DNA of 64,000 nucleotides, taken from the NCBI RefSeq assembly GCF_041765605.1, contig NZ_CP168900.1, positions 1,380,001 to 1,444,000 on the forward strand. Reading direction: 5' to 3'. Made by a program: the position numbers and the translations under genes. Positions 1 through 64,000 of the stretch are shown piece by piece. Positions within the stretch are counted from its first letter, which is position 1; each line of letters begins with the position of its first letter. The notes under the pieces were generated by a model that was not told the origin of the DNA, made no database searches, and saw only the letters and a program-made list of their open reading frames with translations. The stretch comes from Listeria monocytogenes. GTDB taxonomy: Bacteria > Bacillota > Bacilli > Lactobacillales > Listeriaceae.

Positions 1-37
1 AAGCAGCAGGATCTCCATTCTGTTGCTTTTTTTATTA
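1..37 (+). terminator. Intrinsic terminator of the gene upstream of the window
   Basis: An inverted repeat (AAGCAGCAGGAT / ATTCTGTTGCTT, with a G-U pair) around a short loop is followed by a run of seven T. The gene it terminates lies outside the window. Confidence 0.75.
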
Positions 38-57
38 ACAAAAAGGGGGAAGTCGAA

Positions 58-597
58 ATGGAAGATAAACGCCTACTACGCGAGCAAGTTTTACGGAATT
101 TGAATAGCATTGATAGAGTGGAACATCGCGAACGTTCTATTAAATTAGCAGAAAAACTATTTTTATTACCAGAATGGAAAAACGCAAAGGTTGTTGGTAT
201 TACATTAGCAAGACACCCTGAAATTGAAACGGAAGCAATCATCCTTCAAGCAAAAAAAGAAGGAAAAACCGTTTTAATCCCAAAAACATACTATCCCAGC
301 AGGAAAATGGAATTTAAAAAAATGGATTCTGTACATCCTTTAATAAAATCTAAGTTTGGTATTTTAGAACCAAATGAATTAGCGGAAACAGTAGATAAGA
401 AAGTCATTGATTTATTAATCGTTCCTGGAGTTGTTTTTAATAAAGAACATTATAGAATTGGTTTTGGTGGGGGATTTTATGATAGATTCCTAACGGATTT
501 TCAAGGGCAAACAGTATCTTTGTATCTTTATGAACAACAAATAGCGTTTACACCTGAAACACATGATAAACCAGTTTCTATCCTAATTGGAGGATAA
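58..597 (+). CDS. 5-formyltetrahydrofolate cyclo-ligase
   Basis: ATP-dependent enzyme that converts 5-formyl-THF to 5,10-methenyl-THF, returning the storage folate to one-carbon metabolism in the cytoplasm. The 179 residues fit the usual family length of about 180-200. The family signature GFGGGFYDR lies at residues 135-143, near the nucleotide and substrate site. N-terminal basic residues (KR, then R at 8 and 13) match the ATP-binding start of the family. The ATG is preceded by AAAAAGGGGGAAG at good spacing. It has its own terminator and stands before the rhomboid gene. Identification rests on motif and length; the Bacillus counterpart is YqgN. Confidence 0.93.
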   Translation: MEDKRLLREQVLRNLNSIDRVEHRERSIKLAEKLFLLPEWKNAKVVGITLARHPEIETEAIILQAKKEGKTVLIPKTYYPSRKMEFKKMDSVHPLIKSKFGILEPNELAETVDKKVIDLLIVPGVVFNKEHYRIGFGGGFYDRFLTDFQGQTVSLYLYEQQIAFTPETHDKPVSILIGG

Positions 598-620
598 GAA
601 AAAATAATTCTATAGAAAAT

Positions 621-652
621 AGGGTGGATTGTTTACAACACCCTTTTTTTTG
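621..652 (+). terminator. Intrinsic terminator after the cyclo-ligase gene
   Basis: The stem AGGGTG / CACCCT is followed by eight T. It separates the folate gene from gluP. Confidence 0.75.
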
Positions 653-695
653 CGTATAGTAGTAAATATAATTTGTAATGAAAGCAGGGAATTTT

Positions 696-2234
696 TTGAG
701 CTTCCAAGAACAATATGTCTTCTGGCGCCTAACTAATTATTTCTTGGGTGTTGAAAAATACCGTTTAATCCATCTTCATGAGGAGAAACAAGAACTTTGG
801 TTGGAAAATACAAGCCAGAAAAAAAGACCAGTCATCCGTATTCAGATGAAAGAATTAAGTTGGGCTAATGTGGTGGAACGCGATGTGACACACACTTTAC
901 ATGTAACTGAAAATCTTCGTAAGCAAATGGGGCGTTTAAAATTGCCTCTTGTGAATATTTATATAACACCATTTGAACCAATGGGTGATATTTCGCCTTT
1001 TTTTGGACATTCAATCGCTTCTCCAAATGAAAAAGTGAAATTAGAAAATATTTTACTCGCGAACGAACAAATGAGAGAGCATCTAGATATACTTATTAAA
1101 ACGTTAGAATTACCCGAAGAAGCGTTTGTTCTTCCAACCGAAATAACAAAAGAGCTAGTAGCGAAAGAGCGAGAGCAAGTAATTGCTTATATCACTACTA
1201 AAGTAAATGAAGAACAAAAAGTTGCTAGAAATTCCAAACCAATTGTTACGTATACATTCTTAGGGCTTTTAGTTGCAGCGTTTTTGTGGCTTTCTTTCCA
1301 AGGTGGAACGACCAATTCATTTAACTTAATTAAATGGGGCGGGAAATTTAATCCACTTATTTATGCCGGAGAATGGTGGCGCTTTATTTCACCAATTTTT
1401 CTTCATAGTGGATTAATGCATTTAGCTTCCAATGCAGTTATGCTATATATTGTTGGTGCATGGGCAGAGCGTATTTATGGTAAATGGCGCTATGTTCTAA
1501 TTCTTCTCTTAGGAGGAATATGCGGGAACATAGCCAGTTTTGCACTAAACATGAATTTATCTGTTGGTGCGAGTACTGCCGTTTTTGCAGTAATGGGCGC
1601 GCTACTTTATTTGGTTGTTTTAAAACCGAATCTTTATGCAAAAACCATTGGTGTCAGCATTGCTTCACTTGTCGCAATCAATTTACTAATTGACGTATTT
1701 TCTAGTCAAATTGATATTGCTGGCCATATTGGTGGTTTAGTAGGTGGCTTTTTACTTGCAGGAGCATTGTCATTACCGAAGCAATTCTTTCATTGGCGCC
1801 GCCTCGCATATGGTATTTCACTTTTTGCTGTAGCTATTTTATTTTTGTATTTTGGCTACCAAAAAGGAGAACAACCATATGATCCGATGCAAGCTAACGT
1901 AGCAGTACAACAATATCTTCAAGAACAAAATAAAAAAGAAGCAACAAAAATTACCGATAATTTAATTTCTAGCGGAAGTGCGGATGGCTATTCGTTTACG
2001 TATGCTTCATCAATCGCTTTACAAGACAAGCAAGTAGATAAAGCAGAAGCGATGGCTAAAGAAGCAATTAATATCGACAAAGACATCCCAGAGGCTCATT
2101 ATTATTTATCCGTTTGCTATAGAATAAAAGGCGATATGCCAAATGCAATTAAAGAAGCGAACAGCGCTAGAGAATTTTCAAGCAATCCATTTTTTGATTC
2201 TTATTACGATGAGTTAGAAAAAATCAAAGAATAA
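696..2234 (+). CDS. gluP: Rhomboid intramembrane serine protease with TPR tail (GluP/YqgP family)
   Basis: Polytopic membrane protease of the YqgP/GluP type. A soluble N-terminal domain of about 180 residues precedes the rhomboid core. Numbering from the TTG start, the core holds the HxxxN motif (H242, N246), the catalytic GxS motif (GAST, S293) and the catalytic His in GHIGG (H344). A C-terminal helical region (about 400-512) looks like TPR repeats. In B. subtilis YqgP acts in membrane protein quality control and magnesium transporter turnover; that role is carried over by homology. I prefer the TTG at 696 (AGCAGGGA about 6 bases upstream) to the in-frame ATG at 678, which has no ribosome-binding site. 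The next gene, yqgQ, follows after 12 bases, as in Bacillus. Confidence 0.92.
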   Translation: MSFQEQYVFWRLTNYFLGVEKYRLIHLHEEKQELWLENTSQKKRPVIRIQMKELSWANVVERDVTHTLHVTENLRKQMGRLKLPLVNIYITPFEPMGDISPFFGHSIASPNEKVKLENILLANEQMREHLDILIKTLELPEEAFVLPTEITKELVAKEREQVIAYITTKVNEEQKVARNSKPIVTYTFLGLLVAAFLWLSFQGGTTNSFNLIKWGGKFNPLIYAGEWWRFISPIFLHSGLMHLASNAVMLYIVGAWAERIYGKWRYVLILLLGGICGNIASFALNMNLSVGASTAVFAVMGALLYLVVLKPNLYAKTIGVSIASLVAINLLIDVFSSQIDIAGHIGGLVGGFLLAGALSLPKQFFHWRRLAYGISLFAVAILFLYFGYQKGEQPYDPMQANVAVQQYLQEQNKKEATKITDNLISSGSADGYSFTYASSIALQDKQVDKAEAMAKEAINIDKDIPEAHYYLSVCYRIKGDMPNAIKEANSAREFSSNPFFDSYYDELEKIKE

Positions 2235-2246
2235 GAGGTTTTTAAT

Positions 2247-2459
2247 GTGAAAACAGTTTATGAAGTTGCCCAATTACTTAGAAAGCATGGCATTATTGTT
2301 TATTTAGGAAAACGACAATACGACATCGAAATGATGGAATATGAGATTACAGAACTTTTTAAACATAATATTTTAGATAGAGAACTTTTTGCTAGAGCTA
2401 GAAGTATATTGAAACAGGAATTAATCAAAGAACAACGGAAAAATAGTAGTTTAAATTAA
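2247..2459 (+). CDS. YqgQ family small protein (DUF910)
   Basis: A 70-residue cytoplasmic protein of unknown function that sits between the rhomboid and glucokinase genes, as YqgQ does in Bacillus. It is mostly helical by eye, with a basic tail (KQELIKEQRKN). It starts at GTG behind AAGAGG. It is probably co-transcribed with gluP (12 bases upstream) and glcK (24 bases downstream). No catalytic motif is visible. The family name comes from context, length and the start VYEVAQLLRKHGI; the function is not known. Confidence 0.8.
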   Translation: MKTVYEVAQLLRKHGIIVYLGKRQYDIEMMEYEITELFKHNILDRELFARARSILKQELIKEQRKNSSLN

Positions 2460-2483
2460 ATTGATTATAAGGAGAACAGCAGA

Positions 2484-3452
2484 ATGAACAAAAAATTAAT
2501 TGGTGTAGATTTAGGCGGGACAACAGCAAAATTAGCTATTTTAACAAAAGAAGGCGACATTGAAGAAAAATGGACAATTGATACAAATATTGAAGATAAA
2601 GGTGCCCACATTGTTAAAAATATTGGCGACTCTATCAATCAAAAATTAACAGATTTACAACTAGATAATGATATTTTTTACGGTATTGGAATGGGAACCC
2701 CAGGGACTGTTAATTATGAAACTGGTACAGTCAAAGGTGCTTATAACCTAGGTTGGGCTGAAGAACAAAATGTTAGTCAAGATTTAGAAAATATTACTGG
2801 TTTAAAAATCATATTAGATAATGATGCTAATGTTGCTGCTCTTGGTGAACGCTGGAAAGGCGCAGGCGAAGGTGGGGCTAATGTCGTTTTCGTAACACTT
2901 GGAACAGGCGTTGGCGGCGGAATTTTCGCAGAAGGCAAAATTTTACATGGTATTCGCGGAGCAGCTGGTGAAATTGGCCATGTAACAGTAGTTCCGGAAA
3001 ACGGTTATGACTGTACTTGTGGTAAAAAGGGCTGTTTAGAAACTGTCGCATCAGCAACAGGAATCGTTCGAGTAGCGAAAGATTTAGCGAAAGAGTATAC
3101 AGGTAAATCTGCGCTTAAAGATGCAATAAACAACGATGAAACAATTACTTCTAAATTGATTTTTGAACTAGGAGCAGAAGATGATGCTTTAGCAAATGAA
3201 ACCATTGATAAAATTTCTTTCTATTTGGCATTAGCGCTTAGTCACATTGGTAATATGTTAAATCCAGAGAAAATTATTATCGGCGGTGGAGTTTCAGCGG
3301 CTGGCGACCAATTATTAACACCAGTAAAAACTTATTTTGAGACAATGGTTTTCCCGGCGGTTAAAGAATCTACTAAATTATCTATTGCGACAAAAGGGAA
3401 TGACGCAGGGATAATCGGAGCCGCATGGTTAGCACTACCAAGTGAAGATTAA
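2484..3452 (+). CDS. glcK: Glucokinase, ROK family
   Basis: Phosphorylates glucose to glucose-6-phosphate with ATP in the cytoplasm. It is a 322-residue ROK protein. The N-terminal phosphate-binding motif DLGGTTAK is at 9-16, the catalytic base region LDNDAN includes D114, and the zinc site is H166 with C177-T-C179-GKKG-C184. A second ATP-site glycine cluster (IIGGGVSAAG) is near residue 270. AAGGAGAACAGCAG precedes the ATG. It closes the gluP-yqgQ-glcK cluster and is followed by a strong terminator. ROK kinases vary in sugar choice, but this length, zinc motif and neighbourhood fit GlcK. Confidence 0.93.
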   Translation: MNKKLIGVDLGGTTAKLAILTKEGDIEEKWTIDTNIEDKGAHIVKNIGDSINQKLTDLQLDNDIFYGIGMGTPGTVNYETGTVKGAYNLGWAEEQNVSQDLENITGLKIILDNDANVAALGERWKGAGEGGANVVFVTLGTGVGGGIFAEGKILHGIRGAAGEIGHVTVVPENGYDCTCGKKGCLETVASATGIVRVAKDLAKEYTGKSALKDAINNDETITSKLIFELGAEDDALANETIDKISFYLALALSHIGNMLNPEKIIIGGGVSAAGDQLLTPVKTYFETMVFPAVKESTKLSIATKGNDAGIIGAAWLALPSED

Positions 3453-3465
3453 TATTAATTTGTAT

Positions 3466-3502
3466 AAGCTACAATAACACTCCATTATTGTAGCTTGTTT
3501 TA
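3466..3502 (+). terminator. Intrinsic terminator of the gluP-yqgQ-glcK cluster
   Basis: A perfect stem AAGCTACAATAA / TTATTGTAGCTT with a 7-base loop is followed by GTTTTAT. Confidence 0.85.
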
Positions 3503-3585
3503 TAAAGATAATCTTTCTATAACGCATTGTTTTAGCTTCCTATGAAAAGGGTAAAATTTTAGCATAGAGAGATTGGAGGCCAGAG

Positions 3586-4677
3586 ATGAAAAAATCAAAT
3601 GCTTTTTTGCTGATTACCTTATTAGTAGGGTTGGTTTTTATCTCTTTTGGTTGCTCGGAGGAAAAAGAAACGCCAAAAAAGACTGCAAAAGAAGTGCAAG
3701 GTGTTCAAATTAAAACAAAAGAATTCCAGCGAGTGGTTGGTTGGCTGTCAAAAGATTCTGTTTTGCTACAAACCAAAAAATCTGGAGTTACGTATTTTGA
3801 AGAATTGAATATTTACAATGAAAAGAAAAGACCAATCTTTAATACGAAGGAATCTATTTCTGAAGTGCAAATTAGTCCAGATTATCGAAACATCTTACTT
3901 TATTCTGCTGAATCAGCTGAAAAGGCAACGATGCGAATAATCGCTTTGAATGATGGTTCAACTGTTGCTTCACGTTCAACAAAACCTCTAACGACGACAT
4001 TTTATTGGAATGATGAGTCGCCTGAAAAAATCATGTTTGTCTCATATAGCCCAGAATGGAATTTTCAAATAGAAAATTGGGATTATACGTTGAATCAACT
4101 GGATAAAATAGATGTCGCGTCACCTTTTATTTCCTGGTACGGAGATAATTTGGTGATTTCGAACAATAAAGACAAACCGGATGATGAATTAGGAAACCTT
4201 TATTTACAAGACATTAGAGATAACGCTACTAAAAATTTAATTGTAGCTAATATTATGCAATTTGCTGTTCACGATAATGTACTGCTTACAATTGAAAAAA
4301 ACTCGGATGAAAAATTATTATACGATTTTAGAACACTTGGCTTTCAAAATTTCTTTTCGTATAATGCTGCTCGAGAGTATGATGAATTAGGGACTTTTGT
4401 TCCGTATTTTGATACAAATTTTGATAAGAATACTTTTCTAACATTTGTTCCATATAAAAGCGCTAAAATTGGCAGCGGAGCAAAAGAGTATAAGTTAGTA
4501 AAAATTGATCCAACGAACAAAAAAGAATCGACTATCTTGGAATTAATGGATAACCAACCTATTTTATCTTATGAAACAGGGGATTTAGTTCTCTATGGTT
4601 ATTTATTTGATAAGGTAATCGATACGAAAACAGGTAAAATGTATAATTTAATTAATACACCAACTAAATCTTTTTAA
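3586..4677 (+). CDS. YqgU-like lipoprotein of unknown function
   Basis: A 363-residue exported protein. The signal peptide has two lysines, a hydrophobic run at residues 6-21, and Cys23 in SFGC as the probable lipidation site. Phe at -2 makes this lipobox non-standard. The mature part reads like a beta-rich, WD40/TolB-like protein: it has repeated short segments of the type VLLQTKKSG, ILLYSAES and NLVISNN. A good ribosome-binding site (TTGGAGGCC) precedes the ATG. It is monocistronic and convergent with the comG operon, sharing a two-way terminator. The Bacillus gene in this neighbourhood is yqgU. Substrate and role are unknown. Confidence 0.8.
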   Translation: MKKSNAFLLITLLVGLVFISFGCSEEKETPKKTAKEVQGVQIKTKEFQRVVGWLSKDSVLLQTKKSGVTYFEELNIYNEKKRPIFNTKESISEVQISPDYRNILLYSAESAEKATMRIIALNDGSTVASRSTKPLTTTFYWNDESPEKIMFVSYSPEWNFQIENWDYTLNQLDKIDVASPFISWYGDNLVISNNKDKPDDELGNLYLQDIRDNATKNLIVANIMQFAVHDNVLLTIEKNSDEKLLYDFRTLGFQNFFSYNAAREYDELGTFVPYFDTNFDKNTFLTFVPYKSAKIGSGAKEYKLVKIDPTNKKESTILELMDNQPILSYETGDLVLYGYLFDKVIDTKTGKMYNLINTPTKSF

Positions 4678-4713
4678 AACAACGAGTTCCTTCTTTAAGG
4701 GCTCGTTGTTTTT
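4678..4713. terminator. Bidirectional terminator between yqgU and comGG
   Basis: The stem AACAACGAG / CTCGTTGTT is flanked by A on the left and T on the right, so it can act on both strands. The stop codon of comGG lies inside the loop, at 4695-4697. Confidence 0.8.
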
Positions 4714-5012
4714 GTTAATGTATAGCCGTTTTCTAGTGTGATTTGACAGTTGAATTCTGTTAGTTGATTATCCGTCGCCTGGCAATCTATCTTTGTGCCT
4801 TTGTAATTTGTTTTAAATTGATGTGAAAGTGAGGATGTTTCCTTAATTTCTATGAAAGCTAAATTTAGTTTAGTGGAGGCTAAATAATAATTTTGAATCA
4901 TTTTTTCATATTGTATTTGTGTCTTAAAGATAGAAGCACTACCAGTAACGATTAAAATTGAAATAAGCGCAATGAAAATGGTAAATGGGAGCGTAAATGC
5001 ATTAGTCTTCAT
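4695..5012 (-). CDS. comGG: Competence minor pseudopilin ComGG
   Basis: The last gene of the comG operon, encoding a 105-residue minor pseudopilin of the DNA-uptake pilus. The prepilin site is NA^FTLPFT, followed by a hydrophobic helix (about 7-28). It has Ala rather than Gly at -1, and the usual Glu at +5 is missing (Phe instead). Loss of Glu5 is typical of tip minor pilins. It overlaps comGF by 4 bases, implying coupled translation. The identification rests mainly on operon position plus the prepilin start, since ComGG sequences are poorly conserved. Confidence 0.85.
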   Translation of the reverse strand: MKTNAFTLPFTIFIALISILIVTGSASIFKTQIQYEKMIQNYYLASTKLNLAFIEIKETSSLSHQFKTNYKGTKIDCQATDNQLTEFNCQITLENGYTLTKTTSP

Positions 5013-5476
5013 GGATTGGATACCACTTCTGGTAATGCGAATACAGATGTATATATCTGGGTATTAGAGTCTTGCACCGTTAAATGAAGTTGTTTTTCTT
5101 TCTTGATTAATTGATAATCTTTCACATTAGTAAGCAATGGTTCATGTCCTTTTCCGTTTACTTGTCGACGAACTAAATCATTATATTTGGAATAGGTGAT
5201 AAGATCTTTGCCATTACTAAAAGAAAGCTTATTCCCATCAATCTGAATATTAGTCGCTTTTTCTAATTCTAGACGAGTTTGAATGAGAAAAAGTTGCCAT
5301 TCTGTTGTCTGATCAATGTTACTAAACTGGATAGTCTTGTTATAGCATTGAAAAAATAATGGAATGAGCGAGCTAATACTTAAAATAATCGTAATAGACA
5401 AGATTGTTTCAAGAAGAGTGAAAGCAGGTGAGCCATTTCTAAAAGATACATTTTTCTTCCAATTTATTTTTTGCAC
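5009..5476 (-). CDS. comGF: Competence minor pseudopilin ComGF
   Basis: A pseudopilin-like membrane protein of the DNA-uptake machine. I start it at GTG 5476 (155 residues), about 11 bases after AAGGAGG. The ATG at 5521 would force an 83-base overlap with comGE and has no ribosome-binding site. The prepilin-like segment is PAFTLLETILS, followed by a hydrophobic helix. A conserved ComGF stretch, RRQVNGKGHEPLL, occurs in the C-terminal half; Bacillus ComGF has a similar RKRVDGKGHVPIL. It overlaps comGE by 38 bases and comGG by 4. Confidence 0.87.
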   Translation of the reverse strand: MQKINWKKNVSFRNGSPAFTLLETILSITIILSISSLIPLFFQCYNKTIQFSNIDQTTEWQLFLIQTRLELEKATNIQIDGNKLSFSNGKDLITYSKYNDLVRRQVNGKGHEPLLTNVKDYQLIKKEKQLHLTVQDSNTQIYTSVFALPEVVSNP

Positions 5477-5723
5477 AAATTTGGATACCTCCTTGATAAT
5501 GGAAACTTTGGATACGTTCATTCTTAAAGTTAACTGGAATGCTTTTGTGCCGTAATAGTTCGCTATGTTCGTAAATTTCTTGATAGACTCTGCTAGTTTC
5601 TTTTTGATAGTCTATTTTTTCAAAAATAGTCATTGCTGTGGGTAATAGAAAACTACAAACCATTGAAAAAAGGAGAAGTGAAACCATGCTTTCAACTAAG
5701 GAGAATCCGTTAATTTTATTCAA
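5439..5723 (-). CDS. comGE: Competence minor pseudopilin ComGE
   Basis: A 94-residue type IV pilin-like protein with prepilin motif ING^FSLVESMVSLLLFS: Gly at -1, Phe at +1, Glu at +5. A hydrophobic helix follows. It is cleaved and N-methylated in the family by the prepilin peptidase ComC, which is not in this window. It overlaps comGD by 8 bases and comGF by 38. Its position between comGD and comGF fixes the name. Confidence 0.87.
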   Translation of the reverse strand: MNKINGFSLVESMVSLLLFSMVCSFLLPTAMTIFEKIDYQKETSRVYQEIYEHSELLRHKSIPVNFKNERIQSFHYQGGIQICAKNKLEEKCIF

Positions 5724-6138
5724 TTCTAAAACGCCCCTTTCCGATTTGAAATATTAGCTTGTAGTTATTTGTCGAACTTGTCAGGTGAATTGTTGAAAAA
5801 CGATTAATGGATCCATCTGTACTCGAAAAACGAAAATTTCCTATTTTTGGTTGTGTTAAAGTTAACGTCTGTGAGAATGGAAGGATAGCAAGTGTTGTTG
5901 AATTAGTATAGGTGATGAGTTGGTTTCTGATTGGATCAAATGAAATAAACGTATCTTGCTTTGTTGCTACAGCATTTATTTGCGCGTAGTAGATGGTGGC
6001 TTTTATTTCTTCTAGTAGTTGTTTCTCCCTAAGCGTGGATAATGTACTTGAAATAGGAAAGATAGTTAATGTGATTAGTGTAAAGCTGATAGTTAGTACA
6101 AGTAACATTTCTAATAAAGTAAATCCATTTATTTTCAT
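5716..6138 (-). CDS. comGD: Competence pseudopilin ComGD
   Basis: A 140-residue pseudopilin with prepilin motif ING^FTLLEMLLVLTI (Glu at +5), a long hydrophobic N-terminal helix, and a C-terminal beta region with the GspH/ComGD-type pattern ISFDPIRNQL. It overlaps the end of comGC by 4 bases, so translation is probably coupled. It is a minor component of the competence pilus that binds and retracts DNA across the cell wall. Confidence 0.9.
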   Translation of the reverse strand: MKINGFTLLEMLLVLTISFTLITLTIFPISSTLSTLREKQLLEEIKATIYYAQINAVATKQDTFISFDPIRNQLITYTNSTTLAILPFSQTLTLTQPKIGNFRFSSTDGSINRFSTIHLTSSTNNYKLIFQIGKGRFRIE

Positions 6139-6458
6139 TTTTTCTCAGAAACATTTCCTGAGCTATCTATCTTGATACTATTTCCATTAGGACAAGTTTT
6201 TTGGTTAGCTTTTAGATAACCTCCACTTACTAAATCAGCTACAGAAGGGATTGAATTTTTATCTAACTGGTAGGACTGAACTTGACCTTGAACCATTGAA
6301 ATAAAGGCCTCGCATCCTTTATCGTTGATTGATTTACTTTGTGATACTATATTTGGAATAGTGAGGAGTAACAAAACACTAACCACTAACAATACAATTA
6401 ACATCTCTACCAAAGTAAAGCCTCGCTCATCTCGCCAATCAATTTTCTTTTTAAACAT
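6135..6458 (-). CDS. comGC: Major competence pseudopilin ComGC
   Basis: The main subunit of the competence pseudopilus, 107 residues. The prepilin motif DERG^FTLVEMLIVLLVVSVLL has Glu at +5 and a textbook hydrophobic helix. The C-terminal domain has two cysteines (CEAF and KTCPNG) that can form the disulfide known from ComGC. It follows comGB after 13 bases with AAAGGAGGAG as ribosome-binding site, the strongest in the pilin part of the operon, in line with a major subunit. Confidence 0.93.
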   Translation of the reverse strand: MFKKKIDWRDERGFTLVEMLIVLLVVSVLLLLTIPNIVSQSKSINDKGCEAFISMVQGQVQSYQLDKNSIPSVADLVSGGYLKANQKTCPNGNSIKIDSSGNVSEKK

Positions 6459-6471
6459 TAAAACTCCTCCT

Positions 6472-7503
6472 TTAAATATGATTTACCATAGAAAACATGG
6501 GATATAAAATGGACAAATAAATGGATACAATTAAAATACCAATAACGATAAAAACAATTGGTTGGATAAATGAAAATAATTTTTCGGTTTTTTGAAGTGA
6601 TTTCTGATGACATAAGTTATAATAAAATAAAAATTCTTCAGCTAAATTACCATTTTTTTCACCGTGGATAGCAATGTAATAAAGTTCTTTTTCAAATATA
6701 GGCATTTTTTCTAGTGCTTTTGTTAGTGATAATCCTTGTTCAAGCGTGGGAAGAATTTGCCTGGCGATTGCTTGAAAGAATGCGGGAGATTCTTCTTGCG
6801 CGAAGAGGTGCATGATATGCGTTATAGATAAACCACTTTTCAGCAGATATCCGAGTTCGCGCGAAAGGTATTGCGAATAATGAATTCTTGAAAATTGGCG
6901 AATATATGGAATACGACAATAAAAATAAGCTCGGTCGTAAGCATTTTTTTGCTTTTGTTTTCGAATAATGAAGCTGAAAATTAGAAAAAGGCTAAGTAAA
7001 AAAATTCCTAATAAAACTGGAACTTTTTCAAGCAGGAAATAAGTGAATTTAGTTCCGACAGTGCCGTTAGTTGATAGTTGTGTAAATAAAAGTTCGAATT
7101 TAGGTAAGAGAAAAATTCGAAGCAAGAAGAACACAATAATAACTGTAGAGAATAAGACTAGTGGATATTGGAAGGTCTTCATTAATGCGTTTTTTTCCTC
7201 CGCCTTTCTTTTCATATGGACGCCGGTTTCGTGAATTGTTTGCAAAAAGTAACCGTGACTAGAAGCGTAATGAAGTTGTGAACAAATGAATTCAGGAAAT
7301 CCGTTTTTTGAAAGAGCATAGGAAAAAGAATTTCCGTTTGAAAGTGAAGTGATAATTTGTTCATATCTTTTGCGATATTTGGGTGAAGTAATGCTTAAAT
7401 AGCTAATGGTTGCATCCAATGAGAATCCCTTTTCGAGTAAACTGGCAACTCTAATTAAAAATTCTCCGTCCTCTTTCCAATTAGTGCGCTGAAAAAAAGC
7501 CAT
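6472..7503 (-). CDS. comGB: Competence pilus assembly platform protein ComGB
   Basis: Polytopic inner-membrane platform (T2SSF/PilC family) that couples the ComGA ATPase to pseudopilin assembly. It has 343 residues from ATG 7503, placed after AAGGAGTTGCC; an in-frame ATG at 7521 lacks such a site. It has two T2SSF domains (about 14-130 and 205-335). Transmembrane segments lie around 110-135, 158-180 and 315-340. The family-like segment REFGYLLKSGL appears here as RELGYLLKSGLSITH. It overlaps comGA by 23 bases. Confidence 0.92.
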   Translation of the reverse strand: MAFFQRTNWKEDGEFLIRVASLLEKGFSLDATISYLSITSPKYRKRYEQIITSLSNGNSFSYALSKNGFPEFICSQLHYASSHGYFLQTIHETGVHMKRKAEEKNALMKTFQYPLVLFSTVIIVFFLLRIFLLPKFELLFTQLSTNGTVGTKFTYFLLEKVPVLLGIFLLSLFLIFSFIIRKQKQKNAYDRAYFYCRIPYIRQFSRIHYSQYLSRELGYLLKSGLSITHIMHLFAQEESPAFFQAIARQILPTLEQGLSLTKALEKMPIFEKELYYIAIHGEKNGNLAEEFLFYYNLCHQKSLQKTEKLFSFIQPIVFIVIGILIVSIYLSILYPMFSMVNHI

Positions 7504-8503
7504 AGGCAACTCCTTTCTCAAAGGTTCTTTTAATAGGGTATTTAGGCTTAATCTGCTGTTTATTAGATTGGAAGTAGGCTTTTATATCTTGTTGCGTAAG
7601 AACTTCATAGATAGCTGTTCTTTTTCGGTGCAAATGTGTACAAAGGGGATGGCATTTTTCTCCGCAGAAGGTGCAAACGAGGTGTGTCAGCTTCTGAAAG
7701 CTGATTCCGAGTAAGCATTGCGCTAATTCTTCTGAGCTAATACCGAATTCAAGTAATCTTAATAAAACTCCGTAAGCATCTCCTGCATGAACCGTGCTTA
7801 AAACTAAGTGACCAGTTAATGCAGCACGAACAACTATTTTAGCGGTTTCTGCATCGCGTATTTCTCCGATAATTAAAATATCAGGATCATGGCGTAAGAC
7901 GGAGCGAATGATGGGCGCATAGGTGATGCTTGCCTTTTCGTTCACTTCGATTTGGAGAAAGCCGGGAGAATGATGTTCAACAGGATCTTCAATTGTAATG
8001 ATCTGCAGTTCATCTTTATTTTCAATAGAAGAAACAAGGCTATACATAGAACTAGACTTACCACTACCTGTGCTACCAGAAAAAAGAAACAAGCCTGTTT
8101 GGTTTTTACACTGTTGTTGAATTTGTTTAGTGGATCTAGGAAACACACTGGATTTTAAAAATGGGATAGGGTACTTGTAACGAAAAATTCGAATAACCAT
8201 GCTTTCATGAAAATCTTTGCCAGGCATAGTAGAAAGCCGTAAAGCAATTTTTTCTGTGTTTGTATTTTTTTCAAAACTACCGGATTGAGGTCGTCTTTTT
8301 TCGCTTATATCCAAAGCTGCTTGGAATTTAAGAAAAGATATTAACTTTTCTCCTACATCTATTGGAAGGTAAAGAAGCGGAATCAATGTCCCATTTACCC
8401 GAAGCCGGAGTAAGTAGCGGTTTGAGAGTGGATGAATATGAACATCGCTTGCATGGACACGTAATGCTTGAGTTATGATGTGTTCTGTCATTTTTTGCGG
8501 CAT
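7481..8503 (-). CDS. comGA: Competence pilus assembly ATPase ComGA
   Basis: Secretion-type AAA ATPase that powers pseudopilus assembly at the inner face of the membrane. I use ATG 8503 (340 residues), which follows AAGGAGG by 5 bases; upstream in-frame ATGs at 8533 and 8539 lack a site. Visible motifs: Walker A GSTGSGKSS (143-151), Asp box IEDPVE (171-176), Walker B DILIIGEIRD (208-217) and His box TGHLVLSTVH (230-239). A C-terminal four-cysteine knuckle (CTFCGEKCHPLC) probably binds zinc. It is the first gene of the operon, downstream of a probable ComK site. Confidence 0.95.
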   Translation of the reverse strand: MPQKMTEHIITQALRVHASDVHIHPLSNRYLLRLRVNGTLIPLLYLPIDVGEKLISFLKFQAALDISEKRRPQSGSFEKNTNTEKIALRLSTMPGKDFHESMVIRIFRYKYPIPFLKSSVFPRSTKQIQQQCKNQTGLFLFSGSTGSGKSSSMYSLVSSIENKDELQIITIEDPVEHHSPGFLQIEVNEKASITYAPIIRSVLRHDPDILIIGEIRDAETAKIVVRAALTGHLVLSTVHAGDAYGVLLRLLEFGISSEELAQCLLGISFQKLTHLVCTFCGEKCHPLCTHLHRKRTAIYEVLTQQDIKAYFQSNKQQIKPKYPIKRTFEKGVAYGFFSAH

Positions 8504-8539
8504 AAGAACCTCCTTACAAGTCATATTCTTCATAAGCAA

Positions 8540-8862
8540 ACAAAATCCTTTGTGTCCGAATCTTTCACAAAAACGAAAATAGTATTTTCTAAATGCAAAA
8601 GTAGCATTTCAAGCTAAAATAATATTGAAAGTGATATTTTAGAAGCAAATAAGTGAAGAAAACATTTTTTTCGATTTTAATCATTTTCACAATCTATGTG
8701 CAATGAATAACAAACGTATAATCAAACGGTAATATCACAATAAAGCCCTTACATTCCGAACCAATATCAAAAATAAAGAAAATTTAGGCTTTAAAACTAA
8801 TTATTTGCCGAACAATACAACTCATGATAAGCTATAGAAAAGGCAAATACATAATAGAATTA
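8540..8862. other. Intergenic region between the divergent comG operon and the glycine-cleavage leader
   Basis: About 320 AT-rich bases without a gene. On the minus-strand side it holds the comG control region (two ComK-type boxes at 8576-8609 and a poor -35/-10 pair, TTGTGA at 8565-8570 and GATTTT at 8542-8547). The plus-strand side must hold the gcvT promoter, but I found no convincing -35/-10 pair (TTGCCG at 8805 has no good partner). The rest shows nothing I recognise. Confidence 0.6.
8576..8609. promoter_or_regulatory. Probable ComK-binding site (K-box) of the comG operon
   Basis: An exact AT-box AAAA-N5-TTTT (AAAATAGTATTTT, 8576-8588) is followed after 8 bases by a one-mismatch box AAAA-N5-ATTT (8597-8609). 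Two boxes with an 8-base spacer are one of the known ComK arrangements in Bacillus. The pair lies just upstream of the weak comG promoter on the minus strand. Confidence 0.75.
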
Positions 8863-9016
8863 GCGGGTGAATGTAAACAGAGAGACTGCGAAAAGCAGCG
8901 CCGACGGGGAAAGCATGTATTATGTGAAACTCTCAGGCAAAAGGATGTTTACGGGACGCAACTCTGGAGTCATATTTATGTTACGACAGGGCTTATGAAT
9001 CATATAAGCCTTTTTG
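8863..9016 (+). ncRNA. Glycine riboswitch (one full aptamer plus remnant, with terminator)
   Basis: The leader of gcvT holds the conserved glycine aptamer core: AGAGAGACTGCG, then GCGCCGACGGGGAAAGC, then GAAACTCTCAGGCAAAAGGA. These are followed by a short GGGACGCAACTCTGGAG tail. Only one full core is visible; the tail looks like a ghost second aptamer. An intrinsic terminator (8989-9016) lies between the aptamer and the gcvT ribosome-binding site. In the Bacillus counterpart, glycine binding prevents termination and turns on glycine breakdown. The same logic is inferred here. Confidence 0.93.
8989..9016 (+). terminator. Riboswitch-controlled terminator before gcvT
   Basis: The stem GGCTTAT / ATAAGCC is followed by TTTTTGTT and forms the expression platform of the glycine riboswitch. 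Confidence 0.85.
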
Positions 9017-9041
9017 TTATGTGAAAAAGGAGGATAAAATT

Positions 9042-10130
9042 ATGACAGAGTTACTAAAAACACCGATTCATCCACTTTATGCAAAATATGGTGCGAAAAC
9101 CATTGATTTTGGTGGATGGGATTTACCAGTACAATTTGCTGGTATAAAAGCAGAACACGAAGCCGTGCGAACTGATGCAGGGTTATTTGACGTGTCCCAC
9201 ATGGGAGAAATTTTGGTGGAAGGTCCTGATAGTACTTCTTATTTACAATATTTGTTAACCAACGACATTGAAAAAATAAAAATTGGTAAAGCGCAATATA
9301 ACATTATGTGCTATGAAACCGGTGGAACAGTAGACGATTTAGTCGTTTATAAGAAATCAGAAACGGAATACATACTTGTTGTTAATGCAGCAAATACAGC
9401 TAAAGATTTTGAATGGATGGTAAAAAATATTCAGGGAGATGTCTCAGTTACCAATGTATCTTCGGAATATGGACAATTAGCTTTACAAGGGCCAAACGCT
9501 GAAAAAATTCTCGCAAAACTAACGGATGTAGATTTAAGTTCGATTAGCTTCTTTGGATTTGTGGAGGATGCGGATGTAGCAGGAGTGAAAACAATCATTT
9601 CAAGAAGTGGCTATACTGGAGAAGATGGATTTGAAATTTATATGCCAAGCGCTGATGCAGGAAAAGTTTTTGAGGCAATTTTGGCTGAAGGAGTAGCTCC
9701 AATTGGTTTAGGTGCACGGGATACATTGCGCCTAGAGGCAGTACTTGCGCTTTATGGGCAAGAATTGAGCAAAGACATTACGCCACTTGAAGCCGGACTT
9801 AATTTTGCTGTTAAATTAAAAAAAGAAGCTGATTTTATAGGTAAAGAAGCGCTTATTAAACAAAAAGAAGCCGGGCTGAACAGAAAATTAGTTGGTATTG
9901 AATTAATTGAACGAGGTATTCCGCGCCACGATTACCCGGTGTTTTTGAATGACGAAGAAATCGGCATTGTGACTTCTGGTACCCAATCACCAACACTTGG
10001 AACAAATATTGGTCTTGCTCTAATTGATACAGCTTACACAGAATTAGGTCAAGAAGTAGAAGTGGGTATTAGAAATAAAAAAATAAAAGCAAAAATAGTA
10101 CCAACACCATTTTATAAACGCGCAAAGTAA
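9042..10130 (+). CDS. gcvT: Glycine cleavage system T protein (aminomethyltransferase)
   Basis: Transfers the methylene group from aminomethyl-lipoyl H protein to tetrahydrofolate, releasing ammonia. It has 362 residues from ATG 9042, which follows AAAGGAGGA; the in-frame GTG at 9021 lies ahead of that site. Family features: an N-terminal TPLHPLY-like start (here [13 protein letters not shown]), the folate-binding domain with VSHMGEI and [10 protein letters not shown], and [14 protein letters not shown]. It is the first gene of gcvT-gcvPA-gcvPB, controlled by the glycine riboswitch. The H protein gene is not in this window. Confidence 0.96.
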
Positions 10131-10145
10131 AAAGGAGGAAATAAT

Positions 10146-11492
10146 ATGGCAAAACATCGTTATTTACCAATGACAGAACAAGATGAAAAGGAAATGCTTG
10201 ATGTAATAGGGGTTAAGTCAATTGATGACTTATTTCAAGACATTCCAGAAAAAATTAGATTTAAACGGGATTATGATTTAAAACCGGCAAAATCTGAACC
10301 TGCACTATTACGCGAACTATCAAAACTTGCTTCTAAAAACGCTAATACAACAGAATATGCTTCCTTTTTAGGAGCTGGTGTCTATAGTCATTACATTCCA
10401 ACTGTTGTGGATCACGTTATTTCTCGTTCAGAGTTTTATACAGCCTACACGCCTTATCAACCTGAAATTTCGCAAGGGGAGTTGCAGGCAATCTTTGAAT
10501 TCCAAACGATGATTGCGGAACTTACTGGAATGGACCTGGCTAATTCCTCGATGTATGACGGTGGGACAGCGCTCGCGGAAGCAGCTATGCTAGCAAGTGG
10601 GCATACAAAGCGCAAAAAGATTCTCATTTCCGGAGCTGTTCACCCGGAAAGTAGCAATGTATTAAAAACCTATGCAACTGGTCAACATATAGAAGTAGAA
10701 GTTATTCCAGAACTAGATGGCAAAACAGATATTGAGGCGCTAAAAAAAGCTCTTTCAGATGATATAGCAGGTTTTGTTGTACAATATCCAAACTTCTATG
10801 GACAAGTGGAACCTTTGGCAGAACTTGAAAAATTAGTGCATGAAAATAATTCTTTATTACTTGTATCGAGCAACCCGTTGTCTCTAGGCTTGTTAACACC
10901 ACCAGGAGAATTTGGTGCAGATATTGTTGTGGGTGATTCGCAAGTATTTGGTATCCCAGAATCATTTGGCGGACCGCACTGTGGCTTCTTTGCGGTAACA
11001 AATAAATTAATGCGTAAAGTTCCTGGACGTTTAGTCGGGGAAACTGTAGACGAGAACGGGAAGCGCGGGTATGTACTAACATTACAAGCACGCGAACAAC
11101 ACATTCGCCGTGATAAAGCGACGTCTAATATTTGTTCCAATCAAGCGTTGAATGCATTAGCTTCTTCTGTCGCAATGGCAACCCTTGGAAAAACAGGTCT
11201 TGTAGAAATGGCAAAACAAAACTTAGATAAATCTCATTATGCCAAACAAAAATTCCGTGAAAAAGGCTTTGAAGTTCTATTTTCAGATGGCTTTTTCAAT
11301 GAATTTGTTGTAAAACTTTCGAAACCAATCAAAGAAGTGAACGAATCACTTTTAGATGAAGGGATTATTGGTGGGTATGACCTTGGTTTTTATGAGGAAA
11401 AATACAAACATCATATGCTTGTAGCAGTTACTGAAATGCGGACAAAAGAGGAAATTGATGCCTTTGTGGCTAGCTTGGAGGGTGCAAAATGA
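10146..11492 (+). CDS. gcvPA: Glycine dehydrogenase (decarboxylating) subunit 1
   Basis: The alpha subunit of the split P protein, which decarboxylates glycine and passes aminomethyl to the lipoylated H protein. Its 448 residues are the usual length for the split N-terminal half. Recognisable stretches include [14 protein letters not shown] at the start and [17 protein letters not shown]. The PLP lysine is on the partner subunit GcvPB. AAAGGAGGAAATAAT precedes the ATG, and the gene overlaps gcvPB by 4 bases (ATGA), pointing to coupled synthesis of the two subunits. Confidence 0.96.
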
Positions 11493-12955
11493 ATTTAGAA
11501 GAAACGATGCCATTAGTGTTTGAACGTTCTATTCCGGGAAGAATTGGCTTTAGTTTGCCAGAAAGCGATGTTCCAGAAACAAATGCCGGTGATTATTTTG
11601 ATCAAGCGTATATTCGTTCTGTACCAGCAGATTTACCTGAATTGAGTGAGCTCGAAATCATGCGTCATTATACTAATTTATCCAATCATAATTTTGGAGT
11701 AGATTCTGGTTTTTATCCACTTGGCTCCTGTACGATGAAATATAACCCTAAAATCAATGAAAAAGTAGCTCGATTCCCAGGCTTTGCGAATATCCATCCA
11801 AATCAACCAGAAAGCTCTGTCCAAGGCGCGCTAGAACTACTGTATGACTTACAAACAAGTTTAGTTGAAATTACTGGAATGGATGAAGTAACGCTCCAAC
11901 CAGCTGCAGGAGCACACGGTGAATGGACTGGATTAATGCTTATTCGTGCCTTCCATGAAAAAAATGGGGATACAAAACGCACAAAAGTTATCATCCCAGA
12001 TTCTGCGCATGGAACGAATCCAGCATCCGCGGCAGTAGCAGGCTTTGATGTGGTCACAGTGAAATCGAATGAAAAAGGACTTGTCGATGTAGCTGATTTG
12101 AAAAAAGTAGTAGGCGAAGATACAGCTGCATTAATGCTTACAAACCCAAATACACTCGGCCTGTTTGAAAAAGATATCGTTGAAATGGCGGAAATCGTTC
12201 ATGAAGCTGGCGGGAAATTATACTATGATGGCGCCAACTTAAATGCTATTATGGCGAAAGTTAGACCAGGAGACATGGGCTTTGATGTCGTTCATTTAAA
12301 TTTACACAAAACATTTACTGGTCCTCACGGTGGTGGAGGCCCTGGCTCTGGACCGATTGGCGTGAAAAAGGAATTAATCCCATTCCTACCAACACCAGTC
12401 CTTACGAAAAAAGATGAAGGATACACGTTTGATTATAACTACCCGGATTCTATTGGTCGTGTGAAACCTTATTATGGTAACTTCGGCATCAATGTTCGCG
12501 CGTATACGTATATTCGCACGATGGGCCCAGATGGTTTGAAATTAGTGACAGAATATGCTGTTTTAAATGCCAACTATATGATGCGTAAACTGCAAGAAGC
12601 TTATGATTTACCATTTGATCAAGTGTGTAAACACGAATTTGTTTTAAGTGGTAATAGACAGAAGAAACTAGGCGTAAGAACTGTTGATATTGCGAAACGA
12701 TTGCTAGATCATAATTTCCATCCGCCAACTGTTTATTTCCCGCTAATTGTTGGTGAAGCAATCATGATTGAACCGACTGAAACAGAATCGAAAGAAACCC
12801 TAGACTCTTTCATCGATACGATGTTGAAAATTGCGAAAGAAGCAGAAGAAAATCCTGAAATCGTCCAAGAAGCGCCTCATAGCACCTATGTAAAACGACT
12901 AGACGAAACACGTGCTGCTAGAAAACCGATTTTACGTTATCAAAAAGAAGTATAA
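11489..12955 (+). CDS. gcvPB: Glycine dehydrogenase (decarboxylating) subunit 2
   Basis: The PLP-bearing subunit of the split P protein, 488 residues. The cofactor lysine is K274 in [16 protein letters not shown]. The SHGTNPA-like segment [15 protein letters not shown] (171-185) and SCTMKYNP are family landmarks. It ends the riboswitch-controlled operon and is followed by a strong terminator. Together with GcvT, an H protein and dihydrolipoamide dehydrogenase it turns glycine into CO2, ammonia and 5,10-methylene-THF. Confidence 0.96.
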
Positions 12956-12959
12956 AAAG

Positions 12960-12996
12960 AAGCCTTGTTGCGAAACTTCGCAGCAAGGCTTTTTCT
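12960..12996. terminator. Terminator after gcvPB, also usable by the rhodanese gene
   Basis: The stem AAGCCTTGTTGCG / CGCAGCAAGGCTT is followed by TTTTC on the plus strand. On the other strand A-rich sequence at 12954-12959 becomes a U tract, so the converging minus-strand gene can use it too. Confidence 0.8.
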
Positions 12997-13376
12997 TATT
13001 TAGATTTAGTTTTTCCTGTCCATTTACGGTAGCCGCCTTTAAGCTGATACACTTGTTTGTATCCGCGTTTGTAAAGCATAATTGCTGCACGGTTACTACG
13101 TTGTGCTGTTTGGCAGTATAAGTAAACTGGTAAATCTTGACGAATTTCTGTTGTACGGTTTTTCATTTGTGTAACTGGGATATTTCTAGCTCCAAGAATA
13201 TGTCCAGCATCGAATTCATTTGGCTCGCGAACATCAATTAACTGTGCTTTACGATAACCTTTTTTAAATTCTTCTTCTGTTAAAACTTTTACTGCTTTGC
13301 GACGCATTACAAACTGGTAAATTTCGTATCCTAGAAGAATAACCAGAATGATAATTGCTATAATCCAACTAATCAA
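12996..13376 (-). CDS. Membrane-anchored rhodanese-like protein
   Basis: A 126-residue protein with one N-terminal transmembrane helix (about 3-23) and a cytoplasmic single-domain rhodanese (about 33-122). The catalytic Cys88 is in the loop YLYCQTAQRS, a full-length active-site loop, so it should bind a persulfide. The domain also has IDVREPNEFDAGHI (47-60). The Bacillus counterpart in this neighbourhood is YqhL. Physiological acceptor unknown. It is the last gene of a minus-strand group with the two genes upstream. Confidence 0.9.
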   Translation of the reverse strand: MISWIIAIIILVILLGYEIYQFVMRRKAVKVLTEEEFKKGYRKAQLIDVREPNEFDAGHILGARNIPVTQMKNRTTEIRQDLPVYLYCQTAQRSNRAAIMLYKRGYKQVYQLKGGYRKWTGKTKSK

Positions 13377-13437
13377 TTGTGTAAACCCCTTTCATCCTGA
13401 AAACTGCTTTTTTTAAAGCATCCTTTTCTATTATAAC

Positions 13438-13710
13438 TTATTTTTTGCCACCATCAATCACTTTGAAAGAAGATTTTCGTTTTTTCTTCGTTTTTTTCTT
13501 CGGATCATGTAAATTTTTCGATTGTTTTACTGCTTTTTGGTAATTACTGTCAGTTTTTCTATTTGTGAAAAGCCGCAGTAGAAGGGTGAAAATAAGTGTC
13601 CCGATTAAAACGGAAATAATTAAGGTGAAAAATGATTTAAAACCACCCATTAAAAGCCCAATACCAACAAGCGCAAGTAAAATAATAACTATGAGGGGAT
13701 ACTTCTTCAA
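13438..13710 (-). CDS. Small basic membrane protein of unknown function
   Basis: 90 residues: two adjacent hydrophobic stretches (about 3-22 and 28-47) that could be one hairpin or two membrane spans, then a very basic tail rich in K (DPKKKTKKKRKSSFKV). It lies 12 bases after the YqhQ-like gene and just upstream of the rhodanese gene. The tail is likely cytoplasmic and could bind RNA or acidic lipid; that is inference from charge alone. I do not recognise a named family with confidence. Confidence 0.7.
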   Translation of the reverse strand: MKKYPLIVIILLALVGIGLLMGGFKSFFTLIISVLIGTLIFTLLLRLFTNRKTDSNYQKAVKQSKNLHDPKKKTKKKRKSSFKVIDGGKK

Positions 13711-13722
13711 ATTAATCCACTC

Positions 13723-14709
13723 CTATTCTAAAAGTTCCAGATTCTCCGGTTCCGCTACATCTACTGGTGCGCCTTCTTTTTCTACTCGTAAAAGTTCATT
13801 AAAGGATGCGATGGCAACCTCCACTTGATCATCAGACGGTTCTTTTGTTGTAAGAAGTTGTAGCCATAAACCCGGGACCCCTAAATATTTAAGAACTGGG
13901 ATATTGCGGCATTTATTAGTTAATTGAAGTACTTCAAATGCTACACCAAGTACGACAGGAATAAGTAAAATCCGGTCGACCACACGAAGCCAAAGAGGAT
14001 CAGTTGGTACTAACAAATAAATAAACATACCAACAATAACTGTAAATAAAATAAAGCTACTACCACAACGATAATGAAGTCGCGATTGTTTCTGTACATT
14101 TTCAACCGTTAAAGGTAAATTTTCTTCGTAACAATTTATTACCTTATGCTCAGAACCGTGATATTGAAAAACTCGTTTAATAATAGGGGTCTGAGAAACC
14201 GCGAAAATATAGGTTAATAGAAGAATTAATTTGAAAAGACTCTCTAAAAATACTTGAGCCGTATCGCCTGGAACGATAGGACGGAATAATTCCGCTAAAA
14301 ATACAGGGATGAGCGTCATGATAAATTTTGCAAAGACGAAAGATAAAATACCGATGACAGCAACACCAAGCCACATCGCGACTTTTGATTCTTTCTTTTC
14401 AATTTTTTCTTCTTCTACTGGATTATTTGGATCTTCGTCATATCGGTCTGTTGCAAAAGCGAGGTGTTTGGAACCGATAGCGCTAGATTCAATTAATGCG
14501 ACAATTCCTCTTAAAAAAGGGATTTTCTTCATACGCATAACCCAAACTGGACTATTTTTTTCTAAATAAAAATATTCTAATGAACCATCTATACGTCTAA
14601 TCGCTGTTACGGTCTGTTTTCTGCCGCCAAACATGACGCCTTCAACTACAGCTTGACCGCCATATGATGGTACGTTTTGTTTGCTCAAAGTTTTCACCAG
14701 CCTATTCAT
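13723..14709 (-). CDS. YqhQ family membrane protein (DUF1385)
   Basis: A 328-residue polytopic membrane protein with the DUF1385 signature YGGQAVVEGVMFGGRK (16-31) and a second conserved stretch, HGSEHKVINCYE (around 184-195). Several hydrophobic segments lie between about 110 and 280. Its molecular function is not established. The ATG at 14709 lacks a clear ribosome-binding site. A TTG 21 bases further in (at 14688) follows AGGCTGGTGA and may be the true start, which would give about 321 residues. It is the first gene of the three-gene minus-strand group. Confidence 0.87.
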   Translation of the reverse strand: MNRLVKTLSKQNVPSYGGQAVVEGVMFGGRKQTVTAIRRIDGSLEYFYLEKNSPVWVMRMKKIPFLRGIVALIESSAIGSKHLAFATDRYDEDPNNPVEEEKIEKKESKVAMWLGVAVIGILSFVFAKFIMTLIPVFLAELFRPIVPGDTAQVFLESLFKLILLLTYIFAVSQTPIIKRVFQYHGSEHKVINCYEENLPLTVENVQKQSRLHYRCGSSFILFTVIVGMFIYLLVPTDPLWLRVVDRILLIPVVLGVAFEVLQLTNKCRNIPVLKYLGVPGLWLQLLTTKEPSDDQVEVAIASFNELLRVEKEGAPVDVAEPENLELLE

Positions 14710-14867
14710 GTTTACTAATATGTTATTTTACGCTAAAAATAGTTTTTCGTATAGCGCAAAACGCCTAAAAAAAGTTATTTTTTCTAAATTGTGATAAAAT
14801 AGTTTCGAACGCGTCTAATAATGCGATTTTTGCGCGCCTAAAATTTGATAAAAGTGGGGGAATAAAA

Positions 14868-15929
14868 ATGTCTAAATTAACTAAAATTCAAGAAACGCTG
14901 GGCAAGGAAAAAATAGAAGCAGTTCTTGTCACAAGTGAGTTTAATAGAAGGTATGTATCAGGTTTCACTGGAACAAGTGGTGTGGCGCTAATTTTACCTG
15001 AAAAAGCTTATTTTGTAACAGATTTCAGATATACGGAACAAGCAGCAAAACAAGCAGAAGGATACGAAATTGTACAACATACTGGTCCGATTTTTGATAC
15101 AGTAGAAGATTTATTAATTAAAAATGATACAAAAACACTACATTTTGAAGCGGATTATGTGACTGTATCTGAATTTAAACAAATGGAGCACGTATTTAAT
15201 CGTCAATTAATCCCACTTACTGGCTTCTTTGAAGAAATGCGTAAAGTGAAAACAGCAAGTGAACTAAAAGCAATCCGCACAGCTTGTGATATTGCTGATG
15301 CAGCTTTTGCACATATCATTCAATTTATCAAACCAGGCATGGCTGAAATCGAAGTATCTAATGAACTAGAATTCTTTATGAGACGTGCGGGAGCTACTTC
15401 CTCATCGTTTGATACAATCGTCGCATCTGGTGTTCGTTCTGCGTTACCGCATGGTGTTGCTTCAGATAAAAAAATCGAAGTTGGCGATTTCGTTACAATG
15501 GATTACGGCTGTTACTATGACGGTTATTGTTCAGATATGACAAGAACTATCGCGGTCGGTGAACCTGCTGAAAAATTAAAAGAAATTTACCAAATTACGT
15601 TAGATGCGCAATTAAAGGTAATCGATAGCTTAAAACCAGGTATGACTGGAATTGAAGCAGATGCTATTGCACGTGATTATATTTCTTCTTTTGGATATGG
15701 CGATGCATTTGGACATTCTTTAGGACATGGTATTGGACTAGAAATTCACGAAGGGCCTAATTTATCCTTTAAGAGCCCTCAAAAACTAGAAGTCGGACAT
15801 GTTGTGACGGATGAACCAGGAATTTATTTACCAGGAATCGGTGGCGTTAGAATTGAAGATGATCTCTTAATTACAGAAACAGGTAATGAGATTTTAATTC
15901 ATTCACCAAAAGAATTAATTATTTTATAA
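14868..15929 (+). CDS. Xaa-Pro aminopeptidase family M24 (YqhT-like)
   Basis: A 353-residue cytoplasmic metallopeptidase that removes N-terminal residues preceding proline. It has an N-terminal creatinase-like domain (about 1-125) and a pita-bread catalytic domain. The five M24 metal ligands are visible: D212 (TMDYG), D223 (CSDMTRT), H287 (GHSLGHGIG), E316 (TDEPGIY) and E330 (RIEDD). GTGGGGG precedes the ATG. As in Bacillus (yqhT-efp) it is directly upstream of efp, about 100 bases away, linking proline-rich peptide handling with elongation factor P. Confidence 0.94.
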   Translation: MSKLTKIQETLGKEKIEAVLVTSEFNRRYVSGFTGTSGVALILPEKAYFVTDFRYTEQAAKQAEGYEIVQHTGPIFDTVEDLLIKNDTKTLHFEADYVTVSEFKQMEHVFNRQLIPLTGFFEEMRKVKTASELKAIRTACDIADAAFAHIIQFIKPGMAEIEVSNELEFFMRRAGATSSSFDTIVASGVRSALPHGVASDKKIEVGDFVTMDYGCYYDGYCSDMTRTIAVGEPAEKLKEIYQITLDAQLKVIDSLKPGMTGIEADAIARDYISSFGYGDAFGHSLGHGIGLEIHEGPNLSFKSPQKLEVGHVVTDEPGIYLPGIGGVRIEDDLLITETGNEILIHSPKELIIL

Positions 15930-16031
15930 AATTCCTTTGTAACTTTGTGTGTTTTATGGTTAAATAAGTAAGAATGAGCAGTTTTAATATGCTCCAAATA
16001 AAGATACTTTGCAAATTACAGGAGGAAAAAC

Positions 16032-16589
16032 ATGATTTCAGTAAATGACTTTAAAACAGGGTTAACAATAGAAGTAGATAATGGTATTTGGCGTGTGCTA
16101 GATTTTCAACATGTAAAACCCGGAAAAGGAGCAGCATTCGTTCGTTCCAAATTACGTAACCTTCGCACAGGTGCAATCCAAGAAAAAACATTCCGTGGTG
16201 GCGAAAAAGTAGCAAAAGCGCAAATCGACAACCGTAAAATGGCCTACTTGTATGCTGACGGCACAAATCACGTATTCATGGATAATGAGTCTTATGAACA
16301 AATTGAGCTTCCAGAAGACCAAATTGCTCATGAACTTAAATTCCTAAAAGAAAATATGGAAATTAATATTATCATGTATCAAGGCGAAACAATCGGTATT
16401 GATTTACCTAACACAGTAGAATTAGTTGTTACTGCAACTGATCCTGGAATTAAAGGTGATACTTCTTCAGGCGGTTCTAAACCAGCCACGCTTGAAACTG
16501 GTCTTGTTGTTCAAGTGCCATTTTTCGTTAATGAAGGAGACAAACTAGTAATTAATACAACCGAAGCGGCGTATGTTTCTCGGGCGTAA
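16032..16589 (+). CDS. efp: Translation elongation factor P
   Basis: Binds between the P and E sites of stalled ribosomes and relieves stalling at polyproline stretches. It has 185 residues and three OB/KOW domains. The tip of domain I is [12 protein letters not shown] with Lys32 at the position that B. subtilis modifies with 5-aminopentanol. The signature [24 protein letters not shown] is at about 122-145. AGGAGGAAAAAC precedes the ATG. The gene is followed by a strong terminator and so is separate from accBC. The reductase YmfI, needed for correct modification in Bacillus, is encoded at 57.6 kb. Confidence 0.97.
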
Positions 16590-16605
16590 GCAAGAATCGT
16601 TTACT

Positions 16606-16636
16606 ACAGCTGGAGTTAATTCTTCAGCTGTTTTTC
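16606..16636 (+). terminator. Intrinsic terminator of efp
   Basis: The stem ACAGCTG / CAGCTGT around a 12-base loop is followed by TTTTTC. Confidence 0.8.
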
Positions 16637-16672
16637 TATTTCTTAGCGCTTCCAGTACACCTTTTGAATAAA

Positions 16673-16686
16673 AAGTATGGTACAAT
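16673..16686 (+). promoter_or_regulatory. Extended -10 promoter of accB-accC
   Basis: TGGTACAAT (TG-N-TACAAT) with -10 at 16681-16686. The -35 region is poor, which an extended -10 can compensate for. It is 62 bases upstream of the accB start. Confidence 0.5.
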
Positions 16687-16747
16687 AAGGACAATGCGTG
16701 ATTCATGCAATTTTTTATTTTTAGTATTATTAAGGAGTGTAAATGGT

Positions 16748-17227
16748 ATGTTATCAATAGATGAAATTAAACAGCTAATCGAGCTGATTGACGAGTCAAC
16801 CCTAGATGAATTTGAGTTAGAAACGAAAGATAGTAAGATTTTGCTTAAAAAGAATAAAACGGTTGTTGCTGCAGCAGTCCAAGAAGCACCAATTGCTATC
16901 ACACAAGCACCAGCTCAGGCTGCACCAGTAGCACAAGCTCAACCAGCTGCTCCTCAAGCGGAAGCAAATACAGCGGAAGATGCTAGTTTAGAAGTCATTA
17001 CATCTCCAATGGTTGGGACTTTTTATGCGTCTGCTTCACCAGAAGATGCTAATTTTGTTAGCGTTGGATCTAAAGTATCTGCGCAATCTGTTGTATGTAT
17101 TGTAGAAGCAATGAAATTATTCAATGAAATTACTGCTGATATCGACGGAGAAATCGCAGAAATTCTTGTTTCAAGTGGCGAATTAGTCGAATTTGGACAA
17201 CCACTATTCAAAGTTAGAAAAAAATAA
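16748..17227 (+). CDS. accB: Biotin carboxyl carrier protein of acetyl-CoA carboxylase
   Basis: Carries CO2 on biotin between biotin carboxylase and carboxyltransferase in the first step of fatty-acid synthesis. It has 159 residues from ATG 16748, which follows AAGGAGTG. Upstream in-frame ATGs (at 16664 and 16694) lie in or near the promoter. An N-terminal helical segment is followed by an Ala/Pro/Gln linker (about 42-78) and a C-terminal biotinyl domain with EAMKLFNE; the biotin is on K123. It is 13 bases from accC, and the two are translated together. Confidence 0.95.
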   Translation: MLSIDEIKQLIELIDESTLDEFELETKDSKILLKKNKTVVAAAVQEAPIAITQAPAQAAPVAQAQPAAPQAEANTAEDASLEVITSPMVGTFYASASPEDANFVSVGSKVSAQSVVCIVEAMKLFNEITADIDGEIAEILVSSGELVEFGQPLFKVRKK

Positions 17228-17240
17228 GGGGTCGAAAAAC

Positions 17241-18605
17241 ATGATTAAAAAAGTACTGGTAGCGAACCGTGGAGAAATCGCTGTCCGTATCATTCGCGCT
17301 GCAAAAGAACTTGGAGTGGAGACAGTGGCGATTTATTCGGAAGCAGATAAAGAAGCGCTACATATTCAGCTGGCGGATGAAGCTTATTGTGTAGGTCCCG
17401 CGGCAACAAAAGATAGTTATTTAAATATGTCCAACATTATTAGTCTGGCAGTTTTAACGAACTGTGATGCTATTCACCCAGGCTATGGTTTCTTAGCCGA
17501 AAATGCAGATTTCGCGGAGTTATGCGAAGACTGTAATATTACTTTTATCGGACCAAGTGCTTCTGCTATTTCGCAAATGGGAACAAAAGATGTTGCTCGA
17601 GAAACGATGCGTAAAGCAGGTGTTCCAATTGTTCCTGGTTCACAAGGAATCGTTAAGGATGTAGAAGATGGCAAAAAAATCGCTAAGAAAATCGGTTATC
17701 CGGTTATCATTAAAGCAACAGCTGGCGGTGGCGGTAAAGGTATCCGTGTAGCAGAAAATGAAGAGAAATTAATTTCTGGCATTCAAACTACCCAACAAGA
17801 AGCCGAAGCCGCATTTGGTGATCCTGGCGTTTACTTAGAAAAATATATTCAAGATTTTCGCCATGTAGAAATTCAAGTGCTTGCTGATAACCATGGTAAC
17901 GTTATTCATTTAGGAGAACGTGATTGTAGTATTCAACGCCGCTTACAAAAGCTAATTGAAGAATCACCATCACCTGCCATTGATGAAAAAACTCGCCAAA
18001 AAATGGGGAAAGCTGCTGTTAAAGCTGCCAAAGCCGTGAATTATTCTGGCGCAGGAACGATTGAATTCATTTTCGATCACCATGAAAATAATTTCTACTT
18101 TATGGAAATGAATACGCGTATCCAAGTAGAACACCCGGTAACCGAGCTTGTTACTGGTGTTGATTTAGTGAAACAACAATTTCTAGTTGCTTCTGGGGAA
18201 GAACTACAAATTAAACAATCAGATGTGAAATTAACAGGTTGGGCGATGGAATGTCGGATTAACGCTGAAAATCCAGAGAAAAACTTTATGCCTGCTCCAG
18301 GAGAAATTAAATTTTATCTTCCTCCAGGTGGCTTAGGTGTCCGGATTGATTCAGCAGCTTATCCAAACTACAAAATCCCACCATACTATGATTCGATGAT
18401 TGCTAAAGTAATCTGCTACGCGGAAACACGGGAAGAAGTGATTCAAAAAATGAAACGTGCGTTGTCCGAATTTGCCATTGATGGTATTCCTTCAACCATT
18501 CCGTTCCATTTACGTGTATTAGATAATGATGTGTTTTTATCGGGCGACTTCAATACCAAATTCTTGGAGCAAAATGATGTAATGAATCTTTCTAAGGAGG
18601 GCTAA
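17241..18605 (+). CDS. accC: Biotin carboxylase subunit of acetyl-CoA carboxylase
   Basis: ATP-grasp enzyme that carboxylates the biotin of AccB using bicarbonate. It has 454 residues from ATG 17241 (AAGGGG upstream); an in-frame TTG at 17193 lies inside accB. Motifs: KKVLVANRGEIAVRI at the N-terminus, glycine-rich ATP loop KATAGGGGKGIRV (about 159-171), EKYIQDFRHVEIQVL, and the catalytic MEMNTRIQVEHPVTE. The downstream neighbour yqhY follows after 3 bases and belongs to a family linked to control of this enzyme in B. subtilis. Confidence 0.97.
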   Translation: MIKKVLVANRGEIAVRIIRAAKELGVETVAIYSEADKEALHIQLADEAYCVGPAATKDSYLNMSNIISLAVLTNCDAIHPGYGFLAENADFAELCEDCNITFIGPSASAISQMGTKDVARETMRKAGVPIVPGSQGIVKDVEDGKKIAKKIGYPVIIKATAGGGGKGIRVAENEEKLISGIQTTQQEAEAAFGDPGVYLEKYIQDFRHVEIQVLADNHGNVIHLGERDCSIQRRLQKLIEESPSPAIDEKTRQKMGKAAVKAAKAVNYSGAGTIEFIFDHHENNFYFMEMNTRIQVEHPVTELVTGVDLVKQQFLVASGEELQIKQSDVKLTGWAMECRINAENPEKNFMPAPGEIKFYLPPGGLGVRIDSAAYPNYKIPPYYDSMIAKVICYAETREEVIQKMKRALSEFAIDGIPSTIPFHLRVLDNDVFLSGDFNTKFLEQNDVMNLSKEG

Positions 18606-18608
18606 ATA

Positions 18609-19016
18609 ATGGCTTATACAAAAGATTTGCGTAAACAAAATGATGCACCGCTTGGCAAAATTGAGATTGCACCTGAAGTAATTGGCGTAATTGCTGGTCT
18701 TGCTGCAAGTGAAATCGAAAATGTTGCTTATATGCAAGGTGGCTTTGCGACAGAAATGCGCGAAAAATTCAGTGGTGCTGTAAACTATCGTAAAGGCGTA
18801 AAAGTAGAACTAACCGAAGAAGGAATTCTAATCGAACTTTATTGTACAGTCTTATTTGGCGCAACAATTCCACTTGTTGCTCAAAATATTCAAGATGCTG
18901 TCAGAGATACCATTTTTAATATGACTGGGTTAAATGTACTCGAAATCAACGTTCATATCGTTGGTGTACAATTTGAAAAAACAGAAACACTTTCCTTCGA
19001 TGATTTTGAGCTATAA
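18609..19016 (+). CDS. Asp23/Gls24 family protein YqhY (DUF322)
   Basis: A 135-residue cytoplasmic Asp23-family protein. The two family stretches are visible: GKIEIAPEVIGVIAGLAASEIENV near the start and a C-terminal INVHIVGVQFE. It sits immediately after accC with TAAGGAGGG before the ATG, so it is the third gene of the acc operon. In B. subtilis loss of YqhY selects mutations in acetyl-CoA carboxylase genes, so a role in restraining or tuning that enzyme is plausible here. The biochemical action is not known. Confidence 0.9.
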   Translation: MAYTKDLRKQNDAPLGKIEIAPEVIGVIAGLAASEIENVAYMQGGFATEMREKFSGAVNYRKGVKVELTEEGILIELYCTVLFGATIPLVAQNIQDAVRDTIFNMTGLNVLEINVHIVGVQFEKTETLSFDDFEL

Positions 19017-19046
19017 AATTCAAGGAACAAAAGGAGCAGCTTTAAC

Positions 19047-19433
19047 ATGAAAAGAAGAGAGGCGCGCGAGAAAGCACTTCAAGCACTATTCCAAATAGAG
19101 CTAAACGAAATGTCGCTAGATCAAGCAATTAAAAACATCATGGAAGACGAGCAAGACGACTATATGGAAAAATTAGTCGAAGGTGTAATGGCGAATAAAG
19201 CTGAAATTGATGCTATTATTGAGCCTAACTTAGACAATTGGCGTATAGATCGTTTGAGTAAAGTAGATTTATCTTTACTTCGCTTGAGTGTTTATGAGAT
19301 TAAGTACTTGGATGATGTGCCAAATAGAGTTAGTTTAAATGAATCCATCGAAATTGCAAAAATTTACAGCGATGAAAAATCAAGTAAATTTATTAATGGC
19401 GTACTTGCTAATATTGCACCGGAAGATAAATAA
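19047..19433 (+). CDS. nusB: Transcription antitermination protein NusB
   Basis: An all-helical RNA-binding factor of 128 residues that, with NusE (S10), binds boxA and supports rRNA antitermination. The start KRREAREKALQALFQIE carries the conserved arginine-rich RNA-binding face; the C-terminal stretch DVPNRVSLNESIEIAKIYSDEKSSKFINGVL is typical. AAAGGAG precedes the ATG. It follows yqhY by 30 bases, as in Bacillus, and ends with a GC-rich hairpin. Confidence 0.95.
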   Translation: MKRREAREKALQALFQIELNEMSLDQAIKNIMEDEQDDYMEKLVEGVMANKAEIDAIIEPNLDNWRIDRLSKVDLSLLRLSVYEIKYLDDVPNRVSLNESIEIAKIYSDEKSSKFINGVLANIAPEDK

Positions 19434-19441
19434 GCTTGATT

Positions 19442-19474
19442 GAGTGCAAGGGAACTCCCTTGCACTCCCTTATT
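19442..19474 (+). terminator. Hairpin after nusB, probable terminator
   Basis: The perfect stem GAGTGCAAGGG / CCCTTGCACTC has a very short loop (AACT) and is followed by CCTTATTT. The U tract is weak, so it may terminate only partly and let some transcripts reach folD. Confidence 0.65.
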
Positions 19475-19529
19475 TCGTGATTTTTTAAGAATAATTACGT
19501 GGAACTTATTTTTAAAGGGGGCAATACTC

Positions 19530-20384
19530 ATGGGAGAAATTATTGATGGCAAAAAGTTAGCAAAAGAAATTCAAGAAAAAGTAACAAGAGAAGTAGCTGA
19601 ATTAGTAAAAGAAGGTAAGAAACCAGGTCTTGCTGTTGTGCTCGTTGGCGACAATCAAGCATCTCGTACATATGTAAGAAATAAACAAAAACGGACAGAA
19701 GAAGCGGGGATGAAATCCGTTTTAATTGAACTTCCAGAAAATGTAACAGAAGAAAAATTACTATCTGTTGTAGAGGAGCTTAACGAAGATAAAACTATTC
19801 ATGGCATCCTCGTGCAGTTACCATTACCAGAACACATTTCAGAAGAAAAAGTAATTGATACTATTAGCTATGACAAAGATGTTGACGGTTTCCATCCAGT
19901 GAATGTAGGTAATTTATTCATCGGAAAAGATTCTTTTGTTCCTTGTACACCTGCAGGGATTATTGAACTTATAAAATCAACCGGCACTCAAATAGAAGGC
20001 AAACGCGCTGTCGTTATTGGTAGAAGTAATATCGTAGGAAAACCAGTAGCTCAATTACTGTTAAATGAAAATGCGACAGTTACCATCGCGCACAGCCGTA
20101 CAAAAGATTTACCTCAAGTAGCGAAAGAAGCAGATATTCTTGTTGTAGCGACAGGTCTAGCGAAATTCGTGAAAAAAGATTATATCAAACCAGGCGCGAT
20201 TGTTATTGATGTTGGCATGGATCGCGATGAAAACAATAAGCTATGCGGTGATGTGGACTTTGATGATGTGGTAGAAGAAGCAGGATTTATCACGCCGGTA
20301 CCAGGTGGCGTTGGCCCGATGACTATCACGATGCTACTTGCGAACACATTAAAAGCCGCAAAACGCATTTGGAAAATGAATTGA
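19530..20384 (+). CDS. folD: Bifunctional methylene-THF dehydrogenase / methenyl-THF cyclohydrolase
   Basis: Interconverts 5,10-methylene-THF, 5,10-methenyl-THF and 10-formyl-THF with NADP. It has 284 residues from ATG 19530 (AAAGGGGGC upstream); an in-frame start at 19440 overlaps the nusB terminator. The family signatures are clear: the catalytic Tyr-Lys region [46 protein letters not shown] and [12 protein letters not shown]. It complements the glycine cleavage genes at 9-13 kb, which produce its methylene-THF substrate. Confidence 0.97.
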
Positions 20385-20402
20385 TTAATTGGATGTGAAA
20401 TG

Positions 20403-21755
20403 ATGGAGCAAGATAAATATTTGACGGTAGCAGCAATAACCAAATATATCGAAAAAAAGTTTGAAGTAGATCCTTACATGAAGCAAGTTTTTGTGCGCGG
20501 TGAAATTTCTAATTTAAAACAACCAGCGAGTGGACATCTATATTTTACGGTAAAAGATGAATTTGCGATGCTTCGTTCTGTCATGTTTCACAAAGCAGTT
20601 CAAAAAATTGGTTTTGTCCCAGAAGATGGTATGAATGTCCTTATCACAGGACGAATTGGCGTATTTACAAAAGCTGGTCGCTATCAGTTTTATGCAGAAC
20701 ATATGGAACCAGATGGCGTCGGAGCGCTTTATATTCAATTAGAGCAATTAAAATCGCAATTGGAAAAGGAAGGGCTTTTTGCGGAAACGCATAAAAAAGT
20801 GCTTCCTTCTTTCCCGTCCAAAGTCGCTGTCGTTACGTCCAAAACTGGTGCGGCTGTTCGTGATATACTAACCACCATTCATCGAAGGATGCCTTCTGTG
20901 GAAGTGATTGTTTATCCAACTATTGTTCAAGGGGAGAAAGCAGCTCAAAAAATTGTCGAAAACATCGGCAAGATTAATCAGCGAAATGATATTGATGTTA
21001 TGATTATTGGGCGCGGTGGTGGTTCGCTTGAAGAACTATGGGCTTTTAATGAAGAACCTGTTGTTCGAGCAGTATATGATTCCGATGTACCTGTAATTTC
21101 AGCGGTCGGACATGAAACTGATTTTGCATTAAGCGATTTTTCTGCAGATGTACGAGCTGCAACGCCAACTGCGGCGGCAGAACTTGCTGTCCCAGATTAT
21201 CGCGATTTAGAAGAACGATTAGCAGAACGTAAATACCGTTTGCTCGCAGTTACCAGACAAGTATTAGAAAGAAAAGAACGGTCACTAGAGCAACTTAAAC
21301 AACACTTGATTCTAAATGGTCCGAAACATCAATTAGAACAGCAAATGGAACGTACAGATTATTTTTCCGAACGATTAAATAATGCTTTTTCTAAACAAAT
21401 ATTTGTTAAGCAAACAGCTTTTGACCGGTTAAATGATCGGCTCCATTACTACCATCCGAACAAAGAAATTGAACTTCAAAAAGAACAAATGACATTACGC
21501 CTTCAAGCGTTGGATAAAGCGATGAAGCAACTTTTGAAAGACAAGCAACAATCTTTCTTTAGGCAAGTAGATGCGCTAGAGCATTTGAGTCCTCTTTCTT
21601 TATTGAAACGAGGATTTGGTGTAACGTATAAAGAGAATACGCTGGTCAAATCAGTGCAGGAGCTTGAAGTCGGCGATAATATCCAAGTGAAAATGCAAGG
21701 CGGACAGATAGAGGCACTCATTACCGCGAAGGAGGAAGATACAAGTGGCAACTAA
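20403..21755 (+). CDS. xseA: Exodeoxyribonuclease VII large subunit
   Basis: The catalytic subunit of a bidirectional single-strand DNA exonuclease. It has 450 residues from ATG 20403; an adjacent ATG at 20400 is equally possible. An N-terminal OB-fold domain (about 1-100, with KQVFVRGEISNLKQP and SGHLYFTVKD) is followed by the nuclease domain with GAAVRDI, IGRGGGSLEELWAFN and SAVGHETDFAL. A long coiled-coil region (about 260-390) binds XseB subunits. The end overlaps xseB by 11 bases. Confidence 0.96.
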   Translation: MEQDKYLTVAAITKYIEKKFEVDPYMKQVFVRGEISNLKQPASGHLYFTVKDEFAMLRSVMFHKAVQKIGFVPEDGMNVLITGRIGVFTKAGRYQFYAEHMEPDGVGALYIQLEQLKSQLEKEGLFAETHKKVLPSFPSKVAVVTSKTGAAVRDILTTIHRRMPSVEVIVYPTIVQGEKAAQKIVENIGKINQRNDIDVMIIGRGGGSLEELWAFNEEPVVRAVYDSDVPVISAVGHETDFALSDFSADVRAATPTAAAELAVPDYRDLEERLAERKYRLLAVTRQVLERKERSLEQLKQHLILNGPKHQLEQQMERTDYFSERLNNAFSKQIFVKQTAFDRLNDRLHYYHPNKEIELQKEQMTLRLQALDKAMKQLLKDKQQSFFRQVDALEHLSPLSLLKRGFGVTYKENTLVKSVQELEVGDNIQVKMQGGQIEALITAKEEDTSGN

Positions 21756-21972
21756 AAAGAAAACTTTTGAAGAAGCAATAGCAGAATTAGAAACAATCGT
21801 AGAAGCGCTCGAAAATGGTAGCGCCTCACTCGAAGATTCTCTCGATATGTATCAAAAAGGAATCGAACTAACTAAATTGTGCCAAGATAAATTACAATCA
21901 GCCGAAAAACGAATGGCAAAAGTAGTCACAGATGCAGGAGAAGAAATTCCTTTTGAAGCGGATGGTGAATAA
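21745..21972 (+). CDS. xseB: Exodeoxyribonuclease VII small subunit
   Basis: A 75-residue helical hairpin protein that decorates the XseA coiled coil. The family start FEEAIAELETIVEALENG is plain. It begins at GTG 21745 behind AAGGAGGAAGATACAA and overlaps xseA, so translation is coupled. Many copies are needed per XseA, which fits this strong ribosome-binding site. ispA begins 2 bases after its stop. Confidence 0.95.
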   Translation: MATKKKTFEEAIAELETIVEALENGSASLEDSLDMYQKGIELTKLCQDKLQSAEKRMAKVVTDAGEEIPFEADGE

Positions 21973-21974
21973 AT

Positions 21975-22856
21975 TTGCAAGATTTAACCCTTTTTCTAGA
22001 ACAATATAAAAAAATCATCGACGAGTCCCTTTTTAAAGAAATAAGTGAGCGGAAAATCGAACCTACTTTAAAAGAATCCATGTTATATTCTGTTCAAGCA
22101 GGCGGAAAACGGATTCGCCCCATGCTCGTTTTTGCTACGCTTCAAGCCTTAAAAGTTAATCCACTTTTAGGTGTGAAAACAGCAACGGCATTAGAAATGA
22201 TTCATACGTATAGCCTTATCCATGATGATTTGCCTGCAATGGATAATGATGACTATCGTCGCGGCAAATACACTAATCATAAAGTTTTTGGGGATGCAAC
22301 AGCGATTTTGGCAGGAGACGCTTTACTAACGCTTGCTTTTTCTATTTTAGCGGAAGACGAAAATTTATCTTTTGAAACACGCATTGCTTTGATTAACCAA
22401 ATCAGTTTTAGTAGTGGTGCAGAAGGAATGGTTGGCGGTCAACTTGCAGATATGGAAGCGGAAAATAAACAAGTGACATTAGAAGAGCTATCATCCATCC
22501 ATGCACGGAAGACAGGCGAATTATTAATTTTTGCCGTAACTTCTGCTGCGAAAATTGCAGAAGCGGATCCGGAACAAACGAAAAGATTACGGATTTTTGC
22601 GGAAAATATTGGGATTGGATTTCAAATTAGCGACGATATTTTGGACGTAATTGGCGATGAAACGAAAATGGGTAAAAAGACAGGGGCGGACGCTTTTCTG
22701 AATAAAAGTACCTATCCCGGATTACTCACGCTTGATGGTGCTAAAAGGGCATTAAATGAGCATGTGACGATTGCAAAGTCAGCGCTTTCAGGACATGATT
22801 TTGATGACGAAATTCTCTTGCAACTTGCTGATTTAATCGCACTTAGAGAAAATTAA
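21975..22856 (+). CDS. ispA: Polyprenyl (farnesyl) diphosphate synthase
   Basis: Adds IPP to DMAPP and GPP to make farnesyl diphosphate, the precursor of undecaprenyl and quinone side chains. It has 293 residues. The two aspartate-rich metal sites are DDLPAMDNDD and DDILD, and the isopentenyl site KRIRP is preceded by AGG. It starts at TTG with GGTGA upstream, 2 bases after xseB, so it depends on translation of the upstream genes. In Bacillus dxs follows directly; here a cold-shock gene with its own promoter lies between. Confidence 0.94.
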   Translation: MQDLTLFLEQYKKIIDESLFKEISERKIEPTLKESMLYSVQAGGKRIRPMLVFATLQALKVNPLLGVKTATALEMIHTYSLIHDDLPAMDNDDYRRGKYTNHKVFGDATAILAGDALLTLAFSILAEDENLSFETRIALINQISFSSGAEGMVGGQLADMEAENKQVTLEELSSIHARKTGELLIFAVTSAAKIAEADPEQTKRLRIFAENIGIGFQISDDILDVIGDETKMGKKTGADAFLNKSTYPGLLTLDGAKRALNEHVTIAKSALSGHDFDDEILLQLADLIALREN

Positions 22857-22909
22857 TCATAATTATCTAGTAATTTCAAAATTTTTTCACATATATAATT
22901 CAAATTGAT

Positions 22910-22938
22910 TTGCTTTTCCTAAAATACCGTGTTATACT
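22910..22938 (+). promoter_or_regulatory. Promoter of the cold-shock gene
   Basis: TTGCTT (22910-22915), 17 bases, TATACT (22933-22938): a good sigma-A promoter. It predicts a start near 22945 and an untranslated leader of about 110 bases. Confidence 0.75.
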
Positions 22939-22944
22939 AATGTA

Positions 22945-23255
<311 letters not shown>

Positions 23256-23275
23256 TTCTATTTTTTGAATAAGAA

Positions 23276-23307
23276 AAAGCAAATTATTTCGGTGATTTGC
23301 TTTTTTA
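23276..23307 (+). terminator. Intrinsic terminator of the cold-shock gene
   Basis: The stem AAAGCAAAT / ATTTGCTTT is followed by TTTT. Confidence 0.85.
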
Positions 23308-23332
23308 TTTGCCCAAAATTATTTTACCTTGT

Positions 23333-23361
23333 TTGGTTTAACGGCGATTGTTTGCTATAAT
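23333..23361 (+). promoter_or_regulatory. Promoter of dxs-tlyA
   Basis: TTGGTT (23333-23338), 17 bases, TATAAT (23356-23361). It shows dxs does not rely on the ispA transcript. The short hairpin CTTGCA / TGCAAG at 23389-23407 lies in the leader. Confidence 0.75.
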
Positions 23362-23436
23362 AAGAACAATTAATTGAGAAAAAAGACCTTGCACACATTC
23401 ATGCAAGTGGCTCTTTGGAAAGTGAGTTGTTTTTAT

Positions 23437-25341
23437 TTGGATCTTTTAAAAATAAAGGATCCTTCCTTTATGAAGCAATTGGATATACAAGAATTAGAAG
23501 CACTTGCGGCGGATATTCGCGCTTTTTTAATTACTTCTACTTCCAAATCAGGTGGGCATATTGGCCCGAATCTGGGTGTGGTAGAACTAACCATTGCGTT
23601 GCATTATACTTTTAATAGTCCAAAAGATAAATTTATTTGGGATGTTGGTCACCAATCATATGTGCACAAAATCCTAACTGGAAGGGCAAACCAATTTGAT
23701 ACTTTACGTCAGCACGGTGGCTTAGATGGATTTCCAAAACGGAAAGAATCTAGTCACGATGTGTTTGAAACAGGACATAGCTCCACTTCTTTATCTGCAG
23801 CTGCTGGCATGGTCATCGCGAGAGACATAAAAAAAGAAGACTTTTATGTAATCCCGGTAATTGGTGACGGCGCGTTAACTGGAGGTATGGCCTTAGAAGC
23901 TTTAAATCATATTGGTGATATGGGCAAGGATATGATTGTTATCTTAAATGATAATGATATGTCTATCGCGCCTAATGTTGGAGCGCTCCACAATGTCCTT
24001 GGGAAATTAAGAACATCTGACAAATTTCAGCAAACTAAAACGAATATAGATAAACTGATGCGTAAAATCCCGACAGCTGGTGAAAAATTGGCCGACGCCA
24101 CCGAGAAAGCAAAAGATAGTATAAAACACTTGCTTGTAGAAGGAACTTTTTTTGAAGAATTAGGTTTTATGTATCTTGGACCTATTGATGGGCACAATTT
24201 AGAAGACATTATTACTAACTTAGAATTTGCCAAGCATACAAAAGGTCCTGTATTGCTCCATATCGTTACGAAAAAAGGAAAAGGGTACCAACCGGCCGAA
24301 TTGGATTCTCGTGGCACATGGCACGGCACAGGTCCTTATAAAGTCGAAACAGGTAGCTTCATTAAGCCTGTTAAGAAATCATCGTCATGGAGTTCTATCA
24401 TCAGCAATGAATTAATGCGATTAGCAGCCATGGATGAACGTATTGTTGCGATAACTCCTGCAATGCCTGTTGGTTCAAAATTAGAAAAGTTTGCTAAAGC
24501 TTTCCCAGAACGCTTTTTCGATGTTGGGATTGCTGAACAACATGCGACAACAATGGCGGGAGGTTTAGCGACACAGGGTATGAAACCGTTTCTTGCGATA
24601 TACTCCACCTTTTTACAAAGAGCCTATGATCAGTTAGTCCATGATATTTGTCGGCAGAAATTGAATGTCGTAATTGGGATTGATAGAGCAGGGCTTGTAG
24701 GAGCAGACGGGGAAACGCATCAGGGTATTTTTGATATTTCTTTTTTGAATAGTATTCCGAATATGACTATCACGATGCCAAAAGATGAAACGGAAGCAAG
24801 ACGATTAATGGATACAGCTTTTGCATATGATGATGGGCCGTTTGCGATTCGTTATCCGCGTGGAGATGGACCAGGCACATTGCTTTCTGAATCTACTGAG
24901 CTGATTCCAATCGGACAGTGGGAAACGCTCATTCAACCGGTTGATGCGGTTATTTTAACTTTTGGGCCAACTATTCCACTAGCACTTCAAGCATCTAAAC
25001 AACTAGAATCTGAAGGACGCCGGGTTGGAGTAATTAATGCACGCTACATTAAACCGCTAGACGAATCATTACTACATCACATTTTAAAGCAAAAAATTCC
25101 CATTTTAACAGTGGAAGAATCATTATTAAAAGGCGGATTTGGTTCGAGTGTGTTAGAATTTATTGAGGCGAATAATTATACGGATGTAATAATACACCGA
25201 ATTGGATTACCGGACGAATTTATTAGCCATGGTTCCGTGCCACTAATCTTGGAATCATATGGTATATCGAATGCTGGAATTGTATTAAAAATAAAAGAAA
25301 TGCTCGCACAAAGCGAGAAGTTAAGGGCGAAGAGACTATGA
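23437..25341 (+). CDS. dxs: 1-deoxy-D-xylulose-5-phosphate synthase
   Basis: Thiamine-diphosphate enzyme that makes DXP from pyruvate and glyceraldehyde-3-phosphate, the entry step of the MEP isoprenoid route. I start at TTG 23437 (634 residues) because the protein then begins [13 protein letters not shown], aligning with the Bacillus start MDLLSIQDPSFLK; an upstream start at 23374 lies just after the promoter. Motifs: [10 protein letters not shown], the ThDP site [19 protein letters not shown] ending with the conserved N, GIAEQHA, and RYPRGDGPG. It overlaps tlyA by 4 bases. Confidence 0.95.
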
Positions 25342-26162
25342 CAATAAAAAAAGAACGTGCAGATATTCTGCTAGTAGAACAAGGATTATTTGAAACGAGA
25401 GAAAAAGCAAAACGCGCTATAATGGCGGGAATTGTTTACCAAAAAGAAGAGCGGGTCGATAAACCTGGAGAAAAAATCCCAGTGGACAGCGAACTTCAAG
25501 TCAAAGGAAAACAAATGCCCTATGTTAGTCGTGGTGGTTTGAAATTGGAAAAAGCATTGCAAGTATTTGACTTTGATGTAAAAGATAAATTAATGCTTGA
25601 TATTGGAGCCTCTACAGGCGGCTTCACTGACTGTGCTTTACAAAATGGGGCAAGACATTCTTATGCGCTCGATGTTGGCTATAATCAGCTTGCATGGAAG
25701 CTGCGCAACGATGATCGTGTTACCGTGATGGAACGAACTAACTTCCGTCATGTAACGCCAGCTGATTTTTCCGAAGGTTTAGCAGATTTTGCAACAATTG
25801 ATGTATCCTTTATTTCACTGAAACTAATTTTACCTGTGCTTAGAACCGTGCTTGTGACAGGTGGCGATGTGATGACACTTATCAAACCGCAATTTGAAGC
25901 AGGTCGGGAGCAAGTCGGTAAAAAAGGAATTATCCGTGACCCAGCAGTACACACATCGGTAGTTGAAAATATCGTTCAATTTGCGCTCGATAATGGTTAT
26001 GATTTGATGGGACTTGATTTTTCACCTATAACTGGTGGAGAAGGAAACATCGAATTTATCGCACATCTTAAATGGACTGGCGAAGAAAAAGGAACAAGCC
26101 ATTTAGAATCTGATGCAATTACAAAACTTATTGCCAAAGCACATACTAAATTAGGTAAATAA
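25338..26162 (+). CDS. TlyA family rRNA 2'-O-methyltransferase / hemolysin-like protein (YqxC)
   Basis: A 274-residue protein with an N-terminal S4 RNA-binding domain (about 5-65) and a FtsJ-like SAM methyltransferase domain with the SAM loop [13 protein letters not shown] (about 83-95). Mycobacterial TlyA methylates both rRNA subunits, and the same chemistry is likely here. It overlaps dxs by 4 bases and precedes argR-recN, an order conserved in Bacillus. The hemolysin label seen in databases is historical; no secretion signal is visible. Confidence 0.9.
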
Positions 26163-26167
26163 TGTAT

Positions 26168-26198
26168 ACCGGAAAGCAGCGATGTTTTCCGGTTTTTG
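26168..26198 (+). terminator. Intrinsic terminator of dxs-tlyA
   Basis: The stem ACCGGAAA / TTTTCCGGT is followed by TTTTGC. Confidence 0.8.
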
Positions 26199-26352
26199 CT
26201 TTTACCATGCTATTTTGGCTCATTTCGAGATGTATTTTCTATGTATAAAGTATTAAAGAAACTTTTCTTGCATAAATTTGCACTAAATCCGTGACTTTAT
26301 GCGTTTTTTCGGATAAGATGTAAGTAGAAAATTATCGTGAGGTGAAGAAGGA

Positions 26353-26802
26353 ATGAATAAAGGTCATCGTCATATTATTATTCGAGAATTGATTACATCT
26401 AATGAGATTGACACGCAAGAAGATTTAGTAGAACTTCTGTTAGAACGCGATGTTAAAGTCACCCAGGCAACTGTTTCCCGTGATATTAAAGAACTTCATC
26501 TTGTTAAAGTTCCAACACAAACAGGTGGTTACAAATACAGTCTACCTGCCGATAATAGTTTTAACCCACATCAAAAATTAAAACGCGCTTTGATTGATTG
26601 CTTTATTGGCATTGATAACGTGCAATTTATGATTATTTTAAAAGTAATGCCTGGAAATGGAAACTCGGTTGGTGCATTAATCGATAACTTGGACTGGCCG
26701 GAAAAAGCCGGGACTATTTGCGGAGATGACACTTGTTTAATTATTTGTCGCTCGGAAGAAAATGCGAAAACATTAACAGATCGTTTTATAGATATGCTTT
26801 AA
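26353..26802 (+). CDS. argR: Arginine repressor ArgR
   Basis: Arginine-sensing hexameric regulator of arginine synthesis and breakdown, 149 residues. The N-terminal winged helix has the recognition segment [16 protein letters not shown] (about 39-54). The C-terminal trimerisation and arginine-binding domain has GDDTCLIIC near 123-131. AGGTGAAGAAGG precedes the ATG. It is upstream of recN as in Bacillus (ahrC-recN), with a 22-base gap, so they are probably co-transcribed although their roles seem unrelated. Confidence 0.95.
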
Positions 26803-26824
26803 AATTTGTTGGAGGTGAAAGATT

Positions 26825-28516
26825 TTGCTTCAAGAAATGACAATTAAAAACTTTGCTATCATCGAATCGCTTTCTTTAACTTTTCAAGAAGGGATGACGG
26901 TACTTACGGGGGAGACCGGCGCTGGTAAATCAATTATTATTGATGCGCTTGGTCTTCTTGTTGGCGGACGCGGATCAGCTGACTTTATCCGTCATGGAGA
27001 AGAACGTTTAGAACTTCAAGGGCTTTTTGCGCTAGCAGAGGATAACCTTGCTTGCCGAAATGCGTTAATTGAAAATGGGATAGATGCTTCGGATGATATG
27101 GTTGTACTAGAACGCAGCCTGTTTCGCTCGGGGAAAAATAGTTGCCGAATTAATGGCAAACTTGTAACTACAGTTCTCTTGCGCCAAATTGGCTCGAAAT
27201 TAATAGATATCCATAGTCAGCATGAACATCAGGAATTGATGAATGAGGAGTTTCATTTGTCATTACTTGATCGTTTCGCTTCTGACAAAATCAAGCCAGC
27301 ACTAACCAAGTACCAAACTAATTTCAAAGAATATCAAACAATCGAGAAAGAGTGGCAAAATTGGACGAAAAATGAGCGAGAATTAGCGCAACGTCTGGAT
27401 ATGCTCCGTTTTCAACAACAGGAAATTGAAAATGCCAATTTGCAAGCTGGTGAAGAAGATCGCTTGTTAGAACAAAAAAATATCTTAGCCAATTTTGAAA
27501 AACTTAACGAAAATTTACAAGGAGCTTATGCCGCGATTCAAGGTGAGCCTGGTGGGCTGGAGTTTGTTGGAGAAGCAATGCGCCAAATGGAAGCAGCGGC
27601 GAGTATTCATACGGATTATAAAGCGGTTAGCGAGGCCATTTCTTCTAGTTACTATATGTTAGAAGATAGCATGAGTCAAATTAGGCAATCACTGGATCAG
27701 CTCGAATTCCACCCAGAAGAACTGAATCAAATTGAATCACGTTTGAATGATTTAAACCAATTAAAACGCAAATATGGCAAAACCATTGAAGATATCATTC
27801 AATACGAACAAGAAATAAGCAGCGAAATGGAAAAACTGACAGATAGTGAATCACATGTCGGGCATTTAGAGACCAAATTAGCAACACTAAAAGCAGAACT
27901 AACAAAACAGGCGAATACACTAACGGAAATCCGTAAAAAAGCGGCTGTTACGTTAGAGAAGCAAATCAAACAAGAATTAAATCACTTATATATGGAGAAA
28001 GCCATTTTTAGTGTACGCTTTGAAGCAAATAAAATGGAACTAACAGATTCAGGGCAAGATAGCGTCGTTTTCTATATGTCAACAAACCCGGGTGAACCTT
28101 TAAAACCATTAGCAAAAATCGCTTCTGGTGGAGAGTTATCTAGAATGATGTTAGCATTAAAAACCATTTTTTCTAGGCACCAAGGTATCACCTCGATTAT
28201 TTTCGATGAAGTAGATACTGGTGTAAGTGGTCGCGTTGGTCAAGCGATTGCAGAAAAAATTTATGCTGTTTCAGTTGGCTCGCAAGTCCTATGCATTAGC
28301 CATTTGCCTCAAGTTGCAGCAATGGCGAACCACCACTACTACATTACGAAAAAAGTCCAAAACAAACGGACAACAACTTCCGTTACAGTGCTTAAAGGGG
28401 AAGAGAAAGTAGAAGAAATCAGTCGAATGATTGCTGGAATAGAAGTCACCGAATTAACCAAACAACATGCAAAAGAAATGATTGAACAAGCGGAAAAAGT
28501 AAAACAAACGTATTAA
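26825..28516 (+). CDS. recN: DNA repair ATPase RecN
   Basis: SMC-like protein that gathers at double-strand breaks and helps recombination. It has 563 residues from TTG 26825, which follows GGAGGTGAAAGAT. Walker A GETGAGKS is at residues 31-38. Long coiled-coil arms lie around 160-370 and flank a hinge. The ABC signature is SGGELSRMMLALK and Walker B is IIFDEVDTGVSG. In Bacillus the sporulation genes spoIVB-spo0A follow; here ptb follows directly, in keeping with a genus that does not sporulate. Confidence 0.95.
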   Translation: MLQEMTIKNFAIIESLSLTFQEGMTVLTGETGAGKSIIIDALGLLVGGRGSADFIRHGEERLELQGLFALAEDNLACRNALIENGIDASDDMVVLERSLFRSGKNSCRINGKLVTTVLLRQIGSKLIDIHSQHEHQELMNEEFHLSLLDRFASDKIKPALTKYQTNFKEYQTIEKEWQNWTKNERELAQRLDMLRFQQQEIENANLQAGEEDRLLEQKNILANFEKLNENLQGAYAAIQGEPGGLEFVGEAMRQMEAAASIHTDYKAVSEAISSSYYMLEDSMSQIRQSLDQLEFHPEELNQIESRLNDLNQLKRKYGKTIEDIIQYEQEISSEMEKLTDSESHVGHLETKLATLKAELTKQANTLTEIRKKAAVTLEKQIKQELNHLYMEKAIFSVRFEANKMELTDSGQDSVVFYMSTNPGEPLKPLAKIASGGELSRMMLALKTIFSRHQGITSIIFDEVDTGVSGRVGQAIAEKIYAVSVGSQVLCISHLPQVAAMANHHYYITKKVQNKRTTTSVTVLKGEEKVEEISRMIAGIEVTELTKQHAKEMIEQAEKVKQTY

Positions 28517-28530
28517 AAAAACGAAATTGC

Positions 28531-28559
28531 TTGCATATCGAATAGTTTTTGCTTAAAAT
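28531..28559 (+). promoter_or_regulatory. Sigma-A promoter of ptb
   Basis: TTGCAT (28531-28536), 17 bases, TAAAAT (28554-28559). It replaces the sigma-54 promoter used by the Bacillus bkd operon; no -24/-12 element was seen. Confidence 0.65.
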
Positions 28560-28591
28560 GAATAAGGTAGAAAATTATTACCTGGTCATAA

Positions 28592-29512
<921 letters not shown>

Positions 29513-29648
29513 TGAAATAATGTGAATAGACGGACTTTAACAATCTGAATGCAAAGGCTTTTATTTGATTACAGCCTACGTGTTACAATAGTCCATGGGA
29601 AAATGATAACCTACTGCATTTTTCACAATTAAATTTGGAGGAAAGCAA

Positions 29649-30716
29649 ATGTCTTTTGATGTTTTAACCATAAATCCTGGTTCCACGTCTACCAAACTCG
29701 CTGTTTACCAAGGCGATAAAGTACTTTTTGAAGAAACTGTCAGACATACAATGCAAGAACTAGCCGACTTTAATAACGTACAGGAACAATTTGATTTTAG
29801 GTGGCAAGTTCTACGTCGAGTGATGGATGCACACGGTTATGATGTAAAAAATTTACAAGCCGTAGTTGGAAGAGGTGGTTTACTTCGACCAGTTGCTGGC
29901 GGTACATATATGGTTACAGAAAAAATGATAGATGATTTAAAAGAAAATAAATACGGAGAGCATGCTTCGAATCTAGGGGCAATGCTTGCAAAAAAACTAG
30001 CAGATGAACTAACGATACCAAGCTTCATTGTAGATCCAGTAGTTGTAGATGAAATGCAGGAAATAGCAAGAATATCTGGTAATGCTTTTGTTGCTAGAAA
30101 AAGTATTTTTCACGCATTAAATCACAAAGCAGCAGGACGAAAAATCGCCAAAGAGCTTGGAAATGATTATGAAAAGATGAATTTCGTTATTGCGCATCTT
30201 GGTGGCGGAATTTCCGTTGCTGCTCATCGACAAGGAAGAGTAGTGGATGTGAATAATGCTTTAGATGGGGATGGGCCTTTTAGTCCGGAACGATCGGGTT
30301 CACTTCCGATGAATGATTTTTTAGAAGCTTGTTTTAGTGGGAAATGGACGAAACGTGAACTGCATGAACTTATTGTCGGTCGAGGTGGGATGATTTCTTA
30401 CTTAGGAACTAACAGTATGCTAGAAGTTGAAGCGAAAGTACAAGCGGGTGACGTGAAAGCGATGGAAGCTTTTGATGCCATGGCTTACCAAGTTAGCAAA
30501 GAAATTGGTGCATGCTCTGTTGTCTTACAAGGGAAAATTGACGCTATTATTTTAACTGGCGGGCTTGCGAGAAGTGAACTTTTTACAAGCAAAATTATTG
30601 AGCAAACAAACTGGATAACCAGCGTAATTATAGAACCTGGAGAAGATGAGTTAGAAGCATTAAATAGCGGTGTACAACGTGTGCTCGCTGGTCTTGAGAA
30701 AGAGAAAGAGTACTAA
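29649..30716 (+). CDS. buk: Butyrate kinase
   Basis: Transfers phosphate from (iso)butyryl-phosphate to ADP, giving ATP and the free branched-chain acid. It has 355 residues and is an ASKHA-fold kinase with ILTINPGSTSTKLAVY (here LTINPGSTSTKLAVY near the N-terminus), HLGGGISVAAH and the C-terminal ILTGGLARSE. TTGGAGGAAAGC precedes the ATG. There are 136 bases between ptb and buk, enough for an extra promoter. lpd starts 14 bases downstream. Confidence 0.95.
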   Translation: MSFDVLTINPGSTSTKLAVYQGDKVLFEETVRHTMQELADFNNVQEQFDFRWQVLRRVMDAHGYDVKNLQAVVGRGGLLRPVAGGTYMVTEKMIDDLKENKYGEHASNLGAMLAKKLADELTIPSFIVDPVVVDEMQEIARISGNAFVARKSIFHALNHKAAGRKIAKELGNDYEKMNFVIAHLGGGISVAAHRQGRVVDVNNALDGDGPFSPERSGSLPMNDFLEACFSGKWTKRELHELIVGRGGMISYLGTNSMLEVEAKVQAGDVKAMEAFDAMAYQVSKEIGACSVVLQGKIDAIILTGGLARSELFTSKIIEQTNWITSVIIEPGEDELEALNSGVQRVLAGLEKEKEY

Positions 30717-30730
30717 AAGGAGGAGATAAT

Positions 30731-32158
30731 GTGGCAACAGAATATGATGTCGTTATTCTTGGTGGAGGAACTGGCGGTTACGTCGCAGCCATTCAAGCAG
30801 CTAAGAATGGCCAAAAAGTAGCCGTCGTTGAAAAAGGGAAAGTTGGTGGAACGTGTCTTCACCGTGGATGTATTCCAACGAAAGCGTTATTACGTTCAGC
30901 AGAAGTTCTGCAAACAGTAAAAAAAGCAAGTGAATTTGGTATTTCTGTAGAAGGAACTGCTGGAATCAATTTTTTACAAGCACAAGAAAGAAAACAACAA
31001 ATAGTCGATCAATTAGAAAAAGGAATCCATCAATTATTTAAACAAGGTAAAATTGACTTGTTTGTAGGGACGGGAACCATTTTAGGACCATCTATTTTTT
31101 CACCAACAGCTGGAACGGTTTCAGTCGAATTTGAAGATGGCTCTGAAAATGAAATGCTCATTCCTAAAAACTTAATTATCGCGACAGGCTCCAAACCGCG
31201 TACATTAAATGGTTTAAGCATTGATGAAGAAAATGTTTTATCATCTGACGGCGCGCTAAACCTAGAAACTTTACCAAAATCAATTATTATCGTTGGCGGT
31301 GGAGTTATCGGGATGGAATGGGCTTCAATGATGCATGATTTTGGCGTAGAAGTTACCGTGCTAGAATATGCAGATCGAATTTTACCAACAGAAGATAAAG
31401 AAGTAGCCAAAGAATTAGCAAGACTTTATAAAAAGAAAAAATTAAACATGCATACATCTGCTGAAGTTCAAGCAGCTAGTTATAAAAAAACGGATACTGG
31501 TGTGGAAATTAAAGCAATTATTAAAGGTGAAGAGCAAACTTTCACAGCAGACAAAATTCTCGTTTCTGTCGGTCGTTCAGCTAACACAGAAAATATCGGT
31601 TTACAAAACACGGATATCGCGACCGAAAACGGCTTTATCCAAGTAAATGATTTTTATCAAACAAAAGAAAGCCACATCTACGCGATTGGTGATTGCATTC
31701 CAACAATTCAGCTTGCGCACGTTGCGATGGAAGAAGGAACGATTGCAGCCAACCATATTGCCGGAAAAGTGGCTGAAAAACTTGACTACGACTTAGTTCC
31801 CCGCTGTATCTATACTTCTACAGAAATCGCAAGTGTCGGTATCACAGAAGAACAAGCAAAAGAACGTGGTTATGAAGTGAAAAAAGGCAAATTTTTCTTC
31901 CGTGGCATCGGGAAAGCGCTCGTTTACGGAGAGTCAGATGGCTTCATTAAACTTATTGCAGATAAAAAAACAGACGATATCCTAGGCGTTAGCATGATTG
32001 GACCGCACGTGACGGACATGATTAGCGAAGCCGCTTTAGCCCAAGTTTTAAATGCAACGCCGTGGGAAGTGGGTAACACCATTCACCCGCACCCAACTTT
32101 ATCAGAAAGTTTTAGAGAAGCTGCCCTTGCTGTGGATGGCAATGCAATTCACGGTTAA
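30731..32158 (+). CDS. lpd: Dihydrolipoamide dehydrogenase of the branched-chain keto-acid complex (E3)
   Basis: FAD enzyme that reoxidises dihydrolipoyl groups of the E2 subunit with NAD. It has 475 residues and starts at GTG behind AAAGGAGGAGATAAT. The FAD motif GGGTGGYVAA is at 11-20, the redox disulfide GGTCLHRGCIPTK uses C42 and C47, the NAD motif is IVGGGVIGMEWA, and the C-terminal active-site His-Glu pair lies in HPHPTLSE. Its place between buk and bkdAA assigns it to this complex rather than to pyruvate dehydrogenase. Confidence 0.95.
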   Translation: MATEYDVVILGGGTGGYVAAIQAAKNGQKVAVVEKGKVGGTCLHRGCIPTKALLRSAEVLQTVKKASEFGISVEGTAGINFLQAQERKQQIVDQLEKGIHQLFKQGKIDLFVGTGTILGPSIFSPTAGTVSVEFEDGSENEMLIPKNLIIATGSKPRTLNGLSIDEENVLSSDGALNLETLPKSIIIVGGGVIGMEWASMMHDFGVEVTVLEYADRILPTEDKEVAKELARLYKKKKLNMHTSAEVQAASYKKTDTGVEIKAIIKGEEQTFTADKILVSVGRSANTENIGLQNTDIATENGFIQVNDFYQTKESHIYAIGDCIPTIQLAHVAMEEGTIAANHIAGKVAEKLDYDLVPRCIYTSTEIASVGITEEQAKERGYEVKKGKFFFRGIGKALVYGESDGFIKLIADKKTDDILGVSMIGPHVTDMISEAALAQVLNATPWEVGNTIHPHPTLSESFREAALAVDGNAIHG

Positions 32159-32182
32159 TACAGCTTTAAAGGAGGAACAAAA

Positions 32183-33178
32183 ATGACTTTAAAAGAAGCA
32201 GGTTTAACAGAAGATAAATTAATTAAAATGTATGAAACGATGCTAATGGCAAGAAGACTGGATGAACGTATGTGGTTGCTGAACCGTTCTGGGAAAATTC
32301 CTTTTACTATTTCTGGACAAGGACAAGAAACGGCACAAATTGGCGCTGCGTTTGCCTTTGATTTAGATAAAGATTATGCATTACCATATTACCGTGATTT
32401 AGCAGTGGTTCTAGCATTCGGGATGACAGCGAAAGATATTATGTTATCCGCGTTCGCTAAAGCGGAAGATCCAAACTCTGGCGGACGACAAATGCCAGCC
32501 CACTTTGGTCAAAAAGAAAACCGCATTGTCACTCAAAGTTCGCCTGTAACTACCCAGTTCCCGCATGCAACAGGGATTGGACTTGCAGCGAAAATGGCTG
32601 GTGATGAGATTGCGATATATGCTTCAACCGGTGAAGGATCTTCTAACCAAGGCGATTTCCACGAAGGAATCAACTTTGCATCTGTACATAAGTTGCCAGT
32701 TGTTTTCGTGATTCACAATAACCAATATGCTATTTCCGTTCCAGCATCGAAACAATATGCCGCTGAAAAACTATCCGACCGAGCAATTGGTTACGGCATC
32801 CCTGGTGAACGTGTAGATGGAACGAATATGGGAGAAGTATACGCGGCATTTAAACGTGCAGCAGATCGTGCAAGAAACGGCGAGGGACCTACTTTAATTG
32901 AAACAGTTTCTTACCGCTTCACACCACACTCCTCCGATGATGACGATAGTAGTTATCGTTCCAGAGAAGAAGTTGACGAAGCAAAAGGAAAAGATCCACT
33001 GAAAATTTTCCAAGCAGAATTACTGGAAGAAGGTTACTTAACAGAAGAAAAAATCGCTGAAATCGAAAAAAACATTGCGAAAGAAGTTAACGAAGCAACC
33101 GATTATGCGGAAAGTGCAGCATACGCTGAACCAGAATCATCTTTACTTTATGTATATGATGAAGAAGCGAATAGCTGA
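32183..33178 (+). CDS. bkdAA: Branched-chain 2-oxo acid dehydrogenase E1 alpha subunit
   Basis: With BkdAB it decarboxylates the keto acids of Val, Ile and Leu and transfers the acyl group to the lipoyl E2. It has 331 residues. The thiamine diphosphate site GEGSSNQGDFHEGINFASVHKLPVVFVIHNN (about 152-182) has the GDG-like start and closing NN. A phosphorylation-loop-like serine stretch, TPHSSDDDDSSYR, is near 250. The products isobutyryl-, isovaleryl- and 2-methylbutyryl-CoA prime the anteiso/iso fatty acids that Listeria needs in the cold. Confidence 0.95.
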   Translation: MTLKEAGLTEDKLIKMYETMLMARRLDERMWLLNRSGKIPFTISGQGQETAQIGAAFAFDLDKDYALPYYRDLAVVLAFGMTAKDIMLSAFAKAEDPNSGGRQMPAHFGQKENRIVTQSSPVTTQFPHATGIGLAAKMAGDEIAIYASTGEGSSNQGDFHEGINFASVHKLPVVFVIHNNQYAISVPASKQYAAEKLSDRAIGYGIPGERVDGTNMGEVYAAFKRAADRARNGEGPTLIETVSYRFTPHSSDDDDSSYRSREEVDEAKGKDPLKIFQAELLEEGYLTEEKIAEIEKNIAKEVNEATDYAESAAYAEPESSLLYVYDEEANS

Positions 33179-33194
33179 TTAGGAGGGAATTTGA

Positions 33195-34178
33195 ATGCCA
33201 GTCATTTCATATATTGATGCAATAACCATGGCGCTTAAAGAAGAAATGGAGCGCGACGATAAAGTATTTATTTTAGGAGAAGATGTAGGTAAAAAAGGTG
33301 GCGTTTTTAAAGCGACTGCTGGTTTATATGATGAGTTTGGTGAAGACCGAGTTCTTGATACACCACTTGCTGAATCGGCTATTGCCGGAGTAGGAATTGG
33401 AGCGGCGATGTATGGCTATCGTCCAGTTGCAGAAATGCAGTTTGCGGACTTTATTATGCCTGCTGTCAACCAAATTATTTCAGAAGCTTCCAGAATTCGC
33501 TACCGTTCTAATAACGATTGGTCTTGCCCAATGGTTATTCGCGCACCTTTTGGCGGTGGGGTACACGGAGCACTTTACCATTCACAATCTGTTGAAAAAG
33601 TATTCTTTGGACAACCAGGTTTGAAAATTGTTGTTCCATCCTCACCATATGATGCGAAGGGACTTTTAAAAGCAGCGATTCGTGACAACGATCCAGTACT
33701 TTTCTTTGAGCATAAACGCGCCTATCGCTTGCTGAAAGGCGAAGTACCAGAAACAGATTATATCGTACCAATCGGTGAAGCAAATGTCGTTCGTGAAGGC
33801 GATGATATTACAGTTATTACTTATGGACTTGCTGTTCAATTTGCTCAACAAGCTGCGGAACGTTTAGCCGCTGAAGGTGTCGAAGCGCATATTCTGGATT
33901 TACGTACGATTTATCCATTAGACCAAGAAGCGATTATCGAAGCAACGAAAAAAACTGGTAAAGTACTTCTTGTTACGGAAGATAATAAACAAGGAAGTAT
34001 TATTAGTGAAGTGGCGGCAATCATTTCGGAACATTGTCTATTTGATTTAGATGCACCGATTGCTAGACTCGCAGGACCAGATACCCCAGCGATGCCTTTT
34101 GCTCCAACGATGGAAAAACACTTTATGATTAATCCAGATAAAGTGGCGGATGCAATGAAAGAATTAGCGGAATTTTAG
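33195..34178 (+). CDS. bkdAB: Branched-chain 2-oxo acid dehydrogenase E1 beta subunit
   Basis: The beta partner of BkdAA in the alpha2beta2 E1 component, 327 residues. Recognisable segments: GEDVGKKGGVFKATAGL, DTPLAESAIAGVGIGAA, RAPFGGGVHGALYHSQS and the C-terminal LAGPDTPAMPFAPTMEK. It follows bkdAA by 16 bases with TTAGGAGGG as ribosome-binding site and leads into bkdB after 30 bases. Confidence 0.95.
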   Translation: MPVISYIDAITMALKEEMERDDKVFILGEDVGKKGGVFKATAGLYDEFGEDRVLDTPLAESAIAGVGIGAAMYGYRPVAEMQFADFIMPAVNQIISEASRIRYRSNNDWSCPMVIRAPFGGGVHGALYHSQSVEKVFFGQPGLKIVVPSSPYDAKGLLKAAIRDNDPVLFFEHKRAYRLLKGEVPETDYIVPIGEANVVREGDDITVITYGLAVQFAQQAAERLAAEGVEAHILDLRTIYPLDQEAIIEATKKTGKVLLVTEDNKQGSIISEVAAIISEHCLFDLDAPIARLAGPDTPAMPFAPTMEKHFMINPDKVADAMKELAEF

Positions 34179-34208
34179 ACCCGTTTTAAATTAAAGGAGT
34201 GAAGACCC

Positions 34209-35462
34209 GTGGCAGTTGAAAAAATCACCATGCCCAAATTAGGGGAAAGTGTAACAGAAGGAACGATTAGTTCATGGTTAGTTAAACCAGGCGATACAGT
34301 TGAAAAGTATGATGCTATCGCAGAAGTACTTACTGACAAAGTAACAGCAGAAATCCCATCTTCTTTTAGCGGAACAATTAAAGAAATTTTAGCCGAAGAA
34401 GATGAAACACTAGAAGTAGGCGAAGTTATTTGTACAATTGAAACAGCAGACGCAGGAAGTTCGGAACCTGTAGCTGAAGTAGAACAAACAGAAACAAAAG
34501 CGCCAGAAAAACAAGAAACAAAACAAGTGAAACTAGCAGATGCACCAGCTAGTGGAAGATTTTCTCCAGCGGTACTACGAATTGCTGGTGAAAACAATAT
34601 CGATTTATCCACTGTAGAAGGCACAGGTAAAGGTGGCCGAATTACAAGAAAAGACTTACTTCAAGTCATTGAAAACGGACCAGTAGCTACTAAAGCAGAA
34701 GTGCAAAGTCAAAGCGCACCGCAAGAAAAAACTGCTACACCAGCTCCTGTACGTTCAGCAGCAGGTGACAGAGAAATCCCAATCAATGGCGTAAGAAAAG
34801 CCATTGCTAAACATATGAGCGTGAGCAAACAAGAAATTCCGCATGCTTGGATGATGGTGGAAGTGGATGCAACAGGTCTTGTTCGCTATCGTAATGCAGT
34901 TAAAGACAGCTTTAAAAAAGAAGAAGGTTATTCATTAACTTATTTCGCCTTTTTCATCAAAGCCGTTGCACAAGCATTGAAAGAATTCCCGCAACTTAAC
35001 AGCACATGGGCAGGCGATAAAATTATTGAGCACGCGAATATCAATATTTCGATTGCGATTGCAGCTGGTGATTTATTGTACGTTCCAGTTATTAAAAATG
35101 CGGACGAAAAATCCATTAAAGGCATTGCTCGCGAAATTAGCGAACTTGCTGGAAAAGCGCGTAATGGTAAACTAAGCCAAGCCGATATGGAAGGTGGCAC
35201 TTTCACAGTGAATAGTACTGGTTCATTTGGCTCTGTTCAATCAATGGGGATTATTAATCACCCACAAGCAGCAATTCTTCAAGTGGAATCCATTGTTAAA
35301 CGTCCTGTCATTATTGATGATATGATTGCTGTACGAGATATGGTGAACCTATGTCTTTCCATCGATCACCGTATTTTAGATGGCTTACTAGCAGGTAAAT
35401 TCTTACAAGCAATTAAAGCCAATGTCGAAAAGATTTCCAAAGAAAATACAGCATTGTATTAA
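34209..35462 (+). CDS. bkdB: Branched-chain 2-oxo acid dehydrogenase E2 (dihydrolipoyl acyltransferase)
   Basis: Core of the complex, passing the acyl group to CoA. It has 417 residues and starts at GTG behind AAAGGAGTGAAGACCC. An N-terminal lipoyl domain (3-77) has the lipoyl lysine K44 in LTDKVTAE. A charged linker is followed by the E3/E1-binding domain (about 117-152, SPAVLRIAGENNIDLSTVEGTG). The catalytic domain has the active site SIDHRILDG near residue 380. It is the last gene of the operon. The sigma-B promoter of sbrA begins 4 bases after its stop, and no separate bkd terminator is visible before sbrA. Confidence 0.95.
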   Translation: MAVEKITMPKLGESVTEGTISSWLVKPGDTVEKYDAIAEVLTDKVTAEIPSSFSGTIKEILAEEDETLEVGEVICTIETADAGSSEPVAEVEQTETKAPEKQETKQVKLADAPASGRFSPAVLRIAGENNIDLSTVEGTGKGGRITRKDLLQVIENGPVATKAEVQSQSAPQEKTATPAPVRSAAGDREIPINGVRKAIAKHMSVSKQEIPHAWMMVEVDATGLVRYRNAVKDSFKKEEGYSLTYFAFFIKAVAQALKEFPQLNSTWAGDKIIEHANINISIAIAAGDLLYVPVIKNADEKSIKGIAREISELAGKARNGKLSQADMEGGTFTVNSTGSFGSVQSMGIINHPQAAILQVESIVKRPVIIDDMIAVRDMVNLCLSIDHRILDGLLAGKFLQAIKANVEKISKENTALY

Positions 35463-35466
35463 AAAT

Positions 35467-35491
35467 GTTTTAATCTAGGTTTAGCGGGTAT
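35467..35491 (+). promoter_or_regulatory. Sigma-B promoter of the small RNA
   Basis: GTTT (35467-35470), 15 bases, GGGTAT (35486-35491): an exact match to the Listeria general-stress sigma-B consensus, just after the bkdB stop codon. Confidence 0.85.
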
Positions 35492-35497
35492 TGTTTA

Positions 35498-35569
35498 GTA
35501 CATCTAGATCCATACCCCTAAACTCCCTAGATGTCTTGGGTAGTACTTTCGGGTGCTGCTCTTTTTTTT
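35498..35569 (+). ncRNA. sbrA: Sigma-B-dependent small RNA, matching SbrA
   Basis: A transcript of about 72 bases is predicted from the sigma-B promoter to an intrinsic terminator. It has two hairpins: ACATCTAG / CTAGATGT enclosing a C-rich loop (CATACCCCTAAACTCC), then the terminator GTAGTAC / GTGCTGC with a TTCG-type loop. The C-rich single-stranded loop is the likely contact for ribosome-binding sites. The described sRNA SbrA of L. monocytogenes is about 70 nt, sigma-B dependent and, as I recall, lies at this bkdB-pepT junction. Targets are not evident. Confidence 0.8.
35540..35569 (+). terminator. Terminator of the SbrA small RNA (and of the bkd operon)
   Basis: The stem GTAGTAC / GTGCTGC (two G-U pairs) is followed by TCTTTTTTTT. 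It probably also ends transcripts reading through from bkdB. Confidence 0.85.
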
Positions 35570-35580
35570 GAGAAAAAATA

Positions 35581-35608
35581 AAAAAAGCCTGAACCAATTG
35601 GCTCAGAC
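35581..35608 (-). terminator. Terminator of prli42
   Basis: On the minus strand GTCTGAGCC / GGTTCAGGC with an AATT loop is followed by a T run. It faces the sbrA terminator, 11 bases away. Confidence 0.8.
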
Positions 35609-35617
35609 GTCGGATAT

Positions 35618-35713
35618 TTATAAAAACATTAATACCCCGGTTAAAACACTGGATAATACAATCGCGATTAGCATTAAAATAACGACAACGCGAACTACTT
35701 TTTTATTAGTCAT
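35618..35713 (-). CDS. prli42: Stressosome-associated membrane miniprotein Prli42
   Basis: A 31-residue single-span membrane peptide. It begins MTNKKVVRVVVILMLIAIVL and continues with a hydrophobic run ending TGVLMFL. The short basic cytoplasmic N-terminus (KK at 4-5, R8) faces the stressosome. In L. monocytogenes Prli42 anchors the RsbR stressosome to the membrane and is needed to signal oxidative stress to sigma-B. The ATG lies behind GAGAGGAG (11 bases), with its own promoter and terminator. It is too short for most gene callers. Size, sequence type and position between bkdB and pepT all agree. Confidence 0.92.
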   Translation of the reverse strand: MTNKKVVRVVVILMLIAIVLSSVLTGVLMFL

Positions 35714-35754
35714 GCGGAAGAAAACTCCTCTCATAAAGCATTTCAGATATATAC

Positions 35755-35783
35755 ATCTTACTTATAATTAAAACAAATTTCAA
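35755..35783 (-). promoter_or_regulatory. Promoter of prli42
   Basis: On the minus strand: TTGAAA (35783-35778), 17 bases, TAAGAT (35760-35755). This is a sigma-A type promoter, 41 bases before the start codon. Confidence 0.7.
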
Positions 35784-35824
35784 GTCCTTTATGGATTTTT
35801 TTAGGAAAAATAGGAAGAACGTAG

Positions 35825-36928
35825 GTGAAAAAAATGATGTCCAATGTAAAAAAATATTTTACCGAATTAATCCAAATTCCGTCTGTTTCTGGAAAGGAAA
35901 CAGCCATTTTAACTTACATAAAAAAACATCTAACGAAATTAAAAATCGAATATAGTATGGATGAAAATTATGGCTTAATTACACGAATCCCCGCGACTAA
36001 AGAGAAATTTCCAACGATTTTTTTCTGTAGTCATGTGGATACGCATCCGAATGCAAGAACACCAGTTTTTCAAATTGACCAAGGCGTATTTACAGCAGCG
36101 GAAGGTACTTCTTTAGGTGCAGATGATAAAACCGCAGTGGCGGCAATGTTAGCAGCTATCGATTATTTTAGTGTGGAACAGACACCTCACGGGGAAATCG
36201 AATTTATTTTCACGACGAAAGAAGAACTTGGTATGATTGGAATGCGTTTATTCCCAGAAGAACAGATTACAGCGGCTTATGGTTACTGTTTAGATGCCCC
36301 CGGTGAAGTCGGAAATTACCAACTACAGGCAAATACATTAGTCGCATTAGAATTTACTATTGCAAGTTCTGAGGCAGCGCAGATGTCGCCGATTTCGATT
36401 GCTAGAATGGCGCTACATGCCACACGACCAGGCAAGATTGACCGGGAAAACAAATGGGGAATTCAATCATTTTCTGGTGGAATAAATGATGAAAATCAAC
36501 AAGATGCGCAATTAGAAGTGCATTTTACTTCAGCAGCAAGTTTTCGTAAGGCGCTTTTGCATATTCAGACCATTCGAGAACGATTTGCGCAAACTTGCGA
36601 AAAATATGGTGCTCTTTTGACGCATGACACAAAATTAATTTATGAAGGCTATCAAATTCGCTCTAAGCATCCACTAATGAATATTTTCCAAAAAGCCGCT
36701 AAAAAACAATCGTTGGAAACTCGCGAAATATGGTTAGAAGGTGGTACGGATGCGAATGTGCTGAATGAAAAAGGGATTCCAACCATGCTATTATCAGCGG
36801 GATACGAAAACGCGCACTCGGCAAAAGAAACAGTGTCGATAGAGCAGTTAGAAAAACTTACACAACTCGTCATTGACCTAGCAGAATCCGCAAAAAACGA
36901 GAAAATTCTCCTCAGAAAGCTAAATTAG
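35825..36928 (+). CDS. M20 family peptidase T-like metallopeptidase
   Basis: A 367-residue cytoplasmic di-zinc peptidase of the tripeptidase (PepT) type. Metal and catalytic residues are visible: CSHVDTH (first ligand His and catalytic Asp), GADDKTA (bridging Asp), TTKEELG (catalytic Glu-Glu), LDAPGE (Asp ligand) and the C-terminal NAHSAKE (His ligand). A lid dimerisation domain (about 175-285) is inserted between the halves. The start could be GTG 35825 or ATG 35834; GTAGGTG lies before the latter. It is monocistronic. The exact peptide preference cannot be read from the sequence. Confidence 0.88.
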
Positions 36929-36960
36929 TGAAAAAAAGTCAAATAATTCGGATTGATTCA

Positions 36961-36989
36961 TTGTCCAAGAAGCAATTCTTTGATATAGT
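36961..36989 (+). promoter_or_regulatory. Promoter of gnd
   Basis: TTGTCC (36961-36966), 17 bases, TATAGT (36984-36989), 84 bases before the gnd start. Confidence 0.6.
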
Positions 36990-37072
36990 AAATGATGTTG
37001 ATACTTTTATGTGTCATGTTGAAGTAAGACAGATTTTTCTGCCTTAATAAACCGGAAAGGAAGAAGTGCAAA

Positions 37073-38491
37073 ATGGCAAAACAAGAAATTGGCGTTATAG
37101 GAATGGGCGTTATGGGTCGTAACTTGGCTCTAAACATTGAAAGCCGCGGTCATACAGTATCTATCTTTAACCGCTCGACTGAAAAAACGAAAGCAGTTAT
37201 GGAAGAAAATGCGGACAAAAAATTAGTACCAACTTATAGTTTAGAGGAATTTGTCGAATCTCTTGAAGTGCCTCGCCGTATCCTTATTATGGTAAAAGCT
37301 GGCGATGCTACAGATATGATGATTGAAGCAGTTAAACCTTTCTTAAACGAAGGCGATATTTTAATTGATGGCGGTAATGCTTTCTTCAAAGATACGATTC
37401 GTCGTAATAAAGAACTAAGTGAAGAAGGATTTAACTTCATCGGAACTGGTGTATCAGGCGGAGAAGAAGGCGCACTAAAAGGTCCTTCTATCATGCCAGG
37501 TGGTCAACGCAAGGCATATGACCTTGTAGCACCTATTTTACGTGAAATTGCTGCAGTAGCAGACGGAGAACCTTGTGTGACTTATATTGGTCCAGACGGT
37601 GCCGGACATTACGTTAAAATGGTGCATAACGGTATCGAATACGGCGATATGCAATTAATCGCAGAAGCTTACACTATTTTGAAAGAAATCGGTGGATTAA
37701 GCCATGATGAACTTGCTGACGTATTTGAAGAATGGAACAACGGGGAACTTGATAGCTATTTAATCGAGATCACTAAAAATATCCTAAAAGTAAAAGACGA
37801 AGAAACAGGTAAACCAATTGTCGATGTTATTCTTGATAAAGCTGGTCAAAAAGGAACTGGTAAATGGACTAGCCAAAGCGCACTTGACTTAGGTGTTCCA
37901 CTTTCCTTAATTACAGAATCTGTATTTGCTCGTTACATCTCAGCACTTAAAGATGAACGCGTTTATGCAAGTACTGTTTTATCTGGCCCATCTAATTATC
38001 GTTTTGAAGGCGACAAAAAAGCATTTGTTGAATCTGTTCGTCGCGCGCTTTACTTCAGCAAAATCGCATCTTATGCACAAGGTTTTGCACAAATGAGAGC
38101 AGCTAGTGAAGAAAACGATTGGGACTTACAATACGGCGAAATCGCGAAAATTTTCCGCGCTGGTTGTATTATCCGTGCTCGTTTCTTACAAAAAATTACT
38201 GATGCTTATAATAAAGATAAAAATCTTAAAAACTTATTATTAGATCCGTATTTCAAAGATATTGCACATAACTACCAAGGCGACCTTCGTACAGTTGTTG
38301 CAGAAGCAGTAAAAGCTGGAATTCCAGTTCCAACATTCACTGCAGCAATTAGCTACTACGATAGCTATCGTTCAGAAGTATTATCTGCAAATCTAATCCA
38401 AGCACAACGCGACTACTTTGGTGCTCATACGTATGAAAGAGTCGACAAACCTGGCGTATTCCATACAGAATGGCCACAAGTAGAAGATTGA
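37073..38491 (+). CDS. gnd: 6-phosphogluconate dehydrogenase, decarboxylating
   Basis: Oxidises 6-phosphogluconate to ribulose-5-phosphate and CO2, reducing NADP, in the oxidative pentose phosphate pathway. It has 472 residues, the usual length. The cofactor motif [20 protein letters not shown] is at 7-26 and the substrate site is [21 protein letters not shown], with the catalytic Lys in [16 protein letters not shown]. The C-terminal tail ends FHTEWP. Good ribosome-binding site (AAAGGAAG) and strong terminator; single-gene unit. Confidence 0.96.
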
Positions 38492-38499
38492 TGGAAGAT

Positions 38500-38533
38500 A
38501 AGGCATCCACTTTAACGAGTGGGTGCCTTTTTT
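38500..38533 (+). terminator. Intrinsic terminator of gnd
   Basis: The stem AAGGCATCCACT / AGTGGGTGCCTT (one G-U) is followed by TTTTT. Confidence 0.85.
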
Positions 38534-38607
38534 ATGAGATTTGAATTAGTAAATCATGGTAAAGTGCTAAAAAATAGTGAAAATATCTATTTATGCGCTG
38601 TTATTAG

Positions 38608-38635
38608 TTGTTTTTGAGCTAAAGTTCGTTACAAT
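38608..38635 (+). promoter_or_regulatory. Promoter of lisRK
   Basis: TTGTTT (38608-38613), 16 bases, TACAAT (38630-38635), 46 bases before lisR. Confidence 0.6.
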
Positions 38636-38681
38636 AGTAATAGGAATATAGTGTAATGACCGAAAGAGAGGGTTAGGCCAA

Positions 38682-39362
38682 ATGAATAGAATATTAATCG
38701 TAGAAGATGAAAAAAACTTAGCACGCTTTATCGAACTCGAATTACAACATGAAAATTATGAAACAGCGGTTGCTAATGATGGACGTGCTGGACTAGAACT
38801 CGCACTTAATGAAGAATGGGATGCTATTTTACTCGATTTAATGTTGCCGCATTTAAACGGTGTAGAAGTTTGTCGCCGTGTGCGTCAAGTGAAACAAACA
38901 CCCATTATTATGATAACTGCACGTGACTCTGTTATCGACCGTGTATCCGGACTAGACCACGGAGCCGACGATTACATTGTCAAACCTTTCGCTATTGAAG
39001 AATTACTTGCACGCCTGCGTTCGCTGTTACGTCGGGTTGAAAATGCGGAACAATCTGCGAAACAAACCACACTACAGTACCGAAACTTAATCGTTGAAAA
39101 AGAAAATCGGATTGTTAAACGCGATGAAGAAATTATCGACCTGACAAAACGAGAGTACGAACTTTTACTTACATTGATGGAAAATGTTAATATCGTTCTC
39201 ACACGCGAAGTTTTACTTAATAAAGTATGGGGTTATGAAACAGAAGTTGAAACGAATGTAGTGGATGTGTATGTTCGTTACTTGCGGAATAAAATTGATC
39301 ATCCTGACGAAGAAAGTTATATCCAAACAGTTCGCGGGACAGGGTATGTGATGCGTACATGA
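38682..39362 (+). CDS. lisR: Response regulator LisR (OmpR family)
   Basis: DNA-binding output of the LisRK two-component system, which in L. monocytogenes affects acid, ethanol, oxidative, nisin and cephalosporin stress responses and virulence. It has 226 residues. The receiver domain has acidic residues D9-E10, phosphoacceptor D52 (LLDLMLP) and the switch Lys in IVKPF. The C-terminal winged helix (about 130-226) has LTKREYELLLTLMEN and TNVVDVYVRYLRNKID. AGAGAGGGTTAGGCC precedes the ATG. It overlaps lisK by 4 bases. Confidence 0.95.
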   Translation: MNRILIVEDEKNLARFIELELQHENYETAVANDGRAGLELALNEEWDAILLDLMLPHLNGVEVCRRVRQVKQTPIIMITARDSVIDRVSGLDHGADDYIVKPFAIEELLARLRSLLRRVENAEQSAKQTTLQYRNLIVEKENRIVKRDEEIIDLTKREYELLLTLMENVNIVLTREVLLNKVWGYETEVETNVVDVYVRYLRNKIDHPDEESYIQTVRGTGYVMRT

Positions 39363-40810
39363 CGACTAGCCCATTTTCCTTAAAAAGTCGTTCTTTGAAA
39401 TTTAAATGGACTTTTGGAGCTAGTGCAGCCATTTTTCTAACATTTTTCTTGTTTTCCTATGCTATTTACCAAGGAATTGGGCAAATGTTGCTAAATGAAG
39501 AAGAACCGGAAGTAAAAGAACTGCTTCTAGCAACAACGAGTACGTTAACTAATCAAGATTTGACCGATAATGAGGAAATTAAGTATTTATTTAATAACGA
39601 TAAAACGGTGAATCGAAAATTACAAGATCAAGTAATTAATCTGTATGATAAAGACGGCCATTTTATTAATAAGTATTATTTTTCAAGAAATCAAGATATC
39701 ACGAGCATTGATTTTTCGCAGTATTTTGTTAGTGGGACAGACAAGTTTATTATGAATAAACCAACGATTGACGGACAGAAGATGATGACGGCGCAAATGC
39801 CGATTGTAGCGGACGACAATACGACCGTGATTGGTTACGCGCAGGTGGTAAATCCGCTCACTTCCTATAATCGGATGATGGACCGGCTTCTAGTTACGAT
39901 GATTTTACTTGGGGCTGTAGCGCTCTTTATTAGTGGAATGCTCGGTTATTTACTGGCACAAAATTTCTTGAATCCACTGACTCGTCTAGCTCGAACAATG
40001 AATGATATCCGAAAAAATGGTTTCCAAAAACGAATCGAAACGAAAACTAATTCTCGCGATGAAATTGGCGAATTAACCGTTGTTTTTAATGATATGATGA
40101 CGCGAATAGAAACTAGTTTTGAACAGCAAAAGCAATTCGTAGAGGATGCTTCTCATGAATTACGTACCCCAGTGCAAATTATGGAAGGCCATTTAAAATT
40201 ACTCACTCGTTGGGGAAAAGATGATCCAGCTGTACTTGATGAATCATTAAATGCTTCGTTAACAGAATTAGAACGCATGAAAAAATTAGTACAAGAAATG
40301 CTTGATTTATCAAGAGCGGAACAAATTTCACAAACAAAAGAATTACAAATTACTGATGTTAATGCAACGGTAGAACAAGTAAGACGTAATTTTGAAGTCA
40401 TGTATGAAAATTTCACGTTTACCTTAAAAGAAGATGATACTGATTTACGAGCGCTTATCCAGCATAATCATTTAGAGCAGATTTTAATTATTATTATGGA
40501 TAATGCCGTGAAGTATTCAGGTGACGGCACTGAAGTGGATATGCATGTCTATAAAGAACAAAAGCAAATCCATATTGATGTGCGCGATTACGGGGAAGGC
40601 ATTTCACAAGAAGAAATTGATAAGATATTTAATCGTTTCTATCGTGTGGATAAAGCTAGAAGCCGCGAAAAAGGTGGTAATGGCCTCGGACTTGCGATTG
40701 CTAAACAATTAGTCGAAGGATATTTAGGAACGATTAATGCGGTTAGTGAGCCAGATAAAGGTACAACGATAAAAATTACACTTCCTTACATTGAACCAAA
40801 ATCCAAATAA
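39359..40810 (+). CDS. lisK: Sensor histidine kinase LisK
   Basis: Membrane sensor that phosphorylates LisR. It has 483 residues: TM1 about 20-40, an extracellular sensor region of about 135 residues, TM2 about 177-200, a HAMP domain, then HisKA with the phospho-His H266 in FVEDASHELRTP. The ATPase domain has the N box (IIMDNAVKYS), the G1 box (DYGEGI) and the G2 box (GGNGLGLAIAKQL). The native cue is not visible from the sequence; published phenotypes point to cell-envelope stress. Translation is coupled to lisR by an ATGA overlap. Confidence 0.95.
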   Translation: MTTSPFSLKSRSLKFKWTFGASAAIFLTFFLFSYAIYQGIGQMLLNEEEPEVKELLLATTSTLTNQDLTDNEEIKYLFNNDKTVNRKLQDQVINLYDKDGHFINKYYFSRNQDITSIDFSQYFVSGTDKFIMNKPTIDGQKMMTAQMPIVADDNTTVIGYAQVVNPLTSYNRMMDRLLVTMILLGAVALFISGMLGYLLAQNFLNPLTRLARTMNDIRKNGFQKRIETKTNSRDEIGELTVVFNDMMTRIETSFEQQKQFVEDASHELRTPVQIMEGHLKLLTRWGKDDPAVLDESLNASLTELERMKKLVQEMLDLSRAEQISQTKELQITDVNATVEQVRRNFEVMYENFTFTLKEDDTDLRALIQHNHLEQILIIIMDNAVKYSGDGTEVDMHVYKEQKQIHIDVRDYGEGISQEEIDKIFNRFYRVDKARSREKGGNGLGLAIAKQLVEGYLGTINAVSEPDKGTTIKITLPYIEPKSK

Positions 40811-40853
40811 AAAAACCGCAACCTTATGAGGAGGTTGCGGTTTCTTTTATTTT
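40811..40853. terminator. Bidirectional terminator between lisK and yidC
   Basis: ACCGCAACC / GGTTGCGGT with A run on the left and TTTCTTTT on the right serves the converging lisRK and yidC transcripts. Confidence 0.85.
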
Positions 40854-41674
40854 TCTTTCTTTTGTTCTTCCACGATTTGCTCGAATTCTTTTTCTTCTTG
40901 TTCCATTACTTTAATTTCTGGATGTTTATTCATGTAAAGTTTTTTCGTTAGTAATGTTTGACCTGCTAAGAAGAGTCCGCCGACAGCCCAGTATAACGCT
41001 AGAGCGGAAGGTGCTGTGAAGGATACGAATAAAATCATAATAGGAGACATTAAACCGATAATTTTCATTTGTTTCTTCTGTTCTGGTGAATAACCAATCA
41101 TGGAAACAAAGTATTGTGCTAAGTAGACAAGTCCGGCGATAATTGCAAGCACCATATCCGGTGAACCTAAGTTAAACCATAGGAATGTGTGTTCAGCAAT
41201 TTCGGAAGATCCACGAATAGCATAATAGAAAGCCATCAATATCGGCATTTGAATAAGTAACGGTAAACAACCCATTTGCATCGGATTGATATTATACTTG
41301 GAATAAACGGCCATCATTTCTTTTTGAATAGTGGCTTGTTCTTCTTTCGATGTAGCACGTTTTAGTCGAGCTTGAATTTCATCAATTTCTGGTTTGGCAA
41401 CAGCCATTTTGGATTGCATTCCCATTTGAGCTTTAGCAGTACGTAAGTTTAGCGGCATAATCAGTGCACGGATAAGCAATGTTGTAATAATAATCGCAAT
41501 TCCGTAATTACCCCCAACAAACTTTGCAACGAACATAATAAAACTAGTAAATGGTTGAATCAAATAAGTGCTGAAAAAACCATCTGTATTTTGTGACGGG
41601 TCCATACTACAACCTGTAAGTAATAGTAGAGCACCAAGTAAAACGCTAATTAAAATAATATTTTTCTTTTTCAA
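40847..41674 (-). CDS. yidC: Membrane protein insertase YidC/OxaA (lipoprotein type)
   Basis: Inserts small membrane proteins and helps fold others beside SecYEG. It has 275 residues, a signal peptide with lipobox LLTGC (Cys22), five predicted membrane spans, and a conserved groove arginine, tentatively R69 in [13 protein letters not shown]. The basic-acidic cytoplasmic tail ends EEQKKEK. The only possible start is TTG 41674; an in-frame TAG lies 8 codons upstream. AGGAGG is 11 bases away. The start region is locked in an inverted repeat with the end of the upstream mini-gene, suggesting translation control. Listeria is known to have a second YidC elsewhere. Confidence 0.94.
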
Positions 41675-41734
41675 TGTTTCATTTTCCTCCTAAATAGTAA
41701 AATAATCGATTCATACGTTGGAAAATGAAAAACT
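41672..41734 (-). promoter_or_regulatory. Stem-loop masking the yidC translation start
   Basis: On the minus strand TTTCATTTTCC (41730-41720, inside the last codons of the upstream gene) pairs perfectly with GGAAAATGAAA (41687-41677, part of the yidC Shine-Dalgarno and spacer). The loop is 32 bases. With one mismatch and one G-U the stem extends to about 15 positions and reaches the TTG start codon. The layout matches the mifM-yidC2 leader of B. subtilis. Confidence 0.75.
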
Positions 41735-42001
41735 GTCTTCGTCATCAGTAATAGCGCTACATTTCCGAGTTATAGCCAACCAATTAATAACAAAATTAGG
41801 TGAGGTTACATAAATTTGTGCTCGAAGTGAAATCTTTACTTGCTTTAAGCAGATAGCGTCAGCGGGTAGCACCATTTTCGGTTTTAATAATGTAATGGCC
41901 GACCAATAACTGAAAATCGTCAACATTAATAAAAACGTTACTGTGAGTGAAATGAATTCTGGTTCAAGTAAAATTTGTAAAATGGAAATCATGCCACGCA
42001 T
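41711..42001 (-). CDS. Single-span membrane protein upstream of yidC, candidate MifM-type arrest sensor
   Basis: A 96-residue protein not belonging to any enzyme family I know. It has an acidic N-terminus (E13, E15), one membrane span (about 17-39) and a positive KPK after it, predicting N-out/C-in. A cytoplasmic tail ends with NFVINWLAITRKCSAI (69-84), then D86-D87-E88-D89 and SFSFSNV. B. subtilis MifM is about the same size, has one N-terminal span, and stalls ribosomes through an Ile/Trp segment followed by an acidic cluster near residues 85-89. The stop codon is 36 bases from yidC, and the last codons pair with the yidC start region. The start is ATG 42001 or ATG 41992, behind AAAGGAG. 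Function is inferred from architecture. Confidence 0.72.
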   Translation of the reverse strand: MRGMISILQILLEPEFISLTVTFLLMLTIFSYWSAITLLKPKMVLPADAICLKQVKISLRAQIYVTSPNFVINWLAITRKCSAITDDEDSFSFSNV

Positions 42002-42077
42002 TCGCTCCTTTCTAGGTTTTAGTACTCATTAACTATAATGCAAAAAGAGCTATAGCACAACTACTATTTTTGGGATT

Positions 42078-42359
42078 TTAGTAAACGATGTCAAACGTTT
42101 TTCGTTCTTCTACGGGCGCACCTTTGTAAATGTATACATGTTCGATACGACAACCAGGTGATGGTCCTTTTTTGATAGCATCAATAAATTTATTTAAGTT
42201 TTCTTCTTCCGCAATTGCATGAATTTCAACGGAACCGTCATCTAAATTTTTTACTGTTCCACTAATATCATATTTGTAAGCGACGTGTTTAGTAGTATAA
42301 CGAAATCCGACACCTTGCACAAATCCAGTTACTCTCAAAATCGCTGTATCTCTAGCCAT
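42078..42359 (-). CDS. Acylphosphatase
   Basis: Hydrolyses carboxyl-phosphate bonds such as acetyl-phosphate. It has 93 residues. The signature [16 protein letters not shown] carries the phosphate-binding loop and the catalytic Arg. [13 protein letters not shown] holds the catalytic Asn and completes the family pattern. The ribosome-binding site AAAGGAGTTGG precedes the ATG. It lies upstream of the membrane mini-gene and yidC on the same strand (76-base gap); co-transcription is possible but not shown. Confidence 0.93.
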
Positions 42360-42456
42360 GGCGAAACCAACTCCTTTTATTTTTCCTTATTACTAGTGTA
42401 TCTTTTTTTAGCATTACTTTCAAAAATTTGCATTCCAGTATTTCCAGAAAGCTTAT

Positions 42457-42464
42457 GCTATAAT
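42457..42464 (+). promoter_or_regulatory. Extended -10 promoter of the DUF1033 gene and fni
   Basis: TGCTATAAT with -10 TATAAT at 42459-42464; the -35 is weak. It is 35 bases before the ATG at 42499. Confidence 0.6.
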
Positions 42465-42498
42465 AAGTGTATTATATTTACTGTTGGGAGTTTTTGAT

Positions 42499-42846
42499 AT
42501 GACAAAATGGAATGTCTATCTAACTAAAGGCGAATACGAGCCTTGGTGGTTTTTTGAGGAGTGGGAAACTTCCATTCAAGCCGACTTTGCTTTTTCAGAT
42601 AAGGAAGCAGCCTTTCTGAAGTATCAAGAGTTAGCAGACGAGTTACTACGGAATTATCCTAACCATCAAACAAAAAAAGATTGTTTGCTTGCTGCTTGGA
42701 ATGAGGAAGAAGTAGAGTACTGTGAGGACTGTGAAGATGATATTCAAACATTTCACGGACTTATTTTATTTTCTGATGGGGAAGTATATCAACCAACTCC
42801 CGAAGAAAAAGAGACGATTTTTAAACCTGTTTTAACCTTTGCTTGA
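42499..42846 (+). CDS. DUF1033 family protein
   Basis: A 115-residue acidic cytoplasmic protein of unknown function. The family signature is the aromatic stretch YEPWWFFEEWE near the N-terminus. A cysteine pair YCEDCEDD (about 74-81) could bind metal or be redox active; that is speculation. I use ATG 42499, which follows GGGAG by 9 bases; an in-frame TTG at 42484 is upstream of the site. It lies 28 bases before fni and is probably co-transcribed with it. Confidence 0.8.
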   Translation: MTKWNVYLTKGEYEPWWFFEEWETSIQADFAFSDKEAAFLKYQELADELLRNYPNHQTKKDCLLAAWNEEEVEYCEDCEDDIQTFHGLILFSDGEVYQPTPEEKETIFKPVLTFA

Positions 42847-42874
42847 GGCGAAAAGAAATTTGGAGGATTAACAC

Positions 42875-43951
42875 ATGCAGAAGAACGATGACTTATTAAG
42901 AGAACGTCGAAAAGACGAACACGTGGCTCTTGGAGTAAAACAAAATGAGCAGTTAGCGCCATCGAGTTTAGAAGATATTCAACTGATTGGAACTTCTATC
43001 CCGCGCTATAATGTGAAAGATATCGATTTAACCACAACTATTGTGGGGACAAATGTGCCTTTCCCATTTTATATTAATGCTATGACAGGAGGAAGTCGGC
43101 ATACGAAAAAAATTAATGCTGAACTTGCCGAAATAGCGCGTGAAGTAGCTATTCCAATGGCCGTTGGTTCCCAGTCTGCAGCTCTAAAAAATAGTTCGCT
43201 AATAGATACCTATAAAATTGTCAGAGAAATCAATCCGAATGGGATGATTTTAGCAAATATTAGTCCAGAAGTAGCTCTTCAAGAGGGACTTCGGGCAATC
43301 GAAATGTTAGAGGCAGATGCACTTCAAATCCATATTAACCCGGCACAAGAATTAGTTATGCAAGAAGGCGACCGTTCTTTTAGTCATTGGCTAACTAGAA
43401 TAGAAAAGTACGTCAAGCTCTCGCCAGTTCCAGTAGTTGTAAAAGAAGTTGGCTTTGGAATGACGCGTGAAACAGTTGCGACATTAGCAAGTGTTGGTGT
43501 TCAAAGCGTAGATTTAGCTGGAAAAGGCGGAACAAACTTTGCCCAAATTGAAAATGACCGCCGCCGTGATCAAGCATATGATTTCTTACTTGATTGGGGT
43601 ATTTCCACCGGACAAGCTTTAATAGACATGCAACACCAAGACGCGCCAAAGATTGCTTATTTAGCGTCAGGTGGTATTAGGAACCCGTTAGATATCGTCA
43701 AAGCATTAGCGCTCGGAGCAGATAGTGTAGGGATGGCAGGACAAATTATTTATTCACTAAAAAAAGAGGGTCTCACCAAAACTATCGAAAAACTAGAGTT
43801 ATGGAAAGAACAACTACGTAGCTTATTTGTTCTCGCAGATGCGAAAAATATCTCAGAATTAAAAACAACGCCATTAATCATAAGTGGTGAACTTGCCAAA
43901 TGGGGCACATTACGAGAAATCGATTTAGTCAAACTAGCCAATAGAAAATAA
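42875..43951 (+). CDS. fni: Type 2 isopentenyl-diphosphate delta-isomerase (FMN)
   Basis: FMN- and NADPH-dependent enzyme converting IPP to DMAPP. It has 358 residues and a TIM-barrel related to lactate oxidase. Motifs: RRKDEHVALG at the start, the FMN-binding MTGGSRHTKKIN and VGSQSAALKN, and VDLAGKGGTNFAQIEN. The glycine-rich phosphate loop is LASGGIRNPLDIVKALALGADSVGMA. This isomerase is needed with the mevalonate pathway, which makes only IPP, while dxs at 23.4 kb shows that the MEP pathway is also present. It is followed by a two-way terminator. Confidence 0.95.
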   Translation: MQKNDDLLRERRKDEHVALGVKQNEQLAPSSLEDIQLIGTSIPRYNVKDIDLTTTIVGTNVPFPFYINAMTGGSRHTKKINAELAEIAREVAIPMAVGSQSAALKNSSLIDTYKIVREINPNGMILANISPEVALQEGLRAIEMLEADALQIHINPAQELVMQEGDRSFSHWLTRIEKYVKLSPVPVVVKEVGFGMTRETVATLASVGVQSVDLAGKGGTNFAQIENDRRRDQAYDFLLDWGISTGQALIDMQHQDAPKIAYLASGGIRNPLDIVKALALGADSVGMAGQIIYSLKKEGLTKTIEKLELWKEQLRSLFVLADAKNISELKTTPLIISGELAKWGTLREIDLVKLANRK

Positions 43952-43952
43952 A

Positions 43953-43988
43953 AACCAGCTGCTATTCATTTAGCAAAGCTGGTTTTTT
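43953..43988. terminator. Bidirectional terminator between fni and trhO
   Basis: AACCAGCT / AGCTGGTT with an inner GCT / AGC helix is flanked by A and T runs. Confidence 0.8.
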
Positions 43989-43990
43989 AT

Positions 43991-44950
43991 TTATTGAACC
44001 ATTTCTGGTAAAGTTTCATCGATTGCTTGAAGGCGTTCAGTGAATTCTTCTTTAGATAAATTTTTCGTATAAAGATTTGCGGGATGAACGCGGCAATCAT
44101 GCGAACAACTACGCAAATATTTTTTCTCATTTTCGACAGAAGCGAGGATTTGCTTATTACAATACGGGTTAGCGCAATTGATGTAACGTTCGCAAGGCGT
44201 GCCGTCAAAGTAATCTTTCCCAACGATAGTAGGGTTTACTTGGTTAATCGGAACCGCAATTCTTTCATCGAAAACGTACATTTGGCCGTCCCAGAGTTCC
44301 CCTTTGGTTTCTTCGTTTTTACCATAAGTCGCAATCCCGCCGTGAAGTTGACTTACATCATCAAAACCAGCTGTTTTTAACCAACCGGAAAATTTCTCAC
44401 AACGAATACCACCAGTACAGTAAGTGACGATTTTTTTATCAGCAAGTTGCTCGCGATTATCTTCAATCCATCCTGGTAACTCACGGAAATTTTGAATATC
44501 TGGACGAACAGCGCCGCGGAAATGACCGATATCAAATTCATAATCATTTCGAGCGTCTAAAATAACCGTATCTTCATCCAACAATGCTTCACGAAACTCA
44601 GAAGGCTCTAAATAAGTCCCTGTAACTTCTAAAGGATTAACATCTTCTTCTAAACTTAAACTAACAATTTCAGCACGGGGCCGTACATGCATTTTCTTAA
44701 AAGCATGAGCATCAGCCGCGTCAATTTTAAATACCATATCAGCGAAGCGAGCGTCATTTGCCATATAATCCATATATTTGTTTGTTGCTTCTACTGTACC
44801 CGAAACGGTGCCATTAATCCCCTCAGTAGCCACCAAAATTCGGCCTTTCAATTCCATTTCTTTGCAAGCAGCAAGATGCTCTTTTGCAAAAGTTTCTGGA
44901 TCATCAATCGTTGTGTATTTGTAATATAACAACACTTGATAGTCACTCAT
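43991..44950 (-). CDS. trhO: tRNA uridine(34) hydroxylase TrhO (rhodanese family)
   Basis: Makes 5-hydroxyuridine at position 34 of tRNAs, the first step toward methoxyuridine wobble modification. It has 319 residues from ATG 44950, which follows AAGGGTGATAAGATT; earlier in-frame starts (44986, 44980) are poorer. An N-terminal ferredoxin-like domain has [16 protein letters not shown], the central rhodanese domain has the loop Cys in [17 protein letters not shown], and a C-terminal four-Cys region ([14 protein letters not shown]) may bind zinc. It is monocistronic. Older names are YbfQ/YceA-like rhodanese. Confidence 0.93.
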
Positions 44951-45201
44951 AATCTTATCACCCTTCAAAATGTATTTCATGTGCAAGAATAAATCTCCAC
45001 AAGTTTGCGCATTAATACTATACTATAGCAAATTCAGACTGGCAAGTAAGGGAACTGTAAAATAAATGCTTCTTATAGTTAACTATATGTACAAGTACAA
45101 AACAGCTATGGTATACTTATTAAATATGAAGCGAAAATTTTGTTGATGAAAGCAAATCCTGTTTTCATTGCCTAAAATAAAGAATGAAGTAAGGATTGGG
45201 C

Positions 45202-46128
45202 GTGAGCTATGTGCAAATAAATGAATCGTTTATGGAAGAACTAGCTTTAAAAAAAGTAAAACAAGAACGCAGGAAAAGGTTGAAGTGGTTTGTTTATAAG
45301 TTTTTAATGATTACCTTTGGCGCAATTTTAATGGGGGTTGGGCTGGAACTTTTCCTTGTAAACAACCGAATTTTGGATGGTGGAGTCGTTGGTATTTCGA
45401 TTATTATTTCGCAACTAACGCCGCTGCCACTAGGGGTTTTAACTTTTGTACTTAATATTCCGTTTTTCATCATAGGTTACCGAAAAATCGGAAAAGTATT
45501 TGCGCTGTTTACATTGTACGGAATTGCAGTCATGTCGATTGTAACGCTCGTTTTACACGATATGGATCCAGTGACAGATGATTTACTACTTGCGACTGTT
45601 TTTGGTGGAATGACGCTTGGTCTTGGAGTAGGTCTCGTTATTCGTAACGGAGGGGCGCTTGATGGAACAGAAATCATTTCAATCATTATTAACGGTCGGA
45701 CGCCATTTTCAACAGGACAAATTATTATGTTTATTAATATTGTTATTTTTATCGTTGCTGGACTTGTGTTCAACTGGGATCGAGCGATGTATTCCTTAAT
45801 TACGTATTTCCTAGCGTACAAAGTAATTGATATTGTTATTCAAGGTGTAGATGAATCGAAAAGTGCTTTTATTATCAGCCGCTATTACGAGGAAATTGGG
45901 GCAGAAATTATGGAGCAACTTGGAAAAGGTGTTACATATTTAGATGCAACTGGTGGATACTCTGGTGATGTAAGAAAAGTAGTTTTCGTTATCGTCTCAA
46001 GATTTGAAGAAGTAAAAGTGAAAGCTATTCTGGATGAAATAGATCCAGATGCCTTCTTAGCTGTCGGGGGAAGTATGTCGGAAGTCCGCGGCGGAAAGCT
46101 GATGAACACGAAAACACCGCACCTATAA
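45202..46128 (+). CDS. YitT family membrane protein
   Basis: A 308-residue protein with five hydrophobic spans (about 30-190), then the YitT domain and a C-terminal DUF2179 domain (about 215-300; AFIISRYYEEIGAEIMEQLGKGVTYLDATGGYSG). Members are thought to be transporters or nucleotide-responsive membrane proteins, but no substrate is known. GTG 45202 with AAGGA six bases upstream is the best start; TTG 45196 is in frame but too close to that site. It is monocistronic with its own terminator. Confidence 0.85.
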   Translation: MSYVQINESFMEELALKKVKQERRKRLKWFVYKFLMITFGAILMGVGLELFLVNNRILDGGVVGISIIISQLTPLPLGVLTFVLNIPFFIIGYRKIGKVFALFTLYGIAVMSIVTLVLHDMDPVTDDLLLATVFGGMTLGLGVGLVIRNGGALDGTEIISIIINGRTPFSTGQIIMFINIVIFIVAGLVFNWDRAMYSLITYFLAYKVIDIVIQGVDESKSAFIISRYYEEIGAEIMEQLGKGVTYLDATGGYSGDVRKVVFVIVSRFEEVKVKAILDEIDPDAFLAVGGSMSEVRGGKLMNTKTPHL

Positions 46129-46137
46129 CAAAGCAGA

Positions 46138-46174
46138 AACCATATATCTCCTACTTGGGATATGTGGTTTTTTG
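46138..46174 (+). terminator. Intrinsic terminator of the yitT-like gene
   Basis: The stem AACCATATATC / GGATATGTGGTT is followed by TTTTTG. The tail overlaps the -35 element of the ftsK promoter. Confidence 0.75.
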
Positions 46175-46201
46175 ACGAAAGGAAACATTTGTTTGTATAA
46201 T
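46172..46201 (+). promoter_or_regulatory. Promoter of ftsK
   Basis: TTGACG (46172-46177), 18 bases, TATAAT (46196-46201). A second, extended -10 (TGCTATAAT, TATAAT at 46239-46244) lies downstream. Both support a start codon at 46279 rather than at the in-frame ATG 46213. Confidence 0.75.
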
Positions 46202-46278
46202 AGGGCTATAGTATGAGCGACAGAACGGATAGATGTGCTATAATAAAACAAGCAAAAAAGGAATGGGTGGGACTTGAA

Positions 46279-48552
46279 ATGGCGACACAAAAGAAAAAAA
46301 CGAGCGGACGTAAAAAATCGTCAACACGTTCAAAAAAGAAACAATCAGCCTCTTTTCGTTTAGAAATAACGGGGGTTATTTTAATAGCAATAGGAGTTAT
46401 CGGACTTTTACAATTAGGCTTTGTCGGTCGCGGTTTTTTTGCTCTGGCAGAAATGTTTGTTGGCCTTTTAAGCTATGTATTACTTGCAGGTAGCGTGATA
46501 CTTGGTGGGTACATGGTGATTAGAAGAAAAATGCCTCACTTATTTAGCAAAAGATTAGTCGGTATTTATCTTATTGTTTTAGGCTTTTTGACATATATAC
46601 ATATGTATTTCATTATCCACAACTTAGGAGCAAATGCCTCCGTTATTTCTAGTACTTGGAAATTAGTATTAGAAAATTTATTTAGACCAAATCAAGTTGG
46701 TTTTGTTGGCGGGGGAATGATTGGAGCTGCAATTACCTCTGTTACGTATTTCTTATTAGATCGTCTCGGAACAAACTTGATTGCTGCGCTACTAATTATC
46801 TATGGTTTTTCCCTTGTATCAGGTATTTCCATCCGCCAATTTTTCTCTAAAATTGCCGAATTTGTTCGTTACTTATTTGCAAAAGGCAAAGTTGCGACCG
46901 AAAAAGGCAAAGAAGTGAAAGCGAAACGTGATAAAAAGAAAGCAGAGAAAATAGTTGAGGTTGAGCCCGATGAAGTAATAGATGTAGTAGAACCCGCGCA
47001 AGAAGAAAAAGCGCCACCGATCATTTCTAACTTTAGCTCCAAAGTAGAACAAGAAAAAGCACCAGTCGAAGAAAAAACAACCAAACAAGAGCAAGATTTA
47101 GAAATGTTTCAACAAGAATCATTCGAAAATGAGATTTATCAATTGCCGCCTGTTGATATTTTAGCACCGGCTAAAGTAACGGATCAAAGTAAAGAATATG
47201 ACCAAATTAAAGTTAATGCAAAAAAATTAGAAGATACCTTTGAAAGCTTCGGAGTGAAAGCAAAAATCACCCAAGTTCATCTTGGCCCTGCAGTGACAAA
47301 ATATGAAGTACAACCATCTGTCGGTGTTAAAGTGAGCAAGATTGTTTCGCTCAGTGATGATATAGCACTTGCTCTAGCCGCAAAAGATATTCGAATTGAA
47401 GCGCCAATTCCAGGGAAATCTGCTATTGGGATTGAAGTAGCTAACCAAAATGTAGCCATGGTTTCCTTACGTGAAGTGTTAGAAAATAATCCTAAAAACA
47501 ATCCAGACGAGAAGCTTCAAATAGCACTTGGTCGTGATATTTCTGGGGAAGCAATGATGGCTAGTCTTGATAAGATGCCTCATTTACTCGTCGCAGGAGC
47601 AACTGGTAGTGGGAAATCTGTCTGTATTAATGGTATCATTACGAGCATTTTGCTCCGTGCCAAACCGCATGAAGTCAAAATGATGATGATTGATCCAAAA
47701 ATGGTAGAGCTGAATGTCTATAATGGCATTCCACACCTGCTCGCACCAGTTGTAACAAATCCTAAAAAAGCAGCCCAAGCATTGCAAAAAGTCGTTGCGG
47801 AAATGGAACGACGCTATGATTTATTTTCGCATACGGGTACTCGTAATATGCAGGGCTACAATGATTATGTGAAAAAACATAATGAGCTAAACGAAGAAAA
47901 GCAACCTGAACTACCTTTTATTGTTGTAATTGTAGATGAGTTAGCTGACTTGATGATGGTAGCTTCCAATGACGTAGAAGATGCGATTACTCGCCTTGCT
48001 CAAATGGCACGTGCTGCGGGAATACATTTGATTATCGCAACACAACGCCCATCAGTTGATGTTATTACCGGCGTAATTAAAGCGAATATCCCGTCTCGAA
48101 TTGCTTTTGCCGTTTCAAGTTCCATTGATTCAAGAACAATTCTTGATATGGGCGGGGCAGAGAAGTTACTTGGACGCGGTGATATGCTGTTACTTCCAGT
48201 TGGCTCTAGTAAACCTACTCGAATTCAAGGAGCCTTTTTATCTGATGCAGAAGTAGAAGATGTGGTTAATTATGTTATTTCGCAACAAAAAGCACAATAT
48301 AGCGAAGAAATGATTCCTGATGATATTCCAGAAGTCGAAGGAGAAGTAACGGATGAATTGTATCACGAAGCAGTAGAGCTTGTTGTGGAAATGCAGACAG
48401 CTTCCGTTTCGATGTTACAAAGAAAATTCCGTATTGGCTACAATCGTGCAGCCAGGTTGATTGATGAAATGGAACAAAGAGGTGTCGTTGGACCTCACGA
48501 AGGAAGTAAACCAAGAAGAGTAAATGTGGAAATTAATCCAGAGCACGAATAA
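46279..48552 (+). CDS. ftsK: DNA translocase FtsK/SpoIIIE
   Basis: Hexameric motor that clears and aligns chromosomes at the closing septum. It has 757 residues from ATG 46279 (GGTGGGACTTGAA upstream). A Lys/Ser-rich N-terminus is followed by four membrane spans (about 28-195), an acidic/charged linker (about 215-300), and the motor with Walker [15 protein letters not shown] and Walker [15 protein letters not shown]. The gamma winged-helix domain (about 690-750, [30 protein letters not shown]) reads oriented KOPS-type sequences. Bacillus SpoIIIE is the orthologue; in a non-sporulating genus its job is in vegetative division. Confidence 0.95.
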
Positions 48553-48588
48553 AAAAAGGTTGCGATTTGTAGTCGCAACCTTTTTTTA
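48551..48588. terminator. Bidirectional terminator between ftsK and comER
   Basis: AAAAAAAGGTTGCGA / TCGCAACCTTTTTTT is a perfect inverted repeat with both A and T runs, and serves both strands. Confidence 0.9.
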
Positions 48589-49425
48589 TGAAAGTAAATC
48601 TTGTTTTTGTGCTTGGATTTCTTTTTTACTAGAAGCATATTTCGTTTGTGTTCGGTCAAGCAGTTCGTCAAAGAATTGGGGTAACTGCTCCTCGCTAAGT
48701 TCTACACCTTCAGCAGTGATGCCACCCTTTGTTGCAACTCGTTCAATTAAGCCGCTAAACGTGTAATCTTCCTCTACTAATAATTTAGAAGTCCCAGCTA
48801 AAGCAAAATTAATCATTTGAAAAACTTCCGCATCGGATAGAGAAGATCTTCTGAGAGAAGCTTCCACAAATTGCTCGAAAATAGCAGCAATTATTCCAGG
48901 AGAAGAGCTAGTTAAATCGCTAGCAATATCCATATTTTCCTCTCGGATAGTCATTACATGGCCAAAATGCTCAAATGTCATTTCTAACCAAGAACTGTTT
49001 GTTTGGTTCACTGTCTCAGCATGCGCAATTAAGGTAGTTCCAACACCGACAGCCGTTGTAAGGGAAGGGATTAGTTTACTAACTTGTAATCCAGGGGAGA
49101 TTTCTAAAATGTCTGAAGTAGTAACACCTGCCGCTATAGATATCACATGACGATCAGCTGTTAACACCGCTGCGCAATCTTTCATAAGAGGTAAAATCGC
49201 AAGAGGCAACTTGCAAACAAAGCTATGATCGGCTTTTGTAAATACTTCGGCTTCATTACTAGCCAACACGGTTGTAGGATATTTTGCATAAAATTGTTTG
49301 AAATGTGTATTTTCGGAACTAGAATAAAGAATGATTTCTTCGGGAGCAGCAACCTCAGTTTCAATTATTTTAGTCGCAATTAACGATGCCATACTTCCAA
49401 AACCAATAAAACCTATTTTTGTCAT
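48586..49425 (-). CDS. comER: ComER, pyrroline-5-carboxylate reductase-like protein
   Basis: A 279-residue NAD(P)-binding protein of the ProC family, with Rossmann loop IGFIGFGSMASLI at the N-terminus and a C-terminal dimerisation domain (FALAGTSKLL, RVATKGGITAEGVELSEEQLPQFFDELLDRT). In Bacillus ComER is transcribed divergently from the late competence comE operon, yet is not needed for uptake. Whether it makes proline is unproven. The start is uncertain between ATG 49425 and ATG 49431, both behind AAAGGCGGG. It is convergent with ftsK. Confidence 0.85.
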   Translation of the reverse strand: MTKIGFIGFGSMASLIATKIIETEVAAPEEIILYSSSENTHFKQFYAKYPTTVLASNEAEVFTKADHSFVCKLPLAILPLMKDCAAVLTADRHVISIAAGVTTSDILEISPGLQVSKLIPSLTTAVGVGTTLIAHAETVNQTNSSWLEMTFEHFGHVMTIREENMDIASDLTSSSPGIIAAIFEQFVEASLRRSSLSDAEVFQMINFALAGTSKLLVEEDYTFSGLIERVATKGGITAEGVELSEEQLPQFFDELLDRTQTKYASSKKEIQAQKQDLLS

Positions 49426-49776
49426 TTTCATCCCGCCTTTCATCATTCATTTTATTATGAAGGGAATAAAAGGGGATTGCAACTAAATTCGATTGTTTGC
49501 TTTTTCACGTTAACGCGCTCCTATCTAGGCTTTGGCTAAAAATCGAATGATTCCGATAGAATTTAATTTTCTGAATTCATTTGCATTAAAAATTTATGAA
49601 GTTGGTTATTTATTTATTTTATTTTCCATGTTATATTAAGAACAGTTGGAGAAGACGTTAAATGTTTTTGTGCGTTTTCCTAAAAAGGGACCATACATAA
49701 TTTCTAATACGCGCCTGAATGTTTGTTTTGACAGATAGCTCTAACTAACATTATATCTCTCGGGAGGGGTTTTAAG
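49426..49776 (+). other. Intergenic region and leader of tcsA
   Basis: About 350 bases without a gene. It holds an extended -10 element (TGTTATATT, 49629-49637), giving a leader of about 130 bases, and a partial CodY-type box (49565-49579). I see no riboswitch core in the leader. Confidence 0.55.
49565..49579. promoter_or_regulatory. CodY-like box upstream of tcsA
   Basis: AATTTTCTGAATTCA matches the CodY consensus AATTTTCWGAAAATT at the first 11 of 15 positions. It is about 60 bases upstream of the -10. Four mismatches in the second half keep this tentative. Confidence 0.4.
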
Positions 49777-50850
49777 GTGAAAAAGCGTACATTTGCTTTA
49801 GCACTATCAATGATTATTGCTTCTGGCGTTATCCTAGGTGCTTGTGGTTCAAGCAGCGACGATAAAAAAAGTAGCGGTGATAAGAGCAGTAAAGATTTTA
49901 CAGTAGCAATGGTTACAGATACTGGTGGCGTTGATGACCGTTCGTTTAACCAATCAGCATGGGAAGGCTTACAAAAATTTGGTAAAGCTAACGACATGGA
50001 AAAAGGTACAGATGGTTACAACTACTTGCAATCAGCTTCTGAAGCAGACTACAAAACAAACTTAAACACTGCTGTTCGTAGCGACTATGATTTAATTTAT
50101 GGAATTGGTTACAAACTGAAAGATGCAATTGAAGAAGTTTCTAAACAAAAACCTAAAAATCAATTCGCTATTGTTGATGACACAATTGATGACCGTGATA
50201 ATGTAGTAAGTATTGGATTTAAAGATAACGATGGTTCTTACCTAGTTGGTGTTGTAGCTGGCTTAACAACAAAAACAAATAAAGTTGGATTTGTTGGTGG
50301 AGTAAAAGGAACTGTTATCGACCGTTTTGAAGCTGGTTTCACTGCTGGTGTAAAAGCTGTTAATCCTAATGCACAAATTGATGTACAATATGCAAACGAT
50401 TTCGCTAAAGCAGACAAAGGACAACAAATTGCTTCTTCCATGTATTCAAGTGGCGTTGACGTAATTTTCCATGCTGCTGGTGGTACTGGTAACGGTGTCT
50501 TTGCAGAAGCTAAAAACCTGAAGAAAAAAGATCCTAGCCGTGCTGTTTGGGTAATCGGTGTTGACCGTGACCAATGGGACGAAGGAAAAGTTACAGCAAA
50601 CGATGGCAAAGATTACAATGTAACTCTTACATCTGAAATCAAACGTGTTGATATCGCTGTAGAAGACCTTGCAACTCGTGCTAAAGCTGGAGATTTCCCA
50701 GGCGGAACTAAAATTGAATACGGTCTTGATAAAGATGCTGTAGGGCTTTCTGAACATCAAGATAATATTTCTAAAGACGTTCTTGCTAAAGTAGAAGAAT
50801 ACAAACAAAAAATCGTTGATGGGGACATTAAAGTTCCAGAAAAACCTTGA
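49777..50850 (+). CDS. tcsA: Basic membrane lipoprotein TcsA, nucleoside-binding (BMP family)
   Basis: A 357-residue lipoprotein known in L. monocytogenes as a CD4+ T-cell-stimulating antigen. It has a signal peptide with lipobox LGAC, then a Ser/Lys/Asp-rich linker. The BMP (PnrA/Med) fold follows, with VAMVTDTGGVDDRSFNQSAWEGL (about 44-66) and a purine-nucleoside site. By family and context it is the substrate-binding protein of the ABC transporter encoded downstream. It starts at GTG behind GGGAGGGG. A strong hairpin without a U tract separates it from the ABC genes, which have their own promoter. Confidence 0.95.
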   Translation: MKKRTFALALSMIIASGVILGACGSSSDDKKSSGDKSSKDFTVAMVTDTGGVDDRSFNQSAWEGLQKFGKANDMEKGTDGYNYLQSASEADYKTNLNTAVRSDYDLIYGIGYKLKDAIEEVSKQKPKNQFAIVDDTIDDRDNVVSIGFKDNDGSYLVGVVAGLTTKTNKVGFVGGVKGTVIDRFEAGFTAGVKAVNPNAQIDVQYANDFAKADKGQQIASSMYSSGVDVIFHAAGGTGNGVFAEAKNLKKKDPSRAVWVIGVDRDQWDEGKVTANDGKDYNVTLTSEIKRVDIAVEDLATRAKAGDFPGGTKIEYGLDKDAVGLSEHQDNISKDVLAKVEEYKQKIVDGDIKVPEKP

Positions 50851-50893
50851 TTTTATAGTTATAAAAACTGAGTAATATGAACGAAGTAAAACC

Positions 50894-50934
50894 TTTTATG
50901 AAAGTCGGTATCAAATGTACCGGCTTTCATAAAA
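50894..50934 (+). other. Long hairpin after tcsA without a U tract
   Basis: TTTTATGAAAGTCGGTA / TACCGGCTTTCATAAAA (17 positions, one G-U) with a 7-base loop is followed by A, not T. It is better suited to protecting the tcsA mRNA end than to classical termination. Confidence 0.7.
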
Positions 50935-50942
50935 AAATAATT

Positions 50943-50956
50943 TGTAAGCGTTTTAA
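50943..50956. promoter_or_regulatory. Probable CcpA cre site
   Basis: TGTAAGCGTTTTAA matches the cre consensus TGWAANCGNTNWCA at 13 of 14 positions. It sits about 60 bases upstream of the promoter for the ABC genes. Confidence 0.55.
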
Positions 50957-51012
50957 TTTGATAGGTAAACCCTTTTACTAAAAGAAAATAATCGGTATAT
51001 TGGAATTTATGA

Positions 51013-51041
51013 TTGCAATGAATGCCATTTAGAAATAAAAT
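51013..51041 (+). promoter_or_regulatory. Promoter of the nucleoside ABC transporter genes
   Basis: TTGCAA (51013-51018), 17 bases, TAAAAT (51036-51041). The predicted transcript has a leader of about 235 bases before the GTG at 51284. Confidence 0.6.
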
Positions 51042-51283
51042 AAGGAGATGGCTTTTTTAATAGCTTAAAAATGCAAGGTAAACTTTCGTACATAGATGGT
51101 ATTATAAATCGCATTTTTACAACATACCAAAGTATTTAAGCTAAAAAAGTCATTGAACAACAAACGGATAAAAAACTCGGAACCTTCTTCGGGAGGAAGT
51201 ACGGGGAGAGGCGGCGTCCTTCGAGAGAATCGCGCGTGTGGCTGTTTTTCCAGTTTGAACCAGACGACAAGGGGAGTGAAGAA

Positions 51284-52825
51284 GTGGACTTTGTTATTGA
51301 AATGTTAGGAATCAGGAAGGAATTCTCTGGATTTGTAGCAAATGATAACATTACCTTACAGTTAAAGCAGGGAGAAATTCATGCTTTGTTAGGTGAGAAT
51401 GGCGCAGGGAAATCTACGCTAATGAATGTCTTGTTTGGTCTATATGAACCAGATGGTGGCGAAATTCGTGTTCGTGGTACAAAAGAAAATATCAATAGCC
51501 CGAACAAAGCAAATGAGCTTGGAATCGGAATGGTCCATCAGCATTTCATGTTAGTGGATAAATTCACGGTTGCAGAAAACATCATTCTTGGGAAAGAACC
51601 AAGCAAACTCGGTGTTATCGAAAAGAAAAAAGCGATTGAAGAAATTAAAGAAATTTCTGATCGTTACGGCTTACGCGTTGATCCAAATGCAGTTGTACGA
51701 GATATTTCAATCGGTATGCAACAACGTGTGGAAATTCTGAAAACACTTTACCGTGGTGCAGATATCTTAATTTTTGATGAACCAACAGCTGTTTTAACAC
51801 CCCAAGAAATCAAAGAACTAATTCAAATTATGCGTTCTCTTATCAAAGAAGGCAAATCCATCATTTTAATTACACATAAGCTAAAAGAAATCATGGATGT
51901 TTGTGACCGAGTAACTGTTATCCGCCGTGGTAAAGGCATGGGCACAGTAAACGTTCCGGAAACAACACCACAAGATTTGGCTAATTTAATGGTTGGCCGC
52001 GAAGTTGTCTTCACAACAGAGAAAATAGATGCAACTCCTGGTAAAGACGTTCTAGAAGTAAAAGATTTAGTTGTAAAAGAAAGTCGCGGTGTGGAAAGTG
52101 TTCGCGGACTTAATTTGACAGTCAGAGCTGGCGAAATTGTCGGAATAGCTGGAGTCGATGGTAATGGTCAAAGTGAACTTATTTCTGCCATTGCGGGTCT
52201 TTCTAAAGTAACTAGCGGAAGCATTCTTCTAAACGGTGAACATATCGAAAACAAAAAACCTCGTAAAATTACGGAAGCTGGTTTAGGACACATTCCAGAA
52301 GACCGTCATAAACATGGTTTAGTACTCGAAATGTCCCTTGGAGAAAATATTGCTTTACAAACATATTATAAAAAGCCTATTTCTAGTGGCGGTTTCATAA
52401 ATCATAAAGCAATGTACGACTTTGCGCGTGAGTTAATTCAAGAATATGATGTTCGTGCAAGTAGCGAATACGTAGCAGCAAAATCACTTTCTGGTGGTAA
52501 CCAACAAAAAGCGATTATTGCAAGGGAGATACACCGTAATCCAGATTTCTTAATTGCGGCTCAACCAACACGTGGACTAGATGTTGGGGCAATTGAATTC
52601 ATTCATAGACGCTTGATTGAACAACGAGACAATGGAAAAGCTGTATTACTTATGTCGTTTGAATTAGATGAAATTATGAATGTTAGTGACCGTATCGCGG
52701 TTATTTACGAAGGGAAAATCGTTGCTATTGTTGATCCGAAAGAAACAACGGAGCAAGAACTTGGCCTAATGATGGCTGGTTCATCCAAACAGGAAGCGGA
52801 AATGGGGGAGAAAGAGCATGTCTAA
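51284..52825 (+). CDS. Nucleoside ABC transporter ATP-binding protein (double ABC domain)
   Basis: A 513-residue fused ATPase of the RbsA/YufO type, powering uptake of purine nucleosides captured by TcsA. The first domain has Walker A GENGAGKS and Walker B ILIFDEPTAVL. The second has a degenerate Walker A (GVDGNGQS, no Lys), signature LSGGNQQK, and AAQPTRGLD in place of a Walker B Asp-Glu. So one of the two ATP sites is probably inactive, as is usual in this family. The best start is GTG 51284 behind AAGGGGAGTGAA, not the in-frame GTG at 51236. It overlaps the first permease gene by 8 bases. Confidence 0.93.
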   Translation: MDFVIEMLGIRKEFSGFVANDNITLQLKQGEIHALLGENGAGKSTLMNVLFGLYEPDGGEIRVRGTKENINSPNKANELGIGMVHQHFMLVDKFTVAENIILGKEPSKLGVIEKKKAIEEIKEISDRYGLRVDPNAVVRDISIGMQQRVEILKTLYRGADILIFDEPTAVLTPQEIKELIQIMRSLIKEGKSIILITHKLKEIMDVCDRVTVIRRGKGMGTVNVPETTPQDLANLMVGREVVFTTEKIDATPGKDVLEVKDLVVKESRGVESVRGLNLTVRAGEIVGIAGVDGNGQSELISAIAGLSKVTSGSILLNGEHIENKKPRKITEAGLGHIPEDRHKHGLVLEMSLGENIALQTYYKKPISSGGFINHKAMYDFARELIQEYDVRASSEYVAAKSLSGGNQQKAIIAREIHRNPDFLIAAQPTRGLDVGAIEFIHRRLIEQRDNGKAVLLMSFELDEIMNVSDRIAVIYEGKIVAIVDPKETTEQELGLMMAGSSKQEAEMGEKEHV

Positions 52826-53870
52826 ACGACTTCAAGCATTAGTTATCCCAGTTACTGCCGTTATCCTTGGACTTATCTGTGGTGCGATTATTATGCTTAT
52901 TTTTGGATATGACCCAATTGCTGGTTATTCAGCTCTGATTCAAGGTGTTATCGGAGAAAATTTCTATATTGGTGAAACTATTCGTCAAGCTACACCGTAT
53001 ATTTTAGTTGGTCTGTCTGTTGCTGTGGCATTTAAAGCTGGACTTTTCAACATCGGTGCAGAAGGTCAAATGTTGATGGGATGGTTAGGTTCAATCATCA
53101 TTGCAGTAAACTTTGACGGTTTAACAAAATGGATTCATTTACCACTTGCGATTATTACTGGTATGGTATTCGGTGCGATTTGGGCATTCATTCCAGGTAT
53201 TTTAAAAGCAACTTTACGCGTAAATGAAGTTATTGTAACAATCATGTTGAATTATACAGCACTTTATATTTTCAACTATGTGGTACAAAACTTACTTACA
53301 GATGGTCTAGATAAAACGCAAGAAATTCATGCGTCCGCGTCGTTACAATCTGAATTATTACAATCACTTACTGATTACTCCTCACTACACTGGGGAATAT
53401 TGATTGCCCTTGGTTTCGCAATTATTATTTGGATAATGTTAAATAAAACTACTTTCGGTTATGAAATCGAAGCAGTTGGATTTAACGAAAATGCATCACA
53501 ATATGCTGGTATGAGTGTTAAGAAAACAATCGTCTTTTCCATGGTTATTGCCGGAGCACTTGCTGGTCTTGGTGGTGTAATGGAAGGCCTTGGAACATAC
53601 GGAACAGCATATGTATTAACTTCTTCTCCTGGAATAGGATTTGACGGTATTGCCGTTGCATTACTCGGAGGAAGTTCTCCTATTGGGATTGTCTTCTCTG
53701 CCATCTTGTTCGGTGCACTGAAAGTCGGAGCTCTAAACATGCCAGCAGTTGCAGGTGTTCCAAACGAATTGGTCAATGTAATTATCGCTCTGATTATCTT
53801 CTTTGTGGCATCCAGCTACATTATCCGCTGGGCGATGGCAAAATTTAAGAAGGGGGCGAAAGCAGAATGA
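52818..53870 (+). CDS. Nucleoside ABC transporter permease 1
   Basis: A 350-residue inner-membrane permease of the BPD_transp_2 family (YufP-like) with about 8-10 hydrophobic spans and the family segment FNIGAEGQMLMGWLGS (around 76-91). It overlaps both neighbours (8 bases with the ATPase gene, 4 with permease 2). With permease 2 it forms the heterodimeric channel for nucleosides bound by TcsA. The name nupP would follow the Bacillus nupNOPQ system; I leave the symbol empty because substrate proof is lacking here. Confidence 0.92.
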   Translation: MSKRLQALVIPVTAVILGLICGAIIMLIFGYDPIAGYSALIQGVIGENFYIGETIRQATPYILVGLSVAVAFKAGLFNIGAEGQMLMGWLGSIIIAVNFDGLTKWIHLPLAIITGMVFGAIWAFIPGILKATLRVNEVIVTIMLNYTALYIFNYVVQNLLTDGLDKTQEIHASASLQSELLQSLTDYSSLHWGILIALGFAIIIWIMLNKTTFGYEIEAVGFNENASQYAGMSVKKTIVFSMVIAGALAGLGGVMEGLGTYGTAYVLTSSPGIGFDGIAVALLGGSSPIGIVFSAILFGALKVGALNMPAVAGVPNELVNVIIALIIFFVASSYIIRWAMAKFKKGAKAE

Positions 53871-54817
53871 CAGCCATTTTAGCGACAATTGTTTCTAGTA
53901 CACTGCTTATGGCAGGCCCACTAATTTTTACTGCTCTCGGGGGCGTTTATTCAGAACGAGGCGGTGTGGTCAATATTGGACTAGAAGGTATGATGGTTAT
54001 GGGAGCATTCTCTGCTATCGTCTTTAACCTTACTTTCCAAGATACTTTCGGCAATTTAACTCCTTGGATATCACTTATCGCGGCGATGGTCGTTGGGGGA
54101 TTATTCTCTCTTGTACATGCCGTTGCAACAATTAACTTCCGCGCTGACCACGTAATCAGTGGTGTAGCGATTAACTTTTTAGCAACTGGTCTATCTTTAT
54201 TCCTTGTAAAAGTAATTTACGATAAAGGCCAAACAGACCAAATTAAGTACTATTTTGGTAAACCGGATATTCCTGTTTTGAGTGATATTCCAGTCATTGG
54301 TGATATTTTCTTCAAAAACATTCCGGTAATGAGTTATGTAGCGATTATTTTCGCTATTGTATCTTGGTTTATTATTTACAAAACACGCTTTGGTCTTCGT
54401 CTTCGTTCTGTAGGGGAACATCCTCTTGCAGCAGATACAATGGGAATCAAAGTTCGCTGGATGAGATACCAAGGGGTTATCATTTCTGGTATCCTTGGTG
54501 GTCTAGGTGGTGCGGTTTACGCCCAATCCTTTACACTTGATTTCGGACACGCAACTATTTCCGGTCAAGGTTATATGGCCCTTGCGGCGATGATTTTTGG
54601 TAAATGGAACCCACTTGGAGCAATGGGGGCAGCTATTTTCTTCGGATTTGCGCAATGTTTGGCAATTACCGGCGGATCGCTACCATTCTTCAAAGACATT
54701 CCAGACGTTTACTTACAAATTGCGCCTTATGTATTAACTATCCTAGCGCTTGTTGGCTTTATCGGTAAATCCGAAGCGCCAAAAGCAGATGGTGTGAACT
54801 ACATTAAAGGTAAATAA
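53867..54817 (+). CDS. Nucleoside ABC transporter permease 2
   Basis: A 316-residue permease, YufQ-like, paralogous to permease 1, with the parallel segment VNIGLEGMMVMGAFSAI (about 35-51) and about 8 membrane spans. It ends in a cytoplasmic KSEAPKADGVNYIKGK tail. It overlaps permease 1 by 4 bases, so their synthesis is coupled 1:1. It is followed by a strong terminator that closes the transporter operon. Confidence 0.92.
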   Translation: MTAILATIVSSTLLMAGPLIFTALGGVYSERGGVVNIGLEGMMVMGAFSAIVFNLTFQDTFGNLTPWISLIAAMVVGGLFSLVHAVATINFRADHVISGVAINFLATGLSLFLVKVIYDKGQTDQIKYYFGKPDIPVLSDIPVIGDIFFKNIPVMSYVAIIFAIVSWFIIYKTRFGLRLRSVGEHPLAADTMGIKVRWMRYQGVIISGILGGLGGAVYAQSFTLDFGHATISGQGYMALAAMIFGKWNPLGAMGAAIFFGFAQCLAITGGSLPFFKDIPDVYLQIAPYVLTILALVGFIGKSEAPKADGVNYIKGK

Positions 54818-54825
54818 TACGAGTA

Positions 54826-54859
54826 AACAGCCTAGATTAAATTCTAGGCTGTTTTTTTA
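54826..54859 (+). terminator. Intrinsic terminator of the nucleoside transporter genes
   Basis: The stem AACAGCCTAGA / TCTAGGCTGTT is followed by TTTTTT. Confidence 0.88.
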
Positions 54860-54934
54860 TGCTAGAAAATTGTGCGTCGCAACAACTTAGGATACAATAG
54901 GAAAGTGAGATCATTGCTTGAAAGGAGCATTATA

Positions 54935-56227
54935 ATGACAGACAAAATATTTCAAGAAAAAGTTGGTCCGGTTGCACTGACAATTGTTCCAACCCAAAAA
55001 TATAAATCCAATAAAATTGTTTTCAAATTTCGCGCTCCATTAGAAAGAGAAACAGTAACTAAACGGGCTTTACTTTCGATATTATTAGAAACAAATAGTG
55101 AAAAATACCCAACTCAAACAGCTTTCAGAAAGCAATTAGCGAATCTTTACGGTGCTAATTTTTATACAACGACAGCTAAAAAAGGTAATGAACACGTATT
55201 AACTGTTATTTTCGATATGATTGATGGGCAATATGTATCGGACGGAAGCCACATTTTGGAAGATGCGTTTGCTTTTATAGAACAAGCATTATTCCATCCA
55301 AATGTGACAAATGGTGCTTTCAATGAAGAAACACTTGCTCGCGAAAAAGAGAACTTAAAAAGTAGTCTAGAAGGTATTTACGATGATAAAATTCGTTTTG
55401 CTTCTAAACGACTAGTAGAAGAAATGTTCCGCGATGATGAGTTTCGTTTTGGGTCAGCTGGCGTCTTAGAAGACATTGATGCTATCACAGCGAAAGATTT
55501 ATATGAATACTACTTACAATTTATTGCAGAAGATGCGATTGAAATATTTATTTGTGGCGATATAACAAAAGAAGAAGTAATGCCACTTATCGAAAAAATG
55601 GATTTTGCGCCACGTGCTGAACGAAAAGGTGTTTTTTATACAAAAGAAGCTCCAAAAGTAGTGCGCACTATTCATGAGCAACAAGCGATTAATCAAGGGA
55701 AACTTGTACTTGGTTATCAAACAGAAACTTTATTCGGAGATGATGATTTCGTTGCACTTCAATTAGCGAATGGGCTTCTTGGCGGATTTGCTAATTCGAA
55801 AATCTTTATCAATGTGCGCGAAAAAGCGAGTCTAGCGTATTATGCTTCAAGCCGAATTGATTCTTTCAAAGGTTATATGATTATTTCAGCTGGAATTGAT
55901 GAAGTAAATTACGAACAAGCATTAAAAATTATTGAAGAACAAGTAGTCGCGATGAAACAAGGCGATTTTACAGAGGATGAATTAAATCAAACGAAAGAAA
56001 TGCTCATTAACCAATTGCTTGAAACAAATGATCAGGCGCAAGGCTTGATAGAACTGGTTTACAATAATGTTCTACGTAAAGCAAACTTAGACTTAGAAAA
56101 TTGGATTACAAAAATCAAACAAGCAACCAAAGAAGAAGTAGTTGCTACTATCAATAAAATTAAACCAGATACCATTTATTTCTTAAGTAAGGGAGGAGAA
56201 GAACTTCATGGAAAAAATAACATTTGA
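54935..56227 (+). CDS. M16 family peptidase-like protein without zinc motif (YmfF-like)
   Basis: A 430-residue insulinase-fold protein. I use ATG 54935 behind AAAGGAGC; an in-frame start at 54872 has no site. The N-terminal half lacks the HxxEH zinc motif (FRKQLANLYGANFY is where it would be expected nearby), so it is probably the non-catalytic half of a heterodimer with the next gene product. This is like the alpha subunit of mitochondrial processing peptidase. The C-terminal half keeps the family Arg/Tyr segment SLAYYASSRIDSFKG. It overlaps ymfH by 20 bases. Confidence 0.88.
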   Translation: MTDKIFQEKVGPVALTIVPTQKYKSNKIVFKFRAPLERETVTKRALLSILLETNSEKYPTQTAFRKQLANLYGANFYTTTAKKGNEHVLTVIFDMIDGQYVSDGSHILEDAFAFIEQALFHPNVTNGAFNEETLAREKENLKSSLEGIYDDKIRFASKRLVEEMFRDDEFRFGSAGVLEDIDAITAKDLYEYYLQFIAEDAIEIFICGDITKEEVMPLIEKMDFAPRAERKGVFYTKEAPKVVRTIHEQQAINQGKLVLGYQTETLFGDDDFVALQLANGLLGGFANSKIFINVREKASLAYYASSRIDSFKGYMIISAGIDEVNYEQALKIIEEQVVAMKQGDFTEDELNQTKEMLINQLLETNDQAQGLIELVYNNVLRKANLDLENWITKIKQATKEEVVATINKIKPDTIYFLSKGGEELHGKNNI

Positions 56228-57494
56228 GCAAGTAAAAGAAGCAGTCTTTCATGAAAGAATGGCAAATGGCTTACAAGTGTATCTTCTTCCAAAACAAGGA
56301 TTTAGTAAAACTTACGCTGTATTCACAACAAATTACGGAGCAATTGATAATAATTTCGTCCCAATTGGTGAAACAGAATTCACGAAAGTACCAGACGGGA
56401 TTGCCCATTTCTTAGAACATAAAATGTTTGAAAAAGAAGACGGTGATGTATTCTTCAAATTTGGCGAAAAAGGCGCGTTTACGAATGCATTTACCTCTTT
56501 CACAAAAACAGCGTATCTTTTCTCAAGTACTTCGCGAGTGGAAGAAAACTTGGAAACGTTGATTGACTTTGTACAAGAGCCGTATTTCACGGAAGAAACT
56601 GTTGAAAAAGAGAAAGGCATTATCGGTCAAGAAATCAGAATGTATGATGATGATCCAGATTTTCGAGCTTATTTTGGCGTAATCGAAAACATGTACCATA
56701 ATCACCCAGTAAAAATCGATATTGCAGGAACCGTAGAATCGATTGCTGAAATTAACAAAGATTTACTGTATCTTTGCTATAACACTTTCTATCACCCTAG
56801 CAACATGGTCCTTTTTGTTGTAGGGAATTTGGAACCAGAACAAATGATGGACCTGATTCGTGCCAATCAAGCAAAAAAAGAATTCGCTGAAGCTGCACCA
56901 ATCAAACGTCATTTCCCTGAAGAGCCAAAAACAGTTGCAGTGAAAGAACGTAAAATTCATTTCCCTGTTCAAATTGCTAAGAACCTTGTAGGGATTAAAG
57001 AAGATATTGGCTCTTTAGAAGGCCAAGCTGCTTTAAAACAAGAAATCATTGGTGATGTAGCCTTGGAAATGCTCTTTGGCACAACCTCTGACACGTACTT
57101 GAAATTATACAACGAAGGAATCATTGACGATACATTTGGCTATGATTACACCTTACAAGATAGCTTCTCGTTCGTATTAGTTGGTGGAGACGCCAAAGAT
57201 CCAGATAAACAAACTGTAAAAATTAAAGAAGCAATTCAGATAGCCGCTAAGAATGGTTTAAGTGAAGCAGATTTAGCATTAGTAAAACGCAAACGAATTG
57301 GTCAGTTTTTACGCTCACTAAATTCACCAGAGTTTATTGCTAATCAATTTAGCCAGTACGTTATGAAATCTGCCTCTTTATTTGATATCTTACCTTTAAT
57401 GGAAAAAGTTACTCTAGATGAAGTAAATACTTTTGTTAAAAATTTGGATGAAGAAGAGCGAACAACTAGTTTTCAGCTACTTCCTGAAAAATAA
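56208..57494 (+). CDS. M16 family zinc peptidase (YmfH-like)
   Basis: A 428-residue insulinase-family protein with an intact zinc-binding motif HFLEH (in GIAHFLEHKMFEK, about 66-70) and the downstream Glu region EKGIIGQEIRMYDDDPDF. It is probably the catalytic partner of the zinc-less protein upstream, with which its gene overlaps by 20 bases. Together they would form a clam-shell peptidase for small peptides. The natural substrate is unknown. The same pair precedes ymfI-rodZ-pgsA in Bacillus. Confidence 0.9.
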   Translation: MEKITFEQVKEAVFHERMANGLQVYLLPKQGFSKTYAVFTTNYGAIDNNFVPIGETEFTKVPDGIAHFLEHKMFEKEDGDVFFKFGEKGAFTNAFTSFTKTAYLFSSTSRVEENLETLIDFVQEPYFTEETVEKEKGIIGQEIRMYDDDPDFRAYFGVIENMYHNHPVKIDIAGTVESIAEINKDLLYLCYNTFYHPSNMVLFVVGNLEPEQMMDLIRANQAKKEFAEAAPIKRHFPEEPKTVAVKERKIHFPVQIAKNLVGIKEDIGSLEGQAALKQEIIGDVALEMLFGTTSDTYLKLYNEGIIDDTFGYDYTLQDSFSFVLVGGDAKDPDKQTVKIKEAIQIAAKNGLSEADLALVKRKRIGQFLRSLNSPEFIANQFSQYVMKSASLFDILPLMEKVTLDEVNTFVKNLDEEERTTSFQLLPEK

Positions 57495-57586
57495 ACAAAA
57501 TTATGTCTTTTTTTAGTAGAAAAAATAGCATAAATTCCTGAGTCATGCTATCATAAAAGAAATAGACTGGAAAGGGTTGCCTTTTT

Positions 57587-58318
57587 TTGGATAAAGAGAT
57601 AAAATATGCTTTTGTAACAGGGGCTAGCGGGGAAATAGGTCAAGCAATTTGTTTGTCACTTGCGAGAGCCGGTTGGAACTTGTATCTTCACTATTATCAA
57701 AATAAACAAGCAGTGGAAAAATTACTGCCACAATTACTAGCAGAAGATGTAGATGTTATACTGATTCAAGCTGATTTTGATGATTTAACAAGTTTAACAG
57801 AGATGGAGAAGCAAGTTTTTCAGCTAGATGCCTTTATTCATGCAGCAGGGCACGCCCATTATGGTTTATTCCAGGATACTACAGATATAAATATTGCTGA
57901 ATTATGGAATGTGCATATGTATATGCCAATGCGATTAATTCGTACTTTTATGCCCAAATTAATGAAAAGTAGCCAAGGAAGAATTATTTTCATTAGTTCT
58001 ATATGGGGAGAAGTTGGTGCATCAATGGAAGTAGCGTATTCAACTGTAAAAGGTGCGCAAATAGCCTTTTGCCGTGCGCTAAGTCAAGAGGCGGGACTTT
58101 CTGGAATAACAGTAAATGCCGTTACACCAGGGGTTGTAGAAACAAAAATGATGGATCAGTTTTCAGACGAGGAGAAAGAAATTCTTCGTCAAGAAATCCC
58201 GTTAAATCGTTTCGCCCAACCAGAAGAAATTGCAGAAACTGTAGAATTTTTGACAAGTAAAAAAGCAAGCTATATCACTGGAGAAGTTTTGCGCTTAAAT
58301 GGCGGTTGGCTTATGTAA
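57587..58318 (+). CDS. ymfI: Short-chain reductase YmfI (EF-P modification)
   Basis: A 243-residue SDR enzyme with NADP loop TGASGEIG near residues 12-19, catalytic Ser in ISSIWGEVG, Tyr-Lys in YSTVKG, and a FabG-like C-terminus (ITGEVLRLNGGW). In B. subtilis YmfI reduces the 5-aminopentanone on Lys32 of EF-P to 5-aminopentanol. The same gene order and an EF-P with Lys32 (16.1 kb) support this here. It starts at TTG behind AAAGGG. It could be mistaken for a fatty-acid reductase FabG from sequence alone. Confidence 0.87.
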   Translation: MDKEIKYAFVTGASGEIGQAICLSLARAGWNLYLHYYQNKQAVEKLLPQLLAEDVDVILIQADFDDLTSLTEMEKQVFQLDAFIHAAGHAHYGLFQDTTDINIAELWNVHMYMPMRLIRTFMPKLMKSSQGRIIFISSIWGEVGASMEVAYSTVKGAQIAFCRALSQEAGLSGITVNAVTPGVVETKMMDQFSDEEKEILRQEIPLNRFAQPEEIAETVEFLTSKKASYITGEVLRLNGGWLM

Positions 58319-58368
58319 TTTTAGTAAAAAAATGGAAATTTGAAATTAGTAATGGTAGGTGTTTAATT

Positions 58369-59298
58369 TTGACAGAACTCGGTGATAAACTGAAACAAGC
58401 TAGACGTGAAAAAGGACTCAGTTTAGACGACTTGCAACAAGTAACGAAAATTCAAAAACGTTATTTGGTAGCGATTGAAGAAGGAAATTATGCTGTAATG
58501 CCTGGCAAATTTTATGCAAGAGCATTTATTAAACAATACGCAGAGGCCGTTGGGCTAGATAGCGCAACACTTTTCGACGAGTTTGAAAGCGAAGTTCCTG
58601 AAACACCGCAACAAGAAGTAGTAAACAATGAGCCAACACGAGTACAAAGTAAAAGAAATCCAATGCCTGCCCAATCCGTAGGCAATCAGGGTAATGCGCG
58701 TAATCGTTTCTTTGATATTTTACCAAAAATCCTTATCGCTTTATTTATTGTTTTCATCCTGTTCATCGTATGGTTTTTCTTGCTAAATAAACAAGACAAC
58801 TCCACTGAAAAAGTGAAAACAGACACGAATAATCCTACTGTAAAAGTGGAAGATTCGACGAAAAGTAAGGATACAAGCAAAGATACTGAGAAAAAAGATA
58901 CAACCACTGAAGAAGATAAATCAACAGAAACAAAGGATAAAACGGAAGATACAGCCAAAGAAGTCGAAGTGACTAAAGGGGAAACGTCTGGTAACGCCAC
59001 TACGTACACAGTGAAAAATACCGATAAAATGACGCTATCACTTAGTGCAACTGGTGATTCTTGGATTGGTGTTTCCGATGCAAATGGTAGCACGATTCAA
59101 AATGTAACGCTATCCACTCAAAATCCGTCAACAGAAATTGATTTAGGTGACAACAAGACTGTTTCGATTGTTATCGGGAACTCTCCTGTTACCACTGTAA
59201 AAATCAATGGCAAACAGCTAGAACTTGCACCTGATCTTGTTAAACAAGTATTAACAATTAATTTAGAAGCAAGTGATACTAGCTCAGATGCTGAATAA
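58369..59298 (+). CDS. rodZ: RodZ-like cell-shape protein with HTH domain (YmfM)
   Basis: A 309-residue single-span membrane protein. The N-terminal HTH_25 domain (about 1-75, LGDKLKQARREKGLSLDDLQQVTKIQKRYL) binds MreB in RodZ. A transmembrane helix lies around 115-140. A long Thr/Lys/Asp/Glu-rich linker (about 145-200) follows, then an extracellular DUF4115 beta domain. I use TTG 58369 behind GGTAGGTG; the ORF start at 58306 lies inside ymfI. Role: linking the cytoskeleton to wall synthesis. It ends at a terminator before pgsA. Confidence 0.9.
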   Translation: MTELGDKLKQARREKGLSLDDLQQVTKIQKRYLVAIEEGNYAVMPGKFYARAFIKQYAEAVGLDSATLFDEFESEVPETPQQEVVNNEPTRVQSKRNPMPAQSVGNQGNARNRFFDILPKILIALFIVFILFIVWFFLLNKQDNSTEKVKTDTNNPTVKVEDSTKSKDTSKDTEKKDTTTEEDKSTETKDKTEDTAKEVEVTKGETSGNATTYTVKNTDKMTLSLSATGDSWIGVSDANGSTIQNVTLSTQNPSTEIDLGDNKTVSIVIGNSPVTTVKINGKQLELAPDLVKQVLTINLEASDTSSDAE

Positions 59299-59310
59299 TT
59301 TGTTTTATAT

Positions 59311-59348
59311 GGCGAAATCTGCTCATTAGATTTCGCCAACATTTTTTA
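59311..59348 (+). terminator. Intrinsic terminator of rodZ
   Basis: The stem GGCGAAATC / GATTTCGCC with a 9-base loop is followed by AACATTTTTT. Confidence 0.8.
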
Positions 59349-59388
59349 TAATTACATACTTTTCAAATGTAAAAAAGGAGAGAAAAAG

Positions 59389-59967
59389 ATGAATTTACCT
59401 AATAAATTGACGGTTATCCGAATTTTTATGATACCAATTTTTGTCATTCTTTGTGTAGTGCCATTTGACTGGGGAAGCGTTACTTGGCTTGATTCCACTA
59501 TTCCGGTAACTAGTTTAGTAGCAACTATTATTTTCATTGTAGCGGCTCTTACAGACTGGTTTGATGGACATTTAGCTCGTAAGTATAATTTGATTACTAA
59601 CTTCGGGAAATTCGCTGACCCGATGGCTGATAAACTACTTGTAGCTGCGGCATTTATTATTCTTGTAGAAATGCATATCGCTCCATCTTGGGTAGTTATT
59701 CTAATTATCAGCCGTGAATTAGCTGTTACAGGCCTTCGTTTACTTTTAGTAGAAGGCGGAGAAGTCCTTGCAGCTGGTCAACTTGGAAAAATTAAAACGT
59801 TCACCCAAATGATTGCTATTCCGCTTATGTTATTAAATAACTTCCCATTTGCTTGGACTGGCATTCGCGTAGATTTAGTGTTCTTGTATGTATGTGCATT
59901 CTTTGCAGTATGGTCAGGAATCGATTATTTCTACAAAAATCGCGGTGTTTTCAAAGGATCAATGTAA
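59389..59967 (+). CDS. pgsA: CDP-diacylglycerol--glycerol-3-phosphate 3-phosphatidyltransferase
   Basis: Makes phosphatidylglycerophosphate, the committed step to phosphatidylglycerol, cardiolipin and lysyl-PG. It has 192 residues and about six membrane helices. The CDP-alcohol phosphotransferase motif DG-x2-AR-x8-G-x3-D-x3-D is complete in WFDGHLARKYNLITNFGKFA followed by DPMAD (residues about 65-88). AAAGGAGAG precedes the ATG. In many Gram-positives pgsA changes affect daptomycin response; nothing unusual is visible here. Confidence 0.96.
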   Translation: MNLPNKLTVIRIFMIPIFVILCVVPFDWGSVTWLDSTIPVTSLVATIIFIVAALTDWFDGHLARKYNLITNFGKFADPMADKLLVAAAFIILVEMHIAPSWVVILIISRELAVTGLRLLLVEGGEVLAAGQLGKIKTFTQMIAIPLMLLNNFPFAWTGIRVDLVFLYVCAFFAVWSGIDYFYKNRGVFKGSM

Positions 59968-60030
59968 TAAGTGAAAAAAGCATACCATTGATAAAACTTG
60001 TTATCAGTGTATAGCAGGCGTAAGAGCCTA

Positions 60031-60079
60031 AAATAAAGAACCAAGTATTTCAATTCACGAAATACTTGGTTCTTTATTT
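60031..60079. terminator. Long perfect inverted repeat, bidirectional terminator
   Basis: A 21-bp perfect stem from AAATAAAGAACC to GGTTCTTTATTT with a 7-base loop lies between pgsA and the converging hypothetical gene. A and T runs are built into the stem ends. Confidence 0.85.
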
Positions 60080-60123
60080 TATACGATGATTTGTAGCTGT
60101 TGGAATTCTTAAAGGTAAATGAG

Positions 60124-60450
60124 CTATTTTTTAAAGAAGTTAAAATACTCTATTAGGTAGTCAATATATATTTCTATTAGTTCATCGTCATTTTTAGATG
60201 GATATTTATTTAGAATATTTGAGGATATAGTTATATTTGTGGCTTCTGGATAATAATTTTTTCCATACCACAATGAGATGTGTTGCAAATTAAATATTGT
60301 ATTATCAATATAAGATAATGCAAAAATATAACCATTAATAAAATCTGATACATTTGCAAAAACATTATAATTGCTAAGATACATTCCTGGTCTTTTTTTA
60401 ATTGAATTTAAAAATATGAGTGTATTATCTATATGTTCAGTAGTATCCAT
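60124..60450 (-). CDS. Hypothetical AT-rich gene between pgsA and cinA
   Basis: A 108-residue protein with a perfect ribosome-binding site (AGGAGGAAAGT before the ATG). It is visibly more AT-rich than its neighbours and uses many Ile, Asn, Tyr and Phe codons. The stretch NSIKKRPGMYL (about 16-26) is followed by FINGYIFALSYI. Similar K-RPGMYL plus FI-GY arrangements occur in small uncharacterised proteins, some of which I recall near toxin-immunity loci, but I cannot name the family. It is not part of the conserved Bacillus pgsA-cinA-recA order. No signal peptide or clear membrane span. It is probably an accessory gene. Confidence 0.7.
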   Translation of the reverse strand: MDTTEHIDNTLIFLNSIKKRPGMYLSNYNVFANVSDFINGYIFALSYIDNTIFNLQHISLWYGKNYYPEATNITISSNILNKYPSKNDDELIEIYIDYLIEYFNFFKK

Positions 60451-60750
60451 ACTTTCCTCCTAATTAAGTTTCTGGATGATTGTACGCTTTATCGTTAGTT
60501 ATGGTTAAGAAATGCTGAATTTCACTATAAATCATAACATTTGTACAAAGATACATATGCATTCTTCTTCAAATGGATGACTTTTTATAAATTAATAATA
60601 GCACATACTATCATATACTGGTATTTATAGTTACACCGCAAACTCCTTGACTTGATGCTAGTTCTAAGTGGTAGAATGAAAGTAAGAAAATAGAGATAAT
60701 CATTTTATGTGCTTTTTCTATACAAAAAATCGAATTGGAGATGGGGCAAG
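60451..60750 (+). other. Gene-free stretch upstream of cinA
   Basis: About 300 AT-rich bases. The right end holds a probable cinA promoter: TTGACT (60647-60652), 19 bases, extended -10 TGGTAGAAT (-10 at 60672-60677). The left end must hold the promoter of the minus-strand hypothetical gene. Nothing else recognised. Confidence 0.5.
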
Positions 60751-61995
60751 ATGGCAAGTGCGGAAATCATTGCTGTAGGAACAGAACTATTACTTGGACA
60801 AATTGTTAATTCTAATGCTGCGTTTATTTCACAAGAATTAGCTGCAGACGGAATATATGTATATCATCACACGGTAGTTGGAGATAATCCGGCGCGTTTA
60901 AAAGAAGTAATTGAAATCGCTGAAAACCGAAGTGACATTTTAATCTTTACCGGCGGACTTGGACCGACTGAGGATGATATTACAAAACAAATCTTAGCTG
61001 CTCATCTACAAAAGCAATTAGTGGAAGATGAATACCATATGAATAAAATTAATGAGTATTTCACTTCTAGGAATAGGGCTATGACCGAAAATAATAAATT
61101 ACAAGCGGTTATTATTGAAGATTCCATCGTATTAAATAATGATTTTGGCTTTGCGGCTGGAATGTACTTAAGAGAAAACAATCATACTTACGTTTTACTA
61201 CCAGGTCCACCATCTGAAATGAAACCAATGTTTACAAGCTATGCTAACCCATTACTTTTAAGCGAAAGTGGCGATCAAAACATTTTAGAATCCAAAATTA
61301 TGCGCTTTTTCGGTATTGGAGAATCACAATTAGCTGCGGATTTAAATGATTTGATTGTCACACAAGTCAACCCGACGATTGCGACCTATGCTGGTGATAA
61401 TGAAGTCGTGGTTCGCATCACAGCGACAGCTAAAACAAAAGAAGAAGCAAGCAGACTTGTGAAGGATACCGAAGAAGAAATATTGCGCCGAGATGGTACC
61501 TTTTTATATGGATATGGAGAGGTGTCATTGTCTGAATTAGTTACGGCGATGTTACTTGAAAAAGAACTTACCATCTCTGCTGCAGAAAGTTTCACTGCTG
61601 GTTTGTTCCAAGCAGAAATTGCCCGCTTTCCTGGCATTTCGAAAATTTTCAAGGGTGGTATGGTGACATACAGTGAAGAAACAAAACAATCTATATTACA
61701 AGTATCTCCCCAAGTAATAAAAGAAAAAGGCGTTGTTAGTGCGGAATGTGCAAAGGAAATGGCTGAAAATGTAAGCCGCCTTTGTAAGACGGATATTGGA
61801 ATCAGTTTTACAGGTGTTGCAGGCCCAGATAGTTTAGAAGGTCATCCTGCTGGTACTATTTGGATTGGGTTAAGCGTTAAAGGTTATGAAACAGAGGCTT
61901 TTCAGTTTGTTTATGGAAGAGATCGAAACCATAATCGCCGCCGTGCAGTAAAACAAGGATTTCAGTTAATTAAACAATTTTTAGACGCGAATTAG
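60751..61995 (+). CDS. cinA: CinA family protein (nicotinamide-nucleotide amidase / competence-damage)
   Basis: A 414-residue protein from ATG 60751, which follows GGAGATGGGGC. The N-terminal molybdopterin-binding-like (COG1058) domain has AVGTELLLGQIVNSNAAFIS and TGGLGPTEDD. The C-terminal CinA domain (about 255-410) has the amidase-like segment ISAAESFTAGLF and GVAGPDSLEGHPAGTIWIG. C-terminal domains of this family deamidate NMN, and the N-terminal domain can hydrolyse ADP-ribose. In several Gram-positives cinA precedes recA and is induced in competence. Here recA has its own promoter. Confidence 0.93.
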   Translation: MASAEIIAVGTELLLGQIVNSNAAFISQELAADGIYVYHHTVVGDNPARLKEVIEIAENRSDILIFTGGLGPTEDDITKQILAAHLQKQLVEDEYHMNKINEYFTSRNRAMTENNKLQAVIIEDSIVLNNDFGFAAGMYLRENNHTYVLLPGPPSEMKPMFTSYANPLLLSESGDQNILESKIMRFFGIGESQLAADLNDLIVTQVNPTIATYAGDNEVVVRITATAKTKEEASRLVKDTEEEILRRDGTFLYGYGEVSLSELVTAMLLEKELTISAAESFTAGLFQAEIARFPGISKIFKGGMVTYSEETKQSILQVSPQVIKEKGVVSAECAKEMAENVSRLCKTDIGISFTGVAGPDSLEGHPAGTIWIGLSVKGYETEAFQFVYGRDRNHNRRRAVKQGFQLIKQFLDAN

Positions 61996-62130
61996 TCGTT
62001 TTTTCTAGAAGAAAAAGAAAAAAATCTGCAGAAAAAACGGAAATGAACGATAAAAAAGTGTTAGACGAAAGCTGAAAATCCCGTTATAATGAGGAAGAAA
62101 GCAACCGGTGCTTACACAAAATAAAAAATA

Positions 62131-62144
62131 CGAATAAATGTTCG
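62131..62144. promoter_or_regulatory. LexA (SOS) box of recA
   Basis: CGAATAAATGTTCG matches the Gram-positive SOS box CGAACATATGTTCG at 12 of 14 positions. It lies 8 bases upstream of the recA -35. Confidence 0.8.
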
Positions 62145-62152
62145 CTTTTTGC

Positions 62153-62181
62153 TTGCTTCTCACTCTAAAATGCGTTATAGT
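62153..62181 (+). promoter_or_regulatory. Promoter of recA
   Basis: TTGCTT (62153-62158), 17 bases, TATAGT (62176-62181). The start codon is about 80 bases downstream of the predicted transcription start. Confidence 0.75.
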
Positions 62182-62267
62182 AATTTTAGGAAAACATTCT
62201 GACTGTTTTTTGAGAGAGAAGAAGTAGAAAAACAGCTATTAGGATATTTATTGAAGGAGGCAACAAT

Positions 62268-63314
62268 GTGAATGATCGTCAAGCGGCATTAGACCAAGCT
62301 TTAAAACAAATTGAAAAACAATTCGGTAAAGGTTCCATTATGAAATTAGGGGAACATTCAGATCAAAATATATCTACTATTTCTAGTGGCTCATTAGCAT
62401 TAGATATTGCTTTAGGAGTTGGCGGATATCCTCGTGGACGTATTATTGAAGTATACGGACCAGAGAGTTCCGGTAAAACAACTGTTGCACTTCATGCTAT
62501 TGCGGAAGTACAAGCACAAGGCGGAACAGCTGCATTTATCGATGCAGAACACGCGCTAGATCCAGCATATGCTAAAAATCTTGGCGTAAACATTGATGAA
62601 TTACTACTATCTCAACCTGATACAGGAGAGCAAGCATTAGAAATTGCAGAAGCATTAGTTAGAAGTGGTGCTGTAGATATGCTAGTAATTGACTCCGTTG
62701 CAGCACTTGTACCACGTGCTGAAATCGAAGGGGAGATGGGTGATGCACACGTTGGTTTGCAAGCACGTTTAATGTCCCAAGCATTGCGTAAACTTTCCGG
62801 TGTTATTAATAAATCGAAAACCATTGCTATTTTCATTAACCAAATTCGTGAAAAAGTTGGTGTTATGTTTGGTAACCCAGAGATTACACCTGGTGGTCGT
62901 GCGCTTAAATTCTATTCGACTGTACGTTTAGAAGTAAGACGTGCAGAACAACTTAAGCAAGGTACAGATGTAATGGGTAACAAAACAAAAATTAAAGTTG
63001 TAAAAAACAAAGTAGCTCCTCCATTCCGTATTGCTGAAGTGGATATCATGTACGGTGAAGGTATTTCACGTGAAGGCGAGCTTGTTGATATGGCCGCTGA
63101 AGTGGATGTAATCAATAAGAGTGGTTCATGGTATTCTTACAAAGAAGAACGTATCGGCCAAGGTCGTGAAAACGCAAAACAATATCTGAAAGAACATACA
63201 GATATTCGTGATGAGATTTCAAAACGTGTTCGTGAAGAGTACGAAATCGACGGAAGCAATAAAGAACCTTTAGATGAAGGCGAAGAAACTTTAAGTTTAC
63301 TAGATGATGAATAA
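62268..63314 (+). CDS. recA: Recombinase RecA
   Basis: Forms filaments on single-stranded DNA, drives strand exchange and triggers LexA self-cleavage. It has 348 residues and starts at GTG behind AAGGAGG. Walker A GPESSGKT is at 64-71, Walker B is [10 protein letters not shown], loop L1 is [21 protein letters not shown], and loop L2 contains [15 protein letters not shown]. The acidic tail [13 protein letters not shown] is typical. Regulated by the SOS box upstream; own terminator. Confidence 0.98.
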
Positions 63315-63323
63315 GTAATGCTT

Positions 63324-63364
63324 AATACGTGATAGGAATTTCTTTCCTATCACGTATTTTTTAC
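63324..63364 (+). terminator. Intrinsic terminator of recA
   Basis: The stem AATACGTGATAGGAA / TTCCTATCACGTATT is followed by TTTTT. Confidence 0.9.
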
Positions 63365-63411
63365 TATTTTAAAAAAACTAGGTAAAATAACCATACATTT
63401 CATTCCTTTTC

Positions 63412-63440
63412 TTGACATTGTATGCTTTGACCTATAAAAT
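63412..63440 (+). promoter_or_regulatory. Promoter of rny
   Basis: TTGACA (63412-63417), 17 bases, TAAAAT (63435-63440), which is consensus at -35. It predicts a leader of about 165 bases. Confidence 0.75.
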
Positions 63441-63446
63441 TAAGTT

Positions 63447-63614
63447 GTATATTTTATATTGCTGGGAGACAAGGGGGAAGTTTTTTCCTTTGAAAATCGG
63501 CTTCAACTGAATGGGGAGATTAGCACTCGGTTGTTGATGAAAAATACGCATGTGCCAGATTTCTGGCCACCGACATAACAATAACGAAAATTGAATAGCA
63601 AAGGAGGTGTAAGG
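63447..63614 (+). other. Long untranslated leader of rny
   Basis: About 165 bases between promoter and start codon, with purine-rich GGGAGACAAGGGGGAAG (63463-63479) and a small perfect hairpin GCCAGA-TT-TCTGGC (63553-63566). A 13-codon reading frame (63538-63579) has no ribosome-binding site. No riboswitch core recognised. Confidence 0.5.
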
Positions 63615-64000
63615 ATGACAATCGCAATCACGATCATCTCCAGTTTGCTTTTCTTAATCGTCGGTCTAGTTGTTGGTTCTCTAATTTTTAAATCTAGTAC
63701 AGAGAAAAAACTGGCTGCTGCAAGGGGGACTGCTGAATTAATTGTAGAGGATGCGAAGAAAGAAGCAGAAACTACAAAAAAAGAAGCATTGCTTGAAGCG
63801 AAGGAAGAGAATCATAGGTTACGTACTGAAATCGAAAATGAACTTCGTGGGCGAAGAACAGAGACACAGAAAGCAGAAAATCGCTTATTGCAAAGGGAGG
63901 AAAACCTCGACCGTAAAGATACTTCTTTAAGTAAACGAGAAGCTACACTTGAAAGAAAAGAGGAGAGTATCAGTAAACGTCAACAACAAATTGAAGAGAA
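63615..64000 (+). CDS. rny: Ribonuclease Y, N-terminal part (cut by window end)
   Basis: Membrane-anchored endoribonuclease that starts bulk mRNA decay. Only the first 128 codons are present. They show an N-terminal transmembrane helix (about 4-25, [20 protein letters not shown]) and a long charged coiled coil (about 30 onward: [19 protein letters not shown]). The KH and HD catalytic domains lie beyond the window. AAGGAGGTGTAAGG precedes the ATG. Position after recA matches Bacillus (recA-rny). The coiled coil plus context make the call firm. Confidence 0.92.

Follow-up and report, generated by a model that had tools for sequence, protein, structure and literature searches.

A putative MifM-type leader upstream of the second yidC gene in Listeria monocytogenes and other Listeriaceae

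Described leaders of yidC and the Listeria locus

The closest described counterparts of the locus analysed here are small leader open reading frames (ORFs) located upstream of a yidC gene. MifM, the leader of yidC2 (yqjG) in Bacillus subtilis, has about 95 residues, a single N-terminal anchor with N-out/C-in orientation, and a tail in which the pattern I-x-x-W-I/L is followed by an acidic cluster near residue 86; a hairpin over the downstream Shine-Dalgarno sequence is in register with the ribosome stall. Its arrest residues in B. subtilis are R69, I70, W73, I74, M80, N81 and D86-E87-E88-D89 (PMC4423224), and a survey from 2024 reports MifM in 592 genomes (PMC10987492). CliM of Clostridia (uC_KYxIW) is a YidC-monitoring leader as well, equipped with an anchor, an arrest tail and a hairpin over the start, which according to its authors resembles none of the other arrest peptides known (PMC13183943). 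ApcA of Actinobacteria likewise precedes a second yidC and carries an N-terminal anchor (PMC7897499).

Here, we analysed a leader ORF in a window of Listeria monocytogenes DNA (the whole stretch under analysis, 64,000 nt), which very probably works as a sensor of YidC capacity in the manner of MifM, in a divergent form. It shares with MifM the position ahead of the second yidC, the length, the predicted anchor, the tail pattern and a hairpin in register with the stall that we infer for Listeria. In contrast, CliM is marked by a K-Y-x-I-W motif of its own (PMC10987492), and ApcA arrests at R-A-P-G, a sequence absent from the Listeria leader (PMC10987492, PMC7897499). An earlier note on this DNA had proposed a MifM-type leader controlling yidC in Listeria, and comparative tests of tail conservation, compensatory stem changes and register support this proposal.

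The presumably regulated gene, yidC2 (40847..41674, minus strand), encodes a membrane insertase of 275 residues with a TTG start (Pfam 60KD_IMP, E = 8.5e-40). It is preceded by the Shine-Dalgarno sequence AGGAGG (41686..41691, minus strand), which is seen directly in the sequence, and followed by a terminator-like hairpin (40809..40847, minus strand) according to a consensus scan only. An Rfam search of positions 40600-42600 (E up to 1) returned six matches, all under their gathering scores and all at 40747-40898 around this terminator, with none at the hairpin over the yidC2 start, and a promoter scan stayed at chance level (six found, 7.1 expected). The source genome holds two YidC matches; the copy in the window is the second, and the stronger family-profile match is located close to the chromosome record's end. 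From the gene order, we take the window copy to be lmo1379, and the small leader ORF is presumably lmo1380. The YidC pair of L. monocytogenes is listed in a table of PMC3415414, with Lmo1379 as the YqjG-type and Lmo2854 as the SpoIIIJ-type protein. In the main texts searched we found no description of the Listeria leader and no naming of lmo1380, all matches being for lmo1379, and a single paper mentions both MifM and Listeria, once each; the supplementary list of PMC10987492 may already include Listeria.

Counted from its first ATG, the leader is a frame of 96 codons (42001-41711, minus strand) with its stop 36 nt before the TTG of yidC2. The earlier note had given both values, of which the distance stands and the length does not, as the conserved start is found at codon 4, leaving 93 residues plus stop (41711..41992, minus strand). 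The use of the three codons ahead of it (41993..42001, minus strand), including the first ATG, as a start is not conserved: across 33 aligned genomes the first-ATG codon reads ATG in 10, CTG in 12, TTG in five and a non-start codon in six. The Met4 codon (41992) is ATG, GTG or TTG in 25 of the 33, and the other eight, all from one genus, carry GTG in the immediately preceding codon. A ribosome binding site, AAGGAG (42005..42010, minus strand), lies 12 nt before codon 4, and GGAG is present 10-12 nt 5' of the Met4 codon in all 33 aligned genomes. Given this lack of conservation at the first ATG, we number from Met4 (93 residues; W71, D83-D86).

The single-span, N-out/C-in topology that had been read from the sequence agrees with our prediction: a hydropathy peak marks a putative transmembrane segment at residues 18-36 (41885..41941, minus strand), with two Glu before it and Lys after it, and the positive-inside rule predicts the N-out/C-in orientation. 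The arrest-like tail runs from F67 to D86 (41735..41794, minus strand) and includes W71 (41780-41782) and D83-D84-E85-D86 (41735-41746). From the predicted end of the anchor to D86 there are 50 residues, compared with the more than 30 between anchor and arrest site that are required of the MifM family and with a published MifM median of 54 from anchor to stall (PMC10987492). The same survey asks for a five-residue local charge below -0.3 within residues 70-100 (PMC10987492); the window protein, the only member scored, reaches -0.8 at residue 82. Pfam and NCBIfam contain no family that matches the ORF at E values up to 10.

Remote similarity to MifM and its evolutionary setting

Sequence similarity to MifM was found by profile-profile comparison, and in the tail only. 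When 398 genomes of the class were searched with a profile of the Listeria leader, 19 genomes other than the source genome contained weak matches (E 0.01-0.1), and three of these matches fall in ORFs immediately upstream of yidC. Several further families have ORFs with this tail ahead of yidC, and of 29 non-Listeria yidC loci examined, many are without such an ORF. With a tail profile of 14 rows, five of them from Listeriaceae, we obtained 14 matches with E <1e-3, all directly upstream of yidC; ten are training rows, and of the four others one is a near-copy of a training row. Among the weaker matches of this profile that were examined, six new ones adjoin a yidC at E 0.013-0.35 (G337, G406, G331, G273, G197, G260). 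In one Bacillus-like genus a matching ORF is present in 44 of 44 genomes, and a representative of this genus (L171) carries R69, I70, W73, I74, M80, N81, D86-E87-E88-D89 and A90-G91-S92 at the published residue numbers of B. subtilis MifM.

Aligned by hhalign, the Listeria family and 17 non-Listeria tails reach a score of 29.0, and none of 300 column shuffles exceeded 14.0. The score of 29.0 is partly circular because some of the 17 rows came from Listeria-based profiles or were chosen for their acidic tail. The less circular comparison with the MifM tails of the one Bacillus-like genus gives 24.3, with a maximum of 16.5 in 200 shuffles. At full length, the profile comparison with the MifM of this genus is weak (probability 24%), and nothing similar is found outside the tail region, just as the earlier note had limited the resemblance to the tail pattern. 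The similarity is at the edge of detection, since the reverse genome search with the non-Listeria tail profile recovered the leader in only three of 34 genomes and missed the source genome. Searches of PDB sequences found no MifM chain.

The window protein has counterparts for I70, W73, I74 and the acidic cluster and none for R69, M80 and N81, so that the B. subtilis-type arrest sequence is absent from it; this sequence, R69 to D89, is a feature of a subgroup and not part of the definition of the MifM family, and R69, M80 and N81 occur together in only two of the 17 non-Listeria alignment rows. Moreover, the acidic cluster of Listeria lies one to two residues nearer the Trp than in MifM. Tentatively, these differences could mean that the Listeriaceae MifM holds the ribosome via different contacts, with no Arg69 or Met80-Asn81 and a shifted acidic cluster, and that the hairpin has tracked the tail, a reading that we regard as possible rather than probable. 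If it is true, Bacilli would have had MifM as a YidC sensor since ancient times, with an arrest chemistry that was rebuilt in each lineage.

The earlier note had left it open whether the Listeria gene is a fast-evolving relative of MifM or an independent version, and the profile comparisons lean towards a diverged relative. If an arrest peptide of this design had originated in Listeriaceae apart from MifM, it would have the same function, and this alternative overlaps with the preferred explanation. A separate origin would be in line with an alignment to the MifM of one genus that covers the tail region only and is weak at full length, and with the failure of the tail profile of other families to find most of the leaders. 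It would also fit the gene neighbourhood. A YidC2 tree of 40 rows unites the Listeriaceae with three genomes from their own order, which we take to be Lactobacillales, with a support of 84/96. In these three (L185, L186, L187) an acylphosphatase gene is directly upstream of yidC as in Listeria, and the gap of about 70-160 nt is too short for a leader; an acylphosphatase gene upstream of yidC was seen in none of nine Bacilli loci with MifM-like ORFs. On the other side, no column shuffle reached the score of the tail profile, other families provide intermediate sequences, and the YidC2 tree shows a scattered distribution of MifM-like ORFs, as expected of an old element that was lost repeatedly, with at least four changes by well-supported branches and deep forks that are weakly supported. 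Taken together, an independent invention appears improbable.

The simplest reading would be an old MifM in Bacilli that was kept in Listeriaceae and lost in their same-order relatives, which the weakly supported deep forks do not prove. Our confidence in this shared descent of the Listeria leader and MifM is somewhat lower than in a MifM-type mode of action. If the MifM-type reading is true, this type of control extends to the Listeriaceae, a family that groups with leader-less relatives. Listeria does not sporulate, and a non-sporulating genus would gain a feedback sensor for membrane-protein insertion. Besides, in some Bacilli (L127, L128, L138, L148) the MifM-like ORF extends beyond the beginning of the yidC open frame, taken from stop to stop, and an overlap of the two is possible.

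A hairpin over the yidC2 start in register with the tail

The 11-bp inverted repeat over the end of the yidC Shine-Dalgarno sequence and the spacer that the earlier note had described is exact: TTTCATTTTCC (41730-41720) pairs with GGAAAATGAAA (41687-41677), both on the minus strand. Its suggestion that the pairing continues past one mismatch to the start codon also holds in RNA folding, in which one unpaired base beyond the repeat is followed by four more pairs covering the yidC TTG. The 5' arm (41720..41735, minus strand) is formed by the last codons of the leader, and the 3' arm (41672..41687, minus strand) comprises the end of the Shine-Dalgarno sequence, the spacer and the TTG start. Initiation codons at this position are TTG in 27 of 34 genomes and GTG in the other seven, with ATG in none.

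On its own, the fold of the window sequence is mildly better than its shuffles (z = -1.71; 14 of 200 equally good), and it is the comparison of arms across species that places the hairpin beyond chance. Among 16 representatives, the arms of the same genome pair with a mean of -13.7 kcal/mol vs -10.5 (sd 0.6) for permuted arms, and none of 20,000 permutations was as good; when only the seven divergent species are taken, a fraction of 0.0017 was as good. The arms of the relatives differ in sequence (for example TTTCATTTTCC/GGAAAATGAAA, TGTTCTT/AAGAACA and TGTCTT/AAGACA), a one-base length change is matched between both arms, and two-sided, compensatory changes are found at several stem pairs in a set of 21 genomes. 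Judged from these comparisons, the two arms change together and co-evolve. Both arms carry an indel that distinguishes the clades, and a MAFFT alignment of the region misplaced the 5' arms from one clade to the next, so that pair-counting on it was dropped for the arm-swap test. Duplexes between arms of the same genome are weak at -6.3 kcal/mol in both G012 and G006 and at -8.9 kcal/mol in G023. In the loci of G012 (L026) and G006 (L028), the 5' arm sits further upstream, before the acidic codons rather than after them.

In a control with synonymous codons in the tail, all 17 genomes are more closed than their mean recoding, but they fall within the lowest 5% or less in only four of 17 for accessibility and four of 17 for free energy, which counts against the MifM-type reading. 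For the window, 36 of 300 recodings are as closed and 70 of 300 as stable, which is not striking.

Counted from the first base of the Trp codon, the 5' arm starts 47-52 nt further on in 28 of 34 genomes, and the codon equivalent to the MifM P site (16 after Trp; D89 in MifM) begins at base 48. Of the bases paired with the region from the Shine-Dalgarno sequence to the start, two thirds or more lie within the footprint of a modelled ribosome with its P site 16 codons after Trp in all 34 genomes. With the footprint removed from folding, the predicted accessibility of this region rises from a mean of 0.25 to 0.61 and does so in 34 of 34 genomes, partly by construction; for the Shine-Dalgarno sequence alone, the gain is almost nil in G035, G003, G025 and G016. 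The proposal that a ribosome paused at the tail would cover the first arm and free the yidC start finds support in this register. A stem-loop that hides the Shine-Dalgarno sequence and can be opened by a tail-stalled ribosome, as asked of the MifM family, is represented here by folding and arm co-variation.

Based on these features, we infer the following course. The leader anchor would be a substrate for YidC-dependent insertion. During slow insertion, the tail, with I/V-x-x-W-L/I followed by D-D-E-D, would stall the ribosome about 15-16 codons past the Trp, and the stalled ribosome would sit on the 5' arm, exposing the Shine-Dalgarno sequence and the weak TTG, so that YidC2 could be made. 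If insertion is fast, pulling would release the chain, the ribosome would run off and the hairpin would close.

Selection on the leader and its distribution in Listeriaceae

Of 36 Listeriaceae genomes, 34 carry a leader ORF upstream of the second yidC and on the same strand. The two others form a separate genus, presumably Brochothrix, and have no yidC2 either, with one YidC match each, a distant one (E ~1e-47); as the presumed Brochothrix genomes are without this yidC, they are unusable as a test of leader conservation. In three genomes (G029, G032, G033) yidC2 is broken into two matches, by assembly errors or decay.

Selection acts unevenly along the leader. In 105 pairs from 15 close genomes, dN/dS is as low as 0.01 in codons 1-40 and 0.06 in codons 65-86, with 0.34 in codons 41-64 between them, the pattern to be expected if an anchor and a tail working inside the ribosome are joined by a free linker. 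Residues invariant across 17 chosen sequences are Q6, P11, V18, T19, W30, K37, P38, M40, W71 and D83. The tail Trp and the acidic cluster, in which the earlier note had seen the mark of an arrest sequence (its W74 and D86-D89, W71 and D83-D86 after renumbering), are both kept across the Listeriaceae.

This distribution of constraint bears on plain translational coupling, in which the leader would be an ordinary small membrane protein and ribosomes nearing its stop codon would open the hairpin with no programmed stall. Hairpin and ORF order would look identical in that case, and the stall in the leader is a prediction of the MifM-type reading. However, coupling does not account for conservation that is concentrated in the anchor and the W...DDE tail while the linker drifts, for a tail that resembles ORFs upstream of yidC in other families, or for an arm that starts at the MifM-type stall position in most genomes, and we consider it very improbable. 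A spurious ORF, or a remnant in decay, next to a hairpin that alone matters, for example as a thermosensor, has next to no probability: the first ATG is not conserved and among the 34 copies the frame of G028 is interrupted, by assembly error or decay, but it is open in the other 33 and the protein is under strong purifying selection. For the MifM-type sensor, the Listeriaceae set, in which tail and arms have drifted together with the stall register unchanged, would offer a test bed for the tail residues that cause arrest.

Finally, a short frame, ATG-AAA-CAT-TGA (41671-41682, minus strand), lies between the Shine-Dalgarno sequence and the yidC TTG, with which its stop overlaps; absent from the divergent species, it is present in all 15 close relatives compared.
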